DNA from: Bdellovibrionales bacterium
GTDB taxonomy: Bacteria; Bdellovibrionota; UBA1018
Length of the DNA stretch: 64,000 bases
Reading direction: 5' to 3'
NCBI GenBank assembly: GCA_947380295.1
Contig: CANCQK010000012.1
Location: 1 to 64,000 of the forward strand
The translations under genes were made by a program, and so were the position numbers. This document shows, piece by piece, positions 1 to 64,000 of this stretch. Each line of letters opens with the position of its first letter. Position 1 is the first letter of the stretch. The notes under the pieces were generated by a model. It was not told the origin of the DNA. It ran no database searches and was given only the letters and a program-made list of their open reading frames with translations.

Positions 1-170
1 AATGAGGTTTCATTGCAATAGTTCCAAACGAAATTCACCGACCGCGCAAGCCGATCTAATCGGTTCATCTTCGAGCTGCCCTTGAGGCGGTATCTTAGGG
101 TCGTGACTACTACGTTCGGGTCTTTTGGCTTTTTTGCTGCCATTTTTCGCTTGGGTTTCTCAGCAACCAT
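1..170 (-). CDS. IS200/IS605-family TnpB/OrfB-like protein, N-terminal fragment (runs off left edge)
   Basis: The minus strand from an ATG at 170 is open to the window edge (56 codons). The product starts with a Lys-rich stretch (MVAEKPKRKMAAKKPK). A segment with RYRLK and then NFVWNYCNETS follows, which is the typical N-terminal signature of the RNA-guided nuclease/transposase-accessory family TnpB (IS605 OrfB). A plausible promoter lies upstream, with TTGACA at 207-202 and TAGATT at 185-180 and a 16-bp spacer. The RuvC-like active site and the zinc finger would lie outside the window, so activity cannot be judged. No TnpA is visible on this side. The family call rests on a short N-terminal match and is moderately sure. 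Confidence 0.65.
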   Translation of the reverse strand, partial: MVAEKPKRKMAAKKPKDPNVVVTTLRYRLKGSSKMNRLDRLARSVNFVWNYCNETS

Positions 171-179
171 TTCTTTACC

Positions 180-207
180 AATCTATCTGAGTACGGATGT
201 ATGTCAA
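180..207 (-). promoter_or_regulatory. Candidate promoter of the TnpB-like gene
   Basis: On the minus strand a perfect TTGACA (207-202) is followed after 16 bp by TAGATT (185-180), about 10 bp before the ATG at 170. The match is by eye only; the short leader would leave little room for a ribosome binding site beyond the AAAGAA just before the start. Confidence 0.35.
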
Positions 208-280
208 GGCATGCCGCACTGACGTGCGGGCGCCTTATATCCCGCCCCTGAACGGGCGAGTTTTACGGCGCATGTGATAA
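208..280 (-). repeat. Hairpin-rich end of the IS605-like element
   Basis: Two inverted repeats lie between the TnpB-like gene and the upstream pterin gene: CCGCAC-TGAC-GTGCGG (about 213-228) and CGCCC-CTGAAC-GGGCG (about 243-258). Subterminal hairpins are what IS200/IS605 elements use as transposase recognition ends, so this is probably the left end of the element. The second hairpin could also serve as a terminator for the gene ending at 300, although no clear T-run follows it. Confidence 0.4.
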
Positions 281-299
281 GGAAAAACGGTTCAGAATT

Positions 300-695
300 T
301 CAGTCGCTCAGCCTGACCGCTCCAGTTTCCACTCCGCTCATCTCGCAGAGGGCAACTAGAATTGAGCTCAGTTTGAGCGACGGATTTTCTTGAATCCAAG
401 CACTAGAAATCAGTTGGCTGATTGCTTTCTGAAAATAGGTGCAAAGAGTTTCGCACGTTGGAAACTCTCGGACCTCAGGGGAGACTGCGGCACAATCATT
501 TAGGTACTGCGATTCTAGCTGACTGACGAGCCCTTTGACCTTCTCTCGAAATTCGATGATGTCGATGATTTTGCCATTTCTTGGCGTACCGGAGAGAACT
601 ATTTCTAGGTTCCATAAGTGAGGGTGCGGCACTTCGTAACCTGCAAGCGAGTGGGATGCGACAAACTGAAATTTAACGATCAATTCTGTCTTCAT
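300..695 (-). CDS. Divergent 6-pyruvoyl-tetrahydropterin synthase/QueD-family protein (second of tandem pair)
   Basis: The protein is about 131 aa. The fold signature is visible: a first-strand F-x-A-S-H, then H-P-H-L-W in the place of the usual HGHNY, a Gly-rich turn with G-K-I-I-D, YLND, and PTCETL where the family has PTSENL. The family makes 6-pyruvoyl- or 6-carboxy-tetrahydropterin from dihydroneopterin triphosphate. Here the catalytic Cys four residues before the paired His is Tyr, and the DH dyad near YLND is absent. The protein may therefore be a non-canonical enzyme or a partner subunit. A GTG at 698 and an ATG at 695 both follow the TGA of the upstream paralogue without a gap, so the two genes are very likely co-translated. 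Confidence 0.7.
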   Translation of the reverse strand: MKTELIVKFQFVASHSLAGYEVPHPHLWNLEIVLSGTPRNGKIIDIIEFREKVKGLVSQLESQYLNDCAAVSPEVREFPTCETLCTYFQKAISQLISSAWIQENPSLKLSSILVALCEMSGVETGAVRLSD

Positions 696-698
696 CAC

Positions 699-1202
699 TC
701 AGCTCTGAGGTTTCCAAATGCAGCAGGCGCCCTGTCCTGGGGATTCCTCAACTCGAAACTCGACGGACTCAATCAGGTCATATCCCGGCTTATTTTGAAG
801 GGCTGAAATGAGCCGTCGACAGCACTCGGCTGCGAGAGTCTCTGAGGTGATGTTATCTAGGGCTAGGAGGACAACATCTTCATTGGGGAGGACGTAGTGC
901 TTCGCGCCCAGCGAGAATTCGATCTGAGCACTGCTCTGCTCGCCGAGTTTAAGATACGGGTTTTGGGTCGGGATGAGAACGCGCTCGTCCCAGGCCTCAC
1001 AGAGTTCCTCGATCGCCTTTTTTATGTCAGAAAACGGGACAAGCTTTTCAAACTCAATGGCTTTGAGGCCCAAAGTGACTTCGGTCGTATAGTTATGCCC
1101 ATGCAGACGTTCAAACGTCCCATCCGGGAAAACGGTTAAATGTGCGGCCGAAAACTTCAGGTATTCTTTACGGATACGGATTTGGTGTCGATAGGAGTTC
1201 AT
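699..1202 (-). CDS. 6-pyruvoyl-tetrahydropterin synthase/QueD-family protein (first of tandem pair)
   Basis: The protein is 167 aa. It carries FSAAH near residue 17, then ERLHGHNY, giving the three zinc-binding His, and later SDIK, WDERVLIP and NITSETLA. These are family hallmarks of QueD/PTPS. The catalytic Cys of QueD (C-x-x-x-H-G-H) is Phe here, followed by Glu, and the canonical Asp-His pair reads Asp-Glu. That pattern departs from both QueD and classical PTPS. No other queuosine or folate gene lies in the window, so the product cannot be assigned. The stop codon abuts the start of the downstream paralogue. The ATG start has only a weak upstream purine run. Confidence 0.8.
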   Translation of the reverse strand: MNSYRHQIRIRKEYLKFSAAHLTVFPDGTFERLHGHNYTTEVTLGLKAIEFEKLVPFSDIKKAIEELCEAWDERVLIPTQNPYLKLGEQSSAQIEFSLGAKHYVLPNEDVVLLALDNITSETLAAECCRRLISALQNKPGYDLIESVEFRVEESPGQGACCIWKPQS

Positions 1203-1272
1203 TCGTTCTGTTGAATATCAAAAACTAGCCAGAGGCGCATTACTAAACTGGATCGATGAGTTCAACATACTA

Positions 1273-2568
1273 CTATTCGGTCGTGCCAATCGCATGTCTC
1301 GCCTGGAGCCCCGCGAACTCATATCTCTTGAGAGTATCAATGGCTGCTCGAAAACCACTTTTTACGATGTCAGACATTTTTTTGGGCGAAAATGTGAAGT
1401 GCTCACCAAAGAAAAGACTCGTATCCTGCGGATTGGGGTGGATATAAATCGTGTCTACGTTGCTTCGTAAATGGAGTTCGGCCTCCATAATTTCACAAAT
1501 CTTGTGCCGGTGAATGTCTGAAATCCCCTCAGCTCGGCAATAGTCTGAAACAGCTTGAACAGCATTGACTTGAGTCTGTTTATTGTAAATCGTGGCATTA
1601 ATTTTTTGCTCGATCAAAAGGTAAATCGACTGAATCACGATCGAAGGGAGTCCTCTCTCCGTCAGTGATCCAATTTCTGAGGTCATATGGTAGGGTTGAT
1701 GGGTGTAGCTTGCGATCACCAAGTCTGCCCCATTGTCGACTGCAACGTGGGTTGATAACGTGTCCCGAATCTCACCATCTATGTAATGGTAGGTGTGTCC
1801 CGCTGAGTGTTTAATTGCATGTGGGGCAAAAATTACAGGGAGTGCCATACTCGCTGCACAGGCGTCTGAAATCTGAATATCGTTGTTATATTGGCAGGTC
1901 AGGTCACTGGGTGGGGGTTGGAAGCTATGCTTGCCAAAAATAACTTTTCTGGAATGATTCAGTTGGGTAGCTACTACGAAAAGGTCTGCCGAGTAATCAA
2001 GAAATGCATTAGATGGTAGAACTTCCTCTCTTAAGTATTGCTCTACTCCTGAGATAGAAAAAATTCCTGAGACTTTGAGCCAGTCCAAATTAAAAAGGCC
2101 ATCCCAGCTCCCGTCAGCCCATCCCGTAAAAAGTCTTTGTAACCGACCAACTTGAGAAAGTTGGTCGGTGAGTGAGGGTGCCCGGAGTTTGAAAGCTTTT
2201 TGGTAAGTCAGACGTGGCAGAGGCTTAGGGAAGGTATCTCTGGGGTCTGATGAAGTTGCCTTTCTACCAAGGAAAGAATTTACTATATTTTCCAGAGAAT
2301 AACCAGCGGCCAAGTATGCTGAAATCAATGAGCCAGCGCTGGATCCAACATAAGTTGAAATTTCGAGCCCGTCTGAGCTCGATGAATTTTGTACGGGCAA
2401 TTGAGAGGTTAGACCTCCCTTAAATTGAAACCCCTTCTCCTGGAGAGCCAGTGCTACACCCAAATGGAATGCACCCGCTTTTGTTGCGCCGCCGCTGCAA
2501 ACAAACGCGACTTTCTTCTTGGGTCCGATTTGAATCAGGGACTCATTTTGCTGGTTTTGGCCCGACAT
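1273..2568 (-). CDS. Patatin-like phospholipase
   Basis: With the ATG at 2568 the protein is 431 aa. It has the patatin oxyanion-hole glycines (CSGGATKAG, residues 24-32), the nucleophile elbow G-S-S-A-G with Ser77, and Y-I-D-G-E further on, supplying the catalytic Asp of the Ser-Asp dyad. The family hydrolyses acyl chains of phospholipids. I chose the internal ATG because the upstream extension to 2781 would run far into the divergent gene and resembles antisense rather than coding sequence. No signal peptide is seen, so it is either cytosolic or exported by another route. The gene lies 70 bp upstream of the pterin pair and in the same direction; a functional link is not evident. Confidence 0.88.
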   Translation of the reverse strand: MSGQNQQNESLIQIGPKKKVAFVCSGGATKAGAFHLGVALALQEKGFQFKGGLTSQLPVQNSSSSDGLEISTYVGSSAGSLISAYLAAGYSLENIVNSFLGRKATSSDPRDTFPKPLPRLTYQKAFKLRAPSLTDQLSQVGRLQRLFTGWADGSWDGLFNLDWLKVSGIFSISGVEQYLREEVLPSNAFLDYSADLFVVATQLNHSRKVIFGKHSFQPPPSDLTCQYNNDIQISDACAASMALPVIFAPHAIKHSAGHTYHYIDGEIRDTLSTHVAVDNGADLVIASYTHQPYHMTSEIGSLTERGLPSIVIQSIYLLIEQKINATIYNKQTQVNAVQAVSDYCRAEGISDIHRHKICEIMEAELHLRSNVDTIYIHPNPQDTSLFFGEHFTFSPKKMSDIVKSGFRAAIDTLKRYEFAGLQARHAIGTTE

Positions 2569-2629
2569 GCGATTTACACTACTTGAATTCAGGAGTTGTG
2601 GAAATACAATAAGGTAGGGGGCAGTGAAA

Positions 2630-6228
<3,599 letters not shown>

Positions 6229-6247
6229 TCGCTTGTTTTCTGTTTGT

Positions 6248-6306
6248 GACATTTTAACCCCCCTAAAATGTCATAGTTGAGGTTATTTTAACCCCCCTAA
6301 AATGTC
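6248..6306 (+). repeat. Duplicated palindromic element upstream of the first AAA/DUF4143 ATPase gene
   Basis: A 22-bp sequence beginning ATTTTAACCCCCC and ending TAAAATGTC occurs identically at 6251-6272 and 6285-6306, a 34-bp period. The first copy is inside a 9-bp perfect inverted repeat (GACATTTTA at 6248-6256, TAAAATGTC at 6264-6272); the second keeps 6-bp arms. It ends 23 bp before the ATG at 6330, so an operator or other protein-binding site is the likely role. A related palindrome precedes the other DUF4143 gene in this window. Confidence 0.75.
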
Positions 6307-6329
6307 TATTTCATGTTAGCCTGTCGATT

Positions 6330-7685
6330 ATGGAACGTTTAGCGCTATCGGAGCTCAGTCGGTGGTGGAAGTCGAAACCAGGAACGCGCAAGCCGCTGAT
6401 TCTCCGAGGCGCGCGTCAGGTAGGGAAGTCGTTTTTGGTGCGAGACTTTTGTGCTCGACAGGGCATTCAGTGCCTTGAGCTGAACTTTGAGCGGGAGCCG
6501 AGCCTTCGAAAATTGTTTCTTGAGGGGCACAACTCAAAAACTGTCTCGTTGTTAGCAACTCATTTTGGAAAGGCGCTAGGTCCAGGAACAGTGCTTTTTT
6601 TAGATGAAATTCAAGCTGCCCCAGAGATTTTTGCGCGTTTGCGTTACTTTTTCGAAGACACGCCCGAAATTGCTGTAATAGCTGCAGGCTCATTGCTTGA
6701 GTTTGCTCTTGCTGAGGCTCATTACAGCGTGCCGGTGGGGCGAGTAGAGTACCTCTATCTGGGGCCATTAGTGTTCGAAGAGTATTTAGCGGCTCTTGGG
6801 GAGTCGGCACTTCTTGCTCTTTTGAGAGAATGGAATCCTGACTTGCCAGAGACTTGGATTCCAGAAGTGTTTCATCAGAAACTGGGTTCGTACGTCCGTG
6901 ATTTTAGTTTGGTGGGCGGCATGCCTGAGGCGATTAATGCGTTTCTACCTTCACGTGATTTTCTGCGAACTGCTCAAGTTCAGCGAAGTCTACTGGATAC
7001 CTATAAGAATGATTTTGCAAAGTATCGAAGGAGGACGCCCATTGAAAGGCTGGATCGGGTTTTTGGTGCTATTCCGTCGCAAATAGGAAAAAAATGGGTT
7101 CACGCGCGAGTGAGTCAGTATGAAAAAGCGGCTGCAGTTCAAAGCACTTTAGATCTTCTCTGTATGGCTAAGGTTGCGCATTGTGTTTTTCATACTTCTG
7201 GAAATGGTGTTCCACTAGCGGCCGAAAAAAAGGATCAAATTTTCAAATTGTTGTTTCTTGACGTGGGCTTGGCTGGGAACCAACTCGGGCTTCGAGCCGT
7301 CGATGTGCTCGACCTGCAGAGTTTCGCCAGGGTAAATGAGGGTGCCCTTGCAGAGCAGTGGATTGGTCAGCATCTTTTAGAGCTACGAGAATTTTCGGAA
7401 AATCCTGAAATTTTCTATTGGGTTAGAGAAAAAGCTGGCTCGATGGCTGAAGTGGACTATCTTTTTACCTGCGGTCCCAGGGTCATTCCTGTCGAGGTGA
7501 AATCAGGTCCAACCTCGAGAGCCAAGTCACTTCAAGTCTTCCTTGATGAGAAGAAAAATTCCAAATTTGGTGTGCTCTTTTCTCCTAAAGTAGCCCGCTG
7601 GTCACCTCAGTTGAAGGTTTTGGAATTGCCGTTTTACTTGGTAGGACAGCTGAGTAGAATTTGTAGCTACCTAGATTCTCGATGA
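6330..7685 (+). CDS. AAA ATPase with DUF4143 C-terminal domain
   Basis: The protein is 451 aa. It has Walker A GARQVGKS (27-34), Walker B VLFLDEIQ (Asp92-Glu93), an AAA_14-type core, then the DUF4143 region. Near residues 372-393 an E-x-D ... E-V-K-S-G pattern suggests a PD-(D/E)XK nuclease-like fold, as is usual for this family. Members are abundant, often solitary and horizontally spread in bacteria and archaea, and their function is not settled. The gene stands alone: ligA ends 101 bp upstream and radA is convergent downstream. The duplicated palindrome just upstream hints at autoregulation. The start ATG lacks a strong Shine-Dalgarno. Confidence 0.88.
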   Translation: MERLALSELSRWWKSKPGTRKPLILRGARQVGKSFLVRDFCARQGIQCLELNFEREPSLRKLFLEGHNSKTVSLLATHFGKALGPGTVLFLDEIQAAPEIFARLRYFFEDTPEIAVIAAGSLLEFALAEAHYSVPVGRVEYLYLGPLVFEEYLAALGESALLALLREWNPDLPETWIPEVFHQKLGSYVRDFSLVGGMPEAINAFLPSRDFLRTAQVQRSLLDTYKNDFAKYRRRTPIERLDRVFGAIPSQIGKKWVHARVSQYEKAAAVQSTLDLLCMAKVAHCVFHTSGNGVPLAAEKKDQIFKLLFLDVGLAGNQLGLRAVDVLDLQSFARVNEGALAEQWIGQHLLELREFSENPEIFYWVREKAGSMAEVDYLFTCGPRVIPVEVKSGPTSRAKSLQVFLDEKKNSKFGVLFSPKVARWSPQLKVLELPFYLVGQLSRICSYLDSR

Positions 7686-7696
7686 ATTTTTTAGCA

Positions 7697-9154
7697 CTAC
7701 GCCGAAAAAAGACTCTTTAACTCCTCAATTCGAGAAATGAGGAAAAGATCAATTTTTTTGGCTCGCTGGTCCCGATTGAGTTTTTCAAGCAACGCTTTGG
7801 GAGTGCTCTTAGGGAGGACAATTGTCTTGAACCCCTGTCGCACAGCCTCTTCGACTCGAGAGTCCGACTGTGATACCCGGCGCACCTCGCCAGTGAGTCC
7901 AAGCTCTCCGATAAAGACACTTCCTAACGGGAGTTTTTTATCCTGGGAGCTCGACCAAATTGCAGCAGCGGCTGCGAGATCAGAGGCGGGCTCGTTGAGC
8001 TTAAGTCCACCCGCGACATTGAAAAACAGATCTTGCTCTGCAAGAGGAAGTTTCATGTGTTTTTCCAAGATTGCTGCGATGAGTGAAATTCGAGCCGAGT
8101 CAATCCCGACAGATGTGCGGCGAGGTACGGCCAGTCCCGAAGGGGTGACCAGAGCCTGGAGTTCAACTAAGAGGGGGCGAGTTCCCTCTAACAGAGCAGC
8201 GATTGAAGTGCCGGCGATGGATTCGGTTCGTTCGCTGAGAAATAAAGAAGAAGGGTTGGTGACTTCCTTTAGTCCTTCTCCGACCATTTCAAAGACGCCC
8301 AGTTCATGGGTGCTGCCGAACCGATTTTTTACAGTCCTTAAAAGTCGATAAGACTGGCCGCCTTCACCTTCAAAGTAAAGGACGGTATCCACCATGTGTT
8401 CGACCGTTTTCGGGCCGGCAATGTTGCCTTCTTTCGTGACGTGACCGACTAAGCAAATTGCGATTCCCGCAGTCTTGGCCAAAGTCATCAGTCGTGCCGT
8501 GACTTCGCGGACCTGACTGACACTTCCCTGTGCAGACTGAACATAGGCCGTTGAGAAGGTCTGTAGTGAGTCCATCACGATGATCTGAGGAGCGAGTTGT
8601 TGAATCGAAGCAAACACCTTTTCGAGCTGAGTCTCTGCTCCTAAAAAGATCTGTCCGTGTCCTTGGATGCCCAGGCGGTGCGCGCGACCCCGAATTTGAT
8701 CGATGGACTCCTCACCGCTGACATAAAATACCTTGATCCCCGGATTTTGATCACAAGCCCCTTTGGCCATTTGTAAAAGCAAAGTGCTCTTGCCAATCCC
8801 TGGATCCCCGCCGAGAAGGGTGAATCCGTCAGTGACGAGACCACCCCCCAGGACTCGGTTGAGTTCTGAAATCCCTGTGGAATATCGGGACAAAGTTTTT
8901 TGAGGTGCCGGAGAGCCGTCCTCCTGTGTTGTGGGGGGTGTGAGCTCGACCCATCCATCAGAGAGGTTTTCGGATTGATTTCTGGAGGATTTAAACTGCT
9001 CTCGAACATCAGCTAATGTGGTGCCGTCGGTCGGTGCAACGGGGGTGTCTTCGATGAATGAATTCCATTCGTCACAAGAGGGGCACTTACCAAGCCATTT
9101 TGCGATCACGTAGTCGCAGTTCTGGCACTTGTATTGCGTCTTAGGCTTTGCCAC
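7697..9154 (-). CDS. radA: DNA repair protein RadA (Sms)
   Basis: The protein is 485 aa. The N-terminal C4 zinc finger (Cys10, Cys13, Cys24, Cys27), the RecA-like Walker A GGDPGIGKST, the RadA-specific KNRFG motif and a C-terminal Lon-protease-like domain are all in place. RadA drives branch migration of recombination intermediates. The start is GTG at 9154; it overlaps the end of glpK by 14 bp, so the two are translationally linked although they have no shared pathway. Confidence 0.96.
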   Translation of the reverse strand: MAKPKTQYKCQNCDYVIAKWLGKCPSCDEWNSFIEDTPVAPTDGTTLADVREQFKSSRNQSENLSDGWVELTPPTTQEDGSPAPQKTLSRYSTGISELNRVLGGGLVTDGFTLLGGDPGIGKSTLLLQMAKGACDQNPGIKVFYVSGEESIDQIRGRAHRLGIQGHGQIFLGAETQLEKVFASIQQLAPQIIVMDSLQTFSTAYVQSAQGSVSQVREVTARLMTLAKTAGIAICLVGHVTKEGNIAGPKTVEHMVDTVLYFEGEGGQSYRLLRTVKNRFGSTHELGVFEMVGEGLKEVTNPSSLFLSERTESIAGTSIAALLEGTRPLLVELQALVTPSGLAVPRRTSVGIDSARISLIAAILEKHMKLPLAEQDLFFNVAGGLKLNEPASDLAAAAAIWSSSQDKKLPLGSVFIGELGLTGEVRRVSQSDSRVEEAVRQGFKTIVLPKSTPKALLEKLNRDQRAKKIDLFLISRIEELKSLFSA

Positions 9155-10631
9155 GGTACATCACTCGGCCAACAGCATCATGCCAGCGTTTCATGGTTTG
9201 CTCTCGATCTTGCGAGGACATTTGCGGCTTAAAAAGCCGATCTTGCTTCCAGGTGTTTTCAATGTCAGCCAGGTCAGTCCAGATGCCTGCGCCCAAACCC
9301 GCCGCAAAGATGGCGCCTAAGCTGGTGGTTTCTAAATATTTGGGTCGTCTGAGTTCCACTCCCAGAATATCGGACTGGAACTGCATGAGTAGATTATTCG
9401 CAGATGCACCCCCATCCACATTCATGGATGAAAGGGGCTTGCCCAAGTCTTTTTCCATCGCAGTAATAATATCAGCAGTTTGAAACGCGATGCCCTCTAA
9501 AACGGCGCGGGCAATATGGCCTTGATGGGTTCCTCGGGTAATTCCCGTCATGAGTCCGGTTGCGGTGGGGTCCCAATAAGGAGCCCCTAGTCCCGTGAGA
9601 GCAGGGACGAACACCACTCCCTCGCTCGACGGAACTGAACTGGCCAGGGCCTCAATCTCAGAGGAATCACGAATGAACTTAAGACCGTCTCTTACCCATT
9701 GAACAGCGGCACCGGCGACAAAGACGCTGCCTTCAAGTGCGTAAGTGTAATGATCAGCACTCAAAGCCCACGCAACGGTGGTAATGAGGCGGTGATTACT
9801 GAAGGCAGGTTTCTTACCTGTGTTCATGAGCAAGAATGCACCGGTTCCATAGGTGCACTTTGCGGTGCCTTCCTTCACGCAGGCTTGTCCCAGAAGAGCA
9901 GCTTGCTGATCACCCAAAACGCCAGTGATAGGAATTCCGTCAGGAAGCTCGGGAAAGCCCCGAGTTACCGCGAAAGTCCCTGTGGATGGGCAAACCTCGG
10001 GCCAAATCTCTAAGGGTACGTCTAAGGCTTTACAGAGGTCTGCGTCAAAGCGTTTCAGCAGCAGGTCAAAGCATAGCGTTCGTGACGCGTTGCTAGGTTC
10101 CGTAGAGTGAACGGCACCTCCTGACAGCCTGGCCATGAGAAAACTATCTACAGTCCCTGCAGCCAGTCGTCCCGCCTGATAGGCTGCTTTTACTTCGGAC
10201 CAATTCTTGAGTGCCCAGGACGCTTTTGTTCCTGAGAAATAAGGGTCGACCAGCAATCCCGTGCGCTTTTGGAAAAATGGCTCCAGGCCGCGAGACTTGA
10301 GGGTTTCGCAGAACTCTGCAGTTCGACGATCCTGCCAGACGATGGCTCTGCCCAGGGGTTCCAATGTTTGATTGTCCCAGAAGCAAAGGGTTTCCCTTTG
10401 GTTGGTGATCCCAATGGCTAGGATCTTCTTTGGATTGACGTGCTTGGTGACTTCTCGGATGGTTTGGAGGACTGTCGTAAATATGTCTTCCAGATCATGC
10501 TCGACCCAGCCTGGTTTGGGAAAGTGTTGCTCAAACTCAACCCCTGCTTCGGCGACTCGATTTAAGTCGGTGTCCATGAGGAGAGCTGTGGTTCCGGTGG
10601 TGCCTTGATCGACTGCGAGAATGTATTCCAT
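9141..10631 (-). CDS. glpK: Glycerol kinase GlpK
   Basis: About 496 aa, FGGY kinase family. It phosphorylates glycerol to glycerol-3-phosphate. The N-terminal DQGTTGTT phosphate loop, the GDQQAALLGQ segment, the TYGTGAF motif and DGGASANNLLMQFQ near the C-terminus fit GlpK closely. I set the start at the ATG at 10631 (MEYILAVDQG), which matches the family N-terminus, rather than at 10652. No GlpF or GlpD is next to it. Confidence 0.95.
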   Translation of the reverse strand: MEYILAVDQGTTGTTALLMDTDLNRVAEAGVEFEQHFPKPGWVEHDLEDIFTTVLQTIREVTKHVNPKKILAIGITNQRETLCFWDNQTLEPLGRAIVWQDRRTAEFCETLKSRGLEPFFQKRTGLLVDPYFSGTKASWALKNWSEVKAAYQAGRLAAGTVDSFLMARLSGGAVHSTEPSNASRTLCFDLLLKRFDADLCKALDVPLEIWPEVCPSTGTFAVTRGFPELPDGIPITGVLGDQQAALLGQACVKEGTAKCTYGTGAFLLMNTGKKPAFSNHRLITTVAWALSADHYTYALEGSVFVAGAAVQWVRDGLKFIRDSSEIEALASSVPSSEGVVFVPALTGLGAPYWDPTATGLMTGITRGTHQGHIARAVLEGIAFQTADIITAMEKDLGKPLSSMNVDGGASANNLLMQFQSDILGVELRRPKYLETTSLGAIFAAGLGAGIWTDLADIENTWKQDRLFKPQMSSQDREQTMKRWHDAVGRVMYRGKA

Positions 10632-10684
10632 ACCTGATTTAAGGGAATACATTTCCTGAGAGTTTCAAGCAAATGCTTTTAAGG

Positions 10685-11788
10685 CTAGATTTTGGCTTTG
10701 AGAGTTTGGATCATTTTGGCTTCATCGAGTACGGTTCCATTGGTCCGAGTGATGGAATCATTGAGCTTCCGAGTGACCTCGAATGCAGCGTTGTACTCGG
10801 TCAGCATTTTGTCCATTTGGCTGGATGTTCTCTCTCCCAGGTCTTTCAGGGTAGCCGTGACCTCGCGGAGGTGTTCGATATTGTCAGTGGGCTGGAGTGA
10901 GATCAGTTCTAGGTCTTCAACGGCCTTGTTGAGGGCCTTGAGGGTCTCCACGCTCTTGATGAGTTCGACCTTCGACTTTGCGACGATCTCAATGAGATTT
11001 TTAGCCTCCTGAGTCATCGATTTGATCGCCAGTCCGAGGTTCACGAGAGTCTTTTTAGCGTCTCGAATCCATTCCGACACGAGACCTTTCCAGTGGCTGA
11101 CCTCGGAAAGCGCCGCTGGTTCTGCCGGCATTTCAGGAGCTGCAGGAACGACTGGCACTGGCTCTAGAACTGGGGTTGCAGTGGGCGCCGGCGTCGGAAT
11201 CGCCGTTGGGTGGGGGTGGAGGATTTCATCGAGCCACTCTTCTTCGTGTCCTGAGAGCTTTTCCAATCGAGCAATTTCTTCTGCCGTTGATGTTTCGTTT
11301 AAGGTGAGCAGGGCGAGTAGGCTGCCATAAATCATCAAAAAGATCAGGAATACTAAAAAGTCATTGAGCCAAATGGACCGACTTCCTAAAAACCCAATTG
11401 GGTCTGAGTGGACGAGTAACTGAATTCCCTGCCCATTTTCAAAGTTCAGGACCTTGGAGTAGTAAAATTCCCCTTTGCGAGGCTCCAGGCTGAAGTTCTC
11501 TGGGTGAGAGCTCGCGTGGGAGTCGTAGTAAGGCTTGATCCAAAGCGGACGAGTCTCATCCCCTACCATGAGGTACTTCACCGCCCAGGAGATTGGATCA
11601 GATTCGTTCTTTTCGCGGGCGTAGAGCCTCAGCGCCTCGACTTGCTGGGTGACTTGATGGGACCATTGAAGCAGTGCTTCTACTCGGCGATTTTCGGCAG
11701 TGAGGGTATCGTAGGCAAACCAGGTGGCAGTCAGAGCGATGCTGGCAAAAAAAGAGAGTGATTTTTTGAGGAGGCGGTGAGTACTCAC
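10685..11788 (-). CDS. Membrane protein with periplasmic domain, proline-rich linker and long cytoplasmic coiled coil
   Basis: The protein is 367 aa and no family is recognised. Layout: transmembrane helix about 9-25, an extracytoplasmic domain of about 115 residues, transmembrane helix about 140-162, a Pro/Ala/Thr-rich linker about 190-225, then heptad-rich helical sequence to the end. This is the topology of a chemoreceptor or sensor, but the conserved MCP signalling tip is not seen and there is no HAMP. The start is a GTG at 11788, 27 bp after the hutG-like gene, with the purine run GAAGAAAGAAGA before it. It sits between an amidine hydrolase gene and glpK, so a role in sensing or scaffolding is only a guess. 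Confidence 0.6.
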   Translation of the reverse strand: MSTHRLLKKSLSFFASIALTATWFAYDTLTAENRRVEALLQWSHQVTQQVEALRLYAREKNESDPISWAVKYLMVGDETRPLWIKPYYDSHASSHPENFSLEPRKGEFYYSKVLNFENGQGIQLLVHSDPIGFLGSRSIWLNDFLVFLIFLMIYGSLLALLTLNETSTAEEIARLEKLSGHEEEWLDEILHPHPTAIPTPAPTATPVLEPVPVVPAAPEMPAEPAALSEVSHWKGLVSEWIRDAKKTLVNLGLAIKSMTQEAKNLIEIVAKSKVELIKSVETLKALNKAVEDLELISLQPTDNIEHLREVTATLKDLGERTSSQMDKMLTEYNAAFEVTRKLNDSITRTNGTVLDEAKMIQTLKAKI

Positions 11789-11815
11789 TCTTCTTTCTTC
11801 GGCAAGACTGCTGAT

Positions 11816-12673
11816 TTATTTAGAAAAACTGAGCTTTTTCTCTAAAAAATGATAGGCCGCAGTTGCTGCCAAGCGAGAAGTCTGATCATCTCGGTCGTGT
11901 TCTGGGTTGAGCTCAAAAATTCCGAGTGAAATGCACTTCTTTTCGCTGCCAGCAATTTCTGCCATTTCAATCATTTCACTCGCGGTAAATCCTTCGGCTT
12001 GGGGCGCAGAAACTCCAGGCGCAAAAGCAGATGCTGCGGCGTCGAGATCCATACTGATCACAATTCGATCTGAAGTTTTTGCGAGCGATTTGAGTGCTTG
12101 GCGAAATTTTGGAATGGCGCGTCCAGACCGGAGTAAATTGAACGGAACCGTCCTGATTTTTTTCGATCGGGCGTATTGCCATAAAGCGGGTGCATTGCAG
12201 TGGGATTGGATTCCAAATTCTATAAATCTCTTTGGGTCAAGTATTCCATTTTCAATGGCTAAGTAAAAGGGAGAGCCACTCGTGACTTTCGGATGGGGCG
12301 GGCGCAGATCAAAGTGAGCGTCGATATTCAGGCATCCTAGACGAAGCGGTTTTTTCTGACCCGAGAGCGACTCACTGATCCCCCAAAGTTGCGAGAAACC
12401 GTGGTCATGTCCCCCTCCTACAATCACTGAGATTGCCTCATGAGTATGGCACTCTCGGATACGACCTGCAGCAAGGCGGTGATTGACCTCAGTTTCAGGG
12501 GTGAGTCCCTCGACGTCCCCGAGATCAGTCAAAAAGTCTTTGATCGAAAAAGGTCCTGAGAGCTTACCCAGGGCCTCCCTAAAAGCGCGAGGCCCCTCTT
12601 TTGCTCCAAGCCTTCCGATAACGGCCTGATGATCTGGAATTCCAAGTAGGCAAAATTTGCTTCGTGTCAGCAT
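11816..12673 (-). CDS. Arginase/formimidoylglutamase-family hydrolase
   Basis: About 285 aa. The ureohydrolase metal-site motifs are intact: GGGHDHG (His89), NIDAHFDLRP (Asp118, His120, Asp122) and SMDLDA (Asp209, Asp211) followed by PGVSAPQ. GSPFY and PGVSAP favour formimidoylglutamase (HutG, last step of histidine degradation) over arginase or agmatinase. No other hut gene is present. I moved the start from 12772 to the ATG at 12673 because the longer form would overlap the divergent gene and reads like antisense; LLGIP right after the start matches the family. Confidence 0.85.
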   Translation of the reverse strand: MLTRSKFCLLGIPDHQAVIGRLGAKEGPRAFREALGKLSGPFSIKDFLTDLGDVEGLTPETEVNHRLAAGRIRECHTHEAISVIVGGGHDHGFSQLWGISESLSGQKKPLRLGCLNIDAHFDLRPPHPKVTSGSPFYLAIENGILDPKRFIEFGIQSHCNAPALWQYARSKKIRTVPFNLLRSGRAIPKFRQALKSLAKTSDRIVISMDLDAAASAFAPGVSAPQAEGFTASEMIEMAEIAGSEKKCISLGIFELNPEHDRDDQTSRLAATAAYHFLEKKLSFSK

Positions 12674-12709
12674 TTCTTTTAGAATGATTCTTACTTGGAA
12701 TCTAAAAAA

Positions 12710-14200
12710 ATGGAAAATAATACTGAAAAAAAATGGTTCGTATACGTCAAAGATCATCATGAGGGTCCTCATAGCCTCTTGGAAATTCAGGAGAAACTGA
12801 GCCAGGGCTGGGTTGAGGGCGAGGGATTTGTCTGGAGCGAGGGGATGGAGGAGTGGCAGCGAATGACCGATGTTTCGGCCTTTCAGCCTCTTTTGAAAAA
12901 TAAGCCCCTAGGACTAGGAATTCAGCCAAAAACCTGGGAGCCCGACGCGCCGTCCGAGGCAAAGGCACCAGACCTAGAGTCGTCCTCAAAAGAAAACCCA
13001 AACGAAGGTGAGCCAAACCCGCCTACCTCGACGCGATCTCGCTTCCTGATGCGCGGAGGAATCACCCTAGCGTTCTTGATGGGTTTAGTGGGTGCGTCTC
13101 GTCTGGGATATCTTGATCCTCTCTTTGAGGTGCCTGCAGTTCAAAGAATGACAGACCAGATGAGTCAGTGGACACGACCCATTTTGTTGAAGGCAGTTGA
13201 GACTCTGCCATTCACGGAGTCCTGGATTTCAACGATTCCTCGTTTGGATGACGTTAGTCCCGATGATTTTGAGGAGTTGAAGCGAGCCGCGCGGACGAGC
13301 CTCAAGAAGCATGGGCCACAGTTTGCCATTGGACTTTCAAGAAGTCATCCCGGTGCACCTTCATTTTACGTGACCACTAACGCGGGGGAGGGATTCAAGT
13401 TTCGGATTTTCGTAGTCGGAATTCCTGATACTCTCTTAAATCAGCTCTCATTCAGTACTGAGATAGGGGGCGTTGTAACTCAATCGCTTGGGAAAACCGA
13501 CGCAATCCGGTATGCAGATGGTCGTGTCATTCCGCGAGGAGAGTATCGGATTTATCTAACGGCGACGGAGGATCAGCTTGCACCGGTCAAGTTTACCTCG
13601 AAGGCTTCTCCTGTCGTGTCGGCTGATTCCATTCAAGAGCTACCCAAATCAACTCAGATCCTCGCGGTGAAAAGTTATTTCTTAGCTGGGAATAAAGATC
13701 GTTCCTACCAAGAACGACTCAAAGACTTTCACGAAAAACTAAGAGCTCGAGCTTCGAGCGAGATGACTGAGGCCAAGCAATTCATGATCACACTTTCGAG
13801 TCAATTTGATCTGACTCAGGATAAATTTACTCAGCTCGGTAAAGCCAAGCCAACGCCTCTGCAACGAAAACAATGGGAGAAATTCCATCGTGAATGGTCA
13901 CAGATGCAAGGAGAGCTGGATCAAATTTTTCAAAAATGGAGCCCTGAATCGCTTAAAAACGAGTACTTTTACGGCGAATTTTTTCAGCTCCTTCAGAGTC
14001 TCGGTCACTCAGTGAGTCAGGTCCACGGCTTGCAGCATGGATATTTTACGGGGGTTCAAGGTCTTAAGGATGTCCACACCACGGTTAAAACGGAGTCCAC
14101 CGAGACGGTTCGACTCCTTGAACTCCTTAAGGGAAAAATTGATAGAGCTGAAAAATTGCCTCCGACGCCATCCGGAATGCCACAAAGGGAGGTCTGGTGA
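12710..14200 (+). CDS. GYF_2-domain membrane protein
   Basis: About 496 aa. Residues about 8-60 form a GYF_2 domain: WFVYVKDHHEGPHSL, then G-x-V-x-G-E, VWSEGMEEW. A charged and proline-rich linker, one transmembrane helix (ITLAFLMGLVGASRLGYL) and about 330 residues, probably extracytoplasmic, follow; the last 170 are helical. GYF domains bind proline-rich peptides; GYF_2 is common in bacterial membrane proteins of unknown role. The last codons overlap the next gene by 4 bp. Function unknown; it heads a cluster with two PilZ proteins. The start is the ATG at 12710 (a TTG at 12695 is the alternative). Confidence 0.7.
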   Translation: MENNTEKKWFVYVKDHHEGPHSLLEIQEKLSQGWVEGEGFVWSEGMEEWQRMTDVSAFQPLLKNKPLGLGIQPKTWEPDAPSEAKAPDLESSSKENPNEGEPNPPTSTRSRFLMRGGITLAFLMGLVGASRLGYLDPLFEVPAVQRMTDQMSQWTRPILLKAVETLPFTESWISTIPRLDDVSPDDFEELKRAARTSLKKHGPQFAIGLSRSHPGAPSFYVTTNAGEGFKFRIFVVGIPDTLLNQLSFSTEIGGVVTQSLGKTDAIRYADGRVIPRGEYRIYLTATEDQLAPVKFTSKASPVVSADSIQELPKSTQILAVKSYFLAGNKDRSYQERLKDFHEKLRARASSEMTEAKQFMITLSSQFDLTQDKFTQLGKAKPTPLQRKQWEKFHREWSQMQGELDQIFQKWSPESLKNEYFYGEFFQLLQSLGHSVSQVHGLQHGYFTGVQGLKDVHTTVKTESTETVRLLELLKGKIDRAEKLPPTPSGMPQREVW

Positions 14201-14592
14201 GTTACGATGCATTGGATCGACGAAAGCACCTACGCAGACCTATCTTGGATACATTTTCCTTCTTTGCCGTGATCCCAAGCAAGGGATCTCATCAAGTTAA
14301 GGTTCATGATCTAAGCGAGGGGGGAGTCGGCTTTGACTTTGACGTGGAGGGAGAGAATCAGGCGTTTTCCCCCCTTCATACGGGAGACGTATTGGATCTG
14401 AGACTCTTTCTGAATCAGTCGCTCTCAATTCCGATCCAAGTTAGGATCGCCGTGATTCGAACTAATGAAGGTCATCGCCGTGTGGGAGGCGAGTGGGCTG
14501 ATCAAACTTCATCTGGGTATCAGGCCCTTTTAGCCTTCCTGAATCTGATCGATGAGCTTCAGAGGCTTGGGATCTCCGTCGGTTCTAAGTAG
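14197..14592 (+). CDS. PilZ-domain protein (putative c-di-GMP effector)
   Basis: The protein is 131 aa and almost entirely one PilZ domain. The c-di-GMP-binding elements are visible: a basic RRKHLRRP segment near the N-terminus and D-L-S-E-G-G-V-G-F in the first strand pair, matching RxxxR ... D/NxSxxG. The start GTG overlaps the TGA of the GYF gene, and GGAGG lies just upstream. It probably binds c-di-GMP and passes the signal to a partner, possibly the GYF membrane protein. Confidence 0.82.
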   Translation: MSYDALDRRKHLRRPILDTFSFFAVIPSKGSHQVKVHDLSEGGVGFDFDVEGENQAFSPLHTGDVLDLRLFLNQSLSIPIQVRIAVIRTNEGHRRVGGEWADQTSSGYQALLAFLNLIDELQRLGISVGSK

Positions 14593-14657
14593 TCGGCAAA
14601 ACTTGCCTATTTAGGGCCCTTAAATTGCTTCCGATAGAACTTTTGGAGGATCTGATC

Positions 14658-15149
14658 ATGAGCCAAAAGTTCACTGTTATGAATGGAAGCGGTAAAGACG
14701 AAACCCACGCCGTAATTGATATTAACCAGGTTCGCGAACAGCGGGCATTGGAAAAGAAAAGACGCGCCGAGCGAGTGTTCTTTAAGAACATTCTTAACGT
14801 ATTTTCAGAGAAAAACGATTCATCGATGATCTCGCTTGAAATCATCGACGTCAGCGAAGAAGGCTGCTCGTTTCAGATTGAGCCTGAAGTTTCTGGCGCT
14901 TGGCCAAGCAAGTCGGATGAAATCCCGATCAAATTCTATTTTAGCGCAGATTTCTACTTTGAAGTTCAAGTTAAAATCGTAAATGCAAGTAGCTCAATTG
15001 ATGGACGAAAAAAGATGATGAGGTTTGGCTGCCTGGTCAACCAAAATCACAAATCTTACCCAGCGTACCAACAATTTGTTCGGTTCCTGAAGGTTTACGC
15101 AGAGCACTCCAGCGAAGAATCAACATCCAAAAAGGGAGCCTCAATCTAA
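14658..15149 (+). CDS. Second PilZ-like protein
   Basis: About 163 aa. After a polar N-terminus it has KKRRAERVFF and later IIDVSEEGCSF, which align with the RxxxR and D-x-S-x-x-G elements of PilZ, although here the motif ends in Cys rather than a small residue. I chose the ATG at 14658 because GGAGGA (14645-14650) stands 7 bp upstream; 14625 has none. It lies 65 bp after the first PilZ gene. Binding of c-di-GMP is probable but not certain. Confidence 0.7.
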   Translation: MSQKFTVMNGSGKDETHAVIDINQVREQRALEKKRRAERVFFKNILNVFSEKNDSSMISLEIIDVSEEGCSFQIEPEVSGAWPSKSDEIPIKFYFSADFYFEVQVKIVNASSSIDGRKKMMRFGCLVNQNHKSYPAYQQFVRFLKVYAEHSSEESTSKKGASI

Positions 15150-15193
15150 TTCGCTCAAAAGGATTCGAGCGGCAATTTCTGCCTCTTTAGTAA

Positions 15194-15226
15194 ATCGGTG
15201 CTAATCCGATAGGATTTTATACGGAG
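15194..15226 (+). promoter_or_regulatory. Small hairpin and strong ribosome binding site before the 71-aa gene
   Basis: ATCGG (15194-15198) and CCGAT (15206-15210) form a short inverted repeat with a 7-nt loop, and GGAGG (15222-15226) follows, six bases before the ATG at 15233. The arms are short, so a real structure is uncertain; the Shine-Dalgarno is clear. Confidence 0.35.
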
Positions 15227-15232
15227 GAAAAA

Positions 15233-15448
15233 ATGAATATGAAGAACACAAGGAATGTGAATCGGAACGAAGGCAAGAAGAGTTCAAATGGTGATCAAAC
15301 CGTTGAGGTGCTCTATCAAAAAATGGGGGACCGTTGGTTTGCCTTTTCTCTCATCAATGATGAAGTTTTCGTAGGCTCGATCCCAAACAGCGAACTTGAG
15401 CCTGCTGCAAAGATTCAAAGGAAAAAAAGGCCCTTAGGAAATTCATGA
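15233..15448 (+). CDS. Small basic protein, function unknown
   Basis: The protein is 71 aa. The first 20 residues are Asn/Lys/Arg-rich; the middle (VEVLYQKMGDRWFAFSLI) looks like a small beta structure. No family is recognised. Coding status is supported by the strong Shine-Dalgarno and by the overlap of its stop region with the next start. It belongs to the GYF/PilZ cluster. Confidence 0.65.
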   Translation: MNMKNTRNVNRNEGKKSSNGDQTVEVLYQKMGDRWFAFSLINDEVFVGSIPNSELEPAAKIQRKKRPLGNS

Positions 15449-15657
15449 GTCATCAGGTCAAAAAATGGGAGAAACCTACAAAAAGTCTTGGTCGAAATTC
15501 CCCAGCAGAATCTTCAAGCCAGTCTGTTCCTCCCAAAGCGGGGACGTCAAAAGTTAAACAAGAGATTGAAGTGATACGCGAAAAAGTTGCGCAGCTGGTT
15601 CAGAAAAGTCCAGAGAAGGCAGTTCTGATTTTGGCTGAATGGATCAGAAAAAAATAG
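15445..15657 (+). CDS. Small protein with FliF-tail-like C-terminus
   Basis: The protein is 70 aa. The first 35 residues are polar and disordered. Residues about 40-70 (EVIREKVAQLVQKSPEKA then VLILAEWIRKK) resemble the C-terminal tail of the flagellar MS-ring protein FliF, which reads I-x-x-h-V-x-x-x-P-x-x-h-A-x-h-h-x-x-W-h and docks on the N-terminal domain of FliG. FliF itself is not in the window. If the likeness holds, the protein could bind FliG, and neighbouring PilZ genes would fit c-di-GMP control of motility. This is inference from a short motif. The start overlaps the previous stop by 4 bp. Confidence 0.6.
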   Translation: MSHQVKKWEKPTKSLGRNSPAESSSQSVPPKAGTSKVKQEIEVIREKVAQLVQKSPEKAVLILAEWIRKK

Positions 15658-15687
15658 CGCAGATTTTCAAAGACCTGGGGGGGTTGT

Positions 15688-16158
15688 ATGAGTGTAAAGA
15701 AATTCAAATTGAATAGAAAATTTTCAAAACGAAATCTATTAGGCCTTGGAGTACTGCTTGGAGTTTTTTTAGCTCAATTCAGTTTTGCCAATACCGATGA
15801 CGGCATCGATTCTGAAACATTGAACCGAGGTCCAACGTCACTTGATCCGGCAGTCGAATCTAATATTTCTATCATCTCTGAAAATCCGGTCACACCAGAG
15901 AGTTCAGGAGAGGGTCCTCAGAGTGATGCTGGAACTCAGCAGGAGAGCCTATCCAGACTTCCCGAATCTGCTGAGGCTGAGTACCGTGGGTTTCGTCCCG
16001 ATCCCCTTTCACAAGAGGTGTCTCCAGTGGTTCAGCCGGAGGTGTCGCAGTCACCTCAGGGCGTAATCGAGGCTGGAGTACAAATGCTACCCCAAGGACA
16101 AGATCAGCTGCCATCTTCGAGTGACCCAAATCAGGCGCAAAATGTTGCAACTTTCTAG
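15688..16158 (+). CDS. Secreted low-complexity protein
   Basis: The protein is 156 aa. A basic N-terminus (KKFKLNRKFSKR) leads into a hydrophobic segment and a likely signal-peptidase site after SFA. The remaining 115 residues are rich in Pro, Ser, Gln and Glu with no predicted fold. A run of seven G (about 15676-15682) just before the ATG acts as a ribosome binding site. Last gene of the GYF/PilZ cluster; function unknown. Confidence 0.6.
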   Translation: MSVKKFKLNRKFSKRNLLGLGVLLGVFLAQFSFANTDDGIDSETLNRGPTSLDPAVESNISIISENPVTPESSGEGPQSDAGTQQESLSRLPESAEAEYRGFRPDPLSQEVSPVVQPEVSQSPQGVIEAGVQMLPQGQDQLPSSSDPNQAQNVATF

Positions 16159-16165
16159 GAGCGCT

Positions 16166-17818
16166 CTATTTTTTCAAAAGACGCTTAGGTGAAAAAATTT
16201 CTGCTGGTACCTCCGAAGGGGTCTCACCCGTCATCGCCATTTCAGCTGCGACGTAGCCGGCTTCAATGCAGAAACTTCCACCGTATCCTTGAAAACCCGC
16301 AGCAACAATGACATCTTTAGATAAAAAACCGATCGATGGCACTCGGTCATCGCTGAAGCCCATTGGGCCTACCCAGCATCGAGACGGTGGCTGACCCGCA
16401 GAATCTGGATAACGTTCGTAGATCTGTGTCATCTGTTCTTGAAGGAGACCTTGAGACGGACTGATGTGATGTGGATCTGCGGCCGCCTCGCTGAAGTCCA
16501 AACCGTAGAGGAGGGTTCCAGTTGCTTTCCCGTTCTGATCGGTTCGTTGGGTTGAGCGAGGAAAATTGTAGTAAATATCTCCGTATCGCTCGGTCACCGT
16601 GTAGCCTTGTAGGGAGTTGGGCATGTGATCGAGTGTGACCACCTGCGAAGGGACGCATTGAATTCCCTTGAGTTCCGGAAAAATAAGGGGGGTATAAGCG
16701 TTGGTTGCAACGATCACCCGTCCCGCTTTAATCTCTCCTTCATTGGTTTTGACAATGACCTCACCAGGACGCATGGGTGACACCTGTTTCACCTCCACTC
16801 CTGTGTAGACCTTGACTCCACCTGCGAGTGTTTTCTTTAAAACCTCTCTGACGAATTTAAAGGGGTGATAATTTCCACTTCCGCGGATCAGTCGACCTGA
16901 GAAATGAGCTGGAATGTGGATTTGATCCTGAATCTGCTGGGGTGAGAGGACTTCCACTCCTTTGGCGCCTAAACTTTGGAGCCAAGCAAGTTCACCAAGA
17001 AGGGCTTTTTCTTCATCGGGGGTGCTGGCAATTTTCAGCCAACCCGAATCAGAGAGGTCGCATTCGATACGCTCATCTCGAACGATTTTCCTGATTCGAT
17101 CCATGTTCAAGAATGAGAATCGAACCAATGTCTTAGCTTGCGACTCTGCTTCACTCTTTAAAGTAACTGGGTCTTTTTCCGGGTAACGGATTTGTAGCCA
17201 TTTTAATCGCTCATTGACTAGGCCGTCGTAGGATTTTCCTAAGTAATTCTCAGGAAGGAGTTGGAAATTTCCGCCATTTCTGCCTGATGCTCCGGCTGCG
17301 GGATGCGAGGCTTCTAGCACGAGGACCGTTTTCCCAGATCGTACCGCATTCATCAGATGGTATGCGGCGGATGTACCCGTCAGTCCTGCACCGATGATCA
17401 CAATATCTGCCTGGTGCGGGAGTGTGGACGAGGACCTGAAGTTCTTGATCGGATCTTCGCTCTCGATCCAAAATGGAGGACGATGACCGGGTAACTGGGC
17501 CGCGGCATCGAGATTTTTGAATCGACCGCCCACTTGCGCCAAGAGCGCTCGATAGGCGCTTTGGTTCTCGGGTGTAAAGTGAGGAAAATATTTCTCCTCG
17601 ACCTCGTAGAGAGCTGTTTGGAGTTCAGAAGTAATTTTTTCCCCTGGCCGAGTCGATTTTGAGATGAGCTCTCTCAACTTTGACCAGTCATCCGGCTTGA
17701 GCTGACCCACTCTTACCTGTTTTTCAAAGAAGTCAGAGACTGGATGTCCAGCTTGAGCAACCGTAGCAATAGATAGAAAACAGACTATCGATGTGATCGT
17801 CGTAAATCGAGTATTCAT
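16166..17818 (-). CDS. Exported FAD-dependent oxidoreductase (DAO family)
   Basis: The protein is 550 aa. A signal peptide (N-terminal MNTRFTTITSIVCFLSIATV, cleavage near AQAG) precedes an extra helical region of about 110 residues, then the Rossmann motif DIVIIGAGLTGTSAAYHL and the rest of a DAO/glycine-oxidase-type domain, with GRNGGNFQ and the C-terminal GFQGYGGSF. The family oxidises amines or amino acids. Export of a flavoprotein without a twin-arginine motif is unusual. It lies 42 bp downstream of fumarase in the same direction. Substrate unknown. Confidence 0.82.
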   Translation of the reverse strand: MNTRFTTITSIVCFLSIATVAQAGHPVSDFFEKQVRVGQLKPDDWSKLRELISKSTRPGEKITSELQTALYEVEEKYFPHFTPENQSAYRALLAQVGGRFKNLDAAAQLPGHRPPFWIESEDPIKNFRSSSTLPHQADIVIIGAGLTGTSAAYHLMNAVRSGKTVLVLEASHPAAGASGRNGGNFQLLPENYLGKSYDGLVNERLKWLQIRYPEKDPVTLKSEAESQAKTLVRFSFLNMDRIRKIVRDERIECDLSDSGWLKIASTPDEEKALLGELAWLQSLGAKGVEVLSPQQIQDQIHIPAHFSGRLIRGSGNYHPFKFVREVLKKTLAGGVKVYTGVEVKQVSPMRPGEVIVKTNEGEIKAGRVIVATNAYTPLIFPELKGIQCVPSQVVTLDHMPNSLQGYTVTERYGDIYYNFPRSTQRTDQNGKATGTLLYGLDFSEAAADPHHISPSQGLLQEQMTQIYERYPDSAGQPPSRCWVGPMGFSDDRVPSIGFLSKDVIVAAGFQGYGGSFCIEAGYVAAEMAMTGETPSEVPAEIFSPKRLLKK

Positions 17819-17860
17819 TTTTCCCCCCTGGTCCCCGAATGGCGAAGCCAGAGAAAATTA

Positions 17861-19474
17861 TTACTGCAGATTTTGAAAAAAATCATTTCCTTTATCATCG
17901 ACTACTACAAAAGCAGGGAAGTTGACGACTTCAATTTTCCAAATCGCTTCCATGCCAAGCTCTGGATACTCCAGCACCTCGACCTTTTTAATGCAGTCCT
18001 GGGCGAGTCGAGCTGCTGGGCCTCCGATTGATCCCAGGTAAAATCCGCCGTGCTTCTTACAGGCATCTGTCACGGCTTTGCTTCGGTTGCCCTTGGCAAG
18101 CATGACCATGCTTCCGCCTTGAGCTTGAAATTGATCGACATAAGAGTCCATTCGTCCTGCGGTGGTTGGGCCAAAGGACCCCGATGCATACCCCTCTGGG
18201 GTTTTGGCAGGACCTGCGTAGTACACCATAAAGTCCTTCATGTACTGAGGCATCGGTTCACCCAGGTCGAGGCGTTCTTTTATTTTTGCGTGGGCGATGT
18301 CACGAGCCACAATGAGGGTCCCCGTGAGAGAAAGACGGGTACGAATCGGGAACTGAGAGAGCTTCTGTCGGATTTCAGCCATGGGACGATTGAGATCAAT
18401 GGAAACCACTTCGTTAGGAAGGTCCTGGTCTTCAGTTTCTGGGAGGTATTGAGCAGGGTTGGTTTCGAGTTGCTCCAGAAAAATGCCGTCTCGCGTAATC
18501 TTGCCCAAAGCCTGTCGATCAGCGGAACACGATACGGCAAGAGCGACAGGGCATGACGCGCCATGGCGAGGCAATCGGATCACCCGAACATCATGGCAGA
18601 AATACTTTCCGCCAAACTGGGCTCCGATGTCAGTCATTTGAGTCATTTCAAAGACTTTTTGCTCGAGCTCCAGATCGCGAAAAGCGTGACCGCTCTTACT
18701 GCCCTGATTGGGGAGGGAGTCCAAGTATTTTGCTGATGCGAGTTTAGCTACTTTGAGACTCGACTCAGCTGAAGTGCCTCCGATGACCACCGCCAGATGA
18801 TAAGGAGGACATGCCGCGGTTCCAAGTGTCTTTACTTTCTTCTCTAAAAAGCTCATCAGCGACTGCGGGTTGAGCAGGGCCTTGGTTTCTTGAAAAAGAT
18901 AACTCTTATTGGCAGATCCTCCGCCTTTGGCCATGAAAAGGAACTTATATTCGTCCCCTTCGGTTGCGTAGAGTTCAATTTGGGCGGGAAGATTCGTCCC
19001 AGTGTTCTCTTCTTGATACAGTGTGATTGGCGCGAGCTGAGAATAGCGAAGGTTCGACTTTTGATAGGTTTCAAAAACTCCGCGGGCAATTGCTTCTTCA
19101 TCGTTAAAACCAGTGAAGATTTTTTGCCCCTTCTTGCCCATCACAATGGCCGTTCCCGTGTCCTGACAGGATGGGAGAACAAAACCTGCAGCAATATTGG
19201 CGTTTTTTAAAAGCTCCAAGGCAACAAAACGATCGTTAGGAGAGGCCTGTGGGTCATCCAAAATCTGACTCAGCTGCGCAAGGTGAGTCGGCCTGAGCAA
19301 GTGGGCGATATCGCGCATGGCTTCGCGCGTCAGCAGGGTGAGTGCTTCGGGCTCAACTTTGAGGAGTGAGAGCGAACCCGCTTTGAGCTCCGAGACATAA
19401 TCCCGCGTCAAAAGACGGTAGGGGGTGTGGTCTTTTTCGAGGGGCAATAATTCGGTGAAGTTAAAGTCGGTCAT
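17861..19474 (-). CDS. fumA: Class I fumarate hydratase (iron-sulfur)
   Basis: The protein is 537 aa. It converts fumarate to malate in the TCA cycle and carries a [4Fe-4S] cluster. PSCQDTGTA (Cys103) matches the first cluster ligand of FumA, and [16 protein letters not shown] and the C-terminal beta domain with [10 protein letters not shown] and [12 protein letters not shown] follow in the usual order. It belongs to the single-chain class I form. The start at 19474 is an ATG. Confidence 0.95.
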
Positions 19475-19721
19475 GGTTGCGGTCCTCCGAGTCGATCGCT
19501 CAGTGCGTGAATTTGCGGTGGAGCTAAGGTCGCAAAAAAGCCGAGTAAAATCAAGAGTGTGATCTAGATGAGCAAGAAGTATTGCCGAAATGATGGATGA
19601 GATGAATTGAGTTCATTTAGGCCTACCCCGTGTAGCGAGCGACACAGTTCATTTAATTCTATAAAAGTACGATACTGTTTAAGTAAGTATTTTAGTCAAG
19701 TATTAATTCGGAGGTTGGCAT
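19475..19721. other. Intergenic region between fumarase and the first giant gene
   Basis: This 247-bp divergent region holds the 45-bp element shared with the second giant gene (19630-19674) and a GGAGG at about 19709-19713. A partial second copy of its core (GAGTTCATTTA) lies near 19610. Nothing else coding is seen. Confidence 0.6.
19630..19674 (+). promoter_or_regulatory. 45-bp upstream element shared by the two giant genes (copy 1)
   Basis: The segment starting GTGTAGCGAGCGACACAG and ending ACGATA matches 29208-29252 at 41 of 45 positions. It includes ATTTAATTCTATAAAA, an AT-rich core that could hold a -10 box. The flanking DNA is not similar, so the element has been conserved specifically. 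It probably contains the promoter or an operator of the giant genes. Confidence 0.6.
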
Positions 19722-22700
19722 TTGTTGAACGTAAGTGGCGCCATCATCTCTGAGATTTTAGGTCTCAGAAAAAGCATCGTTGCACTGAGTGCACTCAGTG
19801 CATTCAGGTCTATTTTGCCCTGTGTTGCGCTCACTTTTGCTTTGACCGCTTGTAATGAGAATGGTGCAACGGTGGATTCCCTCTTTCAAGATATTGCTTC
19901 GCAGGCTTCCACCTACTCAAGTTCAGCCACAGGGAATCCAATCCTGAATAACAACACCGGAGGAGTGGGTAATCAAGCTTTAATCATCACGGGGACTCCT
20001 AGTTTGCAGGGCTCCTCAGGCTATAATTTTAAATCTCAAACCGTAGGTGCGCAGGCTGTCGGTATTCCCATCGTTGTGAAGAACACGTCGACGGCTTATT
20101 TGTTTATCGACTCAATTCAGGCTCGCGATTCGCTGGGAAATCTTGATCAAGACTTTATGATTACCCCGGATCCTGATCCCGTGAGTCGCTGTCCTACGGG
20201 AAGAACGGGTTTAGCTCCAGGTGGGCTTTGTAGTTTTATGATGCGTTTTACTCCACAAGGGATCGGCCAAGCCGAGTTTCCGATGCAGGTGAGATATGGG
20301 CTCAATGGGTCGACCTACCCATTTACTGCAACTGCGATTTTTACGGGGCGAGGAGTCGTAAAGCCTACTTTTAGCGGCCTGAATTACATTAGCGCAAGTC
20401 TGGTAAGTACCACTCGCATCGGATTGACCTGGCCTGCAGCAATCCAGGCGAGTACGTTTGCTGTCTATCAGTGTGTTGAGGGTGCTCAGCCGTTTCAGTG
20501 CGCTGGAGCCGTCGCGCCCAGTCCAAGTCCTTCGTCGAGTTCTACAGAAGTTCTACCCACTTCTGGACTTACACTTTCTAAATTTATTAATGATTCGACG
20601 GCAACTGGGTACACGATGACCAATCTCACGCCGAATACATCGTACTTATTTTGGGTTCAAGCGCTGAACGATCTGAGTGAGAGTGATGGTAATTTAGTTC
20701 TGAGGAGAGTGAGGACAGATTCGATTGGAAATTTTGGAACCATCCCTCTTCTCTCTGCCGCTGAAGGAGTGGTTACCACCTCGTCTGATTTGGCCAATTA
20801 CTGCACGGATTCCAGAGGGCATCAGCCTACCTATGTTTCTCTGCTTTCCCAGTCGGATCTAGCCAGTAACTGCTCGTTGCTCTCATCGCCCTATCGGATT
20901 CAGTGCAATCCAAACTATAAGGCGGGGCACAGCTCGTGGTCATCTACTCTGACCCTGAGCTGCTTAATCAATGATTACCCAGTTCCTCTCACTCAAACCT
21001 TATCGGTGAGTGTGACTGACTCAAACCGTGCACCTGTGGTTCTACCCATTTCAAATGTCACCTCTCTTGCCGGCGTTCCCCTCCAGGTGATCCCCTCGGC
21101 GTTCGAGCCAGACGGAGATGGGATTTCAATGGGGTGCCGACTGGATACAACAGTCGACGGTGTAGTTTCAGACTCGGCGACGAACTGCACGTCGCTCCTG
21201 AATGTGGATGGGAGCTTTGCGAGTTTTGATTCATCGACGGGGATATTCAATTGGACACCGCCTCTCACCTATATCAATAGAACTTTTGAGTTTCGGATTT
21301 CGGCAAGAGACACCTATTTTTCATCCGGATCAGCTGTATTTAGTGTTTCTGTCCAGCCGCCGCCCCCCTCGCACTTAAGATCCACGCTGAGTGTGGCTTC
21401 GGGGACTCTGGCGTCGGGGTCTAACTCTACAGTGACCCTGCAGACCAAAGATGCCAATGGAAATACGCTGAGTTATGGGGGGACTTCTCCGGTTGTGATT
21501 TCGATCTCCAGTGGCGCCGCTTCAGGACAGTTGGGCCCAACGGTGGATCAAGGAAATGGGACCTACACAGCCGTATTGACAGGACGATTAGTTGGATCGG
21601 TGACGCTCTCGGCGTCAATTCAGGGGAACCCGATTACCACCGCCCTGCCGTCTCTTGGAGTGACCCCGGGGCCAGCTTCGGTAGCGAGTTCAACTTTAAG
21701 TGTTTCGTCTGCGACAATCCAGTCGGGAGCAACTGCGACCCTGACCTTGATTCCAAAGGACGCTGCGGGAAATGCAATTACGTCCGGTGGTCTTTCTGTC
21801 GGATTTAGTTTGGCAACTGGGACAGGTTTGAGCAGCGCCTCAATTGGGTCTGCGACCTTACAGGGAAACGGAAGCTATCAAGCCACGGTCACAGGTGTTT
21901 TAGCTGGCAGCGCCGCAGCTGTGGGAGCTACGATGGGTGGCAATGCAGTGACCAGTGCTGCTCCTAGTTTAACAGTCACCCCTGGATCATTTTCGTTGGC
22001 GAATTCATCCGTCTTAGTTAGTCCCTCTGGAACCACATCACTCACCGCCGGAAGTTCTGTGGATCTCTCGTTCGTTGCAAAGGATGCCGCTGGAAACCAA
22101 TTGCAGGGCGGAGGTCTATCGGTGAGTTTCAGTGCTTCGACAGGGGCGGGTGTGAGCACGGGGAGCTTCGGCTCAGTCGTTGATCGCGCCAACGGCACCT
22201 ATGCCACGACGTTCACAGGCGGGCAAGTCGGAGCGGCAGCTCAGATTGTGGCTCGGGTGAGTGGGAGTAGCACGACTTCATTTGTCTCAATGACGGTTAC
22301 TCCAGGCGTCTACTCAGTTGCGACCTCCCTTGTGACGATCGATTCAAGCACCCTGACATCCGGGACTCAGTCGAGTGTGAGGTTGCAGTTGAAAGACTCC
22401 CTGGGAAATTCAACAACGTCTGCATCACCTTTAACCGTGGTCTTTTATCAAACCGATGGGACGAGCACTGTCAGTATGGGTTCAACGACAGACCATCAGG
22501 ATGGGACCTATTCGGCACCTGTCACCGGCGTCCTTGCGGGTGGGACAGGCCGTCTGACGGCCAGGATTGGATCAACGACATTGGCAAGTGCGCAGGCTAC
22601 CTTTACTGTGACTCCTGGTCTAATTTCACTCTCGCAGTCGACGCTGACGTCTTCGTCTGGAGTGGCTGGTTCGATCGCCTCGGGATCCTCAGCAACATTG

Positions 22701-25700
22701 ACTTTAATCGCTAAAGATTCAGTTGGAAATTTACTCACCAGTGGTGGACGAACCGTGGTTTTCAGTTATTCGGGTGGTACGAGTACGGGTACAATTTCGG
22801 GAACCACGGATGCTTCAAACGGGTTGTACACAGCGAATATCGAAGGAGTGACAGCAGGCACTCCCACCACTTTAAATGCAACCATCGACGGTAACCCTAT
22901 TTTGAGCACCACGCCCACGATTCAAGTTCAGGCAGGGACGATATCCTTATCGCAGTCCACTTTGACGTCCACGTCGAGTTCATTGGTGGCAGGAGATACG
23001 GCTACGTTGACCCTTACTTTTAGAGATCTCCACGGAAATCGGGTTTCAGACGCGACCCAAACCTCACGCTTAAGCCTGACCATGAGTGCTTTGACAGCGG
23101 GTCTCAGTCGAGCCACCTTTTCTTCCTTCACTCCGGTAGCAGGGAGCGATGGAGTTTATCAGTCAGTCGCAACGGCCACTACCGCCGGCACCGCTAATTC
23201 AATTCAAGCGAGTCTCAGTGGATTAGGTTCGTTTTCGAATCAACCCTCTTGGACAGTCACTCCTGGAGCTTTGAGTGTGGGTACATCGACACTGAGGGCG
23301 AGTAGTGCTTCAGTGACAGCAGACGGTGTCTCAACCGCCACTTTAACCGTGAGTCTTAAAGACGCTTATTCTAACCCGAAATCGGGTAAGACTGTGAGTC
23401 TGGTTTCATCGAGAGGAGCGACAGATACGATCGCAACATCGTCAAGCACCTCGGATGCAAACGGTCAGGTGACCTTGACTGTAAAGTCCACAACCACGGG
23501 AAGCTCGACCTACTCAGCCAGTGTCTCACCCGATTCGGTCTCGCTCATTGAGACTGTGAATTTGAGCTTCACGCCTGGTCCAGTCGTCTTGGTCAATTCT
23601 TCAGTGGTTTCTTCGGGAGGTTCTCCTCTTGCTAATAATTCAGACTTCGTAACAGTTACCGTGACTTTGAAAGACGCGAACCTCAATGGAGTTTCTGGTA
23701 AGACTGTGGGCCTGACTTCGAATCGTTCAGGCTTCGACACCGTTACGCCATCGACTTTGACAACAGACAGCAGCGGCATCGCACTCTTTCGGGTTAAGTC
23801 CACGCTTGCAGGCACTTCGACCTACACTGCTCTCAATTCCACTGATTCCATGACCGCAGGGTCTGTCGGTGTGACCTTTGCCTCTGCCCCACTGAGTCCG
23901 TCGGTTTCAACAGTGGTTTCTAGCTTGTCTACGGTCGAGGCTGATGGAGTGCTTCAGGCTACTGTTACTGTGACTGTAAAAGATGCACTTTCGAATGGAC
24001 TGGCAGGCAAAACGGTCGTTTTGACCTCAAATCAATCCGATTCGATTAGCCCATCCTCAGCTACAACCAACGCCAGCGGAGTGGCAACCTTCACCGTATC
24101 TTCAACCACAGTTCGTACTTCAGTCCTGACTGCCACGGCTGATTCAATGGTGCTATCGACTCAGCCTACCATCTCATTCACTGCGAGAGTTCCAAATTTA
24201 GCGCAATCGACCCTTGGCTTGAGTGCGACGAGCATTTTCAAAAATGGGACCTCGACTGCGACTTTAACCGTTAAGAATTCTCGTGGGGTACAACTCAATT
24301 CAGGTGGACTGACCGTTACTTTTGCCGCTTCAACGGGAGTGGGGGTCAGTACTGGAACTTTTGGCGCAATCACGGATAACGGCAATGGCACTTATTCCTC
24401 GGTCTTTACCGCAACTGGCAAAGGGACTCCAACTACAATGACTGCAACGGTCACGGGCTACTCAGGGACCGTAACTGCTGCAAGTACACTCACCGTTCAA
24501 AATACGGCTCCAGTGATGGTCCCTTCGCCCACTCATTTGCTTTACTTAGCTGGATCTTACTCCTTTCCAAGCAGCTCTAACTCGTATCTGCCGTTGGTGC
24601 AGGGAACTTCGTATACTCTTGCTGCTGCCACCGATGCAGACGGGGACTCTGTGACGTTCAGTTGTACTTATAGTACCCCTGGACTTCAGTCGACAGATCC
24701 CAATTATAAGGCTTCAGGCACGAATTGCTCGGTCCTTCCGTCGTTGGTGACCACGAACGGAGTGGTCAAGGTGGGGACCGTCTCACTGGCTGGGAGCTCG
24801 GTGACGTGGACTCCCACCAATACACAAAGAGGAACTTATCAGTTGGTTTTGACTCCCACGGATGGTACTACCCCGGGCGCTGCGAGCACTTTATCTGTGA
24901 CGGTCCGTGAAAACGACACGTTGTCCAATCTCCTCTATGGTTTGGATGCGCAATTTGCGACCAATGCAACAGGTCTAGGTTCAACAGTCCCTTCGGGGAC
25001 GTTTGCCAATAGTACTGTTGGAGCAAATTGGCTCAATCTTTTGAACGGGGGCACTGGACAAACCCTCAATGCGTGTACTTGGTCAGGGACAGGCACTGGG
25101 AGCTCACCTTACTCTTTGAGCTTTGATGGAGCGACCTCGACGTTCAACACCGGTTCACAGATCGTGAACTCGAGCACCAAATTTGCCATCGAGACCTGGG
25201 TTAAGCCGAGCAGCCCTAATACTTTCGGAACAGTCATTGCCGGTAACGGAGGCTCATCTGGAAATGGCTTTGTCATTCGGCAGGCTGCTTCTCCAGGGCC
25301 GTCGGGACGCGTTGAATTTGTCGTGGGTAAAAAATATTATTCATATCGTGATTTAATTTCATCCCAGACTCCAACGGCTTACTGGCGATTGGGAGAAACC
25401 TCAGGGACCTCAATCAATGATTCGAGCGGAAATAACTACTCAGGTACCTTCGCAGGCAGTACATCGCCCACCTTAGGGATCACCGGAGCGCTTGGATTTG
25501 ATGCCAACCAGGCTATCGGGGGCAGTAGCAGCGGTGCTCGAGTGAATCTGGGTTATCCGACCGCTCTTGGTTTCACTGGCAATCAAAGTTTTAGTGTTTC
25601 GTTTTGGGCTAAGACGAACACGACTGGATCTCCCTATTTTAGCATAGGCACAGCCAGTGATGGGAACGCCGGTAACGGGGTTGCGGGTTGGCGCGTTCGG

Positions 25701-27932
25701 TCGAATTTTGGAACCATCGACACAGGTTCAGCCTGGGGCCAGGTGATCCTCGACCGGTACGATGGAACTGTCGGTTACGGAACTGGACAATACTATCGGT
25801 GGAGTATCTGCGGCGGCGCGACTTGTGCGACTACTCTAGGAAATAATGCCTGGCACCATTATGTTTTAGTTTACTACAACGGCACTGGCGCTACTAATTG
25901 CGGAACCGCTGGGACCCCCACTGCATGTTTTTATATGGATGGAGCCAGTGGCTTTACGGTGAATAATATTGGGGCAAATCTCTCGATCCCAGCAAACAAT
26001 AATCCACTCGTGATGACTATGACTTCGGGAGCCGCTGGAGCTACGACCAACCTCGATGAGATGGCGGTGTTTAATTATGTACTTTCCCCAAATCAAGTGG
26101 CACAGCAGTATGCCTACGGGAGGGGTGGATCGTTTCCGGGGAATGCCATCTTGGCGGATCAGCCCGCAGCGTATTGGCGGCTCAATGAAACCTCAGGCAC
26201 GACGGCTTATGATTACTCTGGGAATAACTTAAACCTAAGTTATGCAGCTCCTTTTCCCTCAGCCACGCCCACTAATCTGCCGGTTTTTGGTCGCTCCGGA
26301 CCTTTTTCTGGAAGTGGAGATAGCACGACAGGGACCCTGTTTACCTCGAGCACCAGTCTTTCAGCGTCCCCTGTCACTACCGCTCTAGCGAATGTGTCCC
26401 TGGAAACCTGGATTTATCCTACTGCGAATTCTACCGGATGGATCGCTGGTCTGGGTCTCGCTAATATGTCTGGTCAAGGCTACGGGTTCTGGATAGGGAA
26501 CTCGACTGGATATACGACTGCCGGCCTTAGGCCCTATATGATTTGGCCTGGGGTGGCGGCCACGGCGGCATCAGCCGATATCGCTGCAAATGCTTGGCAT
26601 CATTTGGTCATGACCAGTGTTGGGACATCTTGGACCCTCTACGTTGATGGGGCTGTTGCAGCAACAGGGACCAGAACTCCTGCGAGTGCACCGACGAAAA
26701 CACTCGTCGGAGCCAGCAGTTCGGCAAATAACGATGGATTTGTGGGAGCCATCGCAGAATTCGCGATCTATAAGTACGCCCTCTCAGCCAGCCAAGTCTC
26801 TGCCCACTACAATTCTGGCAAAGGCTCGGGATGGTGGTATTGCCAGTCTAAATCGATTCTTAGTAGTGCAAACTGGAGTTTACTCTCTGCCACTTTTGAC
26901 AGCGTGACTGGAGTCTCCTCGCTCTACTATAACGGCGTGCCAGAGTGCTCAGTGACGCCGTCTGCAGTAGACGCCAGTGTGACTTATAGCCAACCTTCCA
27001 GCAACATCTGGCTCGGTACGACTCCATCACCTGCATCGTCCTTCTGGGCTGGGTTGATTGGCTCTTTCAAAGCTTTTGGTACTGCAGATAACTTAACTCA
27101 ACCGCTGCCTTCGCCTTCAATCGCAGCCGATTTTGCCGCCGAGGCTAATCGCTTTAGGACGACTCCAGTCGAGAATATTGTCACAAATGGTTTAGTTCTC
27201 AATCTCGATGCCGCTAACGGAAATCAAGGAATGATCAACCATGCTTCCGGGTGTGCAAACTCGACATTGAGTTGGTGGGATTTTTCAGGACTTTGGAATC
27301 ATGGGACATTGACCGGTTTTAGCGGGTGTACGACTACAGATGGGTGGCAGGGTACGGGTACGGTCGCTTCGCCTTACCGGCTGATTTTTAATGGGACCTC
27401 AGATCGATTAGCGGTCAATAGCAATCTCATTGGATCTGCCTCTGCAATCACCCTGACTGCGTGGGTATATCAGTTAGGTACTGCGTCTTCTCTGATTAGT
27501 ATCCCGGGTAAATTTTCGTTAGATTATACGGGCAATCGGTTTGGCATTTCTGGATCGGGAGGGGGGCAAGGCGGCGCAAATATGGCGGCTACCAATAGTG
27601 GGCTTTCCACGGGTTGGACCCATGTAGGGGTCGTTGTGGGTGGAGGTACCGGTACTATTTACTTCAACGGTAACGTGGGAACCTCCTGCTTGGGGCTATG
27701 CGGTGGCTGGACTAACCTCGTTAATCCAGGATCTGTTAGTTTGGGGACCGCAACTGCAAACTCATCTTTGATCGGCAGTTACAATAGCTCGACGTTTATG
27801 GGTGGATCAATCGCAGCAATCCAAGTCTACAATACCGCCCTCACTCAGCAACAGATCAAGCAAAACTGCCTTGCGCAGGAAGCTCGTTTCACGGCAACTC
27901 CTGGGACAGGCTCACTCTGCGCTAATCCCTAG
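19722..27932 (+). CDS. Giant lipoprotein with Ig-like repeats and nested LamG domains (paralogue 1)
   Basis: The protein is 2736 aa. A lipobox LTAC (Cys44) follows the hydrophobic signal. Then come an anchor-type beta domain (about 87-213), FN3 (217-340), a cadherin/He_PIG-like region (347-550), and ten Ig-like repeats of about 105 residues with KDAxGN and GxGTYxAxxTG motifs (551-1597), close to the invasin Big_1/filamin type. A second cadherin-like domain (1594-1733) and LamG-type lectin domains to the C-terminus follow. One LamG appears split by two others. Such proteins display adhesive stalks on the cell surface; here the ligand is unknown. The start TTG aligns with the ATG of the paralogue, and GGAGG precedes it. 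No beta-barrel or autotransporter domain is present, so surface exposure would rely on the lipid anchor. Confidence 0.85.
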   Translation: MLNVSGAIISEILGLRKSIVALSALSAFRSILPCVALTFALTACNENGATVDSLFQDIASQASTYSSSATGNPILNNNTGGVGNQALIITGTPSLQGSSGYNFKSQTVGAQAVGIPIVVKNTSTAYLFIDSIQARDSLGNLDQDFMITPDPDPVSRCPTGRTGLAPGGLCSFMMRFTPQGIGQAEFPMQVRYGLNGSTYPFTATAIFTGRGVVKPTFSGLNYISASLVSTTRIGLTWPAAIQASTFAVYQCVEGAQPFQCAGAVAPSPSPSSSSTEVLPTSGLTLSKFINDSTATGYTMTNLTPNTSYLFWVQALNDLSESDGNLVLRRVRTDSIGNFGTIPLLSAAEGVVTTSSDLANYCTDSRGHQPTYVSLLSQSDLASNCSLLSSPYRIQCNPNYKAGHSSWSSTLTLSCLINDYPVPLTQTLSVSVTDSNRAPVVLPISNVTSLAGVPLQVIPSAFEPDGDGISMGCRLDTTVDGVVSDSATNCTSLLNVDGSFASFDSSTGIFNWTPPLTYINRTFEFRISARDTYFSSGSAVFSVSVQPPPPSHLRSTLSVASGTLASGSNSTVTLQTKDANGNTLSYGGTSPVVISISSGAASGQLGPTVDQGNGTYTAVLTGRLVGSVTLSASIQGNPITTALPSLGVTPGPASVASSTLSVSSATIQSGATATLTLIPKDAAGNAITSGGLSVGFSLATGTGLSSASIGSATLQGNGSYQATVTGVLAGSAAAVGATMGGNAVTSAAPSLTVTPGSFSLANSSVLVSPSGTTSLTAGSSVDLSFVAKDAAGNQLQGGGLSVSFSASTGAGVSTGSFGSVVDRANGTYATTFTGGQVGAAAQIVARVSGSSTTSFVSMTVTPGVYSVATSLVTIDSSTLTSGTQSSVRLQLKDSLGNSTTSASPLTVVFYQTDGTSTVSMGSTTDHQDGTYSAPVTGVLAGGTGRLTARIGSTTLASAQATFTVTPGLISLSQSTLTSSSGVAGSIASGSSATLTLIAKDSVGNLLTSGGRTVVFSYSGGTSTGTISGTTDASNGLYTANIEGVTAGTPTTLNATIDGNPILSTTPTIQVQAGTISLSQSTLTSTSSSLVAGDTATLTLTFRDLHGNRVSDATQTSRLSLTMSALTAGLSRATFSSFTPVAGSDGVYQSVATATTAGTANSIQASLSGLGSFSNQPSWTVTPGALSVGTSTLRASSASVTADGVSTATLTVSLKDAYSNPKSGKTVSLVSSRGATDTIATSSSTSDANGQVTLTVKSTTTGSSTYSASVSPDSVSLIETVNLSFTPGPVVLVNSSVVSSGGSPLANNSDFVTVTVTLKDANLNGVSGKTVGLTSNRSGFDTVTPSTLTTDSSGIALFRVKSTLAGTSTYTALNSTDSMTAGSVGVTFASAPLSPSVSTVVSSLSTVEADGVLQATVTVTVKDALSNGLAGKTVVLTSNQSDSISPSSATTNASGVATFTVSSTTVRTSVLTATADSMVLSTQPTISFTARVPNLAQSTLGLSATSIFKNGTSTATLTVKNSRGVQLNSGGLTVTFAASTGVGVSTGTFGAITDNGNGTYSSVFTATGKGTPTTMTATVTGYSGTVTAASTLTVQNTAPVMVPSPTHLLYLAGSYSFPSSSNSYLPLVQGTSYTLAAATDADGDSVTFSCTYSTPGLQSTDPNYKASGTNCSVLPSLVTTNGVVKVGTVSLAGSSVTWTPTNTQRGTYQLVLTPTDGTTPGAASTLSVTVRENDTLSNLLYGLDAQFATNATGLGSTVPSGTFANSTVGANWLNLLNGGTGQTLNACTWSGTGTGSSPYSLSFDGATSTFNTGSQIVNSSTKFAIETWVKPSSPNTFGTVIAGNGGSSGNGFVIRQAASPGPSGRVEFVVGKKYYSYRDLISSQTPTAYWRLGETSGTSINDSSGNNYSGTFAGSTSPTLGITGALGFDANQAIGGSSSGARVNLGYPTALGFTGNQSFSVSFWAKTNTTGSPYFSIGTASDGNAGNGVAGWRVRSNFGTIDTGSAWGQVILDRYDGTVGYGTGQYYRWSICGGATCATTLGNNAWHHYVLVYYNGTGATNCGTAGTPTACFYMDGASGFTVNNIGANLSIPANNNPLVMTMTSGAAGATTNLDEMAVFNYVLSPNQVAQQYAYGRGGSFPGNAILADQPAAYWRLNETSGTTAYDYSGNNLNLSYAAPFPSATPTNLPVFGRSGPFSGSGDSTTGTLFTSSTSLSASPVTTALANVSLETWIYPTANSTGWIAGLGLANMSGQGYGFWIGNSTGYTTAGLRPYMIWPGVAATAASADIAANAWHHLVMTSVGTSWTLYVDGAVAATGTRTPASAPTKTLVGASSSANNDGFVGAIAEFAIYKYALSASQVSAHYNSGKGSGWWYCQSKSILSSANWSLLSATFDSVTGVSSLYYNGVPECSVTPSAVDASVTYSQPSSNIWLGTTPSPASSFWAGLIGSFKAFGTADNLTQPLPSPSIAADFAAEANRFRTTPVENIVTNGLVLNLDAANGNQGMINHASGCANSTLSWWDFSGLWNHGTLTGFSGCTTTDGWQGTGTVASPYRLIFNGTSDRLAVNSNLIGSASAITLTAWVYQLGTASSLISIPGKFSLDYTGNRFGISGSGGGQGGANMAATNSGLSTGWTHVGVVVGGGTGTIYFNGNVGTSCLGLCGGWTNLVNPGSVSLGTATANSSLIGSYNSSTFMGGSIAAIQVYNTALTQQQIKQNCLAQEARFTATPGTGSLCANP

Positions 27933-27959
27933 ATTAGAGTGTCAACCTGCGTCATAAAT
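27929..27959 (+). repeat. 31-bp direct repeat, left copy (flanks RAYT unit)
   Basis: CTAGATTAGAGTGTCA continues to GCGTCATAAAT. It matches 29171-29201 at 30 of 31 positions and overlaps the stop codon of the first giant gene. The two copies bracket the transposase gene and its repeats. Confidence 0.85.
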
Positions 27960-27962
27960 AAT

Positions 27963-28170
27963 AGAGGAGGGAACGGGGACGGAGCCACTTTTTCATCTAT
28001 AGAGGAGGGAACGGGGACGGAGCCACTTTTTCATCTAAATTCGGTAGAGGAGGGAACGGGGACGGAGCCACTTTTTCATCTAAATTCGGCACTTAAGCTA
28101 ATAGAGTAAGAGGAGGGAACGGGGACGGAGCCACTTTTTCATCTAAATTCGGCACTTAAGCTAATGCGGC
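27963..28170 (+). repeat. Staircase of four REP-like tandem repeats
   Basis: A 36-bp unit (AGAGGAGGGAACGGGGACGG, then AGCCACTTTTTCATCT) occurs at 27963-27998, 28001-28036, 28046-28081 and 28109-28144. The 3' extension grows with each copy: 2 bp, then AAATTCGGT, then AAATTCGGCACTTAAGCTAA plus TAGAGTA, and finally the longest form ending GCGGC. GGGGACGGAGCCAC-type repeats are typical partners of RAYT transposases. Further copies are at 37423-37515. Confidence 0.85.
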
Positions 28171-28395
28171 GAATTGCGGGTCGTGATTTTGACGTCCCTC
28201 GGACGTGATTGATGCGTAATGAGACGGAAAACCTGTCCGGCTCTCCGCGTATGGCATGAGTAAACGCTCGATTGTGATTTTTCCGTAAAAATGAAGAAGA
28301 AATCAGGCGATCCTACGGATTTTTAGATACACTTCGGCCTTCCCCAGGGCGAAACTGAGAAAATCGAAGGTCATTTGAACGATGACTTAAGCCTG
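28171..28395. other. Non-coding 3' flank of the RAYT gene
   Basis: No gene is visible. A short hairpin GACGTCC-CTC-GGACGT lies near 28190-28205, which could take part in the element's end structure. The remainder shows no recognisable site. Confidence 0.4.
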
Positions 28396-29115
28396 TTATG
28401 CCGGGGAAGCACGGGCAATGGCTGATGCTCTGGCGCACAACTGCTCTTTTAGAGCGGTTTCCATTTTTCTTACCCACAGCGCATCGCCGATGAAGTGACT
28501 TAAAAACTGAGTCCAGCTTGCAGTAGTTTGTTCAAGGTACTTCCGAAATAGCATCCGATAAGCTCTTTGACGCCCTTCAGGGGTATCAGAGAGCTCAACG
28601 TACCATTGAGGAGGGGTAATGTGTTTGGTCCATTCATCGATCTCTCCATGTGCGTAGAATCGATAAGAATTCCAGAAGTAATACCTAAGTTTCTCTGGTT
28701 TGATCATGCCTGCTCGGATCGGATTGGCCTCAATGTAAAAATGGACCCGCATTTCGGCTTCTAGGCCCCCCACTAACGGAGTTTTTGGGCGTTCGTTCGC
28801 CACCTTGCCGGAGCGGCTAAAGGCCCGATTGAAGCGCATCCCAAAAGTGCCATGAGCCACTCTCATCACGTGAGAGAGCTTGGTTGCTCCGTCTGAGTAA
28901 CTCATCTGTTGGTGAATGTGATTGCTCATCAGACAGAAGGTGTGGAGCTTGACTGAATCGTCTGATCCTCGGTGCTTTAGACCGGAAATCAAACTCTGAA
29001 AGAACAATTTTTTCGCCCCGGAGCGGTCAAAAAGGTACTCACTGTTATGACATTTCCAGAACAAGTGAACAACTCCAGTGGGTTGAGACAGGATTTGATA
29101 ACGGGATACTCGCAT
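28396..29115 (-). CDS. REP-associated tyrosine transposase (RAYT, Y1 transposase family)
   Basis: The protein is 239 aa. The HUH metal-binding motif is H-I-H (His66, His68) in HTFCLMSNHIHQQ, and the catalytic tyrosine is Tyr127 in HFYIEANPIRAG, which matches the YxxxNPxRAG family signature. RAYTs cut and join single-stranded DNA at REP palindromes and are usually single-copy and non-self-mobile. The gene looks intact. It lies between the giant paralogues, with repeat copies on one side and an inverted degenerate copy directly before its start. Confidence 0.9.
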   Translation of the reverse strand: MRVSRYQILSQPTGVVHLFWKCHNSEYLFDRSGAKKLFFQSLISGLKHRGSDDSVKLHTFCLMSNHIHQQMSYSDGATKLSHVMRVAHGTFGMRFNRAFSRSGKVANERPKTPLVGGLEAEMRVHFYIEANPIRAGMIKPEKLRYYFWNSYRFYAHGEIDEWTKHITPPQWYVELSDTPEGRQRAYRMLFRKYLEQTTASWTQFLSHFIGDALWVRKMETALKEQLCARASAIARASPA

Positions 29116-29127
29116 AGGGAATTCTAC

Positions 29128-29168
29128 AGATGAAAGAACTGTGCCAGGTTGAGCTCCGTCCCTCCTCC
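29128..29168 (-). repeat. Degenerate inverted copy of the REP-like unit
   Basis: Reading AGATGAAA, then GAGCTCCGTCCCTCCTCC (29151-29168), this segment follows the reverse complement of the tandem unit with small insertions and a deletion. It stands immediately upstream of the transposase start, so the gene is flanked by repeats in opposite orientation. Confidence 0.6.
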
Positions 29169-29170
29169 AC

Positions 29171-29201
29171 CTAGATTAGAGTGTCACCCTGCGTCATAAA
29201 T
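29171..29201 (+). repeat. 31-bp direct repeat, right copy (flanks RAYT unit)
   Basis: It matches 27929-27959 except for one base (GTCACCC versus GTCAACC). It starts right after the inverted repeat copy and leads into the upstream element of the second giant gene. Confidence 0.85.
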
Positions 29202-29207
29202 GCTGCT

Positions 29208-29252
29208 GTGTAGCGGCCGACACAGTTCATTTAATTCTATAAAAAGACGATA
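29208..29252 (+). promoter_or_regulatory. 45-bp upstream element shared by the two giant genes (copy 2)
   Basis: It matches 19630-19674 at 41 of 45 bases and lies 40 bp before the ATG at 29292 (48 bp in the other gene). A GGAGGG (about 29279-29284) follows and serves as ribosome binding site. Confidence 0.6.
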
Positions 29253-29291
29253 ATAATTGAGTCAGGTAATACACACGCCGGAGGGCGTTGA

Positions 29292-32200
29292 ATGTTGAAC
29301 GTTGGTGGACTCAAGATTTCTGAGGCGACGAGCTTCAGAACTATTTCGGCGTTTCTGCGGCAGGGTTTGCTCTGTTTGGGACTCGCTGTTTCTATTGCCG
29401 GCTGTAATGAGGATGCATCCACTTTAGATGATTTTTTTCGCGGCTATTCGGTTAGTCCTAGCCCATATACGCTGAGTGGTACCTCGGGTAATCCCGCACT
29501 CGTGGTGGGTAACGATGCCCTTCAAATTACTGGTACACCGAATACTCCAGGTTCAACCGGATACGATTTTCAAACTTTATCGGTAGGTGAGGTGGGTGCC
29601 GGGGTTACCATTAGCGTTAAAAATACATCAACTGTGGGCATTTATATTCAGTCGATCTCTCTCGTGGATCACACGGGTTCTGAAAATCCAAACTTCTTGA
29701 TCACTCCAAACTCCAATCCAGCGAACAATTGCCCAACGGGGTCAAATGCATTGGCCTCTGGGGCAAGTTGTAGTTTTGTTTTAAATTTTCAGCCTCAGGT
29801 CGTGGGTTCAATTGAATTTCCGATGGCGGTTTATTACGGATTGAACGGATCCTATTATCCGTTTGTTTCATTTGCTTCATTTATTGGTACTGGAGTGAGT
29901 CGGCCGACTTTCGCGGGCTTAAACACGATTGACCCTGCGACGGTGAGTACAACACGCGTGGCATTGAATTGGGCTCAGGCCAGTAATGCCAATCATTACT
30001 TGGTTTACAAGTGCCTTGCTGATCCCTCCAGTCCGCTCAATTGCCTGTCAGGGGATCCCTCAACTGCACTGTCTATTGATTCGACCGTCAATGGGGTGAG
30101 TGCGACTGGAACAGTCGTGACCGGTCTTGCGCCGGATACCTATTATTTGTTCCGAGTTGAGGCACTCAATAGTGTGAGCCAGTCGGATGGTAATGCAATC
30201 ATACAAAGTGCAAAGACCGATACCTTGGGACATTTTGATGCAATTCCTGATTTAACTTTAGCCGAAGGCCAGACGGGGCTCACGGTTGATCTATCCAATC
30301 TCTGTACGGATAGTGAGATGAATCAACCGTCATCCATCGCACTCGTATCGCAGTCCGATCCTGATGGGAACTGCGTTCTTGGCCCCTCAGCCAATCAGAT
30401 TCAATGCACCCCTCAGTTTAAGACGGGACATGCAAATTGGAGTTCTCAGCTTTCGATCAGTTGTCAGTTGAATGATGCGCCGAGTGCTTTTACTCAGACC
30501 CTCACACTGAATGTATCGGATGTGAATCGAGCTCCCGTCATGATCCCAATCACGCCATCGACCGTTTTGGCGGGTTCCGATTTTGTCGTCCACGCATCGG
30601 CTCCTGATCCAGATGGTGATGGGGTTGTCTTTAGTTGTAAATACGATAGCTTGGTGGATGGCGGAGTTACCTCTGGTGCTGCGGATTGTTCTGGTCTCAT
30701 TAATAGCGACGGCAGCTCGGCCACTTTTAATGCGAGTACGGGGACATTGGGTTGGGCCCCGCCCCTCAGCTCAGCACAACACTCCTATGAGTTTAAAATG
30801 ACTGCAGTCGATCCGTATGGGAGAACTGGATCGAGCGTGTTTACGTTGGCAGTTCAGCCGCCGCCACCTTCGAATTTGACGTCGATCCTGAGCGTCGCGT
30901 CGAGCACCATTGCATCGGGTAGCACCACGACGGTCACTCTCCAAGGGAGAGATACTCGGAACAATCCGCTCACCTACGGGGGAAATTCCCCGATTGTGAT
31001 TTCAATGAGTTCAGGCAGTTCCTCCGGGCAGTTGAGTGCGCTGACGGATCATGGAGATGGGACTTATTCGGTGACGTTCACTGGGAGATTTGTAGGTACA
31101 GCTACTCTGACGGCTTCTATTTTAGGGGATTCAATCTTTACGTCTTTACCGACGATTACCGTGACGCCAGGACCAGTGTCAGTGGCGCAGTCGACGGTGA
31201 GTGTCTCGAGTGCAACTCTCGCCTCCGGTAGCACATCAACGCTGACTTTAATTGCAAAGGATGCTCTAGGGAATCGGATTACGACCGGAGGTCTGAGCGT
31301 AGGATTTAACCTCTCGGGCGCTATTGGGAGAAGTACGGGCACGATCAGCGCAGTGAACGATCATGGAGATGGGAGTTATACGGCAACGTTCACAGGAGTA
31401 GGATCGGGCACTGCTGCAACAGTCGGTGCGACTCTAGGCGGGATTGCTGTGAGTAGTTCGTTGCCTACTGTGACGGTGACTCCGGGAGCTTTCTCTCTAG
31501 CCAACTCGATCGTGAGTGCGTCTCCCGCTGGGAGTTCGGTCGTCTCAGGTTCGAGTGTGAGCTTAATTCTCAGCGCCAAGGATGCAGCTGGAAATCAAAT
31601 CACATCCGGCGGGCAAACTGGACTTTCATTTTTTGCCTCAGGTGGCACGAGCACAGCAACGCTCGGGAGTGTGACGGACCGGGGTGATGGAACTTACGCA
31701 GGTAGTTTTACGGGGGTGCTGGCTGGCACGGCGCTCACCTTAGTGGCTAAGCAAGGTGCTGCTTCTTCTACATCGAGTGTGAGTTTGACCGTAGTGCCAG
31801 GTTCTTATTCTGGATTGACTTCTTTCGTGAGTTTAAGCACGTCTTCAATCACCTCGGGTACATCGAGCACGTTAGCGACGCTCCAACTCAAAGATGCCGC
31901 GGGTAACATTACGACTTCAGCTACGCCTTTGAGCGTTTCTTTTTATCAAGTCGATGGCTCGAGTACAGTTACTCTCGGGGGCGTCAGTGATCAGAGCAAT
32001 GGATCCTATACAGCCAACCTCACTGGAGTGATTGCGGGCGGAACGTCTCATCTCTCAGCTCGCATCGCAGGCACAGCGCTCAGTTCAACGGCCCCGAGCT
32101 TCACCGTCAGTCCAGGTACCATCTCAGTTTCTCAATCGACTCTCACGGCTTCAGCCAGCACAATCGTCTCAGGCTCGACGGTGAGCTTAACCTTAGTTGC

Positions 32201-35200
32201 AAAAGATGCAGCCGGGAATTTTATCGTGGATGGTGGACGAACGATCGTTTTTGGAGCGTCTGGTGGTACCAGCACGGGGACTTTTACAGCTACGAGTGAT
32301 GGTGGCAACGGCACTTACTCTGCGAGCTTTACGGGGCTAAGAGCAGGGACGGCAACGACAATGACCGCAACGATTGATTCAGCGCTATTTTTGGGGACTT
32401 CGCCGACGATTCAGGTTCAGCCTGGAGCAATTTCTCTCACTCAATCGAGTCTGACTACATCATCCAGTTCATTGACAGCAGGAACTGCGGCTACCCTGAC
32501 TGTCGTCCTAAAAGACGCCAATGATAATCTGATTTTAGATGCAAGCAAGGCTCCGAGTCTGACTGCGGCGATGAGCGCGTCGACGGCAGGTCTGAGTCAA
32601 GCGAGTTTCTCTAGCTTTACGCCTGTTATAGGAAGTGATGGAACCTATCAGTCGAGCGCAACGGCCACTACGGCGGGGAGTTCAAATACGATTCGGGTCA
32701 CCCTGGCGGGTTCAGGTGTTTTGAGCACGCAACCGTCTTGGTCGGTTTCGCCCGGTAGCGTGAGTGCAACGGTTTCGACGGTCAGTACTTCGAGCAACTC
32801 CGTCATTGATGATGGGGTTTCTACGGCTACGATTACAGTGACCTTGAAAGATCAGTATTCGAATTTAGTTTCAGGTAAGGCGGTGAGTCTAGCTTCTTCT
32901 CGTGCGGGTCTTGATACGATCTCCGCAGCATCGGGTACTTCAGATTCAAATGGGCAAGTGACGTTTACGGTGAAGTCAAGCGCGAGCGGAAACTCGGCCT
33001 ACACAGCAACCAACTCAACCGACTCATTGGCGATTACTCCCACTGCAACAGTGAGTTTCATCGCAGGTCCTGTCATTGCATCGAACTCTACGATCACCAA
33101 TTCGGGCGGTTCGCCGACCGATAACAACTCAGATACGGTGACCATTACAGTCAACTTGAAGGATTCCACACTCAATGGGGTTCCCGGTAAGAGTGTGACT
33201 CTAAATTCAAATCGATCGAACTTTGATACCATCACTCCGCCTCTGGTAACGACTGATAGTTCGGGTAGTGCAGCATTCACCGTGAAATCCAGTCGAGCTG
33301 GAACATCGATTTATACTGCAACTAACATCTCAGATACCCCCAACATCACCTTAAGCACGACCACGAGTGTGACTTACCAATTGGCGCCTCTCAGTCCGTC
33401 TCTTTCAACTGTCGTTTCGGATATCAACTCGCTTCAGGCAGATGGAGTGTACCAAGCCACTGTCACCGTCACAGCGTTGAACCTCAACTCAAATCCGTTG
33501 TCAGGTCAGACGGTGACTCTCTCGTCCAATCAATCGGACACGATTAGCCCTGCGTCTGCAACCACCAACTCAAGTGGGGTGGCTAGTTTTACGGTTTCAT
33601 CAACGACAGTTCATAATTCAACGCTCACGGCAGCAGTGAATGGGACTGCTTTAAATACTCGGCCGAACGTAGCCTTTGTTGCGATGGTGCCCGACCTTTC
33701 GCAGTCCTCATTGGCGCTCAGTTCGAGTTCAATTTTTAAAAATGGGACCTCAGTTGCCACATTGATCGTTAGGAATGATCATGGAGTGGTATTGACCGGT
33801 GGAGGTCTCACGGTGACTTTTGCCGCATCAGTAGGCTCTGGGGTGAGCGCAGGGTCCTTCGGACCTGTGGCAGGAACTTATTCTTCCACATTTACGGCGA
33901 GCACTAAGGGCACTGCAACGACCATTTCTGCGACGATTACGGGGTATGGCCAGGTGTCTCAAACACGGAGTCTCACAGTTCAAAACACGGCACCTGTGAT
34001 TTCTGCAGGCTTGGTCAACTCGGCCACCACTTATTCATTTCCGCTGAACTCCAATAGCTACTTACCTCTCGTTCAAGGGACTGCCTACACTCTGGCGACA
34101 GCAACTGATGCAGATGGGGATTCACTCAGTTATACTTGCACTTACAGTACTCCCGGTCTTTCGTCTGGAGACTCGAACTTTGCGGCCACTGGGACTTTAT
34201 GTACCAATTTGCCTTCACTCACTTCGGTCAACGGAACGCTGAAAGTCGGAACTCTTTCTACGAGCGGCAGTAGTTTGAGTTGGACTCCGACCAATACTCA
34301 GCGGGGCACTTATCAGTTGGTCTTTACACCGACGGATGGCACGACGCCAGGCGCGACCAGTACTTTGAATGTTACCGTGCGAGAAAACAGTACGACCTCC
34401 AATCTTCTCGCTGCACTCGATGCCTGGTATGCAACTAATGCGACAGGCTTGGGATCTTCCGTGCCTTCGGGTGTTTTTGGGGCTTCCTCATCTGGTGCGT
34501 CTTGGTTGAATCTTTTGAATGGCTCGGCTGGCCAATCGATGAATGCGTGTACCTGGTCTGGCTCCGGGGTCGCTGCAGCGCCCTATTCACTCTTGTTTGA
34601 CGGGGCGATAGCAAAGATGGATTTAGGATCACAGGTGGTGAATGCGAGCTCGAGATTTGCCGTTGAAACTTGGGTCAAGCCTGGAGTGCCGACTACGGCA
34701 GGTGCTGTGATTGCAGGGAATGGCGCCATGACTGCTAACGGTTTCGCTCTCAGGCAGTCTGTATCCGGACTTCCAGGGCGAGCCGAGTTCGTGGTGGGCA
34801 AGAAATACACCTCCTATAGAAGTCTGATTCTCTCTCAACAACCGTTGGGCTATTGGAGGTTTAATGAAACGAGCGGCACGACCGCCACAGATCTAAGCGG
34901 CAATGGATACAATGGCACTTATTCGACGGGGGCCAGCGGAGTAACGTTGGGTGCAACGGGAGCGCTGCCCAATGATACTGACAAGGGGATTACAGGAGCA
35001 CTTAATTCAACCGTGAATTTTGGAAATGTGCCGGCGTTGTCATTCACAGGGACGCAGGCGTTCTCAATGTCGTTTTGGTTGAACCCCTCCCAGACTACGG
35101 GGGGTAATACCAGTATTGGGACAGCCTCCAATACGACGGCAGGAGCTTCGTCAATGGGTTGGTCGGTTTTCTTCTCTTCTAGTAATAATTATTATCCTTC

Positions 35201-37409
35201 TGGTTATATTCAATATCGCTTTGCTCGTTCAGATGGAACGATTAACTACTTCGATAATGGTACTACTAAGCAATGGTCTGGAGTGAATGCTTGTACCTTT
35301 AACTCTGCCCCCTACTGTAATTCCTCTGACTTTGCTCTCAACAATTATTGGCATCATTATGTGGTTGTCTATACAGGTACAGCTGGATCCTCTGACTGTG
35401 GTGCTGCTGGCACGCCAACGGTTTGTCTTTATCAGGATGGCGCGCTCCGGTCTACGTTCACAACCAATGCGGCGACCACCACGATTCCAAGCAATACCAA
35501 TCCACTTAGGGTGATTTTTGGAGCGCCTGGCAGTTTAGACGAACTTGCCCTATTTAGTAGCATATTGACACCGACTCAAATCTTGAACCAGTACACGATT
35601 GGGTTGGGAACTGTGGCTCCGGGTAATGCGATTTTGGAGGATCGGCCTGTGGGTTACTGGCGTCTCAATGAGACCTCGGGCACGACGGCATTTGATTACT
35701 CTGGGAATGGCTATCACGGAACTTATGCCACACCGACTCCAGCAGCATCGCCCACGAACTTGCCGATCTTTGGGCAGTCTGGGCCACTCTCCGGAAGTGG
35801 AGATAGTTCGACGAGTACATTTTTTCCAAGCGGCTCTAACGTAACTCTGCCTACAGCGGTCGCTCCGTCAGGCAGTACCGCATTCTCCTCTGAGCTTTGG
35901 TTTAATCCAGACTCGAGCCTGGGCTCAGGAACTTATCAACTCTTACTCGGTGGCAGCAACACGCGCTGGTTAAGGCTCTCGGGAGCAAGCCATACCCTCA
36001 ATTACTATTTTACATGGGCCTCTGTGAGTGTGTCTGACTCGACGCCTAATCCCTCTGGAACCTGGGTTCATGTGGCAGTCACCTATGATCCCAACCTTGC
36101 AAACGGAACTTTACGACTTTATCGCAATGGAGTGCAGGTCAGTAGTACTTCTAACTTTGCATGGTCTGGTTGGCAGTTTGCTTATACGATCGGTGGTGCC
36201 AGTTCTGGAAATACCTTTGCCGGAAAGTTGAGCGAGGTCGCATTTTTCAATTATGCTCTGAGCGCTGCTCAGGTTGCTAATCATTACAACTCCGGAAACG
36301 GCGCGGGCTGGTGGTATTGCCAAGCCAAGTCGCCGCTGAGTAGTTCGCTCTGGAGTCTCCTCTCTGCGGTGCATGATACGTCTACTGGAGTGTCTCAGCT
36401 TTACAATAATGGCCAGCAAGAGTGCTCCGTCACTCCTAAGTTAGTGGACTCAAACATTGTTTCCACTCAACCTGCGACCAATGTCTGGGCAGGCGCTACC
36501 CCGGCCGGGTCGAACTTCTGGGCGGGCTTGATGTCGACCCTCAAGTTTTTTGGCACCAATGACGGCACCACTCAACCGCTGCCTTCACCTTCAATCGCAG
36601 CCGATTTTGCCGCTGAGGCCAATCGGTATCGGGCAACTCCGGTTGAGAATATCGTGACGAACGGATTAGTGCTCAATTTAGATGCGGCTAATGCTCAGCA
36701 GGGGATGGGGCCTTTCGGGACAGGATGCGCCTCCACAGCTCTCAATTGGTGGGATTTATCCGGACTTTTGAACAATGGTTTGTTGACGAGCTTCCCGACT
36801 ACTTGCAGCACCAATGGCTGGCAGGGTGCGGGGACTGTGGCTTCGCCGTATGCACTTAAATTAAACGGAACTTCTGATTGGGTGAATCTCCCAGGAAACA
36901 GTTCTCTGACCCTAGGTAGCGCATTATCCATTGTGGTTTGGGCAAATACTGCTGCATATGGTGGAACCGGCAACGAACGTTTAATTTCATACTATCAAGA
37001 TGCTAATAACTCTTATGCCCTGGCAACTCCAGCCGATGTAGGATTGAAGTTAGCGTTGACCGTAAGAAAGGCAGGGGCTCAAATTAATGCAAATTACTAT
37101 GCCTCTCCCACTGCAGGAACTTGGCAACAATTGGCTGGGACGTGGGATGGTACCACTGCGAGAGTCTATCTCAATGGCGTCTTAGGCACTACAGCTACTG
37201 TGAATGGATGGCTCCCCGGCGCTACGACAACCCCCACACTGTGTATCGGACATAATTGCAATGGAACGCAGTATTGGAATGCCTCTATCGCTACAGTGCA
37301 AATCTACAACACCGCCCTGACTCAGCAGCAGATCAAACAAAACTGCCTTGCCCAAGAAAAACGTTTCACAGCAACTCCTGGGATAGGCTCACTTTGCTCC
37401 GCGCCTTAG
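29292..37409 (+). CDS. Giant lipoprotein with Ig-like repeats and nested LamG domains (paralogue 2)
   Basis: The protein is 2705 aa and parallels the first giant lipoprotein end to end. The lipobox is IAGC (Cys38), and the anchor-type domain, FN3, cadherin-like region, ten Ig-like repeats (about 530-1567) and LamG domains (from about 1700) keep the same order. Linker and C-terminal sequences are nearly identical, for example SPSIAADFAAEANR and QIKQNCLAQE, whereas the cores of two LamG domains differ greatly. This suggests duplication followed by exchange or rapid change of the ligand-binding modules. The start is ATG with GGAGGG upstream. Ligand and partner are unknown. Confidence 0.85.
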   Translation: MLNVGGLKISEATSFRTISAFLRQGLLCLGLAVSIAGCNEDASTLDDFFRGYSVSPSPYTLSGTSGNPALVVGNDALQITGTPNTPGSTGYDFQTLSVGEVGAGVTISVKNTSTVGIYIQSISLVDHTGSENPNFLITPNSNPANNCPTGSNALASGASCSFVLNFQPQVVGSIEFPMAVYYGLNGSYYPFVSFASFIGTGVSRPTFAGLNTIDPATVSTTRVALNWAQASNANHYLVYKCLADPSSPLNCLSGDPSTALSIDSTVNGVSATGTVVTGLAPDTYYLFRVEALNSVSQSDGNAIIQSAKTDTLGHFDAIPDLTLAEGQTGLTVDLSNLCTDSEMNQPSSIALVSQSDPDGNCVLGPSANQIQCTPQFKTGHANWSSQLSISCQLNDAPSAFTQTLTLNVSDVNRAPVMIPITPSTVLAGSDFVVHASAPDPDGDGVVFSCKYDSLVDGGVTSGAADCSGLINSDGSSATFNASTGTLGWAPPLSSAQHSYEFKMTAVDPYGRTGSSVFTLAVQPPPPSNLTSILSVASSTIASGSTTTVTLQGRDTRNNPLTYGGNSPIVISMSSGSSSGQLSALTDHGDGTYSVTFTGRFVGTATLTASILGDSIFTSLPTITVTPGPVSVAQSTVSVSSATLASGSTSTLTLIAKDALGNRITTGGLSVGFNLSGAIGRSTGTISAVNDHGDGSYTATFTGVGSGTAATVGATLGGIAVSSSLPTVTVTPGAFSLANSIVSASPAGSSVVSGSSVSLILSAKDAAGNQITSGGQTGLSFFASGGTSTATLGSVTDRGDGTYAGSFTGVLAGTALTLVAKQGAASSTSSVSLTVVPGSYSGLTSFVSLSTSSITSGTSSTLATLQLKDAAGNITTSATPLSVSFYQVDGSSTVTLGGVSDQSNGSYTANLTGVIAGGTSHLSARIAGTALSSTAPSFTVSPGTISVSQSTLTASASTIVSGSTVSLTLVAKDAAGNFIVDGGRTIVFGASGGTSTGTFTATSDGGNGTYSASFTGLRAGTATTMTATIDSALFLGTSPTIQVQPGAISLTQSSLTTSSSSLTAGTAATLTVVLKDANDNLILDASKAPSLTAAMSASTAGLSQASFSSFTPVIGSDGTYQSSATATTAGSSNTIRVTLAGSGVLSTQPSWSVSPGSVSATVSTVSTSSNSVIDDGVSTATITVTLKDQYSNLVSGKAVSLASSRAGLDTISAASGTSDSNGQVTFTVKSSASGNSAYTATNSTDSLAITPTATVSFIAGPVIASNSTITNSGGSPTDNNSDTVTITVNLKDSTLNGVPGKSVTLNSNRSNFDTITPPLVTTDSSGSAAFTVKSSRAGTSIYTATNISDTPNITLSTTTSVTYQLAPLSPSLSTVVSDINSLQADGVYQATVTVTALNLNSNPLSGQTVTLSSNQSDTISPASATTNSSGVASFTVSSTTVHNSTLTAAVNGTALNTRPNVAFVAMVPDLSQSSLALSSSSIFKNGTSVATLIVRNDHGVVLTGGGLTVTFAASVGSGVSAGSFGPVAGTYSSTFTASTKGTATTISATITGYGQVSQTRSLTVQNTAPVISAGLVNSATTYSFPLNSNSYLPLVQGTAYTLATATDADGDSLSYTCTYSTPGLSSGDSNFAATGTLCTNLPSLTSVNGTLKVGTLSTSGSSLSWTPTNTQRGTYQLVFTPTDGTTPGATSTLNVTVRENSTTSNLLAALDAWYATNATGLGSSVPSGVFGASSSGASWLNLLNGSAGQSMNACTWSGSGVAAAPYSLLFDGAIAKMDLGSQVVNASSRFAVETWVKPGVPTTAGAVIAGNGAMTANGFALRQSVSGLPGRAEFVVGKKYTSYRSLILSQQPLGYWRFNETSGTTATDLSGNGYNGTYSTGASGVTLGATGALPNDTDKGITGALNSTVNFGNVPALSFTGTQAFSMSFWLNPSQTTGGNTSIGTASNTTAGASSMGWSVFFSSSNNYYPSGYIQYRFARSDGTINYFDNGTTKQWSGVNACTFNSAPYCNSSDFALNNYWHHYVVVYTGTAGSSDCGAAGTPTVCLYQDGALRSTFTTNAATTTIPSNTNPLRVIFGAPGSLDELALFSSILTPTQILNQYTIGLGTVAPGNAILEDRPVGYWRLNETSGTTAFDYSGNGYHGTYATPTPAASPTNLPIFGQSGPLSGSGDSSTSTFFPSGSNVTLPTAVAPSGSTAFSSELWFNPDSSLGSGTYQLLLGGSNTRWLRLSGASHTLNYYFTWASVSVSDSTPNPSGTWVHVAVTYDPNLANGTLRLYRNGVQVSSTSNFAWSGWQFAYTIGGASSGNTFAGKLSEVAFFNYALSAAQVANHYNSGNGAGWWYCQAKSPLSSSLWSLLSAVHDTSTGVSQLYNNGQQECSVTPKLVDSNIVSTQPATNVWAGATPAGSNFWAGLMSTLKFFGTNDGTTQPLPSPSIAADFAAEANRYRATPVENIVTNGLVLNLDAANAQQGMGPFGTGCASTALNWWDLSGLLNNGLLTSFPTTCSTNGWQGAGTVASPYALKLNGTSDWVNLPGNSSLTLGSALSIVVWANTAAYGGTGNERLISYYQDANNSYALATPADVGLKLALTVRKAGAQINANYYASPTAGTWQQLAGTWDGTTARVYLNGVLGTTATVNGWLPGATTTPTLCIGHNCNGTQYWNASIATVQIYNTALTQQQIKQNCLAQEKRFTATPGIGSLCSAP

Positions 37410-37422
37410 GTTGGGGCGCCTT

Positions 37423-37515
37423 GAACGGGGACGGAGCCACTTTTTCATCTAAATTCGGCACTTAAGCTAATGCGGCTGCGCTGCACCCTAGAGGGACGGA
37501 GCCAATTTTTCATCT
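37423..37515 (+). repeat. REP-like repeats after the second giant gene
   Basis: GAACGGGGACGGAGCCAC and the full long extension ending GCGGC occupy 37423-37476, equal to the longest unit at 28109-28170 minus its first bases. A degenerate copy (AGAGGGACGGAGCCAATTTT) lies at 37490-37515. They start 13 bp after the stop of the giant gene and run into the truncated antitoxin gene. Confidence 0.85.
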
Positions 37516-37518
37516 CAG

Positions 37519-37707
37519 CGGGCCTTTGCTATTAAGCTTGGTTGGACTCCTGCTAAGCTGAACGAACTCATCACTGGCAAACGCGGCATTACTGCTGATA
37601 GTGCGCTAGATCTATCTGCGGCTCTCAAAACATCCCCAGAATTGTGGATGAGTCTCCAAAATATGTGGGATCTCAACAAGGCTGAGCATAAGAGAAAATC
37701 AGCCTGA
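37519..37707 (+). pseudogene. HigA-family antitoxin remnant, N-terminus lost
   Basis: Sixty-two codons in frame encode RAFAIKLGWTPAKLNELI, GKRGITADSALDLSAAL and SPELWMSLQNMWDLNKA and end in TGA. This is the C-terminal part of the HigA/VapI helix-turn-helix antitoxin family (LNEIINGKRGIT ... TSPEFWLNLQ). There is no start codon: the frame runs back into the REP-like repeat and meets a TAG at 37489. No HigB toxin is next to it. The repeat copy has apparently replaced the 5' half of the gene. Confidence 0.82.
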
Positions 37708-37729
37708 TTGATCTTTTGTTTGCTCAATC

Positions 37730-38860
37730 CTAAGTTTCTAAATGACTCAGCCATTCGCTCCCTTGGGCGATGAGCACAGAACCAACAGTTTTCGAATGAT
37801 TTGTGTTTTTTACCAATTGAATGAGTTGTGCGTTTTTGAAGTACTCAGAGAATCCCAAAAGAGAGCTTGAAGGTTGGGTGTCGCTGAGTTTGACTTCGAC
37901 GAGCCACTCGGGCTTGCGGTCGCGAATGGTGAGAAAGTCGACCTCACGTTTCTGTTTATCACGAATGTAATTGAGCACCAGGTGTTCACCTCGGGTGTCT
38001 TCTAGAAAGTGGTTCCGCTTGAGAAGCGAGCAGGCGACGAGATTTTCGAATCGCGCAGCAGGATCATTTTTTACTCTACCTGTGTCGTAGAAATAGATCT
38101 TAGGTTCTTTTTTAATGGCTCGAGCAATGTCCTTGCTGTAGGGCGTGACCACAAAGATCACCATGAGTTTTTCTAGAATTTGTATCCAGCGTTGAATGGT
38201 TCTTGGTGCGACCTGGAGGTCTCGTGCGAGAGAGGCAGCAGAAATGGTGCTTCCTACTCGGTCCGCGAGAAGGTCGACGAGAATTTCAATGTTTTGCAGC
38301 TCTCGGATTTGTTCTAAGTCGAGGAGGTCTTCACGTAGAATTCGGTCTAAATGACTTCTTCTCCAGCGCTTGGCATATTCTAGTGATCCTTCATAAAAAG
38401 GTTCTGGGAATCCGCCGATGTTCATGAGGCGATCTAAGCTCTCGTTAGCGTCTTTGAGTTCTCCAGCTGTTTTGAGTTCTGCTAGTGAGAGGGGGTGGAG
38501 TCGAAAATAGAAAAATCGGCCTGCCATGGAGTCGCTCCCTTTTTTGTAGGTGTCTAGGCGGGCGGAGCCGGTCACGAGAATCCGAGGTCTGTTCCCTTCT
38601 TTGTCGTAAATCCCTTTCAGCCAAGTTTTCCAGGTTTTCATTTTGTGGAGCTCATCAAGAATCAGTAAATCCTGTTTGCGGCTCCAGTTTTTTTTCCTGA
38701 TGACTTCACGGTCGTCACTGTTGTCATAGGTTAGATATTCACTGCATTTTGGGAAAAGAGAATGAGAGAGTGTGGTTTTGCCAACTTGTCTTGGACCACC
38801 AATGAGGACCATTTTTCGCTCAAGATCTTTTAGGACAAACGGATGGATGGATCGTTCCAT
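37730..38860 (-). CDS. AAA ATPase with DUF4143 C-terminal domain (second copy)
   Basis: The protein is 376 aa. It has Walker A GGPRQVGKT (21-29), Walker B LLILDELH (Asp69-Glu70), then the DUF4143 region and a C-terminal REVDFLTIRD ... LVEVKLSD pattern that resembles a PD-(D/E)XK site. It shares little sequence with the other DUF4143 protein beyond the motifs, so the two are old or independent acquisitions. Its start codon lies inside a perfect 31-bp inverted repeat, and the 3' end faces a broken antitoxin gene. The family is solitary and of unsettled function. Confidence 0.88.
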   Translation of the reverse strand: MERSIHPFVLKDLERKMVLIGGPRQVGKTTLSHSLFPKCSEYLTYDNSDDREVIRKKNWSRKQDLLILDELHKMKTWKTWLKGIYDKEGNRPRILVTGSARLDTYKKGSDSMAGRFFYFRLHPLSLAELKTAGELKDANESLDRLMNIGGFPEPFYEGSLEYAKRWRRSHLDRILREDLLDLEQIRELQNIEILVDLLADRVGSTISAASLARDLQVAPRTIQRWIQILEKLMVIFVVTPYSKDIARAIKKEPKIYFYDTGRVKNDPAARFENLVACSLLKRNHFLEDTRGEHLVLNYIRDKQKREVDFLTIRDRKPEWLVEVKLSDTQPSSSLLGFSEYFKNAQLIQLVKNTNHSKTVGSVLIAQGSEWLSHLET

Positions 38861-38929
38861 TTAACTATTTTAACATCAATGTCAAAATAGTCATACCTTT
38901 TTGACATTGATGTTAAAATAGTTAAATGG
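38857..38929 (-). repeat. Perfect 31-bp inverted repeat covering the start of the second DUF4143 gene
   Basis: Arms 38857-38887 and 38899-38929 are exact reverse complements, separated by 11 bp. One arm includes the start codon. Each arm carries a smaller palindrome ACTATTTT ... AAAATAGT (38864-38871 and 38884-38891 on the left). The right arm holds TTGACA on both readings, so promoter and operator may coincide. The inner ATTTTAAC-N-AAAAT pattern is also found upstream of the first DUF4143 gene. Confidence 0.85.
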
Positions 38930-38959
38930 AGTGATGGGGTCTCGGACTCTACAAATAAA

Positions 38960-38995
38960 AAAAGCCCTTAGACTTGCGTCTAAGAGCCTTTTTTT
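38960..38995 (-). terminator. Rho-independent terminator of tRNA-Arg
   Basis: On the minus strand GGCTCTTAGAC-GCAA-GTCTAAGGGCT forms a strong stem-loop followed by a run of T. It starts a few bases after the tRNA 3' end. Confidence 0.85.
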
Positions 38996-38996
38996 A

Positions 38997-39074
38997 TGGC
39001 GCGCCCAGAAGGGTTCGAACCTCCGACCTCGACATCCGTAGTGTCGCGCTCTAATCCAACTGAGCTATGGGCGC
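38997..39074 (-). tRNA. tRNA-Arg (anticodon ACG)
   Basis: On the minus strand the acceptor GCGCCCA pairs with TGGGCGC, followed by G and an encoded CCA. The D arm (GCTC ... GAGC), anticodon stem CGACA/TGTCG with loop CTACGGA, and the T arm with GGTTCGAAC are all present. The anticodon ACG would be read as ICG for CGN arginine codons. Length 78 including CCA. Confidence 0.96.
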
Positions 39075-39215
39075 ATCCGACTTAATCAATAAAACGTCAG
39101 GTTAACTGTCGTTCTCATTGATAATGTCGGCAGACTATATCAGGGTTTTTTTGTGAATTCGAGTTCTTTTTTTAGGTGAATTGAGTAAGATTTTGGGTTT
39201 GAGAGGGTGATCGGT

Positions 39216-39680
39216 ATGAAGTTCCCGAAATTACGCGCAAATTGGGCCGCTTTGGCCATTCTTTTCGTCTCTTCAGGCGTCAGCTTGGGGGGGTGTGGGC
39301 AGACATCGGGGCTGATTTCATCGGTGAGTCCGACTTGCTCGGGTGCGAATCGGGCGCTCATTGGGGTAGGGGACGGGTATTTGCTCCATCTTTGTGGTTG
39401 TAATGGGGCTGGGGAGGCAGCAGGTACGGTGGTGAGCAGCGGGCAGATTTTAACATGTCATTTGGCCCAGGCAGATACTCAGGTTTCTTTCCACTTCGGG
39501 CAAGGGGCGGGATCTCATCAAATCGTTCCGGTGGGTGCTCCGACTCTCAGTGCAACACCCTGGGTTGCAGGGGGACAGCAGGTGCCGCAAGTTTATCCAG
39601 TTAAGCTAGGTCAGAGTGGTGTCACCTATATTTTTCAAGATGCGATGACCGGGGTTCAGGGACAAATCATTGTTCCGTAA
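39216..39680 (+). CDS. Small putative lipoprotein
   Basis: With the ATG at 39216 the protein is about 154 aa. A signal peptide ends in a lipobox L-G-G-C (Cys27). The mature part has four further Cys within the first 65 residues (PTCSG, LCGCNG, LTCHL) and is Gly/Val/Ser-rich, so a small disulfide-bonded beta fold is possible. GAGAGGG stands 9 bp before this ATG, better than the GTG at 39207. No family is recognised. Confidence 0.65.
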   Translation: MKFPKLRANWAALAILFVSSGVSLGGCGQTSGLISSVSPTCSGANRALIGVGDGYLLHLCGCNGAGEAAGTVVSSGQILTCHLAQADTQVSFHFGQGAGSHQIVPVGAPTLSATPWVAGGQQVPQVYPVKLGQSGVTYIFQDAMTGVQGQIIVP

Positions 39681-39722
39681 AGTGAAGTAGATCAGTAGAG
39701 GTCTGCGTGCTACCCTGATCTC

Positions 39723-40925
39723 ATGAACTTTGGAATTGATCGTTTTTGCCAAGACTCCAAGCTAAGAACTCCTCTTCATGGGAAGCGTGTCGCGCTCTTA
39801 GCTCATCCCGCTTCTGTGACTCGTGATCTAGTCCCCACGATCGATGCGATTCAAGCTCTGGGTGATGTAAAACTCGTTGCCGCCTTTGGTCCCCAGCACG
39901 GGATGAGAGGGGATAAGCAAGATAATATGGTCGAATCTCCGACCTACCTTGACCCAGTTCATCAGATCCCCGTTTTTAGCCTCTATGGCACAGTCAGGCG
40001 CCCAACGGAGGAGATGATGAGTCACTTTGATGTGATTCTGGTCGATCTCCAAGATTTGGGGTGTCGAATCTACACATTCATCACCACTCTCCTTTACGTC
40101 ATGGAAGAATGTGCGCGACTCGGTAAATCGGTTTGGATTTTAGATCGGCCGAATCCGGCTGGTCGGCCCATTGAAGGGAGTTTTTTAGAAGACGGTTGGG
40201 AGAGTTTTGTGGGAGCCGGGCCTCTTCCTATGCGTCACGGCTTAACGCTGGGTGAATTGGGGCAGTGGTTTAAATCGCGCTTCAAGCTGGATCTCGATCT
40301 CAAAATTATCACGATGGAAGGATACCTAATAGACGAGGCTCCTGGACTCGGGTGGCCTATTCATCAGCGCACGTGGATTAACCCAAGTCCGAATGCTCCG
40401 TCACTCTCGATGGCACGCTGCTATCCTGGCTCAGTGATGCTTGAGGGGACGACCTTGTCTGAGGGGAGGGGAACCACTCGTCCTTTAGAGATGGCTGGTG
40501 CACCTGATCTGGATTCGGGAAAGATCATTCAAAAAATGACAGAACTTGCTCCTCAGTGGATCCAGGGATGTAAGCTCAGAGCGTGTGTTTTTGAACCTAC
40601 GTTTCACAAGCATATGAATCAAATGAACTTTGGAATTCAAGTGCATGTGGATGATCCTCATTATCATCATGAGAGTTTCAAGCCCTATCGCCTTTTTTCG
40701 GTACTGTTCAAAGCAATTCGAGTTCTCCACCCAGATTACGCAATTTGGCGAAATTTCCCGTATGAATATGAGTACGAGCGCCTCGCCATTGATTTGATTA
40801 ATGGGGGTGAGTTCCTCAGAAAGTGGGTCGACGACCCAAATTCTCGAGTGTCTGACTTTGAGGCTCGAGTCAGACCTGAGGAGAAGTTCTGGGAGCAGGA
40901 GCGGAAGCCTTTCTTGCTCTATTAG
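39723..40925 (+). CDS. namZ: DUF1343/NamZ-family exo-beta-N-acetylmuramidase
   Basis: The protein is 400 aa. LLAHPASV, AFGPQHGMRGDKQ, VDLQDLGCRIYTF, LDRPNPAGR and the later WINPSPNAPSL ... YPGSVMLEGTTLSEGRGTTRP are hallmarks of DUF1343, now known as NamZ, which releases MurNAc from the non-reducing end of muropeptides in cell-wall recycling. No signal peptide is seen, so the enzyme probably works in the cytoplasm or is exported by another path. In this window no other recycling gene is adjacent. Confidence 0.92.
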   Translation: MNFGIDRFCQDSKLRTPLHGKRVALLAHPASVTRDLVPTIDAIQALGDVKLVAAFGPQHGMRGDKQDNMVESPTYLDPVHQIPVFSLYGTVRRPTEEMMSHFDVILVDLQDLGCRIYTFITTLLYVMEECARLGKSVWILDRPNPAGRPIEGSFLEDGWESFVGAGPLPMRHGLTLGELGQWFKSRFKLDLDLKIITMEGYLIDEAPGLGWPIHQRTWINPSPNAPSLSMARCYPGSVMLEGTTLSEGRGTTRPLEMAGAPDLDSGKIIQKMTELAPQWIQGCKLRACVFEPTFHKHMNQMNFGIQVHVDDPHYHHESFKPYRLFSVLFKAIRVLHPDYAIWRNFPYEYEYERLAIDLINGGEFLRKWVDDPNSRVSDFEARVRPEEKFWEQERKPFLLY

Positions 40926-40979
40926 ACCTGATTTTTGGTCCTTCGATTGCATGGGTACCCAACGACGACTGGGGGTCCC

Positions 40980-41393
40980 ATGAAACTTTTTCATTTCTAC
41001 CGTTCCGAGGACCAAAGCGGAGTCAGCGGTACCGGTCTAGTGGCCGAGGGTGTTCAGTTAACCAATGGTTGGTGCGTACTTCGATGGATTTCTAGGCATT
41101 CTAGTCTCTGCTTTTATCAGACTTTAGATCAGGTCAGAGCGATTCACAGTCATGGAGGAAAAACAGAAATCCTAGTTCATGAGGTGGCACCGCTTCCGAT
41201 ACGAATTACTAAAACAGGAATCAAGCGTTTCGAGATTTTAATGCAGATCATCGAAGAGGCTTCGCGACTGACGGTTGTTGCTGAGGAGCGCCAAAAGAGG
41301 GAAATTCAGGTAGAGATTTCGACCCAAAAGCTCAGAGAATTAGTTGATTTACTAGAGCAAGATATTGCTGTGCATAAACGGCGCTCTGCATAG
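40980..41393 (+). CDS. Small conserved-looking protein, function unknown
   Basis: About 137 aa with the ATG at 40980. The first half (FHFYRSEDQSGVSGTGLVAE, then GWCVLRWI, YQTLDQVRAIHSHGG) looks like a compact beta domain; the second half is helical and charged. I do not recognise a named family. It follows namZ by 54 bp in the same direction and may be co-transcribed. Confidence 0.6.
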   Translation: MKLFHFYRSEDQSGVSGTGLVAEGVQLTNGWCVLRWISRHSSLCFYQTLDQVRAIHSHGGKTEILVHEVAPLPIRITKTGIKRFEILMQIIEEASRLTVVAEERQKREIQVEISTQKLRELVDLLEQDIAVHKRRSA

Positions 41394-41435
41394 GATGATA
41401 GTTCTTTTTTTAAATCAAATTTAAACAGCAGGTAT

Positions 41436-41464
41436 TTGACACGTTCCTCCGGATTGGATAATTG
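41436..41464 (+). promoter_or_regulatory. Candidate promoter of the TolC-like gene
   Basis: TTGACA at 41436-41441, with GATAAT at 41457-41462 (15-bp spacer) or TAATTG at 41459-41464 (17-bp spacer). It lies about 43 bp before the ATG at 41507. Confidence 0.45.
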
Positions 41465-41506
41465 CTTAGCTCGGGGAATTTGGTTCGTTTAGGTGGGGGG
41501 CGGGGT

Positions 41507-43198
41507 ATGGATTTTTTGCTGGATTGGAGAGTTCTGAGTTTGACTCGGAGGGGGTCTGTGTTTTTTTGCGTGATATCAGCTCTCCTTTTCGCTAGCTGCA
41601 AAAGTAAGTTTGTTACCGGCCATTTTAGAGGTAATTTAACTAATTTTTTGACATCAAACTTGAGCCTTGCCGCGATTCAAAAAGAAACTCTAGTCGATAT
41701 TGAAATCGTATCTCAGGACCGAAAGTCGGGAGTTGTTTTTATTCGAGATGAACAAAAGCGTCCCCTCTATCACTTTAATGTGAAGCATGTTCAGCGGGGG
41801 GTTTATCAGCTGACGTTGCCATTTTTGAATTCTAAAATCATACACCTCAAAAAAAAGGGGAATTGTTATCTCAGTGAGTTGCCCATTCGAGCTGATATTT
41901 GTTTTAGCGACAAAGAGTTTGTATTGAATTTGAATGACTCTGAAAATCGCAAGTACCTAAAAATTTCGGCGACTCCGTTTCAGATTCGAGGGCCTTATGA
42001 GGTTGAAGACGCGCGCAAATTTTCGCTGAACGAGGCACTTGATCTAGCTCTCGAACAGAATCTTGATGCACGAGTGGAGTATGAAAAAATGACCCAGGCT
42101 GCTCTCCGCGCAAAGGCCGCTTGGTTGGCGCTTTTTCCTCGTCTCAATGTTCGATGTGGAATGCCGCTGAGAGCGCTGCCTGATCCAATGGGTTTTGCAA
42201 TTACGACAGTAATTACTTCATTAGGTGATTTTCTGCCTGTTTTTCTCCCATCTCGGTGGTTTAAGGCGTATTCCAGTTCTGCGTTAGGCGAGGCTGAGCG
42301 GGTAGCATTTCGGGCTATGCGGGCCAATTTGGCTACTCAGATTGAGGGGGTTGCTCATGTTTTGGATCAGCAGTCTCGGATTCATGAAGAGTATAAACGA
42401 CTCATTCAGCTTTTGGATGCGAGCCGACCTCGATTTTTATCTCATGTCGAGTCCAAGGCGCTCTCCGTGGAAAAGTTTAAAGACTTTGAACAGATGATTG
42501 AAGAGCTTAAGTTGGAGGAAATTCGAATTAAAGAGAGTTATCTTGCGACAAAACGTGCTCTTGCCAGTGCGATCGGTCTAAGAAATCCAGATGGCATAGC
42601 ATCCTTAGATTCTGGAAGTGGAGATGTCTCCATCACCAGTGCCATTCCTTTGCAGAGAGAGGAGATTTTGAAGCTAGCACGTGGGCGATCTTTCGAGCTT
42701 GAGCAGATTCAACATCTCATTCAGTCGGCAAGGTATGATCAGCGCAGTCACTGGTGGTTGGGGCTCGATTCGACCGGTGATGCAAACTACTCATTCGGGC
42801 CTGCATTGCCGACCTTGATTGCGGTCGATCAGTCGAAAATTCGTGAGCTTGAGCTGATGGCAAGTAAAGTGGATCATGACCTCGCTCAAAGAGTGTACGA
42901 GCTGGTCGAGACTCATAATTCGGACTTACAAGTTCATGCATCTGCTTTGGATGTTTTGAGGGGGTCTCAAGAAGCCTTGTCTGAGTTGATTCGGTTAGCC
43001 TCGCTAGACGGTAGCCTCAATCCAGATGCAGTGGTGAGTAAAACTCAGAGACTTTTGAGGAACCTCGCTCGGTATGAGTCCATTTTTACGGACTTTCGAG
43101 TGTCACGGTCCAGGATTGATCGCCTTCTGCTTCGTGGCGTGTACGAGAGACTTTTGCCAAAACCAAGTGTGGAGGCCCGGTCGGTGAGGACGATCTAG
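41507..43198 (+). CDS. TolC-like outer membrane efflux protein (probable lipoprotein)
   Basis: About 563 aa. A signal ends near LFASC (Cys31), an imperfect lipobox. About 140 residues of beta-rich sequence, unusual for the family, follow. From about residue 160 the OEP pattern begins (FSLNEALDLALEQN, then long helical repeats to the C-terminus). OEP proteins form trimeric channels with an inner-membrane pump; no MFP or RND/ABC gene adjoins it, so it is an orphan. The ATG at 41507 follows a G-rich run. The final 4 bp overlap the convergent RDD gene. Confidence 0.78.
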   Translation: MDFLLDWRVLSLTRRGSVFFCVISALLFASCKSKFVTGHFRGNLTNFLTSNLSLAAIQKETLVDIEIVSQDRKSGVVFIRDEQKRPLYHFNVKHVQRGVYQLTLPFLNSKIIHLKKKGNCYLSELPIRADICFSDKEFVLNLNDSENRKYLKISATPFQIRGPYEVEDARKFSLNEALDLALEQNLDARVEYEKMTQAALRAKAAWLALFPRLNVRCGMPLRALPDPMGFAITTVITSLGDFLPVFLPSRWFKAYSSSALGEAERVAFRAMRANLATQIEGVAHVLDQQSRIHEEYKRLIQLLDASRPRFLSHVESKALSVEKFKDFEQMIEELKLEEIRIKESYLATKRALASAIGLRNPDGIASLDSGSGDVSITSAIPLQREEILKLARGRSFELEQIQHLIQSARYDQRSHWWLGLDSTGDANYSFGPALPTLIAVDQSKIRELELMASKVDHDLAQRVYELVETHNSDLQVHASALDVLRGSQEALSELIRLASLDGSLNPDAVVSKTQRLLRNLARYESIFTDFRVSRSRIDRLLLRGVYERLLPKPSVEARSVRTI

Positions 43199-43839
43199 AA
43201 CGGCCTCGTTCTGAGCGGTTGGAGATTGAATAGGACGTCATGGAGGCATCGACGTTTTCGGTTAAAGAATCCGAGCACAAGCCCAACCCCGATGAGAGCA
43301 CTAGGGATAAAGAGGATCGCTCTGAGTAGGATTTTTGTTCGAGATCCGCGCAGAACTAAGCTGAATAGGGATTTCCCCAGGCTCGAGCGAAATAGAACTT
43401 CCTGGAAGGCAACCAGGAACCAGTTTAGACCCAGTAACGCGACCGCGAAAATAGGGATCATAGTCGTATCCAGGAGAATGCGAGGGTCAACTTCGTTGAG
43501 CCAGAACGTGAGGCCGACGATGCCGCTCAGTAAAGAGGTATGAACCAGTAGATCGAGGGTATAGGCTGCCCCACGGACAAATAAATAAGATACGCCCAGT
43601 TTTTCAGTTTCAGGTTTGATCCCGGCGAGGGAGGGTCTCGGTGGAGTGGGTGTCTGACGGGCTTGAGTCTGAGGGGCTGCTCTGACTTCAGGGGCACGCT
43701 GGGGCGTGGGGCTTTTGGGTTTTTGCTGAGGTGCATAGGGCAGTCCGTCTGAAAAAGGGTGGAAACCTACTCCAGAGTGCAGAGGACGAAATGAAACATC
43801 GGTGTTTTGGTTCCGATGAGGACCTAGATCTGATTGCAT
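43195..43839 (-). CDS. RDD-family membrane protein
   Basis: About 214 aa. The N-terminal 75 residues are Pro/Gln/Thr-rich and disordered. The rest is an RDD domain with three or four helices, with R-x-x-A at its start ([11 protein letters not shown]), [11 protein letters not shown] and a final [12 protein letters not shown] proteins are small integral membrane proteins, some acting as transporters. I chose the ATG at 43839 because GGGAGGGG lies just upstream. Confidence 0.8.
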
Positions 43840-43921
43840 TGAAAATCCCCTCCCGACTCTTTCAGAATACCGCAATGGGATGGTGTATTGTCCAATGCTT
43901 TTTTTTCAACTAGAATGCGGC

Positions 43922-44422
43922 ATGAGCAAATTATCTCGATCGATACTGGACAAAATTCGTTCTGCTAGTGAGTTGGAAAAACAATTCGGGCTCGGGTCTT
44001 CTCGATCTGCTCAGGTGGTCTTCACCAATGGATGTTTTGATATCCTCCATAAGGGGCACGTGACTTACTTGGAGGAGGCACGAAACCTCGGGGACCTTCT
44101 GATTGTGGGGGTCAATTCTGACGATTCAGTTCGTCGGCTGAAGGGACCTGAAAGGCCCTTGAACTCGACCCAGGATCGACTAGAAGTGCTCGCATCGCTT
44201 GAGTCAGTTGACTATGTCACTTGGTTTGAAGAAGACACTCCGATTGAGCTGATCCAAAAAATTCGGCCGGATTGTCTAGCAAAGGGTGGGGATTGGAAAA
44301 TCGAGCAAATTGTAGGATCAACTGAGGTGATGGGCTGGGGTGGCACTGTTCGATCGATCCCTTTTGTAGAGGGTCGTAGCACCACCCGCCTCATCGAAAA
44401 GGCACGGAAAAAGGCTACTTAG
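43922..44422 (+). CDS. rfaE2: D-glycero-beta-D-manno-heptose 1-phosphate adenylyltransferase
   Basis: About 166 aa. It is a single nucleotidyltransferase domain with [13 protein letters not shown] (HxGH at 43-46) and a later R-S-T-T-R-L-I signature ([10 protein letters not shown]). The enzyme makes ADP-heptose for LPS core. It corresponds to the C-terminal half of HldE; the kinase half (RfaE1) is not in the window. The ATG at 43922 matches the family N-terminus. Its last 8 bp overlap the convergent membrane gene. Confidence 0.92.
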
Positions 44423-44903
44423 TACCGCGAATCATCCGGTCAAAAAACGCAATGGAGGCTAGCCCTAGGCCGTAAGCAAAGCAAACAGGGAGAGCAGGTC
44501 CAGCAGGAATCCTAGCGGCGTAGATCACTTTGAAGGATGGGAGGAACAAATTCCAGATAAAGATCCAGGTGAATGCGCCCCAGGCGAGTCCCATCATTAA
44601 AAGGGCCGAAACTGAATTGGTCGCTGTGAAGTGGGCAAAAATAACGCCCCAAAACACGGCCAACACTTCGATGAAAAATGCTCCAGCAACCACGCCTTGC
44701 ATGGATTGGAGATCAGTAGCTGCTGCCCCCAAAAGTGGAGTGCCCATGAGCTTGATCGGAAAGTAGGGGTCCCAGCCAAGAGCGGATGAAACGCCCACAG
44801 CAACGAGCATGGCTAAAAGGCCAGCAAATATTCCACCTAAAATTCCTGCAATCCATCGAATGGGATCACGACGTAGCCAAGTTTCAACTAGATTGTATTC
44901 CAT
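44415..44903 (-). CDS. Four-helix membrane protein, function unknown
   Basis: About 162 aa. Four hydrophobic stretches ([74 protein letters not shown]) suggest an integral inner-membrane protein. No family is recognised. The ATG at 44903 has GGAG at a good distance (6 bp) and is preferred over 44921. Confidence 0.65.
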
Positions 44904-44967
44904 ATAAACTCCGTATAACACCGCCGGCGAACTGAGAAAACAACAAACGCCTAATTTTCACGGGCGC

Positions 44968-45384
44968 TTAGGCTTGCTGAGGACTCGTTCCTTTTTTGAA
45001 GGTGCGTTCTTTTCTCTGCTGCCTGCGGACCAATTGATCCTGTACGGGACCGAAGAGGAGAATTCCTACTCCTGCACTTAAAATGAGAGGGAGCACTAGG
45101 ACTAAAAAGTTTTTCGAGTTTTGAAGAGGTGCTGACAAGCTGACAGCCAATCCTACATAGAGGAGGGTTAGGACTGTCCAGGTTTTGATTGCGCCGTGAA
45201 GCGGTATTTTTTTGAACCAGGCCATTTTCTCGATCTGAAGGCTGCCCAGAAGAGCTACAAATATGGACAGATTTGAAGTGAAAACGCAGAGAAGAATGGT
45301 TGGCCAATCCAAATGGAGAATTTCAAGGCCTGCGGCAAGTGATAAAAGAGTTCCGAGTAATGCGTTAAAAATAGCTGCTTTCAT
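44968..45384 (-). CDS. Small membrane protein, function unknown
   Basis: About 138 aa with four hydrophobic stretches (ALLGTLLSLAAGL; TILLCVFTSNLSIFVALLG; WTVLTLLYVGLAVSL; FLVLVLPLILSAGVGILLFG) and a basic C-terminus. No family is recognised. It lies 64 bp upstream of the four-helix protein in the same direction, so the two may be an operon. Start at ATG 45384; a TTG at 45414 is possible. Confidence 0.6.
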   Translation of the reverse strand: MKAAIFNALLGTLLSLAAGLEILHLDWPTILLCVFTSNLSIFVALLGSLQIEKMAWFKKIPLHGAIKTWTVLTLLYVGLAVSLSAPLQNSKNFLVLVLPLILSAGVGILLFGPVQDQLVRRQQRKERTFKKGTSPQQA

Positions 45385-45475
45385 TTCAGCTCTTATACCT
45401 GGTTTGTCGATCAAGTTCCATTGACTCTTTACGCTGGCTTCGATAACAGGGGGGAAATTGGGGAGTTACTAGCGA

Positions 45476-46441
45476 ATGACTTTAATAGTTGATTTTAATA
45501 GTCACGTTTTCCCGGCTCTTTTTAAGGGCTTTGAAATTATTCCAATTGATAAAGTGAATCGCTTTCGAGAATCGGCCCGCCAGTGGCTCAGACCGATCTC
45601 AAATTCAATTCATGGCTCTCAAACCATGCTCCGGTATCTCCCCCAGTTTGCTAGAGATCAGTTGGATGGTCTCAGCGCAATTCTGCCCCTCCCTGGGCTA
45701 ATGGTGGAGTCGACCCCGGGTGATTTGTTTTCGGCAATGGATGCAGCACAGGTGGATTACTCAGTGGTGATTGCGCAGCAACCCTGGGTGCCTAATGATT
45801 TTATTTTGGAGCTGGCGGCTGAACATCCCCGGTTGATCCCGGTGGTGAACATTCCAAAAGGAACCGCCAAACCCGGCCAAGCATTGAAGGCTTATGTCCA
45901 AAAGGGTGCTCGTGCTCTCAAGATTCATCCCTCCATGGACAATGAGGACGTGAATTCACCCCGCTATCGGGCACTTCTCAGGGCGGCCGATGATCTGGCC
46001 CTTCCGGTCATCGTTCATACTGGCTGTATCCACTCCAAGCTGCTCTACCGCAATCCTCGCCAGGGTAAAGCAGAGAACTTCGTCAAGTGGTATGAGTCGT
46101 TCCCTCAGGTTCGATTTGTCTTGGCTCACATGAATTTTCACGAACCAAATATCGCTTTGGATCTCTGCGAGGAGTTTTCAAATCTCTACGTCGATACCTC
46201 TTGGCAGCCAACCGAGGTCATTGCTGAAGCAACGCGTCGGATTGGAGCAGATCGAGTCTTGTTTGGAACCGATTGGCCGTTCGTGGGTAATAATTTGAAC
46301 TTGGGCCGGTCACGAATTCAAAATGGAATCGAAACAGGGTTGTTGAACGAGGAGCAAGGAAGACTTATCCTAGGAGAGAATGCTGCAAAACTCCTTCATC
46401 TTGAATCCACTGTCGAATTCTCTCAGATCTCCCACGCCTAG
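45476..46441 (+). CDS. Amidohydrolase-2 family TIM-barrel hydrolase
   Basis: The protein is 321 aa. KIHPSMD, VHTG, LAHM and FGTDWPF supply the later metal and active-site positions of the amidohydrolase_2 family. The first metal motif, normally H-x-H, reads N-S-H here (DFNSHVFP), so the enzyme may use one metal or have altered chemistry. The gene is 35 bp upstream of a creatininase-family gene, so the two may act on related amide or lactam substrates. Substrate unknown. Confidence 0.82.
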   Translation: MTLIVDFNSHVFPALFKGFEIIPIDKVNRFRESARQWLRPISNSIHGSQTMLRYLPQFARDQLDGLSAILPLPGLMVESTPGDLFSAMDAAQVDYSVVIAQQPWVPNDFILELAAEHPRLIPVVNIPKGTAKPGQALKAYVQKGARALKIHPSMDNEDVNSPRYRALLRAADDLALPVIVHTGCIHSKLLYRNPRQGKAENFVKWYESFPQVRFVLAHMNFHEPNIALDLCEEFSNLYVDTSWQPTEVIAEATRRIGADRVLFGTDWPFVGNNLNLGRSRIQNGIETGLLNEEQGRLILGENAAKLLHLESTVEFSQISHA

Positions 46442-46476
46442 TCTCGCGTCTGATCTCCCGCTAGGGGGGTGCTGAC

Positions 46477-47394
46477 GTGGAATTTGCTAAATTGACGGCC
46501 TCTCAATTGGAATTTTTGCCTCGAGATAGGACTGTGTTTTTTTTCCCAGTGGGTCCGATGGAAGACCACGGCCCGCACCTGCCTCTCGGAATGGATCTTG
46601 AAGAGGCTGAGAGGCTCTGTTTTCTTGCGGTCCAGCACCTGGAGCAAGAGATGCCCGGCTGGAAAGGTATTGTTATGCCCAAGGCTCCCCTTGGTATCGA
46701 TTCCTTTACAACTCGAATTGCGATCACCGTCCGATCTCATGTTTTGCGAGATTGGTTAGTGGATGCCTGTACGTCTCTTTCTCGCCTGGGGTTTCTACAT
46801 TTTGCGTGTTTTTCAGGGAATCTTGGACCCCGTCAGCTCACTGCGATCGAAGATGCGGGCTGGATCATTCGACGAGGAACCCAGGTTTTTCGACTTCCTG
46901 GGATTCTGCATTTTGGCACTCGTCCTACCCTGATCTCTGTGAGCTCAGCTCTTGTGAAAAGCAAAGATCTGTTCCAATCACCGCTCTGGCTAGATGGTAA
47001 GGAGCATGGAGGGGAGCGGGATACTTCGGTGGCTTTGGCGCTCTTTGCAGGTAATGTAGAACCGACTTATCAGTTGTTGCCTCCGATCGATCGAAATCCG
47101 TCTTTTTTTGGGCGTCTCCGAAACCGCTGGAAGCATCAGCAAAACTCCTACTGGGGTGATCCGTCCGCTGCCACTGCAGACGCAGGGGGAAAGTACCTCA
47201 TTGGAACCATCGATGATGTTTTTCCTAAAATGCGGGCAGTTTGGGAAGGGCGCAACCCCAAGTTTTTATTTAAGTCCTGGTACTCGATCGTGCCAATGAA
47301 CAAGAGCTTCTTCAAGGCCTGGCTCTTGGTAGCGCTGCTTTGTATTCTTGCTATGGCTTGGTTTATGATGAGCTATTTAAGATTTGAATTTTAG
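46477..47394 (+). CDS. Creatininase-family protein with C-terminal membrane anchor
   Basis: The protein is 305 aa. GPMEDHGPHLPLGMD (Glu29, His31, Asp40) and KEHGGERDTS are the family's metal ligands and active-site motif. Residues about 283-300 (WLLVALLCILAMAWFMM) form a transmembrane helix, an addition not usual for creatininase/MftE-type hydrolases. The start is GTG at 46477. The last 32 bp overlap the convergent menC-like gene. Confidence 0.85.
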   Translation: MEFAKLTASQLEFLPRDRTVFFFPVGPMEDHGPHLPLGMDLEEAERLCFLAVQHLEQEMPGWKGIVMPKAPLGIDSFTTRIAITVRSHVLRDWLVDACTSLSRLGFLHFACFSGNLGPRQLTAIEDAGWIIRRGTQVFRLPGILHFGTRPTLISVSSALVKSKDLFQSPLWLDGKEHGGERDTSVALALFAGNVEPTYQLLPPIDRNPSFFGRLRNRWKHQQNSYWGDPSAATADAGGKYLIGTIDDVFPKMRAVWEGRNPKFLFKSWYSIVPMNKSFFKAWLLVALLCILAMAWFMMSYLRFEF

Positions 47395-48397
47395 TACCTT
47401 GCGCGAGCGCCTTCAAGGCCTCCCCCAATCCAAATCCCGGTTCTGTGGGCGCAATGAACCGAGGCCCTACGCTTTGAATGGAGTTCATCCAGGGGTGATT
47501 CGCATAGGCGTGCTGCGAGAGAAGTCCTGCTGGCTCTACAAGAATATTCCCTTTCTGCGCTGCTTGAGCTGCGCTCCAGGCCGCGCAAATCTGACCCAAA
47601 GGGTGATCCATTGAGCTGGTGAAAACAACACTAGCTCCGATTTTTTGAGCTAGAGCGCAAATTTGTTCAGGATTTTGAGATGCGGGTTTGATGACCAAGA
47701 CGTCGACTTGGGCTTGTTCAATCTTTGGAAAGTCTCGAGGCTCGATTCGATCTAAAGCGAGTCTGACGTTCCATGTTTTGCTTAGATTTTCCCAAGCTTG
47801 GAGGTCAAAAGGAATCGGGTCTTCTAGAAAATCAATCTGATCGACGGCTTGATTGATCCCGTTTAAAAAAGCGTGCATCGTCTCTAAATTCAAATATGAA
47901 TTAAAGTCGAGTCTCCACTTGAGTCCCAGAGCTTTTAGAAGCGGGTCTAAGTTTTTAATGATTTTGATTTCTTGATCAGGATTTTTACCCACTTTCGCCT
48001 TGATCAATTGAAAGTCTGCTTTTGCTGCTGCGATCACCTCAGCCTCTTCGAGGCTCTCTAATTGTGTCACAAGAAGATGGTTGGGAGGAATAGTCAGTCC
48101 TTCAAAAAGCGAAACTCCTTTTCCTCTAGCTTGAGCGTCTTGATGGGCAAAAAAAATGGATCGCTCAGTGATGGGTGTGAGGTGTCCTGTTTTTAGAGAC
48201 TCAAGTTGCGCTTCCAATGGTGCATCCCCAAGTTCTGGCCAGGGAAAACAATCTGCGTATCCTAAGCCTATGTCTGGAAAATCGGCTCGCAAGAGGCATC
48301 CCTGCCTCGGCGTCGCTAGCGACCTGCTATTGGGGGCAGAGCGGGGGGTGAGCGTATAAGGGTAAATTTGAATCAGTCTGGGTAGCAAGATTTTCAC
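47363..48397 (-). CDS. menC: Enolase-superfamily protein, o-succinylbenzoate synthase-like (MenC)
   Basis: The protein is 344 aa. It has the mandelate-racemase/MenC active-site order: a K-x-K (IKAKVG), LDFN, FLEDP, LALDR, VIKP and SSMDHPLG. This fits OSB synthase of menaquinone biosynthesis, although enolase-superfamily members such as dipeptide epimerases or other racemases share these motifs. No other men gene is visible. It overlaps the upstream SNF2 gene by 4 bp. Confidence 0.78.
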   Translation of the reverse strand: MKILLPRLIQIYPYTLTPRSAPNSRSLATPRQGCLLRADFPDIGLGYADCFPWPELGDAPLEAQLESLKTGHLTPITERSIFFAHQDAQARGKGVSLFEGLTIPPNHLLVTQLESLEEAEVIAAAKADFQLIKAKVGKNPDQEIKIIKNLDPLLKALGLKWRLDFNSYLNLETMHAFLNGINQAVDQIDFLEDPIPFDLQAWENLSKTWNVRLALDRIEPRDFPKIEQAQVDVLVIKPASQNPEQICALAQKIGASVVFTSSMDHPLGQICAAWSAAQAAQKGNILVEPAGLLSQHAYANHPWMNSIQSVGPRFIAPTEPGFGLGEALKALAQGTKIQILNSSS

Positions 48398-51300
48398 CCC
48401 AAGAGGTATTCAAAGTCCGCCTGACTGAGTCGCGAATCAGAAAGAGAAAGGTCCTTATCATTTTCAGTCGAACTAAAGAGGGCATTGAATTTCGCAGATT
48501 TTCTCTCTTTGAGAATTTCGATTTTTTCCTCTACCGATTCCTTCATTAAGTAACGGTACACTTGAACGGGCTTTTGTTGGCCAATTCGGTGGGCTCGGTC
48601 GGTGGCTTGGTTTTCGACTGCTGGATTCCACCAGGGTTCGAGGTGGAAAACGTAACTGGCTTTGACCAAGTTGAGTCCTACGCCCCCAGTTTTCAGTGTC
48701 ATCAGCAGGACTGAGCCTTTGGGCTCCGCCTGAAATTCTCTGAGCATCCGCTCTCGTTCGGGGCGTGAGGTGCCGCCGTGAAGCGAATAGTGAGGAATTT
48801 TATGAAGGCCGAGTTCTTTCTTAATTCGTTCAAAAGTATGGATGAACTGAGTGAAAACAAGAGCGCTCTCACCGCTTTCAGTGATCTCCTGGAGGGCCTC
48901 CAGGAGTACGCCGATCTTTGGCGGTCGCTCTGAATATTTTACGTTTGGAATTGAACCCGGGTCAGAACAAGCCTGTCGTAGGCGAAGTAAGGCAGTGAGC
49001 ATGAGAAGCTGACTTCTTGCTTCTCCATCGGTGATAATGGAGCCCTTAACTTTTTCGTTCCATGAAAGAGCGATATCTCGATAAATTTTTTCCTGCTTTT
49101 GTTCAAACGGGAGTTTTACGGTGCTCTCAACTTTAGGAGGGAGTTCTTTAAGGATTTCTGACTTAGTCCTTCGCAAAACGAGAGGCTTAGCCTTGAGCTT
49201 GAGGTATTTTACTTCGGCCGGATCAAGAGAGTCGGGATTCACGAATTTTTCTCTGAAGTCGGAAAGTTCGCCTAGGCTCCCTGAGACCGCAAGATCGAGC
49301 AAGGAATAGAATTCTCCCAAATGATTTTCTAGCGGGGTCCCCGTCAGGCAGAGTTTGAATCGTGCTGAAATACTTCGTGATGCAGTGGTTCGCTTGGATG
49401 TAATATTTTTTAAGTTCTGCGCTTCGTCAAAAACTAAGATGTTCCACTTATGCTTTTCAAAGAAGTCTTGATGCTCTGTGAATAAACCATACGTACAAAT
49501 GAGCGCATGTTGGGGTTCAGTGGACATCCAATCTTGGATTTCTGCCTTGGATTTACTTTGAAACGTTTTGATAGGAATTTTAGGCGTAAATCGAGCTGTT
49601 TCGCTCATCCAATTGTAAGTCAGAGAGGTGGGAACCACGATGAGTGTTGAACCCATTTTGCCCTGAGCGCGCAGGCATTCTAAAAATGCCAGGGTTTGGA
49701 TCGTCTTTCCTAGGCCCATATCATCCGCTAGAATCCCGCCGAGGCCGAGCTCATAAATATCAATTAACCAACGGACTCCGGCTTTTTGATACGGCTTGAG
49801 TTCAGCTTGGAGGGAGCTCGGGGTTTGAATAGGCTCACGGGGTTGATCCAGGCTGTCATAGAATCGACAAATTTCTTCCCAGCGTTTGCCGCCCTTCACT
49901 GCGACGCCAGTGGACCTGAGAGCTAACATTTCCAGAGTCTGACTCTTGGCGACTCGTAGAAAGGTGTCTTGGGATCTGCGACGATTTGCGAGCGATTGAC
50001 CGCCTTGGATCTTCGACCAGAACGCTTCCAGCCGTTTGACATTGGGAAGGTTTTTATTCTGGATGAGATAAATTTTCCCTTGAAATTCGATCACGCCTTC
50101 TCGCGAGAGGCGTTCGAGACTGTCAGTTCCAATTTCCTGTCCCTTGAAAAAGAATTTAGGATGAAGTTCGAACCAATCAATTTCTCCGGATTGACTTGGA
50201 TCATCGGACTTTTCAACCAGGTTGAATTCTGGCTTAAAGTCCTGAATGTCCATTTCATTGAGTGGTAAGCCGTCGTAGGTAATTTGGATGCCCGATGGTC
50301 TCAACGGAAGGAGTGCTTGAAGCGTTTGCTGGGCATTCAGCCATGGACCGATGGGTGAGTAAACTTGAGCGTCTGTTCCAGGGTGAACGGGAGCCGTCTC
50401 CGGATCGATTGCGTAGAGTTGGAGATCTCTGAAGGGTTCCTGTCCCGTAAACGAGGGAAAAGCTCCGGTCCTGAGTTTTAAAAAACACTGGCCACGACTC
50501 CTCATCGCTAAGCTGGACAAAAGTCCTTCAAAGAGCTGAAAAATAATCCGTGTGCCCCCTTGGAGGCAGATCTCTCCTTGGGCAGTAAAAACGCTCTCTT
50601 GATCTTGATCAAGAAGCGCTGTCCAATTCGCCAAGGTTCGTTTGATGAGGTCGATTACGTTTCGAGAACAAAGTCGGTCGAGTGGGGGAGCTGGCGAAAG
50701 CTCAAAAAAACCTGCTTTTTTCTCAATTTCGAAAAGGAGTATGCCAAGTTTTTCTAATAAGTGTTCTATGAACTCGGGGCCGGATTTAATAGGTTTTCCG
50801 TCGAATGATTTTTTCCCTAGGCTGAAGCTCAAAAACTCCAACAAGATGCAATGGAAAATTCCGGAGTGTTTTAGAACTTTAAGGTCTCGGTCACGCCTCT
50901 GGCCTTTACGATCTTGAGCAAAGATTCGATGATCTTTCCCTGTGGTTGCTCCGATTCCACCCTCGAGGCCCTCTGCAAAAATTTGGGCGATGAGGGGTAG
51001 GTTCCAGACCTGAGTTTTCTGGTCGCAAAAATTGAATTCTCGAGAGAATGAAAATTTTCCGCTCTTCTCCAAATTGACTGACCCAAGAATCTGTGAATTT
51101 GAAAGTGTGGTACGAGCTGGATGAATAATCTGGGGGTAGTCCCGATTGATGAGCTGTTCGTTGATTTGTCGGACCATCTTCTGGATTTTCTGATGTCCGT
51201 GAACTTCAAAACTCATGGGGAGTGTGGGCATAGATGGCCATAGCATGGCATCTTCTCCCAGCATCTGAAACAAACCAAGTTCAAGGCACTTTCGGTAAGG

Positions 51301-52182
51301 ATGAAAAAGGACTGATCCTCGCTCAGTATTGATCTCCAGGTTTTCAAAAATAATTCCACCCGGCTTGAACGGCGTATGCTGAAATGTGAGACGAGCTGCA
51401 CCTGGGTCGGATTGTTGCGATATGCTAGAGAGGGCTTGATAGGGGCTTTGAGTTGCTTCGAGCGTCCATCGGGATTTGAGCTCGAGGAGTACGTCGAACT
51501 CTTGAATAGCGCATGCTCGACGAGGCACTTCTGCATCAGCACTCAGCGCCATCCAGAGCTCTAGTGGGTCCTCAGGGGGCCGTTTTTTTGCATTTGCTTG
51601 TGCTTCAAAAAGAATAGAAAGGAGGCATTGCTCAACAGATTTTAAGTGGCCCCAAAGGGTGACTCGAGATTCTGGGAAAAGATGAAGCCAAGGCGCCTGG
51701 AGGACTAAAGAGTGAGTTTTGGAAAGAAGTGGTAAAAGCTGAGTTGGAATTCTTAAAGAGTAAGGATGATACAGGATCTCTCGAGCTGTAATGACCACTC
51801 CGTCTGAAAAAACATACTGGATGCAGTTTTCGAGTTCCTCTGACGGCGATCGGGACCAAGGCCCCTCGTGGTGTGTGGGCGAGCTCCCGAACAGAGTGGG
51901 GACATCCTGAAATGAGATCCCCGATCTCACCAGAAATGAGCTGAGGTCATCCAAGGCTGGTCGTCTCCCGGCCGGGAGTTCATGTACAAAGGTGCTGGAT
52001 AGCACCTCGTCTGACGGGCTCTCTAGGTTGAGATACCGAAGAGGTCCAGGACAAAATACGATAGAGGCCAGCCTTGGCATGGCTAGCGGGTGCTTTGGAT
52101 TGATTCCCATGAGTGCGGTTGAACCCGTATTTGAAAGTTTTTCAAGAACCTCCAGTATATCGGAATTAAGTGGTAGGTTCAA
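48394..52182 (-). CDS. SNF2-family DNA/RNA helicase (DEAD/DEAH box, SWI2/SNF2)
   Basis: The protein is 1262 aa. The C-terminal 460 residues hold the SNF2 helicase core: DDMGLGKTIQ (Walker A), DEAQ box (VFDEAQNLKN), LTGTPLENH, and in the second half LMTLKTGGVGLNL and DRAHRIGQ. The N-terminal 750 residues match no domain I can name. These proteins translocate on DNA; the role of stand-alone bacterial members is unclear. The start at 52182 is a TTG without a clear Shine-Dalgarno, so an internal ATG such as 52110 is possible. It overlaps menC by 4 bp. Confidence 0.88.
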   Translation of the reverse strand: MNLPLNSDILEVLEKLSNTGSTALMGINPKHPLAMPRLASIVFCPGPLRYLNLESPSDEVLSSTFVHELPAGRRPALDDLSSFLVRSGISFQDVPTLFGSSPTHHEGPWSRSPSEELENCIQYVFSDGVVITAREILYHPYSLRIPTQLLPLLSKTHSLVLQAPWLHLFPESRVTLWGHLKSVEQCLLSILFEAQANAKKRPPEDPLELWMALSADAEVPRRACAIQEFDVLLELKSRWTLEATQSPYQALSSISQQSDPGAARLTFQHTPFKPGGIIFENLEINTERGSVLFHPYRKCLELGLFQMLGEDAMLWPSMPTLPMSFEVHGHQKIQKMVRQINEQLINRDYPQIIHPARTTLSNSQILGSVNLEKSGKFSFSREFNFCDQKTQVWNLPLIAQIFAEGLEGGIGATTGKDHRIFAQDRKGQRRDRDLKVLKHSGIFHCILLEFLSFSLGKKSFDGKPIKSGPEFIEHLLEKLGILLFEIEKKAGFFELSPAPPLDRLCSRNVIDLIKRTLANWTALLDQDQESVFTAQGEICLQGGTRIIFQLFEGLLSSLAMRSRGQCFLKLRTGAFPSFTGQEPFRDLQLYAIDPETAPVHPGTDAQVYSPIGPWLNAQQTLQALLPLRPSGIQITYDGLPLNEMDIQDFKPEFNLVEKSDDPSQSGEIDWFELHPKFFFKGQEIGTDSLERLSREGVIEFQGKIYLIQNKNLPNVKRLEAFWSKIQGGQSLANRRRSQDTFLRVAKSQTLEMLALRSTGVAVKGGKRWEEICRFYDSLDQPREPIQTPSSLQAELKPYQKAGVRWLIDIYELGLGGILADDMGLGKTIQTLAFLECLRAQGKMGSTLIVVPTSLTYNWMSETARFTPKIPIKTFQSKSKAEIQDWMSTEPQHALICTYGLFTEHQDFFEKHKWNILVFDEAQNLKNITSKRTTASRSISARFKLCLTGTPLENHLGEFYSLLDLAVSGSLGELSDFREKFVNPDSLDPAEVKYLKLKAKPLVLRRTKSEILKELPPKVESTVKLPFEQKQEKIYRDIALSWNEKVKGSIITDGEARSQLLMLTALLRLRQACSDPGSIPNVKYSERPPKIGVLLEALQEITESGESALVFTQFIHTFERIKKELGLHKIPHYSLHGGTSRPERERMLREFQAEPKGSVLLMTLKTGGVGLNLVKASYVFHLEPWWNPAVENQATDRAHRIGQQKPVQVYRYLMKESVEEKIEILKERKSAKFNALFSSTENDKDLSLSDSRLSQADFEYLLG

Positions 52183-52223
52183 CGAGAATGGACGGCAGGT
52201 CCGGTTTATAGAAAGGTTCTCCC

Positions 52224-53018
52224 ATGCGTAAGCGACTTTTATGTCCGATTCTCCCTCTTCCTGGTCAAAGGGTTCTACTTCCAGAAAACGAAGCGAACCA
52301 TGCCCAGCGGGTTCTTCGTCTCAGGAGCGGCGAGGAGGTGGAAGCTCTCGATGGGAAGGGGCACCATATCGTGGGTCGACTTCAAATGAGCGACCTCGGG
52401 GTTCACCTCGAATATGTGAGTCCGATCCAGGACGATGTCGGAACAAGCGGGGGGCTAGCGGTGGTGCCTGTTGTGCTAGAAATGGCAATCCTCAAGGGTG
52501 AAGCCATGGAATGGGTAGTTGAAAAAGCCACTGAGCTGGGGGTTCGGAGTCTGACGCCCGTAGTAACTGATCACACCGTGATTCAAATTAAAAACAAAGG
52601 GCCTGAGTTTTTTCAGGAAAGATGGCAGAAAATTGCTGACCAGGCGCTTAAGCAATGTGGGCGCCTCCAAGGACTTAAGGTTGGGGTTCCTTTAGCGTTG
52701 ACTGATCTCCTGAAGACTCGATTGAATTCGACCCAGAGTTGTCGAGTTTGGTGTGATGAACAAAAAGCTCAAGGAGGATCACCGAGTCTTGCAGAGTGGA
52801 TTTTAAAAAATCCATTGAGCCCGACTCATGAAGTGAGGATTTTGATTGGGCCTGAGGGGGGCTGGAGTCAAAATGAACGTGCCCTTCTTGAGAAACTTTC
52901 GTCGGAGTCTGGGCAGGATGCGATCCCCTTGAGTTTGGGTCCGTTGGTTTTGCGGGCGGAGACGGCAGCCTTAGTGACGATGAGTTTAATTTCTTCTTTT
53001 ATGCGTGCTCGAAGTTAA
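52224..53018 (+). CDS. rsmE: 16S rRNA m3U1498 methyltransferase RsmE
   Basis: The protein is 264 aa. An N-terminal PUA-like region with HAQRVLRLRSGE precedes a SPOUT methyltransferase with EKATELGVRSLTPV, LIGPEGGWS and a final LGPLVLRAETAAL. These are diagnostic of RsmE. AAAGG stands upstream of the ATG at 52224; the SNF2 gene is divergent, 41 bp away. Confidence 0.95.
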   Translation: MRKRLLCPILPLPGQRVLLPENEANHAQRVLRLRSGEEVEALDGKGHHIVGRLQMSDLGVHLEYVSPIQDDVGTSGGLAVVPVVLEMAILKGEAMEWVVEKATELGVRSLTPVVTDHTVIQIKNKGPEFFQERWQKIADQALKQCGRLQGLKVGVPLALTDLLKTRLNSTQSCRVWCDEQKAQGGSPSLAEWILKNPLSPTHEVRILIGPEGGWSQNERALLEKLSSESGQDAIPLSLGPLVLRAETAALVTMSLISSFMRARS

Positions 53019-53027
53019 AGTTTAGTT

Positions 53028-53061
53028 TACTCTTTTCTAATCAATCCTAAAGGAAAGAGTA
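53028..53061 (+). promoter_or_regulatory. Inverted repeat overlapping the ribosome binding site of the transglycosylase gene
   Basis: TACTCTTT (53028-53035) pairs with AAAGAGTA (53054-53061), which contains part of the Shine-Dalgarno AAGGAAAG and the first base of the ATG. The loop is 18 nt. If it forms, it would mask the start site. Confidence 0.4.
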
Positions 53062-54308
53062 TGCCGAATTCGAAGAAGCAGTCCTTGGCTTTACTTGGGT
53101 TTTTTCTGGCTTTGACTCAGTCCCCCATTTGGGCAGACGTGGGAAAAGTAGAAAAATCTTTAGACCTCTCAAAATGGGACACTCCGGTTGCAGATTCTTT
53201 GAAAAAAAATGTCGAGTTTTGGATTCAAGTCAACAGTCAGTACACAAATGAACAAGGCCTGATTCATGATTCTGATGACGTGAGTCACATCTACTCCGTT
53301 TTAAATCTCAAGAAATCCAAGAACCGAGGTTCTGATTCAATTCGGCGAGAGAAAGCTAAATGGCGACAAGTTTTGCTTTCGGTTCATCGCAAGCAGGCTA
53401 CGCCCGAAAAGTTTTCTGCGGATGAAAAGCGGATTTTTGAAATGTTTAAGGACACGGACGAGCCTAATAAGTTCTTGAACGCAGCCCATCGAAAGCGTCT
53501 GCGGTTTCAGCGTGGACAAAGGGAATCTTTTTTGAGCGGTCTGGGGCAGTCCGGAAAATACCTTCATAGAATGGAGGCTACTTTTACTCAAGCTGGACTC
53601 CCGGTTGAGCTGACTCGGCTTCCATTTGTGGAGAGTAGCTTCAATTTAAAGGCCCGGTCAAAAGTAGGGGCTAGCGGGATTTTTCAGTTTATGAAATCGA
53701 CCGCACGTCTCTTTTTGCGTGTGGATGATAGAGTGGACGAGCGTAACGACCCTCTTCGAGCCTCGGAAGCCGCTGCACAACTTCTTAAGTTGAATTTTCA
53801 GTCTCTTGGGAATTGGCCGCTTGCTGTGACTGCCTATAATCATGGCCGAAAAGCCCTGATGAGAGCAGTAAGGCGGGTGGGGTCAGACCGATTAGAGGAT
53901 TTGATCGGAGGGTATACCGGGAGATCGTTCGGATTTGCGAGTCGCAATTTTTATCCTGAGCTGGTTGCTTTAGTCGAGCTGGAGAAAAACCCCTCAAAGT
54001 ATTTTAAGCCATCCGAAATTGAGCGGGCCCCGGAACTGCTTTTTTATGAGGTTAAGCTCTCTCGGGATACCGAGCTTCCCCAGCTGATGGAGACCTTCGG
54101 TGTGAGCATTCAGGAGATGCGGGAGTTCAATCCAGGATTATCAGAGGACATTTTTCTCAAGAAAATACCCCTGCCGGCGGGTTACCGCCTGAGAATGAAA
54201 AGGATTGCAGCGGAGTCTGAAGAGGCTTTAACACGTCGGTTTTTTGAAAAATTCAATTCTTTAGTGAAATCTCCTCAAGGAGACGGCGCGCCCAGCATCA
54301 AAATGTGA
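53061..54308 (+). CDS. MltD-like membrane-bound lytic transglycosylase
   Basis: The protein is 415 aa. A signal peptide (ALLGFFLALTQSPIWAD) leads to an SLT domain with LPFVESSFN, whose Glu is catalytic, VGASGIFQFMKSTA and LAVTAYNHG. A C-terminal LysM-like segment (ELPQLMETFGVS, then EMREFNPGLS) would bind peptidoglycan. Lytic transglycosylases cleave glycan strands to 1,6-anhydro-MurNAc. It is followed by udk 27 bp later. Confidence 0.85.
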   Translation: MPNSKKQSLALLGFFLALTQSPIWADVGKVEKSLDLSKWDTPVADSLKKNVEFWIQVNSQYTNEQGLIHDSDDVSHIYSVLNLKKSKNRGSDSIRREKAKWRQVLLSVHRKQATPEKFSADEKRIFEMFKDTDEPNKFLNAAHRKRLRFQRGQRESFLSGLGQSGKYLHRMEATFTQAGLPVELTRLPFVESSFNLKARSKVGASGIFQFMKSTARLFLRVDDRVDERNDPLRASEAAAQLLKLNFQSLGNWPLAVTAYNHGRKALMRAVRRVGSDRLEDLIGGYTGRSFGFASRNFYPELVALVELEKNPSKYFKPSEIERAPELLFYEVKLSRDTELPQLMETFGVSIQEMREFNPGLSEDIFLKKIPLPAGYRLRMKRIAAESEEALTRRFFEKFNSLVKSPQGDGAPSIKM

Positions 54309-54335
54309 TAGAGGAAACAGCGAGGTAAGAATTTC

Positions 54336-54974
54336 ATGTTTTTGGTTGGCATTGCTGGTGGTTCTGGTTCAGGTAAAACGACATTTGCTAAGAAAATTTT
54401 ACAAAAGCTCGACCCGAGCTTGTCTCCTTCTGTAGCACTTCTTCACCAGGATTCTTATTATTTGCCCTCTCCTCCGAATCACCTCAAGGTCCATGGTGAG
54501 GGGAATTTCGACCATCCTATGGCATTTGATTGGGCACTCCTGAAAGAACACCTGGCTGCTCTCAAGCGCGGAGAGCGAGTGGATTCGCCGATTTACGATT
54601 TTCGTGAAAATGGCAGAACGGCTGAGGTTGAGTCTGTGGGGCCCTGCGGCGCCATTTTGATGGAGGGGATTTTCACCCTTTGGGATGCTGAGATCCGCAA
54701 TCTTTTTGATTTAAAAATTTATCTAAATGTCGAAGCTGATATTCGATTCATTCGACGGCTCCATCGAGACGTGCGCGAACGCGGTAGGTCTTTGGATAAT
54801 ATCATTCGCCAGTACTACGATACCGTTCGCCCCATGCACCGAGAGTTCCTCGAACCTACCCGTCAGTATGCTGATATTGTGGTGGGCGAAGAAACAGACG
54901 TGGCTGCCGATGTAGTTGCTGCGCGGGTTGCTGAAATCACAATCGCTCGCAAAGTGGAGGAATCAATCCGTTGA
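54336..54974 (+). CDS. udk: Uridine kinase
   Basis: The protein is 212 aa, the usual length. Walker A is GGSGSGKT (8-15), and HQDSYY, NFDHPMAFD, PIYDF and the later RRLHRDVRERGR match uridine kinase (pyrimidine salvage, UMP from uridine). The stop overlaps the RNase J start. Confidence 0.93.
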   Translation: MFLVGIAGGSGSGKTTFAKKILQKLDPSLSPSVALLHQDSYYLPSPPNHLKVHGEGNFDHPMAFDWALLKEHLAALKRGERVDSPIYDFRENGRTAEVESVGPCGAILMEGIFTLWDAEIRNLFDLKIYLNVEADIRFIRRLHRDVRERGRSLDNIIRQYYDTVRPMHREFLEPTRQYADIVVGEETDVAADVVAARVAEITIARKVEESIR

Positions 54975-56635
54975 GTGGACTAAAAATCATACCCCTGGGG
55001 GGGTTAGGTGAAATCGGGATGAACTGCATGGTCCTGGAGTACCAGGACGAAATCGTGGTCGTTGACTGCGGAATTTTGTTCTCTGATTTGGATCATTTCG
55101 GAGTCGAATTTGTCATTCCTGACTTCACGTACCTCAAGCAAAGAAAAGACAAAATTAAAGCATTCCTGATCACCCACGGTCATGAAGATCACATCGGTGC
55201 CTTGCCCTTGGCAATCAAAGCCGGGATTCATGCGCCGATCTATGCATCTGCTTTTTCCTCGCTGCTGATCCGGGAAAAGCTCAAAGAGCATGGTTTAGAA
55301 GATCGTGTTGAGATTCGGACGTTTAAGCCCGAAGAGGAATTTGGCTTTAACCAGTTTCAAATTAAATCGGTCTCGGTCAATCACAGCATTGTCGATTCAA
55401 TGGCTTTTTTGATCCAGACTCCAGTGGGGAAAGTCATTCACACGGGTGATTTTAAAATTGATCCGACCCCATTTTTTGGTGAGAAAATCAATCTCGACCT
55501 GTTTTCTAAAGCGGGTGACGAAGGCGTTCTTTTGCTTATGTCCGACTCAACTAATGTTGAGCGACACGAACACAGCATGAGCGAGCAAGTCATTTATCAA
55601 AAGTTTGAACAGCTTTTCGCAGCTGCTGAAGGCTTGACGATTGTCTCGATGTTTGCCTCTAATTTAGGGCGAATGGGGCAAGTGTTTGATATCGCACGTA
55701 AGCTCGATAAGAAAATTGCTCTCGCTGGGCGAACGATGGAGCAAAATATTCGTTTGGGGCTGGAGGCCGGCTACATTAAAGGTGCCGAGCGTCAGATCAT
55801 TAGCCTCGATGATTTAGACTCCTATCCAAGAGATCAGGTGATCGTTCTGTCGACCGGCAGCCAAGGAGAACACAGATCTGCGTTGACTCGCATTTCCCAG
55901 GGTGAGCACGGCCAAATTCAACTTCAGCAGGGTGATTTGGTTTTGATGAGTTCGAAGTTCATTCCAGGCAACGAAAAAGCGATTGGTAAGATGATCAATC
56001 AGCTCTTCAAACAAGGTGCTGAAGTCCTCTACGAGGCCGTGCACGATATTCACGTTTCGGGACACGCAACGCGGCCCGAATTGAAGGTCATGCTTCAGTG
56101 CGTGAGGCCTAAATTTTTTATTCCTATTCATGGGGAATACCGCCACTTGGTGCATCATGCCGCACTTGCCAAGGAATCAGGCGTTGCTCCTGAGCACGTG
56201 GTGATCGTCAATAATGGAGACGTCGTTGAACTCACTCCCGACAGTTGTCGGGTGACTGAGCACCTCGAAGAGACCCGTGTTTTGGTCGAAGGTCGAGAAG
56301 GAAATGACATTTCCAAGCTCGTTCTAAAAGATCGTCGACAAATGGGTGAGAAGGGTGTGGTTTTCTCTCTCATGGTGAGAAACGCCGAAAGCCGTCGGAT
56401 TATTTCAGGCCCTGAAATTATTTCGAGAGGTTTGACCCATGAGAGCCGTGAGGGCTGGGTTGTTGAAGAGGCGAAGAAAATCGTTCAGAAGGTCATCTCT
56501 GACTACGACAAAGCCATCGGAAATCGTGGGCCAGAGATGGACCTTCAAGAAACGATTCGGATTGAGTTGCGGCGCTTTTTTAACCAAAATATTGGTAAAA
56601 AACCCGTAGTTCTCCCTATTATTCTCGATCTGTAA
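54971..56635 (+). CDS. rnj: Ribonuclease J
   Basis: The protein is 554 aa. The metallo-beta-lactamase motif is HGHEDHIGALP (His69, His71, Asp73, His74), with HTGDFK, the beta-CASP region SGHATRPEL and IPIHGEYRH. RNase J is a 5'-3' exo- and endoribonuclease. The start is TTG (MSGLKIIPLGGLGEIG matches the family N-terminus), preceded by GGAGG and overlapping udk by 4 bp. Confidence 0.94.
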   Translation: MSGLKIIPLGGLGEIGMNCMVLEYQDEIVVVDCGILFSDLDHFGVEFVIPDFTYLKQRKDKIKAFLITHGHEDHIGALPLAIKAGIHAPIYASAFSSLLIREKLKEHGLEDRVEIRTFKPEEEFGFNQFQIKSVSVNHSIVDSMAFLIQTPVGKVIHTGDFKIDPTPFFGEKINLDLFSKAGDEGVLLLMSDSTNVERHEHSMSEQVIYQKFEQLFAAAEGLTIVSMFASNLGRMGQVFDIARKLDKKIALAGRTMEQNIRLGLEAGYIKGAERQIISLDDLDSYPRDQVIVLSTGSQGEHRSALTRISQGEHGQIQLQQGDLVLMSSKFIPGNEKAIGKMINQLFKQGAEVLYEAVHDIHVSGHATRPELKVMLQCVRPKFFIPIHGEYRHLVHHAALAKESGVAPEHVVIVNNGDVVELTPDSCRVTEHLEETRVLVEGREGNDISKLVLKDRRQMGEKGVVFSLMVRNAESRRIISGPEIISRGLTHESREGWVVEEAKKIVQKVISDYDKAIGNRGPEMDLQETIRIELRRFFNQNIGKKPVVLPIILDL

Positions 56636-56639
56636 AAAA

Positions 56640-57962
56640 CTACAGTTGGGAGCCTGGCTGAATGTAGTTGGGCAGCCAGTTTGTTTCAGAGGCAGTGTCT
56701 AGGACTTGGTACGGATTGCCTGATACGTTGAGTAAGTAGAGGCACGGCTGTAGGTTGTCCTTAAAAACTTTGTCAATGATTCCTTGGCCAGGGTAAAATC
56801 CTCCGCCTTCCATCCCACTCGGTGAGAGTTCAAAGGTGAAAGAGAAAATTCCCAATTCGCCGTAAGCCCAATCGGTGGTGTCGCCGGTGGAGATATAAAG
56901 GGCACTAGATTGCTGGGGTGTGTAGTGATTCCACTTCGCCATCGTTGTGGCCATTTTTTGGTAAGCCTTTAGGTCCTCCGTCTTGCTAATCCCGTCATAG
57001 CTATAGCCCCAAGGGTAGAGGATCAACTCGCTAAAAGTGTGAAATGAAAGCAGGACTTTCAGATTGATGTGACTTTTCACAAAGTCGCGAATGGCTTGGG
57101 TTTCAGGTTCAGAGAACGGTGCAGGTCCAAGGTAAGTTTCTGCTGATGAGTCGCTTTCAGCTCCTTCAGTTCCCCAGTGATACGAATAGTTTCGGTTGAG
57201 ATCGACACCGAAGGTTCCATCACCATTGTTGCGGCGATTTTTTCGCCACCACTTATAACGCCCGGTAGAGACATCGAATTCAGCCCCGTCTGGGTTAACC
57301 ATTGGGATAATCCAAACGTCACGATTCTCCAAAAGCTGAGAAATCGCTGTGTCGTTTCTATGTTCTGCTAGGTATTTCGCATACATGAGTGGGATTTCGA
57401 CACTCACGTGTTCTCGTGCGTGGTGGTTACCCATGTAAACGATGCCTGGCTTATTGCTAATGCCCTGGCTCAGGGAGTCAGGTGAAGTATTGAAGTGAAT
57501 CGCCCAAAGGTCACGTCCTTCCAAACTCTTGCCAATGGAGACTAGGGAGATCAAATCAGGGTTTTTGCTTTGGAGATCACGAATCTCGGTCAGCATCCGA
57601 TTGTAGTTATGAAAGTGTGAATCATTTGATGGGAAATCAAATAGGCTTTCATGTCCACCTCGGCTGGTTTTATAATCATAATTGCCGATGATCTGAAATC
57701 CTTGGTCATGGATCTGTGTAATTTGTTTGAAGTTGGCAAATGCCCAAACACTGTCAGATCGAACCGCTTCTACGCTTGCCCCCGTTTTTGCAATGGTCGT
57801 GCGTTCTTCCTTGTTCTTGGCGCCGATTTGAATAAATCTCAATTCCGAGTCGCTTTTGACGTCGTGCGGCAACGCGTGTGCTGAATGATCCCAGATCCCG
57901 ACTATCAGAGCCGAAACTGCTGCGCCCAAAGCCCAGCTTTTTCTTTTTATGCCTCTATTCAT
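56640..57962 (-). CDS. Secreted zinc carboxypeptidase (M14 family)
   Basis: The protein is 440 aa. A signal peptide is followed by an inhibitor-like propeptide region and a peptidase domain. Zinc ligands H-A-R-E (His181, Glu184) in YMGNHHAREH and the later LLSFHTFSE; the catalytic Glu lies in FTFELSPSGM. DGAEFDVSTGRYKWWRKNRR and VDLNRNYSYHWG are typical of the A/T-type carboxypeptidases. It is probably exported to degrade proteins outside the cytoplasm. Faces RNase J tail to tail, 4 bp apart. Confidence 0.93.
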   Translation of the reverse strand: MNRGIKRKSWALGAAVSALIVGIWDHSAHALPHDVKSDSELRFIQIGAKNKEERTTIAKTGASVEAVRSDSVWAFANFKQITQIHDQGFQIIGNYDYKTSRGGHESLFDFPSNDSHFHNYNRMLTEIRDLQSKNPDLISLVSIGKSLEGRDLWAIHFNTSPDSLSQGISNKPGIVYMGNHHAREHVSVEIPLMYAKYLAEHRNDTAISQLLENRDVWIIPMVNPDGAEFDVSTGRYKWWRKNRRNNGDGTFGVDLNRNYSYHWGTEGAESDSSAETYLGPAPFSEPETQAIRDFVKSHINLKVLLSFHTFSELILYPWGYSYDGISKTEDLKAYQKMATTMAKWNHYTPQQSSALYISTGDTTDWAYGELGIFSFTFELSPSGMEGGGFYPGQGIIDKVFKDNLQPCLYLLNVSGNPYQVLDTASETNWLPNYIQPGSQL

Positions 57963-58107
57963 TTTAATTTCCCCCTATCGATTGAACGATGAAACACCAC
58001 GTTAAGAGGTCCTGAGCCCCAAAGCAACCGGCAAGTTCTATACCTGATTAAAATGCTAAAGTTATAGCCGTGCCGGCCGATAGGTAACTTGAAGCGAGGA
58101 AAGACAA

Positions 58108-58413
58108 ATGGCAAAGGGACACGAAGGTACGGAAAAGATCGAAAAAACTAAGGAAACTGCGGTGCCGCACGATAAAAAAGCGGAATCGGCTAAGCCACAA
58201 AAAATGGCTAAAGGGCACACCCCCATGCCGGAGGGCTGCCACTCCTGGGGCTGTAAGCATAAAGCCCATCGTTTTAATTTTTGCAGTGAACACTATGAAC
58301 ATTTTAAATTTGGTTTAATTAAAAAAACTGGCGAGCCAGTTTCGGATTATGAGAAAAAGTTTGGGCATTATCAAGCATACGTAGCTAAACTCAAAGCCTC
58401 AAAAGTTGCGTAG
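58108..58413 (+). CDS. Lys-rich small protein with Cys/His metal-site motif
   Basis: The protein is 101 aa. The N-terminal 40 residues are Lys/Glu-rich. The C-terminal part has GCHSWGCKHKAHRFNFCSEH, a C-x4-C-x8-C-x2-H arrangement like small zinc-binding folds, followed by YEHF. No named family is recognised. A GAGGAAAG stands before the ATG. It is divergent from the carboxypeptidase gene. Confidence 0.65.
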   Translation: MAKGHEGTEKIEKTKETAVPHDKKAESAKPQKMAKGHTPMPEGCHSWGCKHKAHRFNFCSEHYEHFKFGLIKKTGEPVSDYEKKFGHYQAYVAKLKASKVA

Positions 58414-58576
58414 ATCGAATCTACGCTGAAGCGCTGTACCCACCACCTCCTCAGGGGAGCTCCAGGCCTTAACCAAGGACTCGGGGCTCCCTTTCTTTTT
58501 GTGCTGGCGGACAGCTAGTATTCTTGGGATCTGGAGGATCTGGAAAAATTTCTCTCTTTCGTGTAGAAGAAGTGGA

Positions 58577-59746
58577 ATGTTGACCGTATCGGAAGAGCAG
58601 TTTAAAAAAAATTCAACTACAACAGTTGTTGTTGGTATGTCAGGGGGAGTCGACTCTTCAGTCACTGCTTTGGTTCTGAAAAAGCAGGGCTACCAAGTCG
58701 TGGGCCTTTTCATGAAGAACTGGGAGGAAAAGGACGAAAATGGAGTTTGTCGGTCCTCCTTCGAATACGAAGACGTGGTTAAGGTTTGTCAAAAAATCGA
58801 TATTCCTTACTATTCGGTCGAGTTTGTAAAAGAATACTGGGATCATGTTTTCACTCATTTCTTGGCAGAATATGCAGCAGGATATACGCCCAACCCCGAC
58901 ATTCTCTGTAACCGTGAAATTAAGTTTAATGTATTTCTCAAGAAGGCCCTGAGTTTGGGAGCTGATTATTTGGCAACCGGGCACTATGCTCAAAATCTCA
59001 TCAAAGAGGGTCAAAATCACCTGGTGAAAGGCAAAGATCAGGGGAAGGATCAGTCTTATTTTCTTTACACCTTAAAGAAAGAGACGCTGGCTCAAGTGCT
59101 TTTTCCGATTGGTCAAATCGAGAAGCCCATCGTTCGAGCCATTGCCAAAGAGTATGACCTTGCAACTCATTCAAAAAAAGATAGTACGGGCATCTGCTTC
59201 ATCGGCGAGAGAAATTTCAAAAAGTTTTTGAGTCAATACTTACAAGCGCAGCCTGGAGTCATCGAAACTCTGGATGGTAAAAAAGTGGGTGAGCATTCAG
59301 GTGTGGTCTACTACACCCTGGGCCAGCGCAAAGGTCTGGGCTTGGGAGGCGAGGGTGAATCCTGGTATGTCGTTGCCAAGGATTTAAAACGAAACGTCCT
59401 TTATGCAGAACGAGGAGAGAAACATCCTGCGCTTTATACGGATCATCTGATCGCCAACGAGCTCACTTGGGTCGCAGGCACTCCTCCAAGCTCATTCCCT
59501 TTTCGATGTAAGGCCAAGACACGGTATCGCCAATCCGATCAGCCTTGTACGGTGAGCTGGATTGAGGCCTCTGACGGTAGTGAACGCGTCAAGGTTGACT
59601 TTGACCTTCCGCAACGCTCAGTGACTCCTCGCCAATCCGTAGTTTTCTACGATGGCGATGTTTGCCTGGGAGGAGGAATGATTGAGGGGACCGGGCCAAG
59701 CTACTTTGAGCAAAATAGGGCCTTACCCGAAGGTGTGATCGTATAG
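58577..59746 (+). CDS. mnmA: tRNA-specific 2-thiouridylase MnmA
   Basis: About 389 aa with the ATG at 58577. The PP-loop SGGVDSS (22-28), the [12 protein letters not shown] loop with its catalytic Cys and [12 protein letters not shown] with the second Cys are in place. MnmA thiolates U34 of tRNA-Lys, Glu and Gln. The longer N-terminus from 58499 has no resemblance to the family. Confidence 0.94.
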
Positions 59747-59771
59747 GTTTGGGCGAACCTGGAATAGTGGC

Positions 59772-59818
59772 AAAAAAGAGCCAAACTCAAAAAGGATTCG
59801 AGAAGTTCTGAGTTTGGC
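59772..59818 (-). terminator. Terminator of the small outer-membrane protein genes
   Basis: A 10-bp inverted repeat, GCCAAACTCA (59780-59789) and TGAGTTTGGC (59809-59818), is followed on the minus strand by a run of T (TCTTTTTT). It lies 37 bp after the stop of the downstream OMP gene. Confidence 0.7.
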
Positions 59819-59854
59819 AAAAAAAATAAATATTAGTGATTGAAGTACTGACTA

Positions 59855-60400
59855 CTAGAACAAGTAGGCGATCCCGAATCCACCGGTTTGAAGGAATCGG
59901 AGTGTATTGCTGGTGAGAACTCCTCCGGTCCCGTTATTTGATAATTCATGAGTGTAAGATACTGGATTGACCCAGAGGTTAATCATGAGGTTGGTGCCTG
60001 CAAAGTAGCGTTCAAGAGCGACATACGCACCTGCATTCCAGGCTCCACTCACGTCCGTGCCCTTATCTTTAGATCCGGGGTGGGTACCAAATTCGCCTCC
60101 GAGTGCGAGGTAGTTGAAGCTGCCAAGATTATGACGGTATCCAGCCTTTGCAATGATGTGGGCATCCGTGGTTTTGTTATCGCCGTCGAAACCTGCGTGG
60201 CCAATTAAACTGGTTTCCCAACTTTCTGACAGGTAGGTGAAGCCGCCTTTCCACATGTCTTCGGTCAGGGCACCCATGACCCCAAAACGACCTGTTTCAC
60301 GAAACGTGTCTCCAGCGCTTACGCTTTTAATTCCCACTGCGGAGAGGGCGATCACGGCCATGAATCCTGTAATCGATTTGTAGAATGGTTTAATTTTCAT
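59855..60400 (-). CDS. Small outer-membrane beta-barrel protein (copy 2 of tandem pair)
   Basis: The protein is 181 aa. A signal peptide ends near KSVSAGD, then about 155 residues of alternating strands end in IAYLF. Function unknown. It is nearly identical over most of the mature chain to the product of the gene just upstream, so this is a recent tandem duplication. The AAGGGG before the ATG is also conserved in both. Confidence 0.7.
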   Translation of the reverse strand: MKIKPFYKSITGFMAVIALSAVGIKSVSAGDTFRETGRFGVMGALTEDMWKGGFTYLSESWETSLIGHAGFDGDNKTTDAHIIAKAGYRHNLGSFNYLALGGEFGTHPGSKDKGTDVSGAWNAGAYVALERYFAGTNLMINLWVNPVSYTHELSNNGTGGVLTSNTLRFLQTGGFGIAYLF

Positions 60401-60508
60401 TATTTTCCCCTTTTTTAAAATTATTTAATAAATAACTCAAAGGGGCAAATTAATTTTAATGAGTGCTGAGATTTTAGGAGGGTGTTGAGTCTTGCGGTTT
60501 TGAAAAGT

Positions 60509-60544
60509 CCGCATGCGGCCCCTCTTTAGCATTGAAAGAGGGGC
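60509..60544 (-). terminator. Hairpins between the two outer-membrane protein genes
   Basis: GCCCCTCTTT (60518-60527) and AAAGAGGGGC (60535-60544) are perfect reverse complements with a 7-nt loop. A palindrome CCGCATGCGG (60509-60518) abuts them. The T-run that would make a classic terminator is weak, so partial termination or mRNA 3'-end protection are alternatives. Confidence 0.5.
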
Positions 60545-60573
60545 TGCTGCATAGTTCAGAAAATTTTTTAATA

Positions 60574-61119
60574 TTAGAACAAGTAGGCGATCCCGAATCC
60601 ACCGGTTTGCAAAAAGTGAAGTGTATTGCTGGTGAGAACTCCTCCGGTTCCGTTGTTTGATAAATTATGGGTATACGACACTGGATTGACCCAGAGGTTA
60701 ATCATGAGGTTGGTGCCTGCAAAATAGCGTTCAAGAGCGACATACGCACCTGCATTCCAGGCTCCACTCACGTCTGCGCCAGCATCTTTAGATCCGGGGT
60801 GTGTACCAAATTCTGCTCCGAGTGCGAGGTAGTTGAAGCTGCCAAGATTATGACGGTATCCAGCTTTTGCGATCAAGTGGACGTCTGTGGTTTCATTGGT
60901 GCTGTCGATGCCAGCATGGCCAATTAAGCTAGTTTCCCAGCTTTCTGACAGGTAGGTGAAGCCGCCTTTCCACATGTCTTCGGTCAGGGCGCCAATCACA
61001 CCAAAACGACCTGTTTCACGAAATGCGTCTTCAGCGCTTGCGCTTTTAATCCCTACAAGTGAGAGAGTAAGTCCGAGTAGAAAACCAGTAAATACTTTGA
61101 AAATAGATTGAGTTTTCAT
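60574..61119 (-). CDS. Small outer-membrane beta-barrel protein (copy 1 of tandem pair)
   Basis: About 181 aa with the ATG at 61119; AAGGGGAAAATA stands before it exactly as in the other copy. It has a signal peptide (GFLLGLTLSLVGIKSASAED) and the same strand pattern with GGFGIAYLF at the C-terminus. The two differ mainly in the signal peptide and a surface-loop region (DSTNETTDVHL versus DGDNKTTDAHI). No porin or adhesin family is recognised. Confidence 0.7.
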   Translation of the reverse strand: MKTQSIFKVFTGFLLGLTLSLVGIKSASAEDAFRETGRFGVIGALTEDMWKGGFTYLSESWETSLIGHAGIDSTNETTDVHLIAKAGYRHNLGSFNYLALGAEFGTHPGSKDAGADVSGAWNAGAYVALERYFAGTNLMINLWVNPVSYTHNLSNNGTGGVLTSNTLHFLQTGGFGIAYLF

Positions 61120-61172
61120 TATTTTCCCCTTTTTCAAAGTATTCAATAAATAATTAAAATGGACAATGATTT

Positions 61173-61910
61173 TTAGCCCATCCTCCCGCCAGCCTTGCGA
61201 ATGGCTTCGAGTTGGAGTTCTCGGAGTTGGGCGGTTGCGTTAAATGCAGCCTCTGCCATTTGGTCCATTTCAGCTTTGCTGAAGGTTTGTCTTTCGGCGG
61301 TGCCTTGGACTTCGACAAACTGTTCTTGGCCTTTGACGACAAAATTCATATCCACGTCTGCAGTGGAGTCTTCGTCATAGTCTAAATCGACGAGAACTTG
61401 GCCGGCTTTGATTCCGATACTTACGGCGGACACGGTATCGAGCCAGGCAGAGGCGGGAATCTTACCTTCTTTCATCAGTTTTTCGAGGGCGAGAGAAAGT
61501 GCGACGCACCCTCCCGTAATCGAGGCTGTGCGAGTGCCTCCATCGGCTTGGAGGACGTCGCAGTCAACAGTAATGGATCGCTCACCAATTTTACTTAGGT
61601 CGATCATAGAGCGCAGAGCGCGGCCAATGAGGCGCTGAATTTCCTGGGTTCTGCCCGAGACTTTTTCGCGGTCGCGTTTGGATCGGGTGTGGGTCGCGCG
61701 CGGGAGCATGGAGTACTCAGCCGTGATCCAGCCTTTGCCTTGACCCTTGAGCCATCCCGGAACAGATTCGTCCACCGAAGCGGTGCAAAGAACGTGGGTG
61801 TGGCCTGCGCGGATCAGGACGGAGCCCTCGGCGTAACGATTGACTTGGGTTTCCAAGATGATCGGTCTCAATTCTAAAACGCCTCGACCAGCAGGGTTTC
61901 TCTGACTCAT
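61173..61910 (-). CDS. rph: Ribonuclease PH
   Basis: The protein is 245 aa. ITAEYSMLPRATHTRSKRD, LIGRALRSM, DCDVLQADGGTRTASI and the later LVDLDYDEDSTADVDMNFV are RNase PH signatures. The enzyme trims tRNA 3' ends with phosphate. Start ATG; divergent from nadC with only about 23 bp between starts. Confidence 0.95.
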   Translation of the reverse strand: MSQRNPAGRGVLELRPIILETQVNRYAEGSVLIRAGHTHVLCTASVDESVPGWLKGQGKGWITAEYSMLPRATHTRSKRDREKVSGRTQEIQRLIGRALRSMIDLSKIGERSITVDCDVLQADGGTRTASITGGCVALSLALEKLMKEGKIPASAWLDTVSAVSIGIKAGQVLVDLDYDEDSTADVDMNFVVKGQEQFVEVQGTAERQTFSKAEMDQMAEAAFNATAQLRELQLEAIRKAGGRMG

Positions 61911-61933
61911 TCCATTTGCCTCCGATTTATTGT

Positions 61934-62800
61934 ATGACTTCGGTCATGTATCACACTCTTTCAAGCTTGTGGATTGAACTCTTGCGCAAAGGCCTTGCTG
62001 AGGATGGTCACCCTTGGGACTGGACAACTCTTGGGATCGTTCACGGTTCAATTCAAGCTCATGTTTTGGCGAAGTCGGACGGGGTTTGGGCGGCGGAGAC
62101 CCTGACTCAAAGTCTGGATGCAGTTTTCCCCAGCGTACAGGCGCAATCCTTGATGAAAGATGGAGTTCGATTCAAAAAAGGGGACGTTCTGGTGCAGTTG
62201 AAAGGCTCTACGGACTCGCTCCTCGCTTTAGAGCGCCCGTTCTTGAATCTTGCGGCTTATGTCAGTGGCATTGCGACCGCAACCGAACAAATGGTGGAAG
62301 CAGTAAAGAAAGCGTGCCCCGCGAGGACCCCACGAGTCACTTTGACTCGTAAAACTTTGCCAGGTTACAGGGATTTAGCCATTCACGGTGTGCGTTGTGG
62401 AGGCGGTCATCCGCATCGCGTGAGTTTATCGGGTGGAGTGCTGATTAAGGAAAATCATATTGCCGCAGCGGGTGGAATTGCCAATGCGGTTGCCGCTGCT
62501 CGAGGAGTTGCACCCCATGGTCTTAAAGTCGAGATTGAGGTGCGGAATCAGTCTGAATTAGAGCAAGCACTTGCGGCTTCCGCTGAAGTCATCATGCTTG
62601 ATAATTTTTCTCCAAACCAAGTCAGAGATACTGTGAAGTTTGTTTCTACTTATCCTCAAAGGCCCCTGCTCGAGGTTTCAGGTGGACTGAGTTTGAAATC
62701 GATCAGTGAATACGCGATCGCGGGTGTGGATATTCTCTCCGTAGGTTCGTTGACTCATTCGGTCCAGTGTGTTGATCTCTCTTTCTTAGTAGACGAATAG
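61934..62800 (+). CDS. nadC: Nicotinate-nucleotide pyrophosphorylase (quinolinate phosphoribosyltransferase)
   Basis: About 288 aa. LTRKTLPGYR, AIHGVRCGGGHPHRVSLSGG and LIKENHI, then IEVRNQSELEQAL, are the NadC signature motifs (the usual LIKDNH reads LIKENH). It makes nicotinate mononucleotide from quinolinate and PRPP in NAD synthesis. The start is uncertain: ATG 61934 or ATG 61946, neither with a clear Shine-Dalgarno. No nadA or nadB in the window. Confidence 0.9.
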   Translation: MTSVMYHTLSSLWIELLRKGLAEDGHPWDWTTLGIVHGSIQAHVLAKSDGVWAAETLTQSLDAVFPSVQAQSLMKDGVRFKKGDVLVQLKGSTDSLLALERPFLNLAAYVSGIATATEQMVEAVKKACPARTPRVTLTRKTLPGYRDLAIHGVRCGGGHPHRVSLSGGVLIKENHIAAAGGIANAVAAARGVAPHGLKVEIEVRNQSELEQALAASAEVIMLDNFSPNQVRDTVKFVSTYPQRPLLEVSGGLSLKSISEYAIAGVDILSVGSLTHSVQCVDLSFLVDE

Positions 62801-62810
62801 GACTTTGATA

Positions 62811-63608
62811 ATGATGAATTTTGCCAATCAAGTCATCGAACGATGCCAATCCACTAACGATCTTGCTCGAGAACTTGCCGAAAAGGGCTACCCTCATGGG
62901 ACTTGGATTTCTTCGAGGATTCAAGAATCTGGACGGGGTAGACTGGGTCGAAAATGGTCCTCGATCGAGGGAAATCTATTTTTGTCTTATCTGGCGCGGA
63001 TTGAGCCCAAGGCGCTTTGGAGTTGGATTCCTTTGACGACAGCTGTGGCAATAGCTCAGTGCCTGAGTCGACTCTTTCCTGACTTGGGAATCCGAGTCAA
63101 ATGGCCGAATGATCTTTGGATTGTTCAGCCTGGGGTCGAAGGGAAATTGGGTGGGATACTCTGTGAAGGCGCCAGTTCTACTCACTCATTCGTTGTTGTG
63201 GGGATTGGTCTGAACTGCCGCGCAGCACCCGATCCTCAAGAAGTAGGGCAGCCTGTGATTGATTTGGCTTCGAGTGTGGGGATTCGAGAGCTTTCTGCTG
63301 ATGATATCCGCGCACCCTTGATTGAGAGTTTAAATCAATGCTTTGAGCGCTTAAAAGTTGAGGGGACCAACTGGATTGCACGAGACTATGAGAAGATGAG
63401 TTTGTTCTCACCTGGAACCAGTGTTTGCTGGGGAGACCCTGCTCATGAGGCAAAAGTGATCGGGCTTGGACCTTCGGCAGAACTCAGGGTGCAATACGCA
63501 TCAGGGGACGTTCGACATTTGTTTTCCGAAGAGGTTCGCGTACGCCCCTCTGGACTCAACTGGGATGTTGGTCGGTCTCAGTTAAAAGCCGGTGGATCTC
63601 GTCTTTAA
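62811..63608 (+). CDS. birA: Biotin-protein ligase BirA (catalytic type, no repressor domain)
   Basis: About 265 aa. SGRGRLGRKW (biotin/ATP loop), RVKWPNDLW, KLGGIL and VVVGIGLN are biotin-ligase motifs, and the C-terminal SH3-like domain ends in EEVRVRP. The N-terminal DNA-binding domain of E. coli BirA is lacking, so this form does not repress transcription. The gene is 10 bp after nadC. Its 3' end overlaps the opposite gene by 53 bp. Confidence 0.93.
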   Translation: MMNFANQVIERCQSTNDLARELAEKGYPHGTWISSRIQESGRGRLGRKWSSIEGNLFLSYLARIEPKALWSWIPLTTAVAIAQCLSRLFPDLGIRVKWPNDLWIVQPGVEGKLGGILCEGASSTHSFVVVGIGLNCRAAPDPQEVGQPVIDLASSVGIRELSADDIRAPLIESLNQCFERLKVEGTNWIARDYEKMSLFSPGTSVCWGDPAHEAKVIGLGPSAELRVQYASGDVRHLFSEEVRVRPSGLNWDVGRSQLKAGGSRL

Positions 63609-64000
63609 TTATTTTTTCAGCAATAGACGGTAAGATCGTTTTTGCCATTTTTTCTAAAGTAGCCTGAACTTGCTCACGGACCAGTTTTTCTACTTCTTCG
63701 CTGCTGAACAAGGGTTGGGGCGGACTCTGAGGTTTGTCACCGACCTTGATGGTGCCTGGAAATGCCTCAGCTCCCGCAGGGGGGGGTGGGATTTTTAGAT
63801 CTGTTTTAGTTCGCTGGAATGCCGGAGGGGTATTCGGCTGAGAAATCTCAAAATCCGAATACGAATTTGAATCTTGATCTGTCATGGCCATTTGCGGCGG
63901 AAGATCAAAGTTGGGCAGTTCAATCGAAGGAGGTGCGACAGACTCTTCCGCGGTCAGGGACGGGAGCCCTTCATCGATACTCCAGTCAAACTCAGGAGGA
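63556..64000 (-). CDS. Proline-rich protein with conserved helical C-terminus (N-terminus beyond right edge)
   Basis: The frame stays open on the minus strand from 63556 to the window end, so the ATG at 63891 is probably internal. Upstream codons give PPEFDWSIDEGL and IELPNFDLPPQ, acidic and proline-rich. The last 45 residues (EEVEKLVREQVQATLEKM, then ILPSIAEKIIKDEIHRLL) resemble the C-terminal helical segments of PopZ-like and deltaproteobacterial polar or motility proteins. Function not assignable; the rest lies outside. Confidence 0.6.
   Translation of the reverse strand, partial: PPEFDWSIDEGLPSLTAEESVAPPSIELPNFDLPPQMAMTDQDSNSYSDFEISQPNTPPAFQRTKTDLKIPPPPAGAEAFPGTIKVGDKPQSPPQPLFSSEEVEKLVREQVQATLEKMAKTILPSIAEKIIKDEIHRLLTETDQHPS

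Follow-up and report, generated by a model that had tools for sequence, protein, structure and literature searches.

A widespread candidate phage-defence family appears to control its own genes through gene-specific repeated promoter sites

Introduction

Members of a widespread candidate phage-defence family, PDC-S01, appear to control their own genes through repeated promoter sites specific to each gene. For one branch, a match between amino acids and DNA letters appears to be readable from the sequences alone. The example around which the analysis is built is an AAA_14-DUF4143 ATPase gene in a stretch of 64,000 nucleotides from a Bdellovibrionales bacterium (the window, meaning the whole of this stretch), where two copies of a short sequence precede the gene. 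In our judgement these repeats are, with considerable probability, the operator of the ATPase gene and are read by the ATPase itself, each PDC-S01 controlling its own gene. The argument draws on computed properties, namely the sites, their spacing and conservation, the covariation between operator arms and, in a sister class of the family, the covariation between a helix-turn-helix and the operator. What seems to be new is a candidate effector that reads its own gene-specific operator. A full-text literature search, with bioRxiv and most subscription papers outside it, returned no report of an operator or of autoregulation for DUF4143 or PDC-S01, and no title on the function of Rv2008c or Rv3179, which we take to be DUF4143 proteins.

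In the accessible part of the source that describes it, PDC-S01 ranks fourth in frequency among the 'defence systems' of prokaryotes and consists of an ATPase fused to a PD-(D/E)XK domain (PMC12988326). Most PDCs await experimental validation, and the same part of that paper gives no mechanism for PDC-S01; this paper and a second one that covers PDC-S01 are surveys. The DUF4143 genes of the window match the PDC-S01 models and share this fusion. The features of the window are collected in Table 1.

Table 1. Coordinates of the features discussed, in positions of the window.
Feature	Position	Strand	Basis or remark
Distal site	6248..6272	+	GACATTTTA-ACCCCCC-TAAAATGTC, quasi-palindrome; core kept in L042, L043 and L045
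Proximal site	6285..6306	+	Repeats the distal site exactly over 22 bp, in direct orientation; -45 to -24
AAA_14-DUF4143 ATPase gene, 451 aa, PADLOC PDC-S01	6330..7685	+	Pfam, PADLOC
Predicted winged-helix domain, residues 205-322	6942..7295	+	AlphaFold; modest fold scores
Helix, residues 267-279	7128-7166	+	Aligns with the sister-class recognition helix that covaries with the operator
PD-(D/E)XK nuclease-like part, residues 337-408	7338..7553	+	Alignments
Second DUF4143 (PDC-S01) gene, 376 aa	37730..38860	-	PADLOC PDC-S01 models
Inverted repeat (arms of 32 bp) at the second gene's start	38856..38930	-	Sequence unlike the sites of the first gene

A directly repeated site upstream of the ATPase gene

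Directly upstream of the gene lie two exact 22-bp copies of ATTTTAACCCCCCTAAAATGTC, as an earlier note on this DNA had described, at 6251-6272 and 6285-6306 (-79..-58 and -45..-24 relative to the start codon). The start-to-start distance of 34 bp fits the spacing of about three helical turns that was proposed there. The 22-bp repeat is absent from 100 shuffles of the window. With up to three mismatches allowed, a search for its 21-base core gave no site beyond these two in the 2.84-Mb assembly, which has 31 contigs and is 93.7% complete. A looser pattern, ATTTTA-N7-TAAAAT with at most one mismatch, occurs 37 times in the assembly compared with 28 for a control pattern; the full site occurs twice. 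Viral contigs held no exact match to the 21-base core, and a plasmid search gave nothing beyond 32-base matches in two Cupriavidus plasmids.

The same note had called the element a duplicated palindrome; the duplication holds, but the palindrome was overstated. In the distal copy the arms reach 9-10 bp, (T)GACATTTTA-ACCCCCC-TAAAATGTC(A) at 6247-6273. In the proximal copy they are only 6 bp long (ATTTTA/TAAAAT) because the flanking bases at its left are TT and not AC. The palindrome alone is weak, its score being reached by one of 100 dinucleotide shuffles of the promoter, and in a sister species the left arm of the distal copy has decayed to the point that it is no longer palindromic, with a 20-bp direct repeat intact. 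The palindrome is ruled out as the conserved unit, since the sister species retains the direct repeat and not the distal left arm; the direct repeat is the conserved element upstream of the window gene, and 'directly repeated quasi-palindrome' is therefore the right description.

The coding strand at 6190-6360 yielded no sigma-70-like promoter, and both repression and activation are therefore possible for this gene. Separately, a REP-like motif, GGGACGGAG(CTC), was observed, with seven copies of GGGACGGAG over both strands of the window; by eye, it also lies near several DUF4143 genes of the same genome.

Domains and predicted structure of the ATPase

The window protein matches DUF4143 (PF13635; score 91.1, cut-off 28.1, 7.9e-26) and AAA_14 (PF13173; 76.3, cut-off 27, 2.8e-21) in Pfam, and the PADLOC model PDLC04788 for PDC-S01 over its full length (1.4e-129; residues 1-447 on 1-443 of 448). 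By these matches it is a PDC-S01 protein, and as such a phage-defence candidate. The PADLOC models for PDC-S01 match both DUF4143 genes of the window and the two sister-class genes tested. In NCBIfam nothing exceeded a cut-off for the window protein. The second gene has an HTH_11 match in Pfam at residues 204-239, which scores 20.8, below the cut-off of 25.

A sequence search for relatives in the PDB gave two matches, with E of 0.75 and 1.4, neither of them credible. The AlphaFold model of the whole window protein has a mean pLDDT of 91.4, and residues 205-322 modelled alone reach 90.6. For residues 1-320 the best fold matches are PABY2304 (2qen; Z 16.7, 4.7 A over 272 residues) followed by SSO1545 (2fna; Z 15.7, 4.1 A over 265 residues), both archaeal Walker-type ATPases; the match ends before the nuclease-like part of the window protein. 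The NTPase-winged-helix arrangement also recalls STAND NTPases, but chains of the NLR and CED-4 type reach Z 11.6-14.2, which is less than the archaeal ATPases and not far from p97 (at most 12.4).

Taken alone, the predicted winged helix gives 8.5 with the Arabidopsis EDS1-PAD4-ADR1 complex, 7.6 with Fur and about 7 with MarR and ArsR types. It also matches Orc1/Cdc6 bound to origin DNA (2qby; Z 7.6, 4.0 A over 98 residues), in which AAA+ is likewise followed by a winged helix; this likeness is one of fold. Foldseek returned no winged-helix match for these residues at E <= 0.001, and the fold scores below 8 may reflect a common arrangement alone. In the nuclease-like part, the putative PD-(D/E)XK residues E342, D376, E389 and K391 are invariant in 16 and in 40 aligned sequences.

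Conservation of the paired sites in orthologues and other phyla

In orthologues with 96, 62 and 55% identity the ACCCCC core is again present twice, 34 bp apart (a further orthologue at 64%, L044, begins at a contig end and its upstream region is missing). These orthologues occupy three contexts: between genes that, by reading of the sequence, we take to be ligA and radA; among other DUF4143 genes; and beside what is presumably a sugar-nucleotide enzyme. The core pair is kept in all three contexts, and therefore the site goes with the gene; it is a conserved, gene-linked promoter site. As an observation on one of these loci, L043 (G012 contig 75) has three different DUF4143-type ATPase genes adjoining, of 388, 454 and 401 aa.

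A wider scan, with 16 window-type proteins as queries, covered the best 80 of 561 confirmed stretches, and its loci come from Delta- and Gammaproteobacteria, Legionella, Chlamydiae, spirochaetes, Elusimicrobia, Bacteroidetes and others. Among these best 80 of 561, direct repeats at an offset of 31-34 bp and a score of at least 9 precede 37 of 87 DUF4143 genes compared with 0 of 164 other genes of the same loci. Every gene matching the DUF4143 HMM had been removed from this control set, upon which six earlier control matches at 32-33 bp vanished. When offsets from 15 to 60 were left open for the long class, 39 of the 45 matches in the same best 80 stretches fell at 31-33, 32 of them at 33. Furthermore, a site model composed of an A-tract, an ACC core and a T-tract found pairs scoring at least 14 in 61/107 training genes, 2/164 controls and 0.6% of shuffles.

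The pattern was reproduced in a held-out set of 57 new long-class genes from a phylum-wide search. Here direct repeats were found in 23 genes, against 0.26% of shuffles, and the fixed site model found pairs in 31; with the offset open, 23 of 24 matches lay at 32-34. Shorter DUF4143 proteins from the window's family have repeats at 31-32 too (24 of 34 matches, 128 genes). In two loci, L265 and L271, three copies of the site can be made out by eye, in 33-bp steps.

Inverted repeats are also enriched before DUF4143 genes. With the first ATG taken as the start, repeats scoring at least 9 between -120 and +10 were found for 72 of 163 DUF4143 genes and 21 of 335 other genes, a clear upstream stretch being demanded of the controls only. 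With refined DUF4143 starts, picked by distance to Walker A, and the region narrowed to -80..+10, the counts were 70 of 159 and 12 of 332; the reduction from 163 to 159 reflects genes dropped for lack of a recognisable Walker A, a start too near the contig end, or duplication, with L017 contributing none. These genes are related, and Fisher p-values therefore overstate their independence; sister pairs and cross-phylum loci answer part of this. Neither kind of repeat, inverted or direct, is equally common before unrelated genes; equal frequency is what the earlier note would have taken as a refutation. Chance in AT-rich promoter DNA could account for the palindrome of the window taken alone, at one shuffle in 100, but both sets of control genes stand against it, as do two held-out replications, that of the long-class repeats and that of the sister-class dyad described below, and we regard it as scarcely credible.

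DUF4143 genes within one genome

The genome from which the window comes has 25 DUF4143 matches; within its family, 31 of 35 genomes contain one or more, the range being 0-76 (some matches are parts of one gene). Expansion within this one family is extreme and patchy, with 76 matches in G007, 70 in G012, 58 in G016 and 49 in G020. In the window's own genome many copies have their own, differing upstream repeat. For 14 of 24 DUF4143 genes, no more than 2 of 100 shuffles match or exceed the best inverted repeat, and under fixed thresholds 15 of 24 have a site and 9 have none; two paralogues share a 7-base operator arm. Among 14 sister-class operators from one genome, none of the 91 pairs was identical. 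At some loci, divergent DUF4143 pairs apparently share an inverted-repeat region (L130 and L141 on G007 contig 141, and L054 on both strands).

An operator at a fixed position in the sister class

A sister class of PDC-S01 proteins, of about 390 aa with Walker A 16-18 residues from the start, has a dyad whose axis lies at a constant 15 bases upstream of the start codon. Here the pairing reaches 0.71 (n=35) compared with a median of 0.27 over all axes, and in held-out genes it is 0.74 (n=97), with medians over axes of 0.27-0.28. The same axis is weak in the group with a Walker distance of 20 (0.49) and is not shared by the groups at 21-26. Each column of the dyad holds at most four pair types. 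The two arms covary: 271 of 400 cells are paired in the first set compared with 169 after exchange of right arms (2000 permutations, maximum 195), and 714 of 970 in the held-out set compared with 472 (maximum 509). The fixed position, together with the finding of no third copy of the window's site in the assembly, and hence of none downstream of the gene, speaks against the sites being the ends of a mobile element or the footprint of an insertion; the multi-copy, patchy occurrence of DUF4143 genes would suit such an origin, which we nevertheless consider extremely improbable.

The promoter of this class has TTGAC at -37 and an A/T-rich -10 element at about -14. A Shine-Dalgarno-like motif is found in 1/42 sister-class genes and 6/159 of all DUF4143 genes, compared with 85/332 control genes. 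These features fit a leaderless message, with a predicted operator that lies over the -10 box and the start codon.

Covariation of the helix-turn-helix with the operator

Once whole-protein similarity had been removed, the similarity of operators was set against the local similarity of the proteins at points along their length. The genes used were those with at least 6 of 10 operator positions paired (32 of 42 in the first set, 84 of 97 held out), which a redundancy cut at 85% reduced to 31, 82 and, for all, 113. The helix-turn-helix inside DUF4143 is the outstanding peak, with r=0.34 and 0/300 permutations in the first set (n=31) and r=0.35 and 0/500 in the held-out set (n=82). A weak second peak of the sister class lies at residues 417-433 (r=0.14; 23/500 held-out, 7/500 all). 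The eight leading columns all belong to the helix-turn-helix, with z from 8 to 22, and the best column elsewhere reaches 7.0.

Individual residues follow individual bases. At the first helix position the pairings are D-C in 21/21 genes, H-G in 18/18, T-T in 13/14, V-T in 7/7 and Y-A in 7/8, with S, P, A and E mixed; at the next position they are K-G in 59/61, R-G in 6/6 and P-A in 6/6, with T, V and S mixed. The His-G and Lys-G pairings are sensible ones. A residue-base table from 84 genes, whose columns had been chosen on all genes beforehand, gave 99 of 129 bases correctly in 32 other genes, compared with 75 for the majority base and 75 for the nearest relative. The test genes had less than 70% identity to the training genes, and residues were scored if seen at least three times in training (129 of 160 possible cases); for one of five positions the table does no better than the nearest relative. 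Along with this, in 46 independent sister pairs the changes in the arms follow changes in the recognition residues (rho 0.61, p 8e-6), and both arms change at 64 of 322 positions where 31 are expected. At control positions the corresponding figures are 39 against 25 expected in the spacer and 52 against 42 outside.

These results bear on a hairpin or attenuator in the leader RNA, which inverted repeats just 5' of the start codon might suggest. In the sister class, which looks leaderless, the left arm of such a hairpin would stay untranscribed, and the covariation is with a DNA-binding helix; in the window the conserved unit is a direct repeat, and Rfam has no match at 6000-7900. We hold this explanation to be very improbable. 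Control of the ATPase gene by an unrelated host transcription factor, with the sites as its operators, is also improbable, if less so. It would agree with the window class, in which covariation between the helix-turn-helix and the operator was not found, but no further copy of the site turned up in the assembly. The site also accompanies the gene in three contexts and differs between most paralogues, and in the sister class it covaries with the helix-turn-helix of the gene's own product.

The earlier note had suggested that the ATPase could bind its own promoter. For the sister class this is strongly supported by the covariation; for the window class, conservation of the site and the predicted fold favour it, but no covariation of the helix-turn-helix with the operator was found at n=56 or at n=87, in tests confined to plus-oriented site pairs scoring at least 11. 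One sub-test of three gave a weak covariation between residues 389-403, in the nuclease-like part, and the site's left half (0/300 permutations), and a surface other than the helix-turn-helix may read the DNA in this class. From the conservation of the site and the sister-class covariation we infer that window-class proteins, too, bind their own sites.

That sole hint of covariation in the window class, together with the invariant nuclease-like motif, would suit a protein that used the sites to tether the nuclease or as a place to cut, in self-tagging, homing or control of activation, with any transcriptional effect secondary. Against this, the sister-class dyad lies over the -35, the -10 and the start codon, the usual place of a repressor site, and we give this reading a low probability, similar to that of a host factor.

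A model for self-regulation and its relation to known systems

The preferred explanation remains that the ATPase reads the operator of its own gene. In each PDC-S01 (AAA_14-DUF4143) protein a winged helix would sit between the ATPase and nuclease-like domains. In the sister class, the recognition helix would physically contact a dyad, specific to the gene in most cases, lying across the -35/-10 region and the start codon; given this overlap, binding should block RNA polymerase and would keep expression low, which would make the effect autorepression and not activation. In the window class, the operator would be made up of quasi-palindromic sites, two or in some cases three, which follow one another at about 33 bp along one face of the DNA, an arrangement that suits cooperative binding by a dimer or a larger ATPase assembly, and the binder would again be the protein itself. 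The ATP state or a phage-derived trigger may alter binding, and through such a trigger regulation would be linked to defence.

A related arrangement is found in RptR, a dedicated autorepressor of a phage-defence island, according to the accessible part of PMC12255303. Like the proteins proposed here, it is a defence-locus protein that binds direct repeats, themselves holding palindromes, over the -10 box of its own promoter. Unlike them, RptR is small, is dedicated to regulation and has a site of 6 bp, whereas PDC-S01 would be a candidate effector acting through longer sites that differ among genes. Toxin-antitoxin modules, as described in the same part of that source, are likewise autoregulated from operators at their own promoters (PMC12255303); PDC-S01 differs in being a single gene, with no antitoxin partner apparent.

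A broader reading, which we offer tentatively and think rather unlikely, is that the PDC-S01 proteins are a large collection of self-reading DNA switches, almost orthogonal to one another, the operator being both an autorepressor site and a tether or sensor from which a phage factor releases the effector. Such a factor would change the ATP state or compete for the protein, leading to release, more expression and a freed ATPase-nuclease. If so, gene-specific operators would let dozens of these genes coexist in a genome with little cross-talk, and a simple residue-base code would make PDC-S01 specificities predictable.

Regulation of each gene by its own product, as proposed here, suggests that a candidate effector can control itself without a separate regulator. 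The specificity predicted to reside in the recognition helix opens a direct way into experiments on PDC-S01, and gene-specific operators might explain how a single genome accommodates tens of paralogues.
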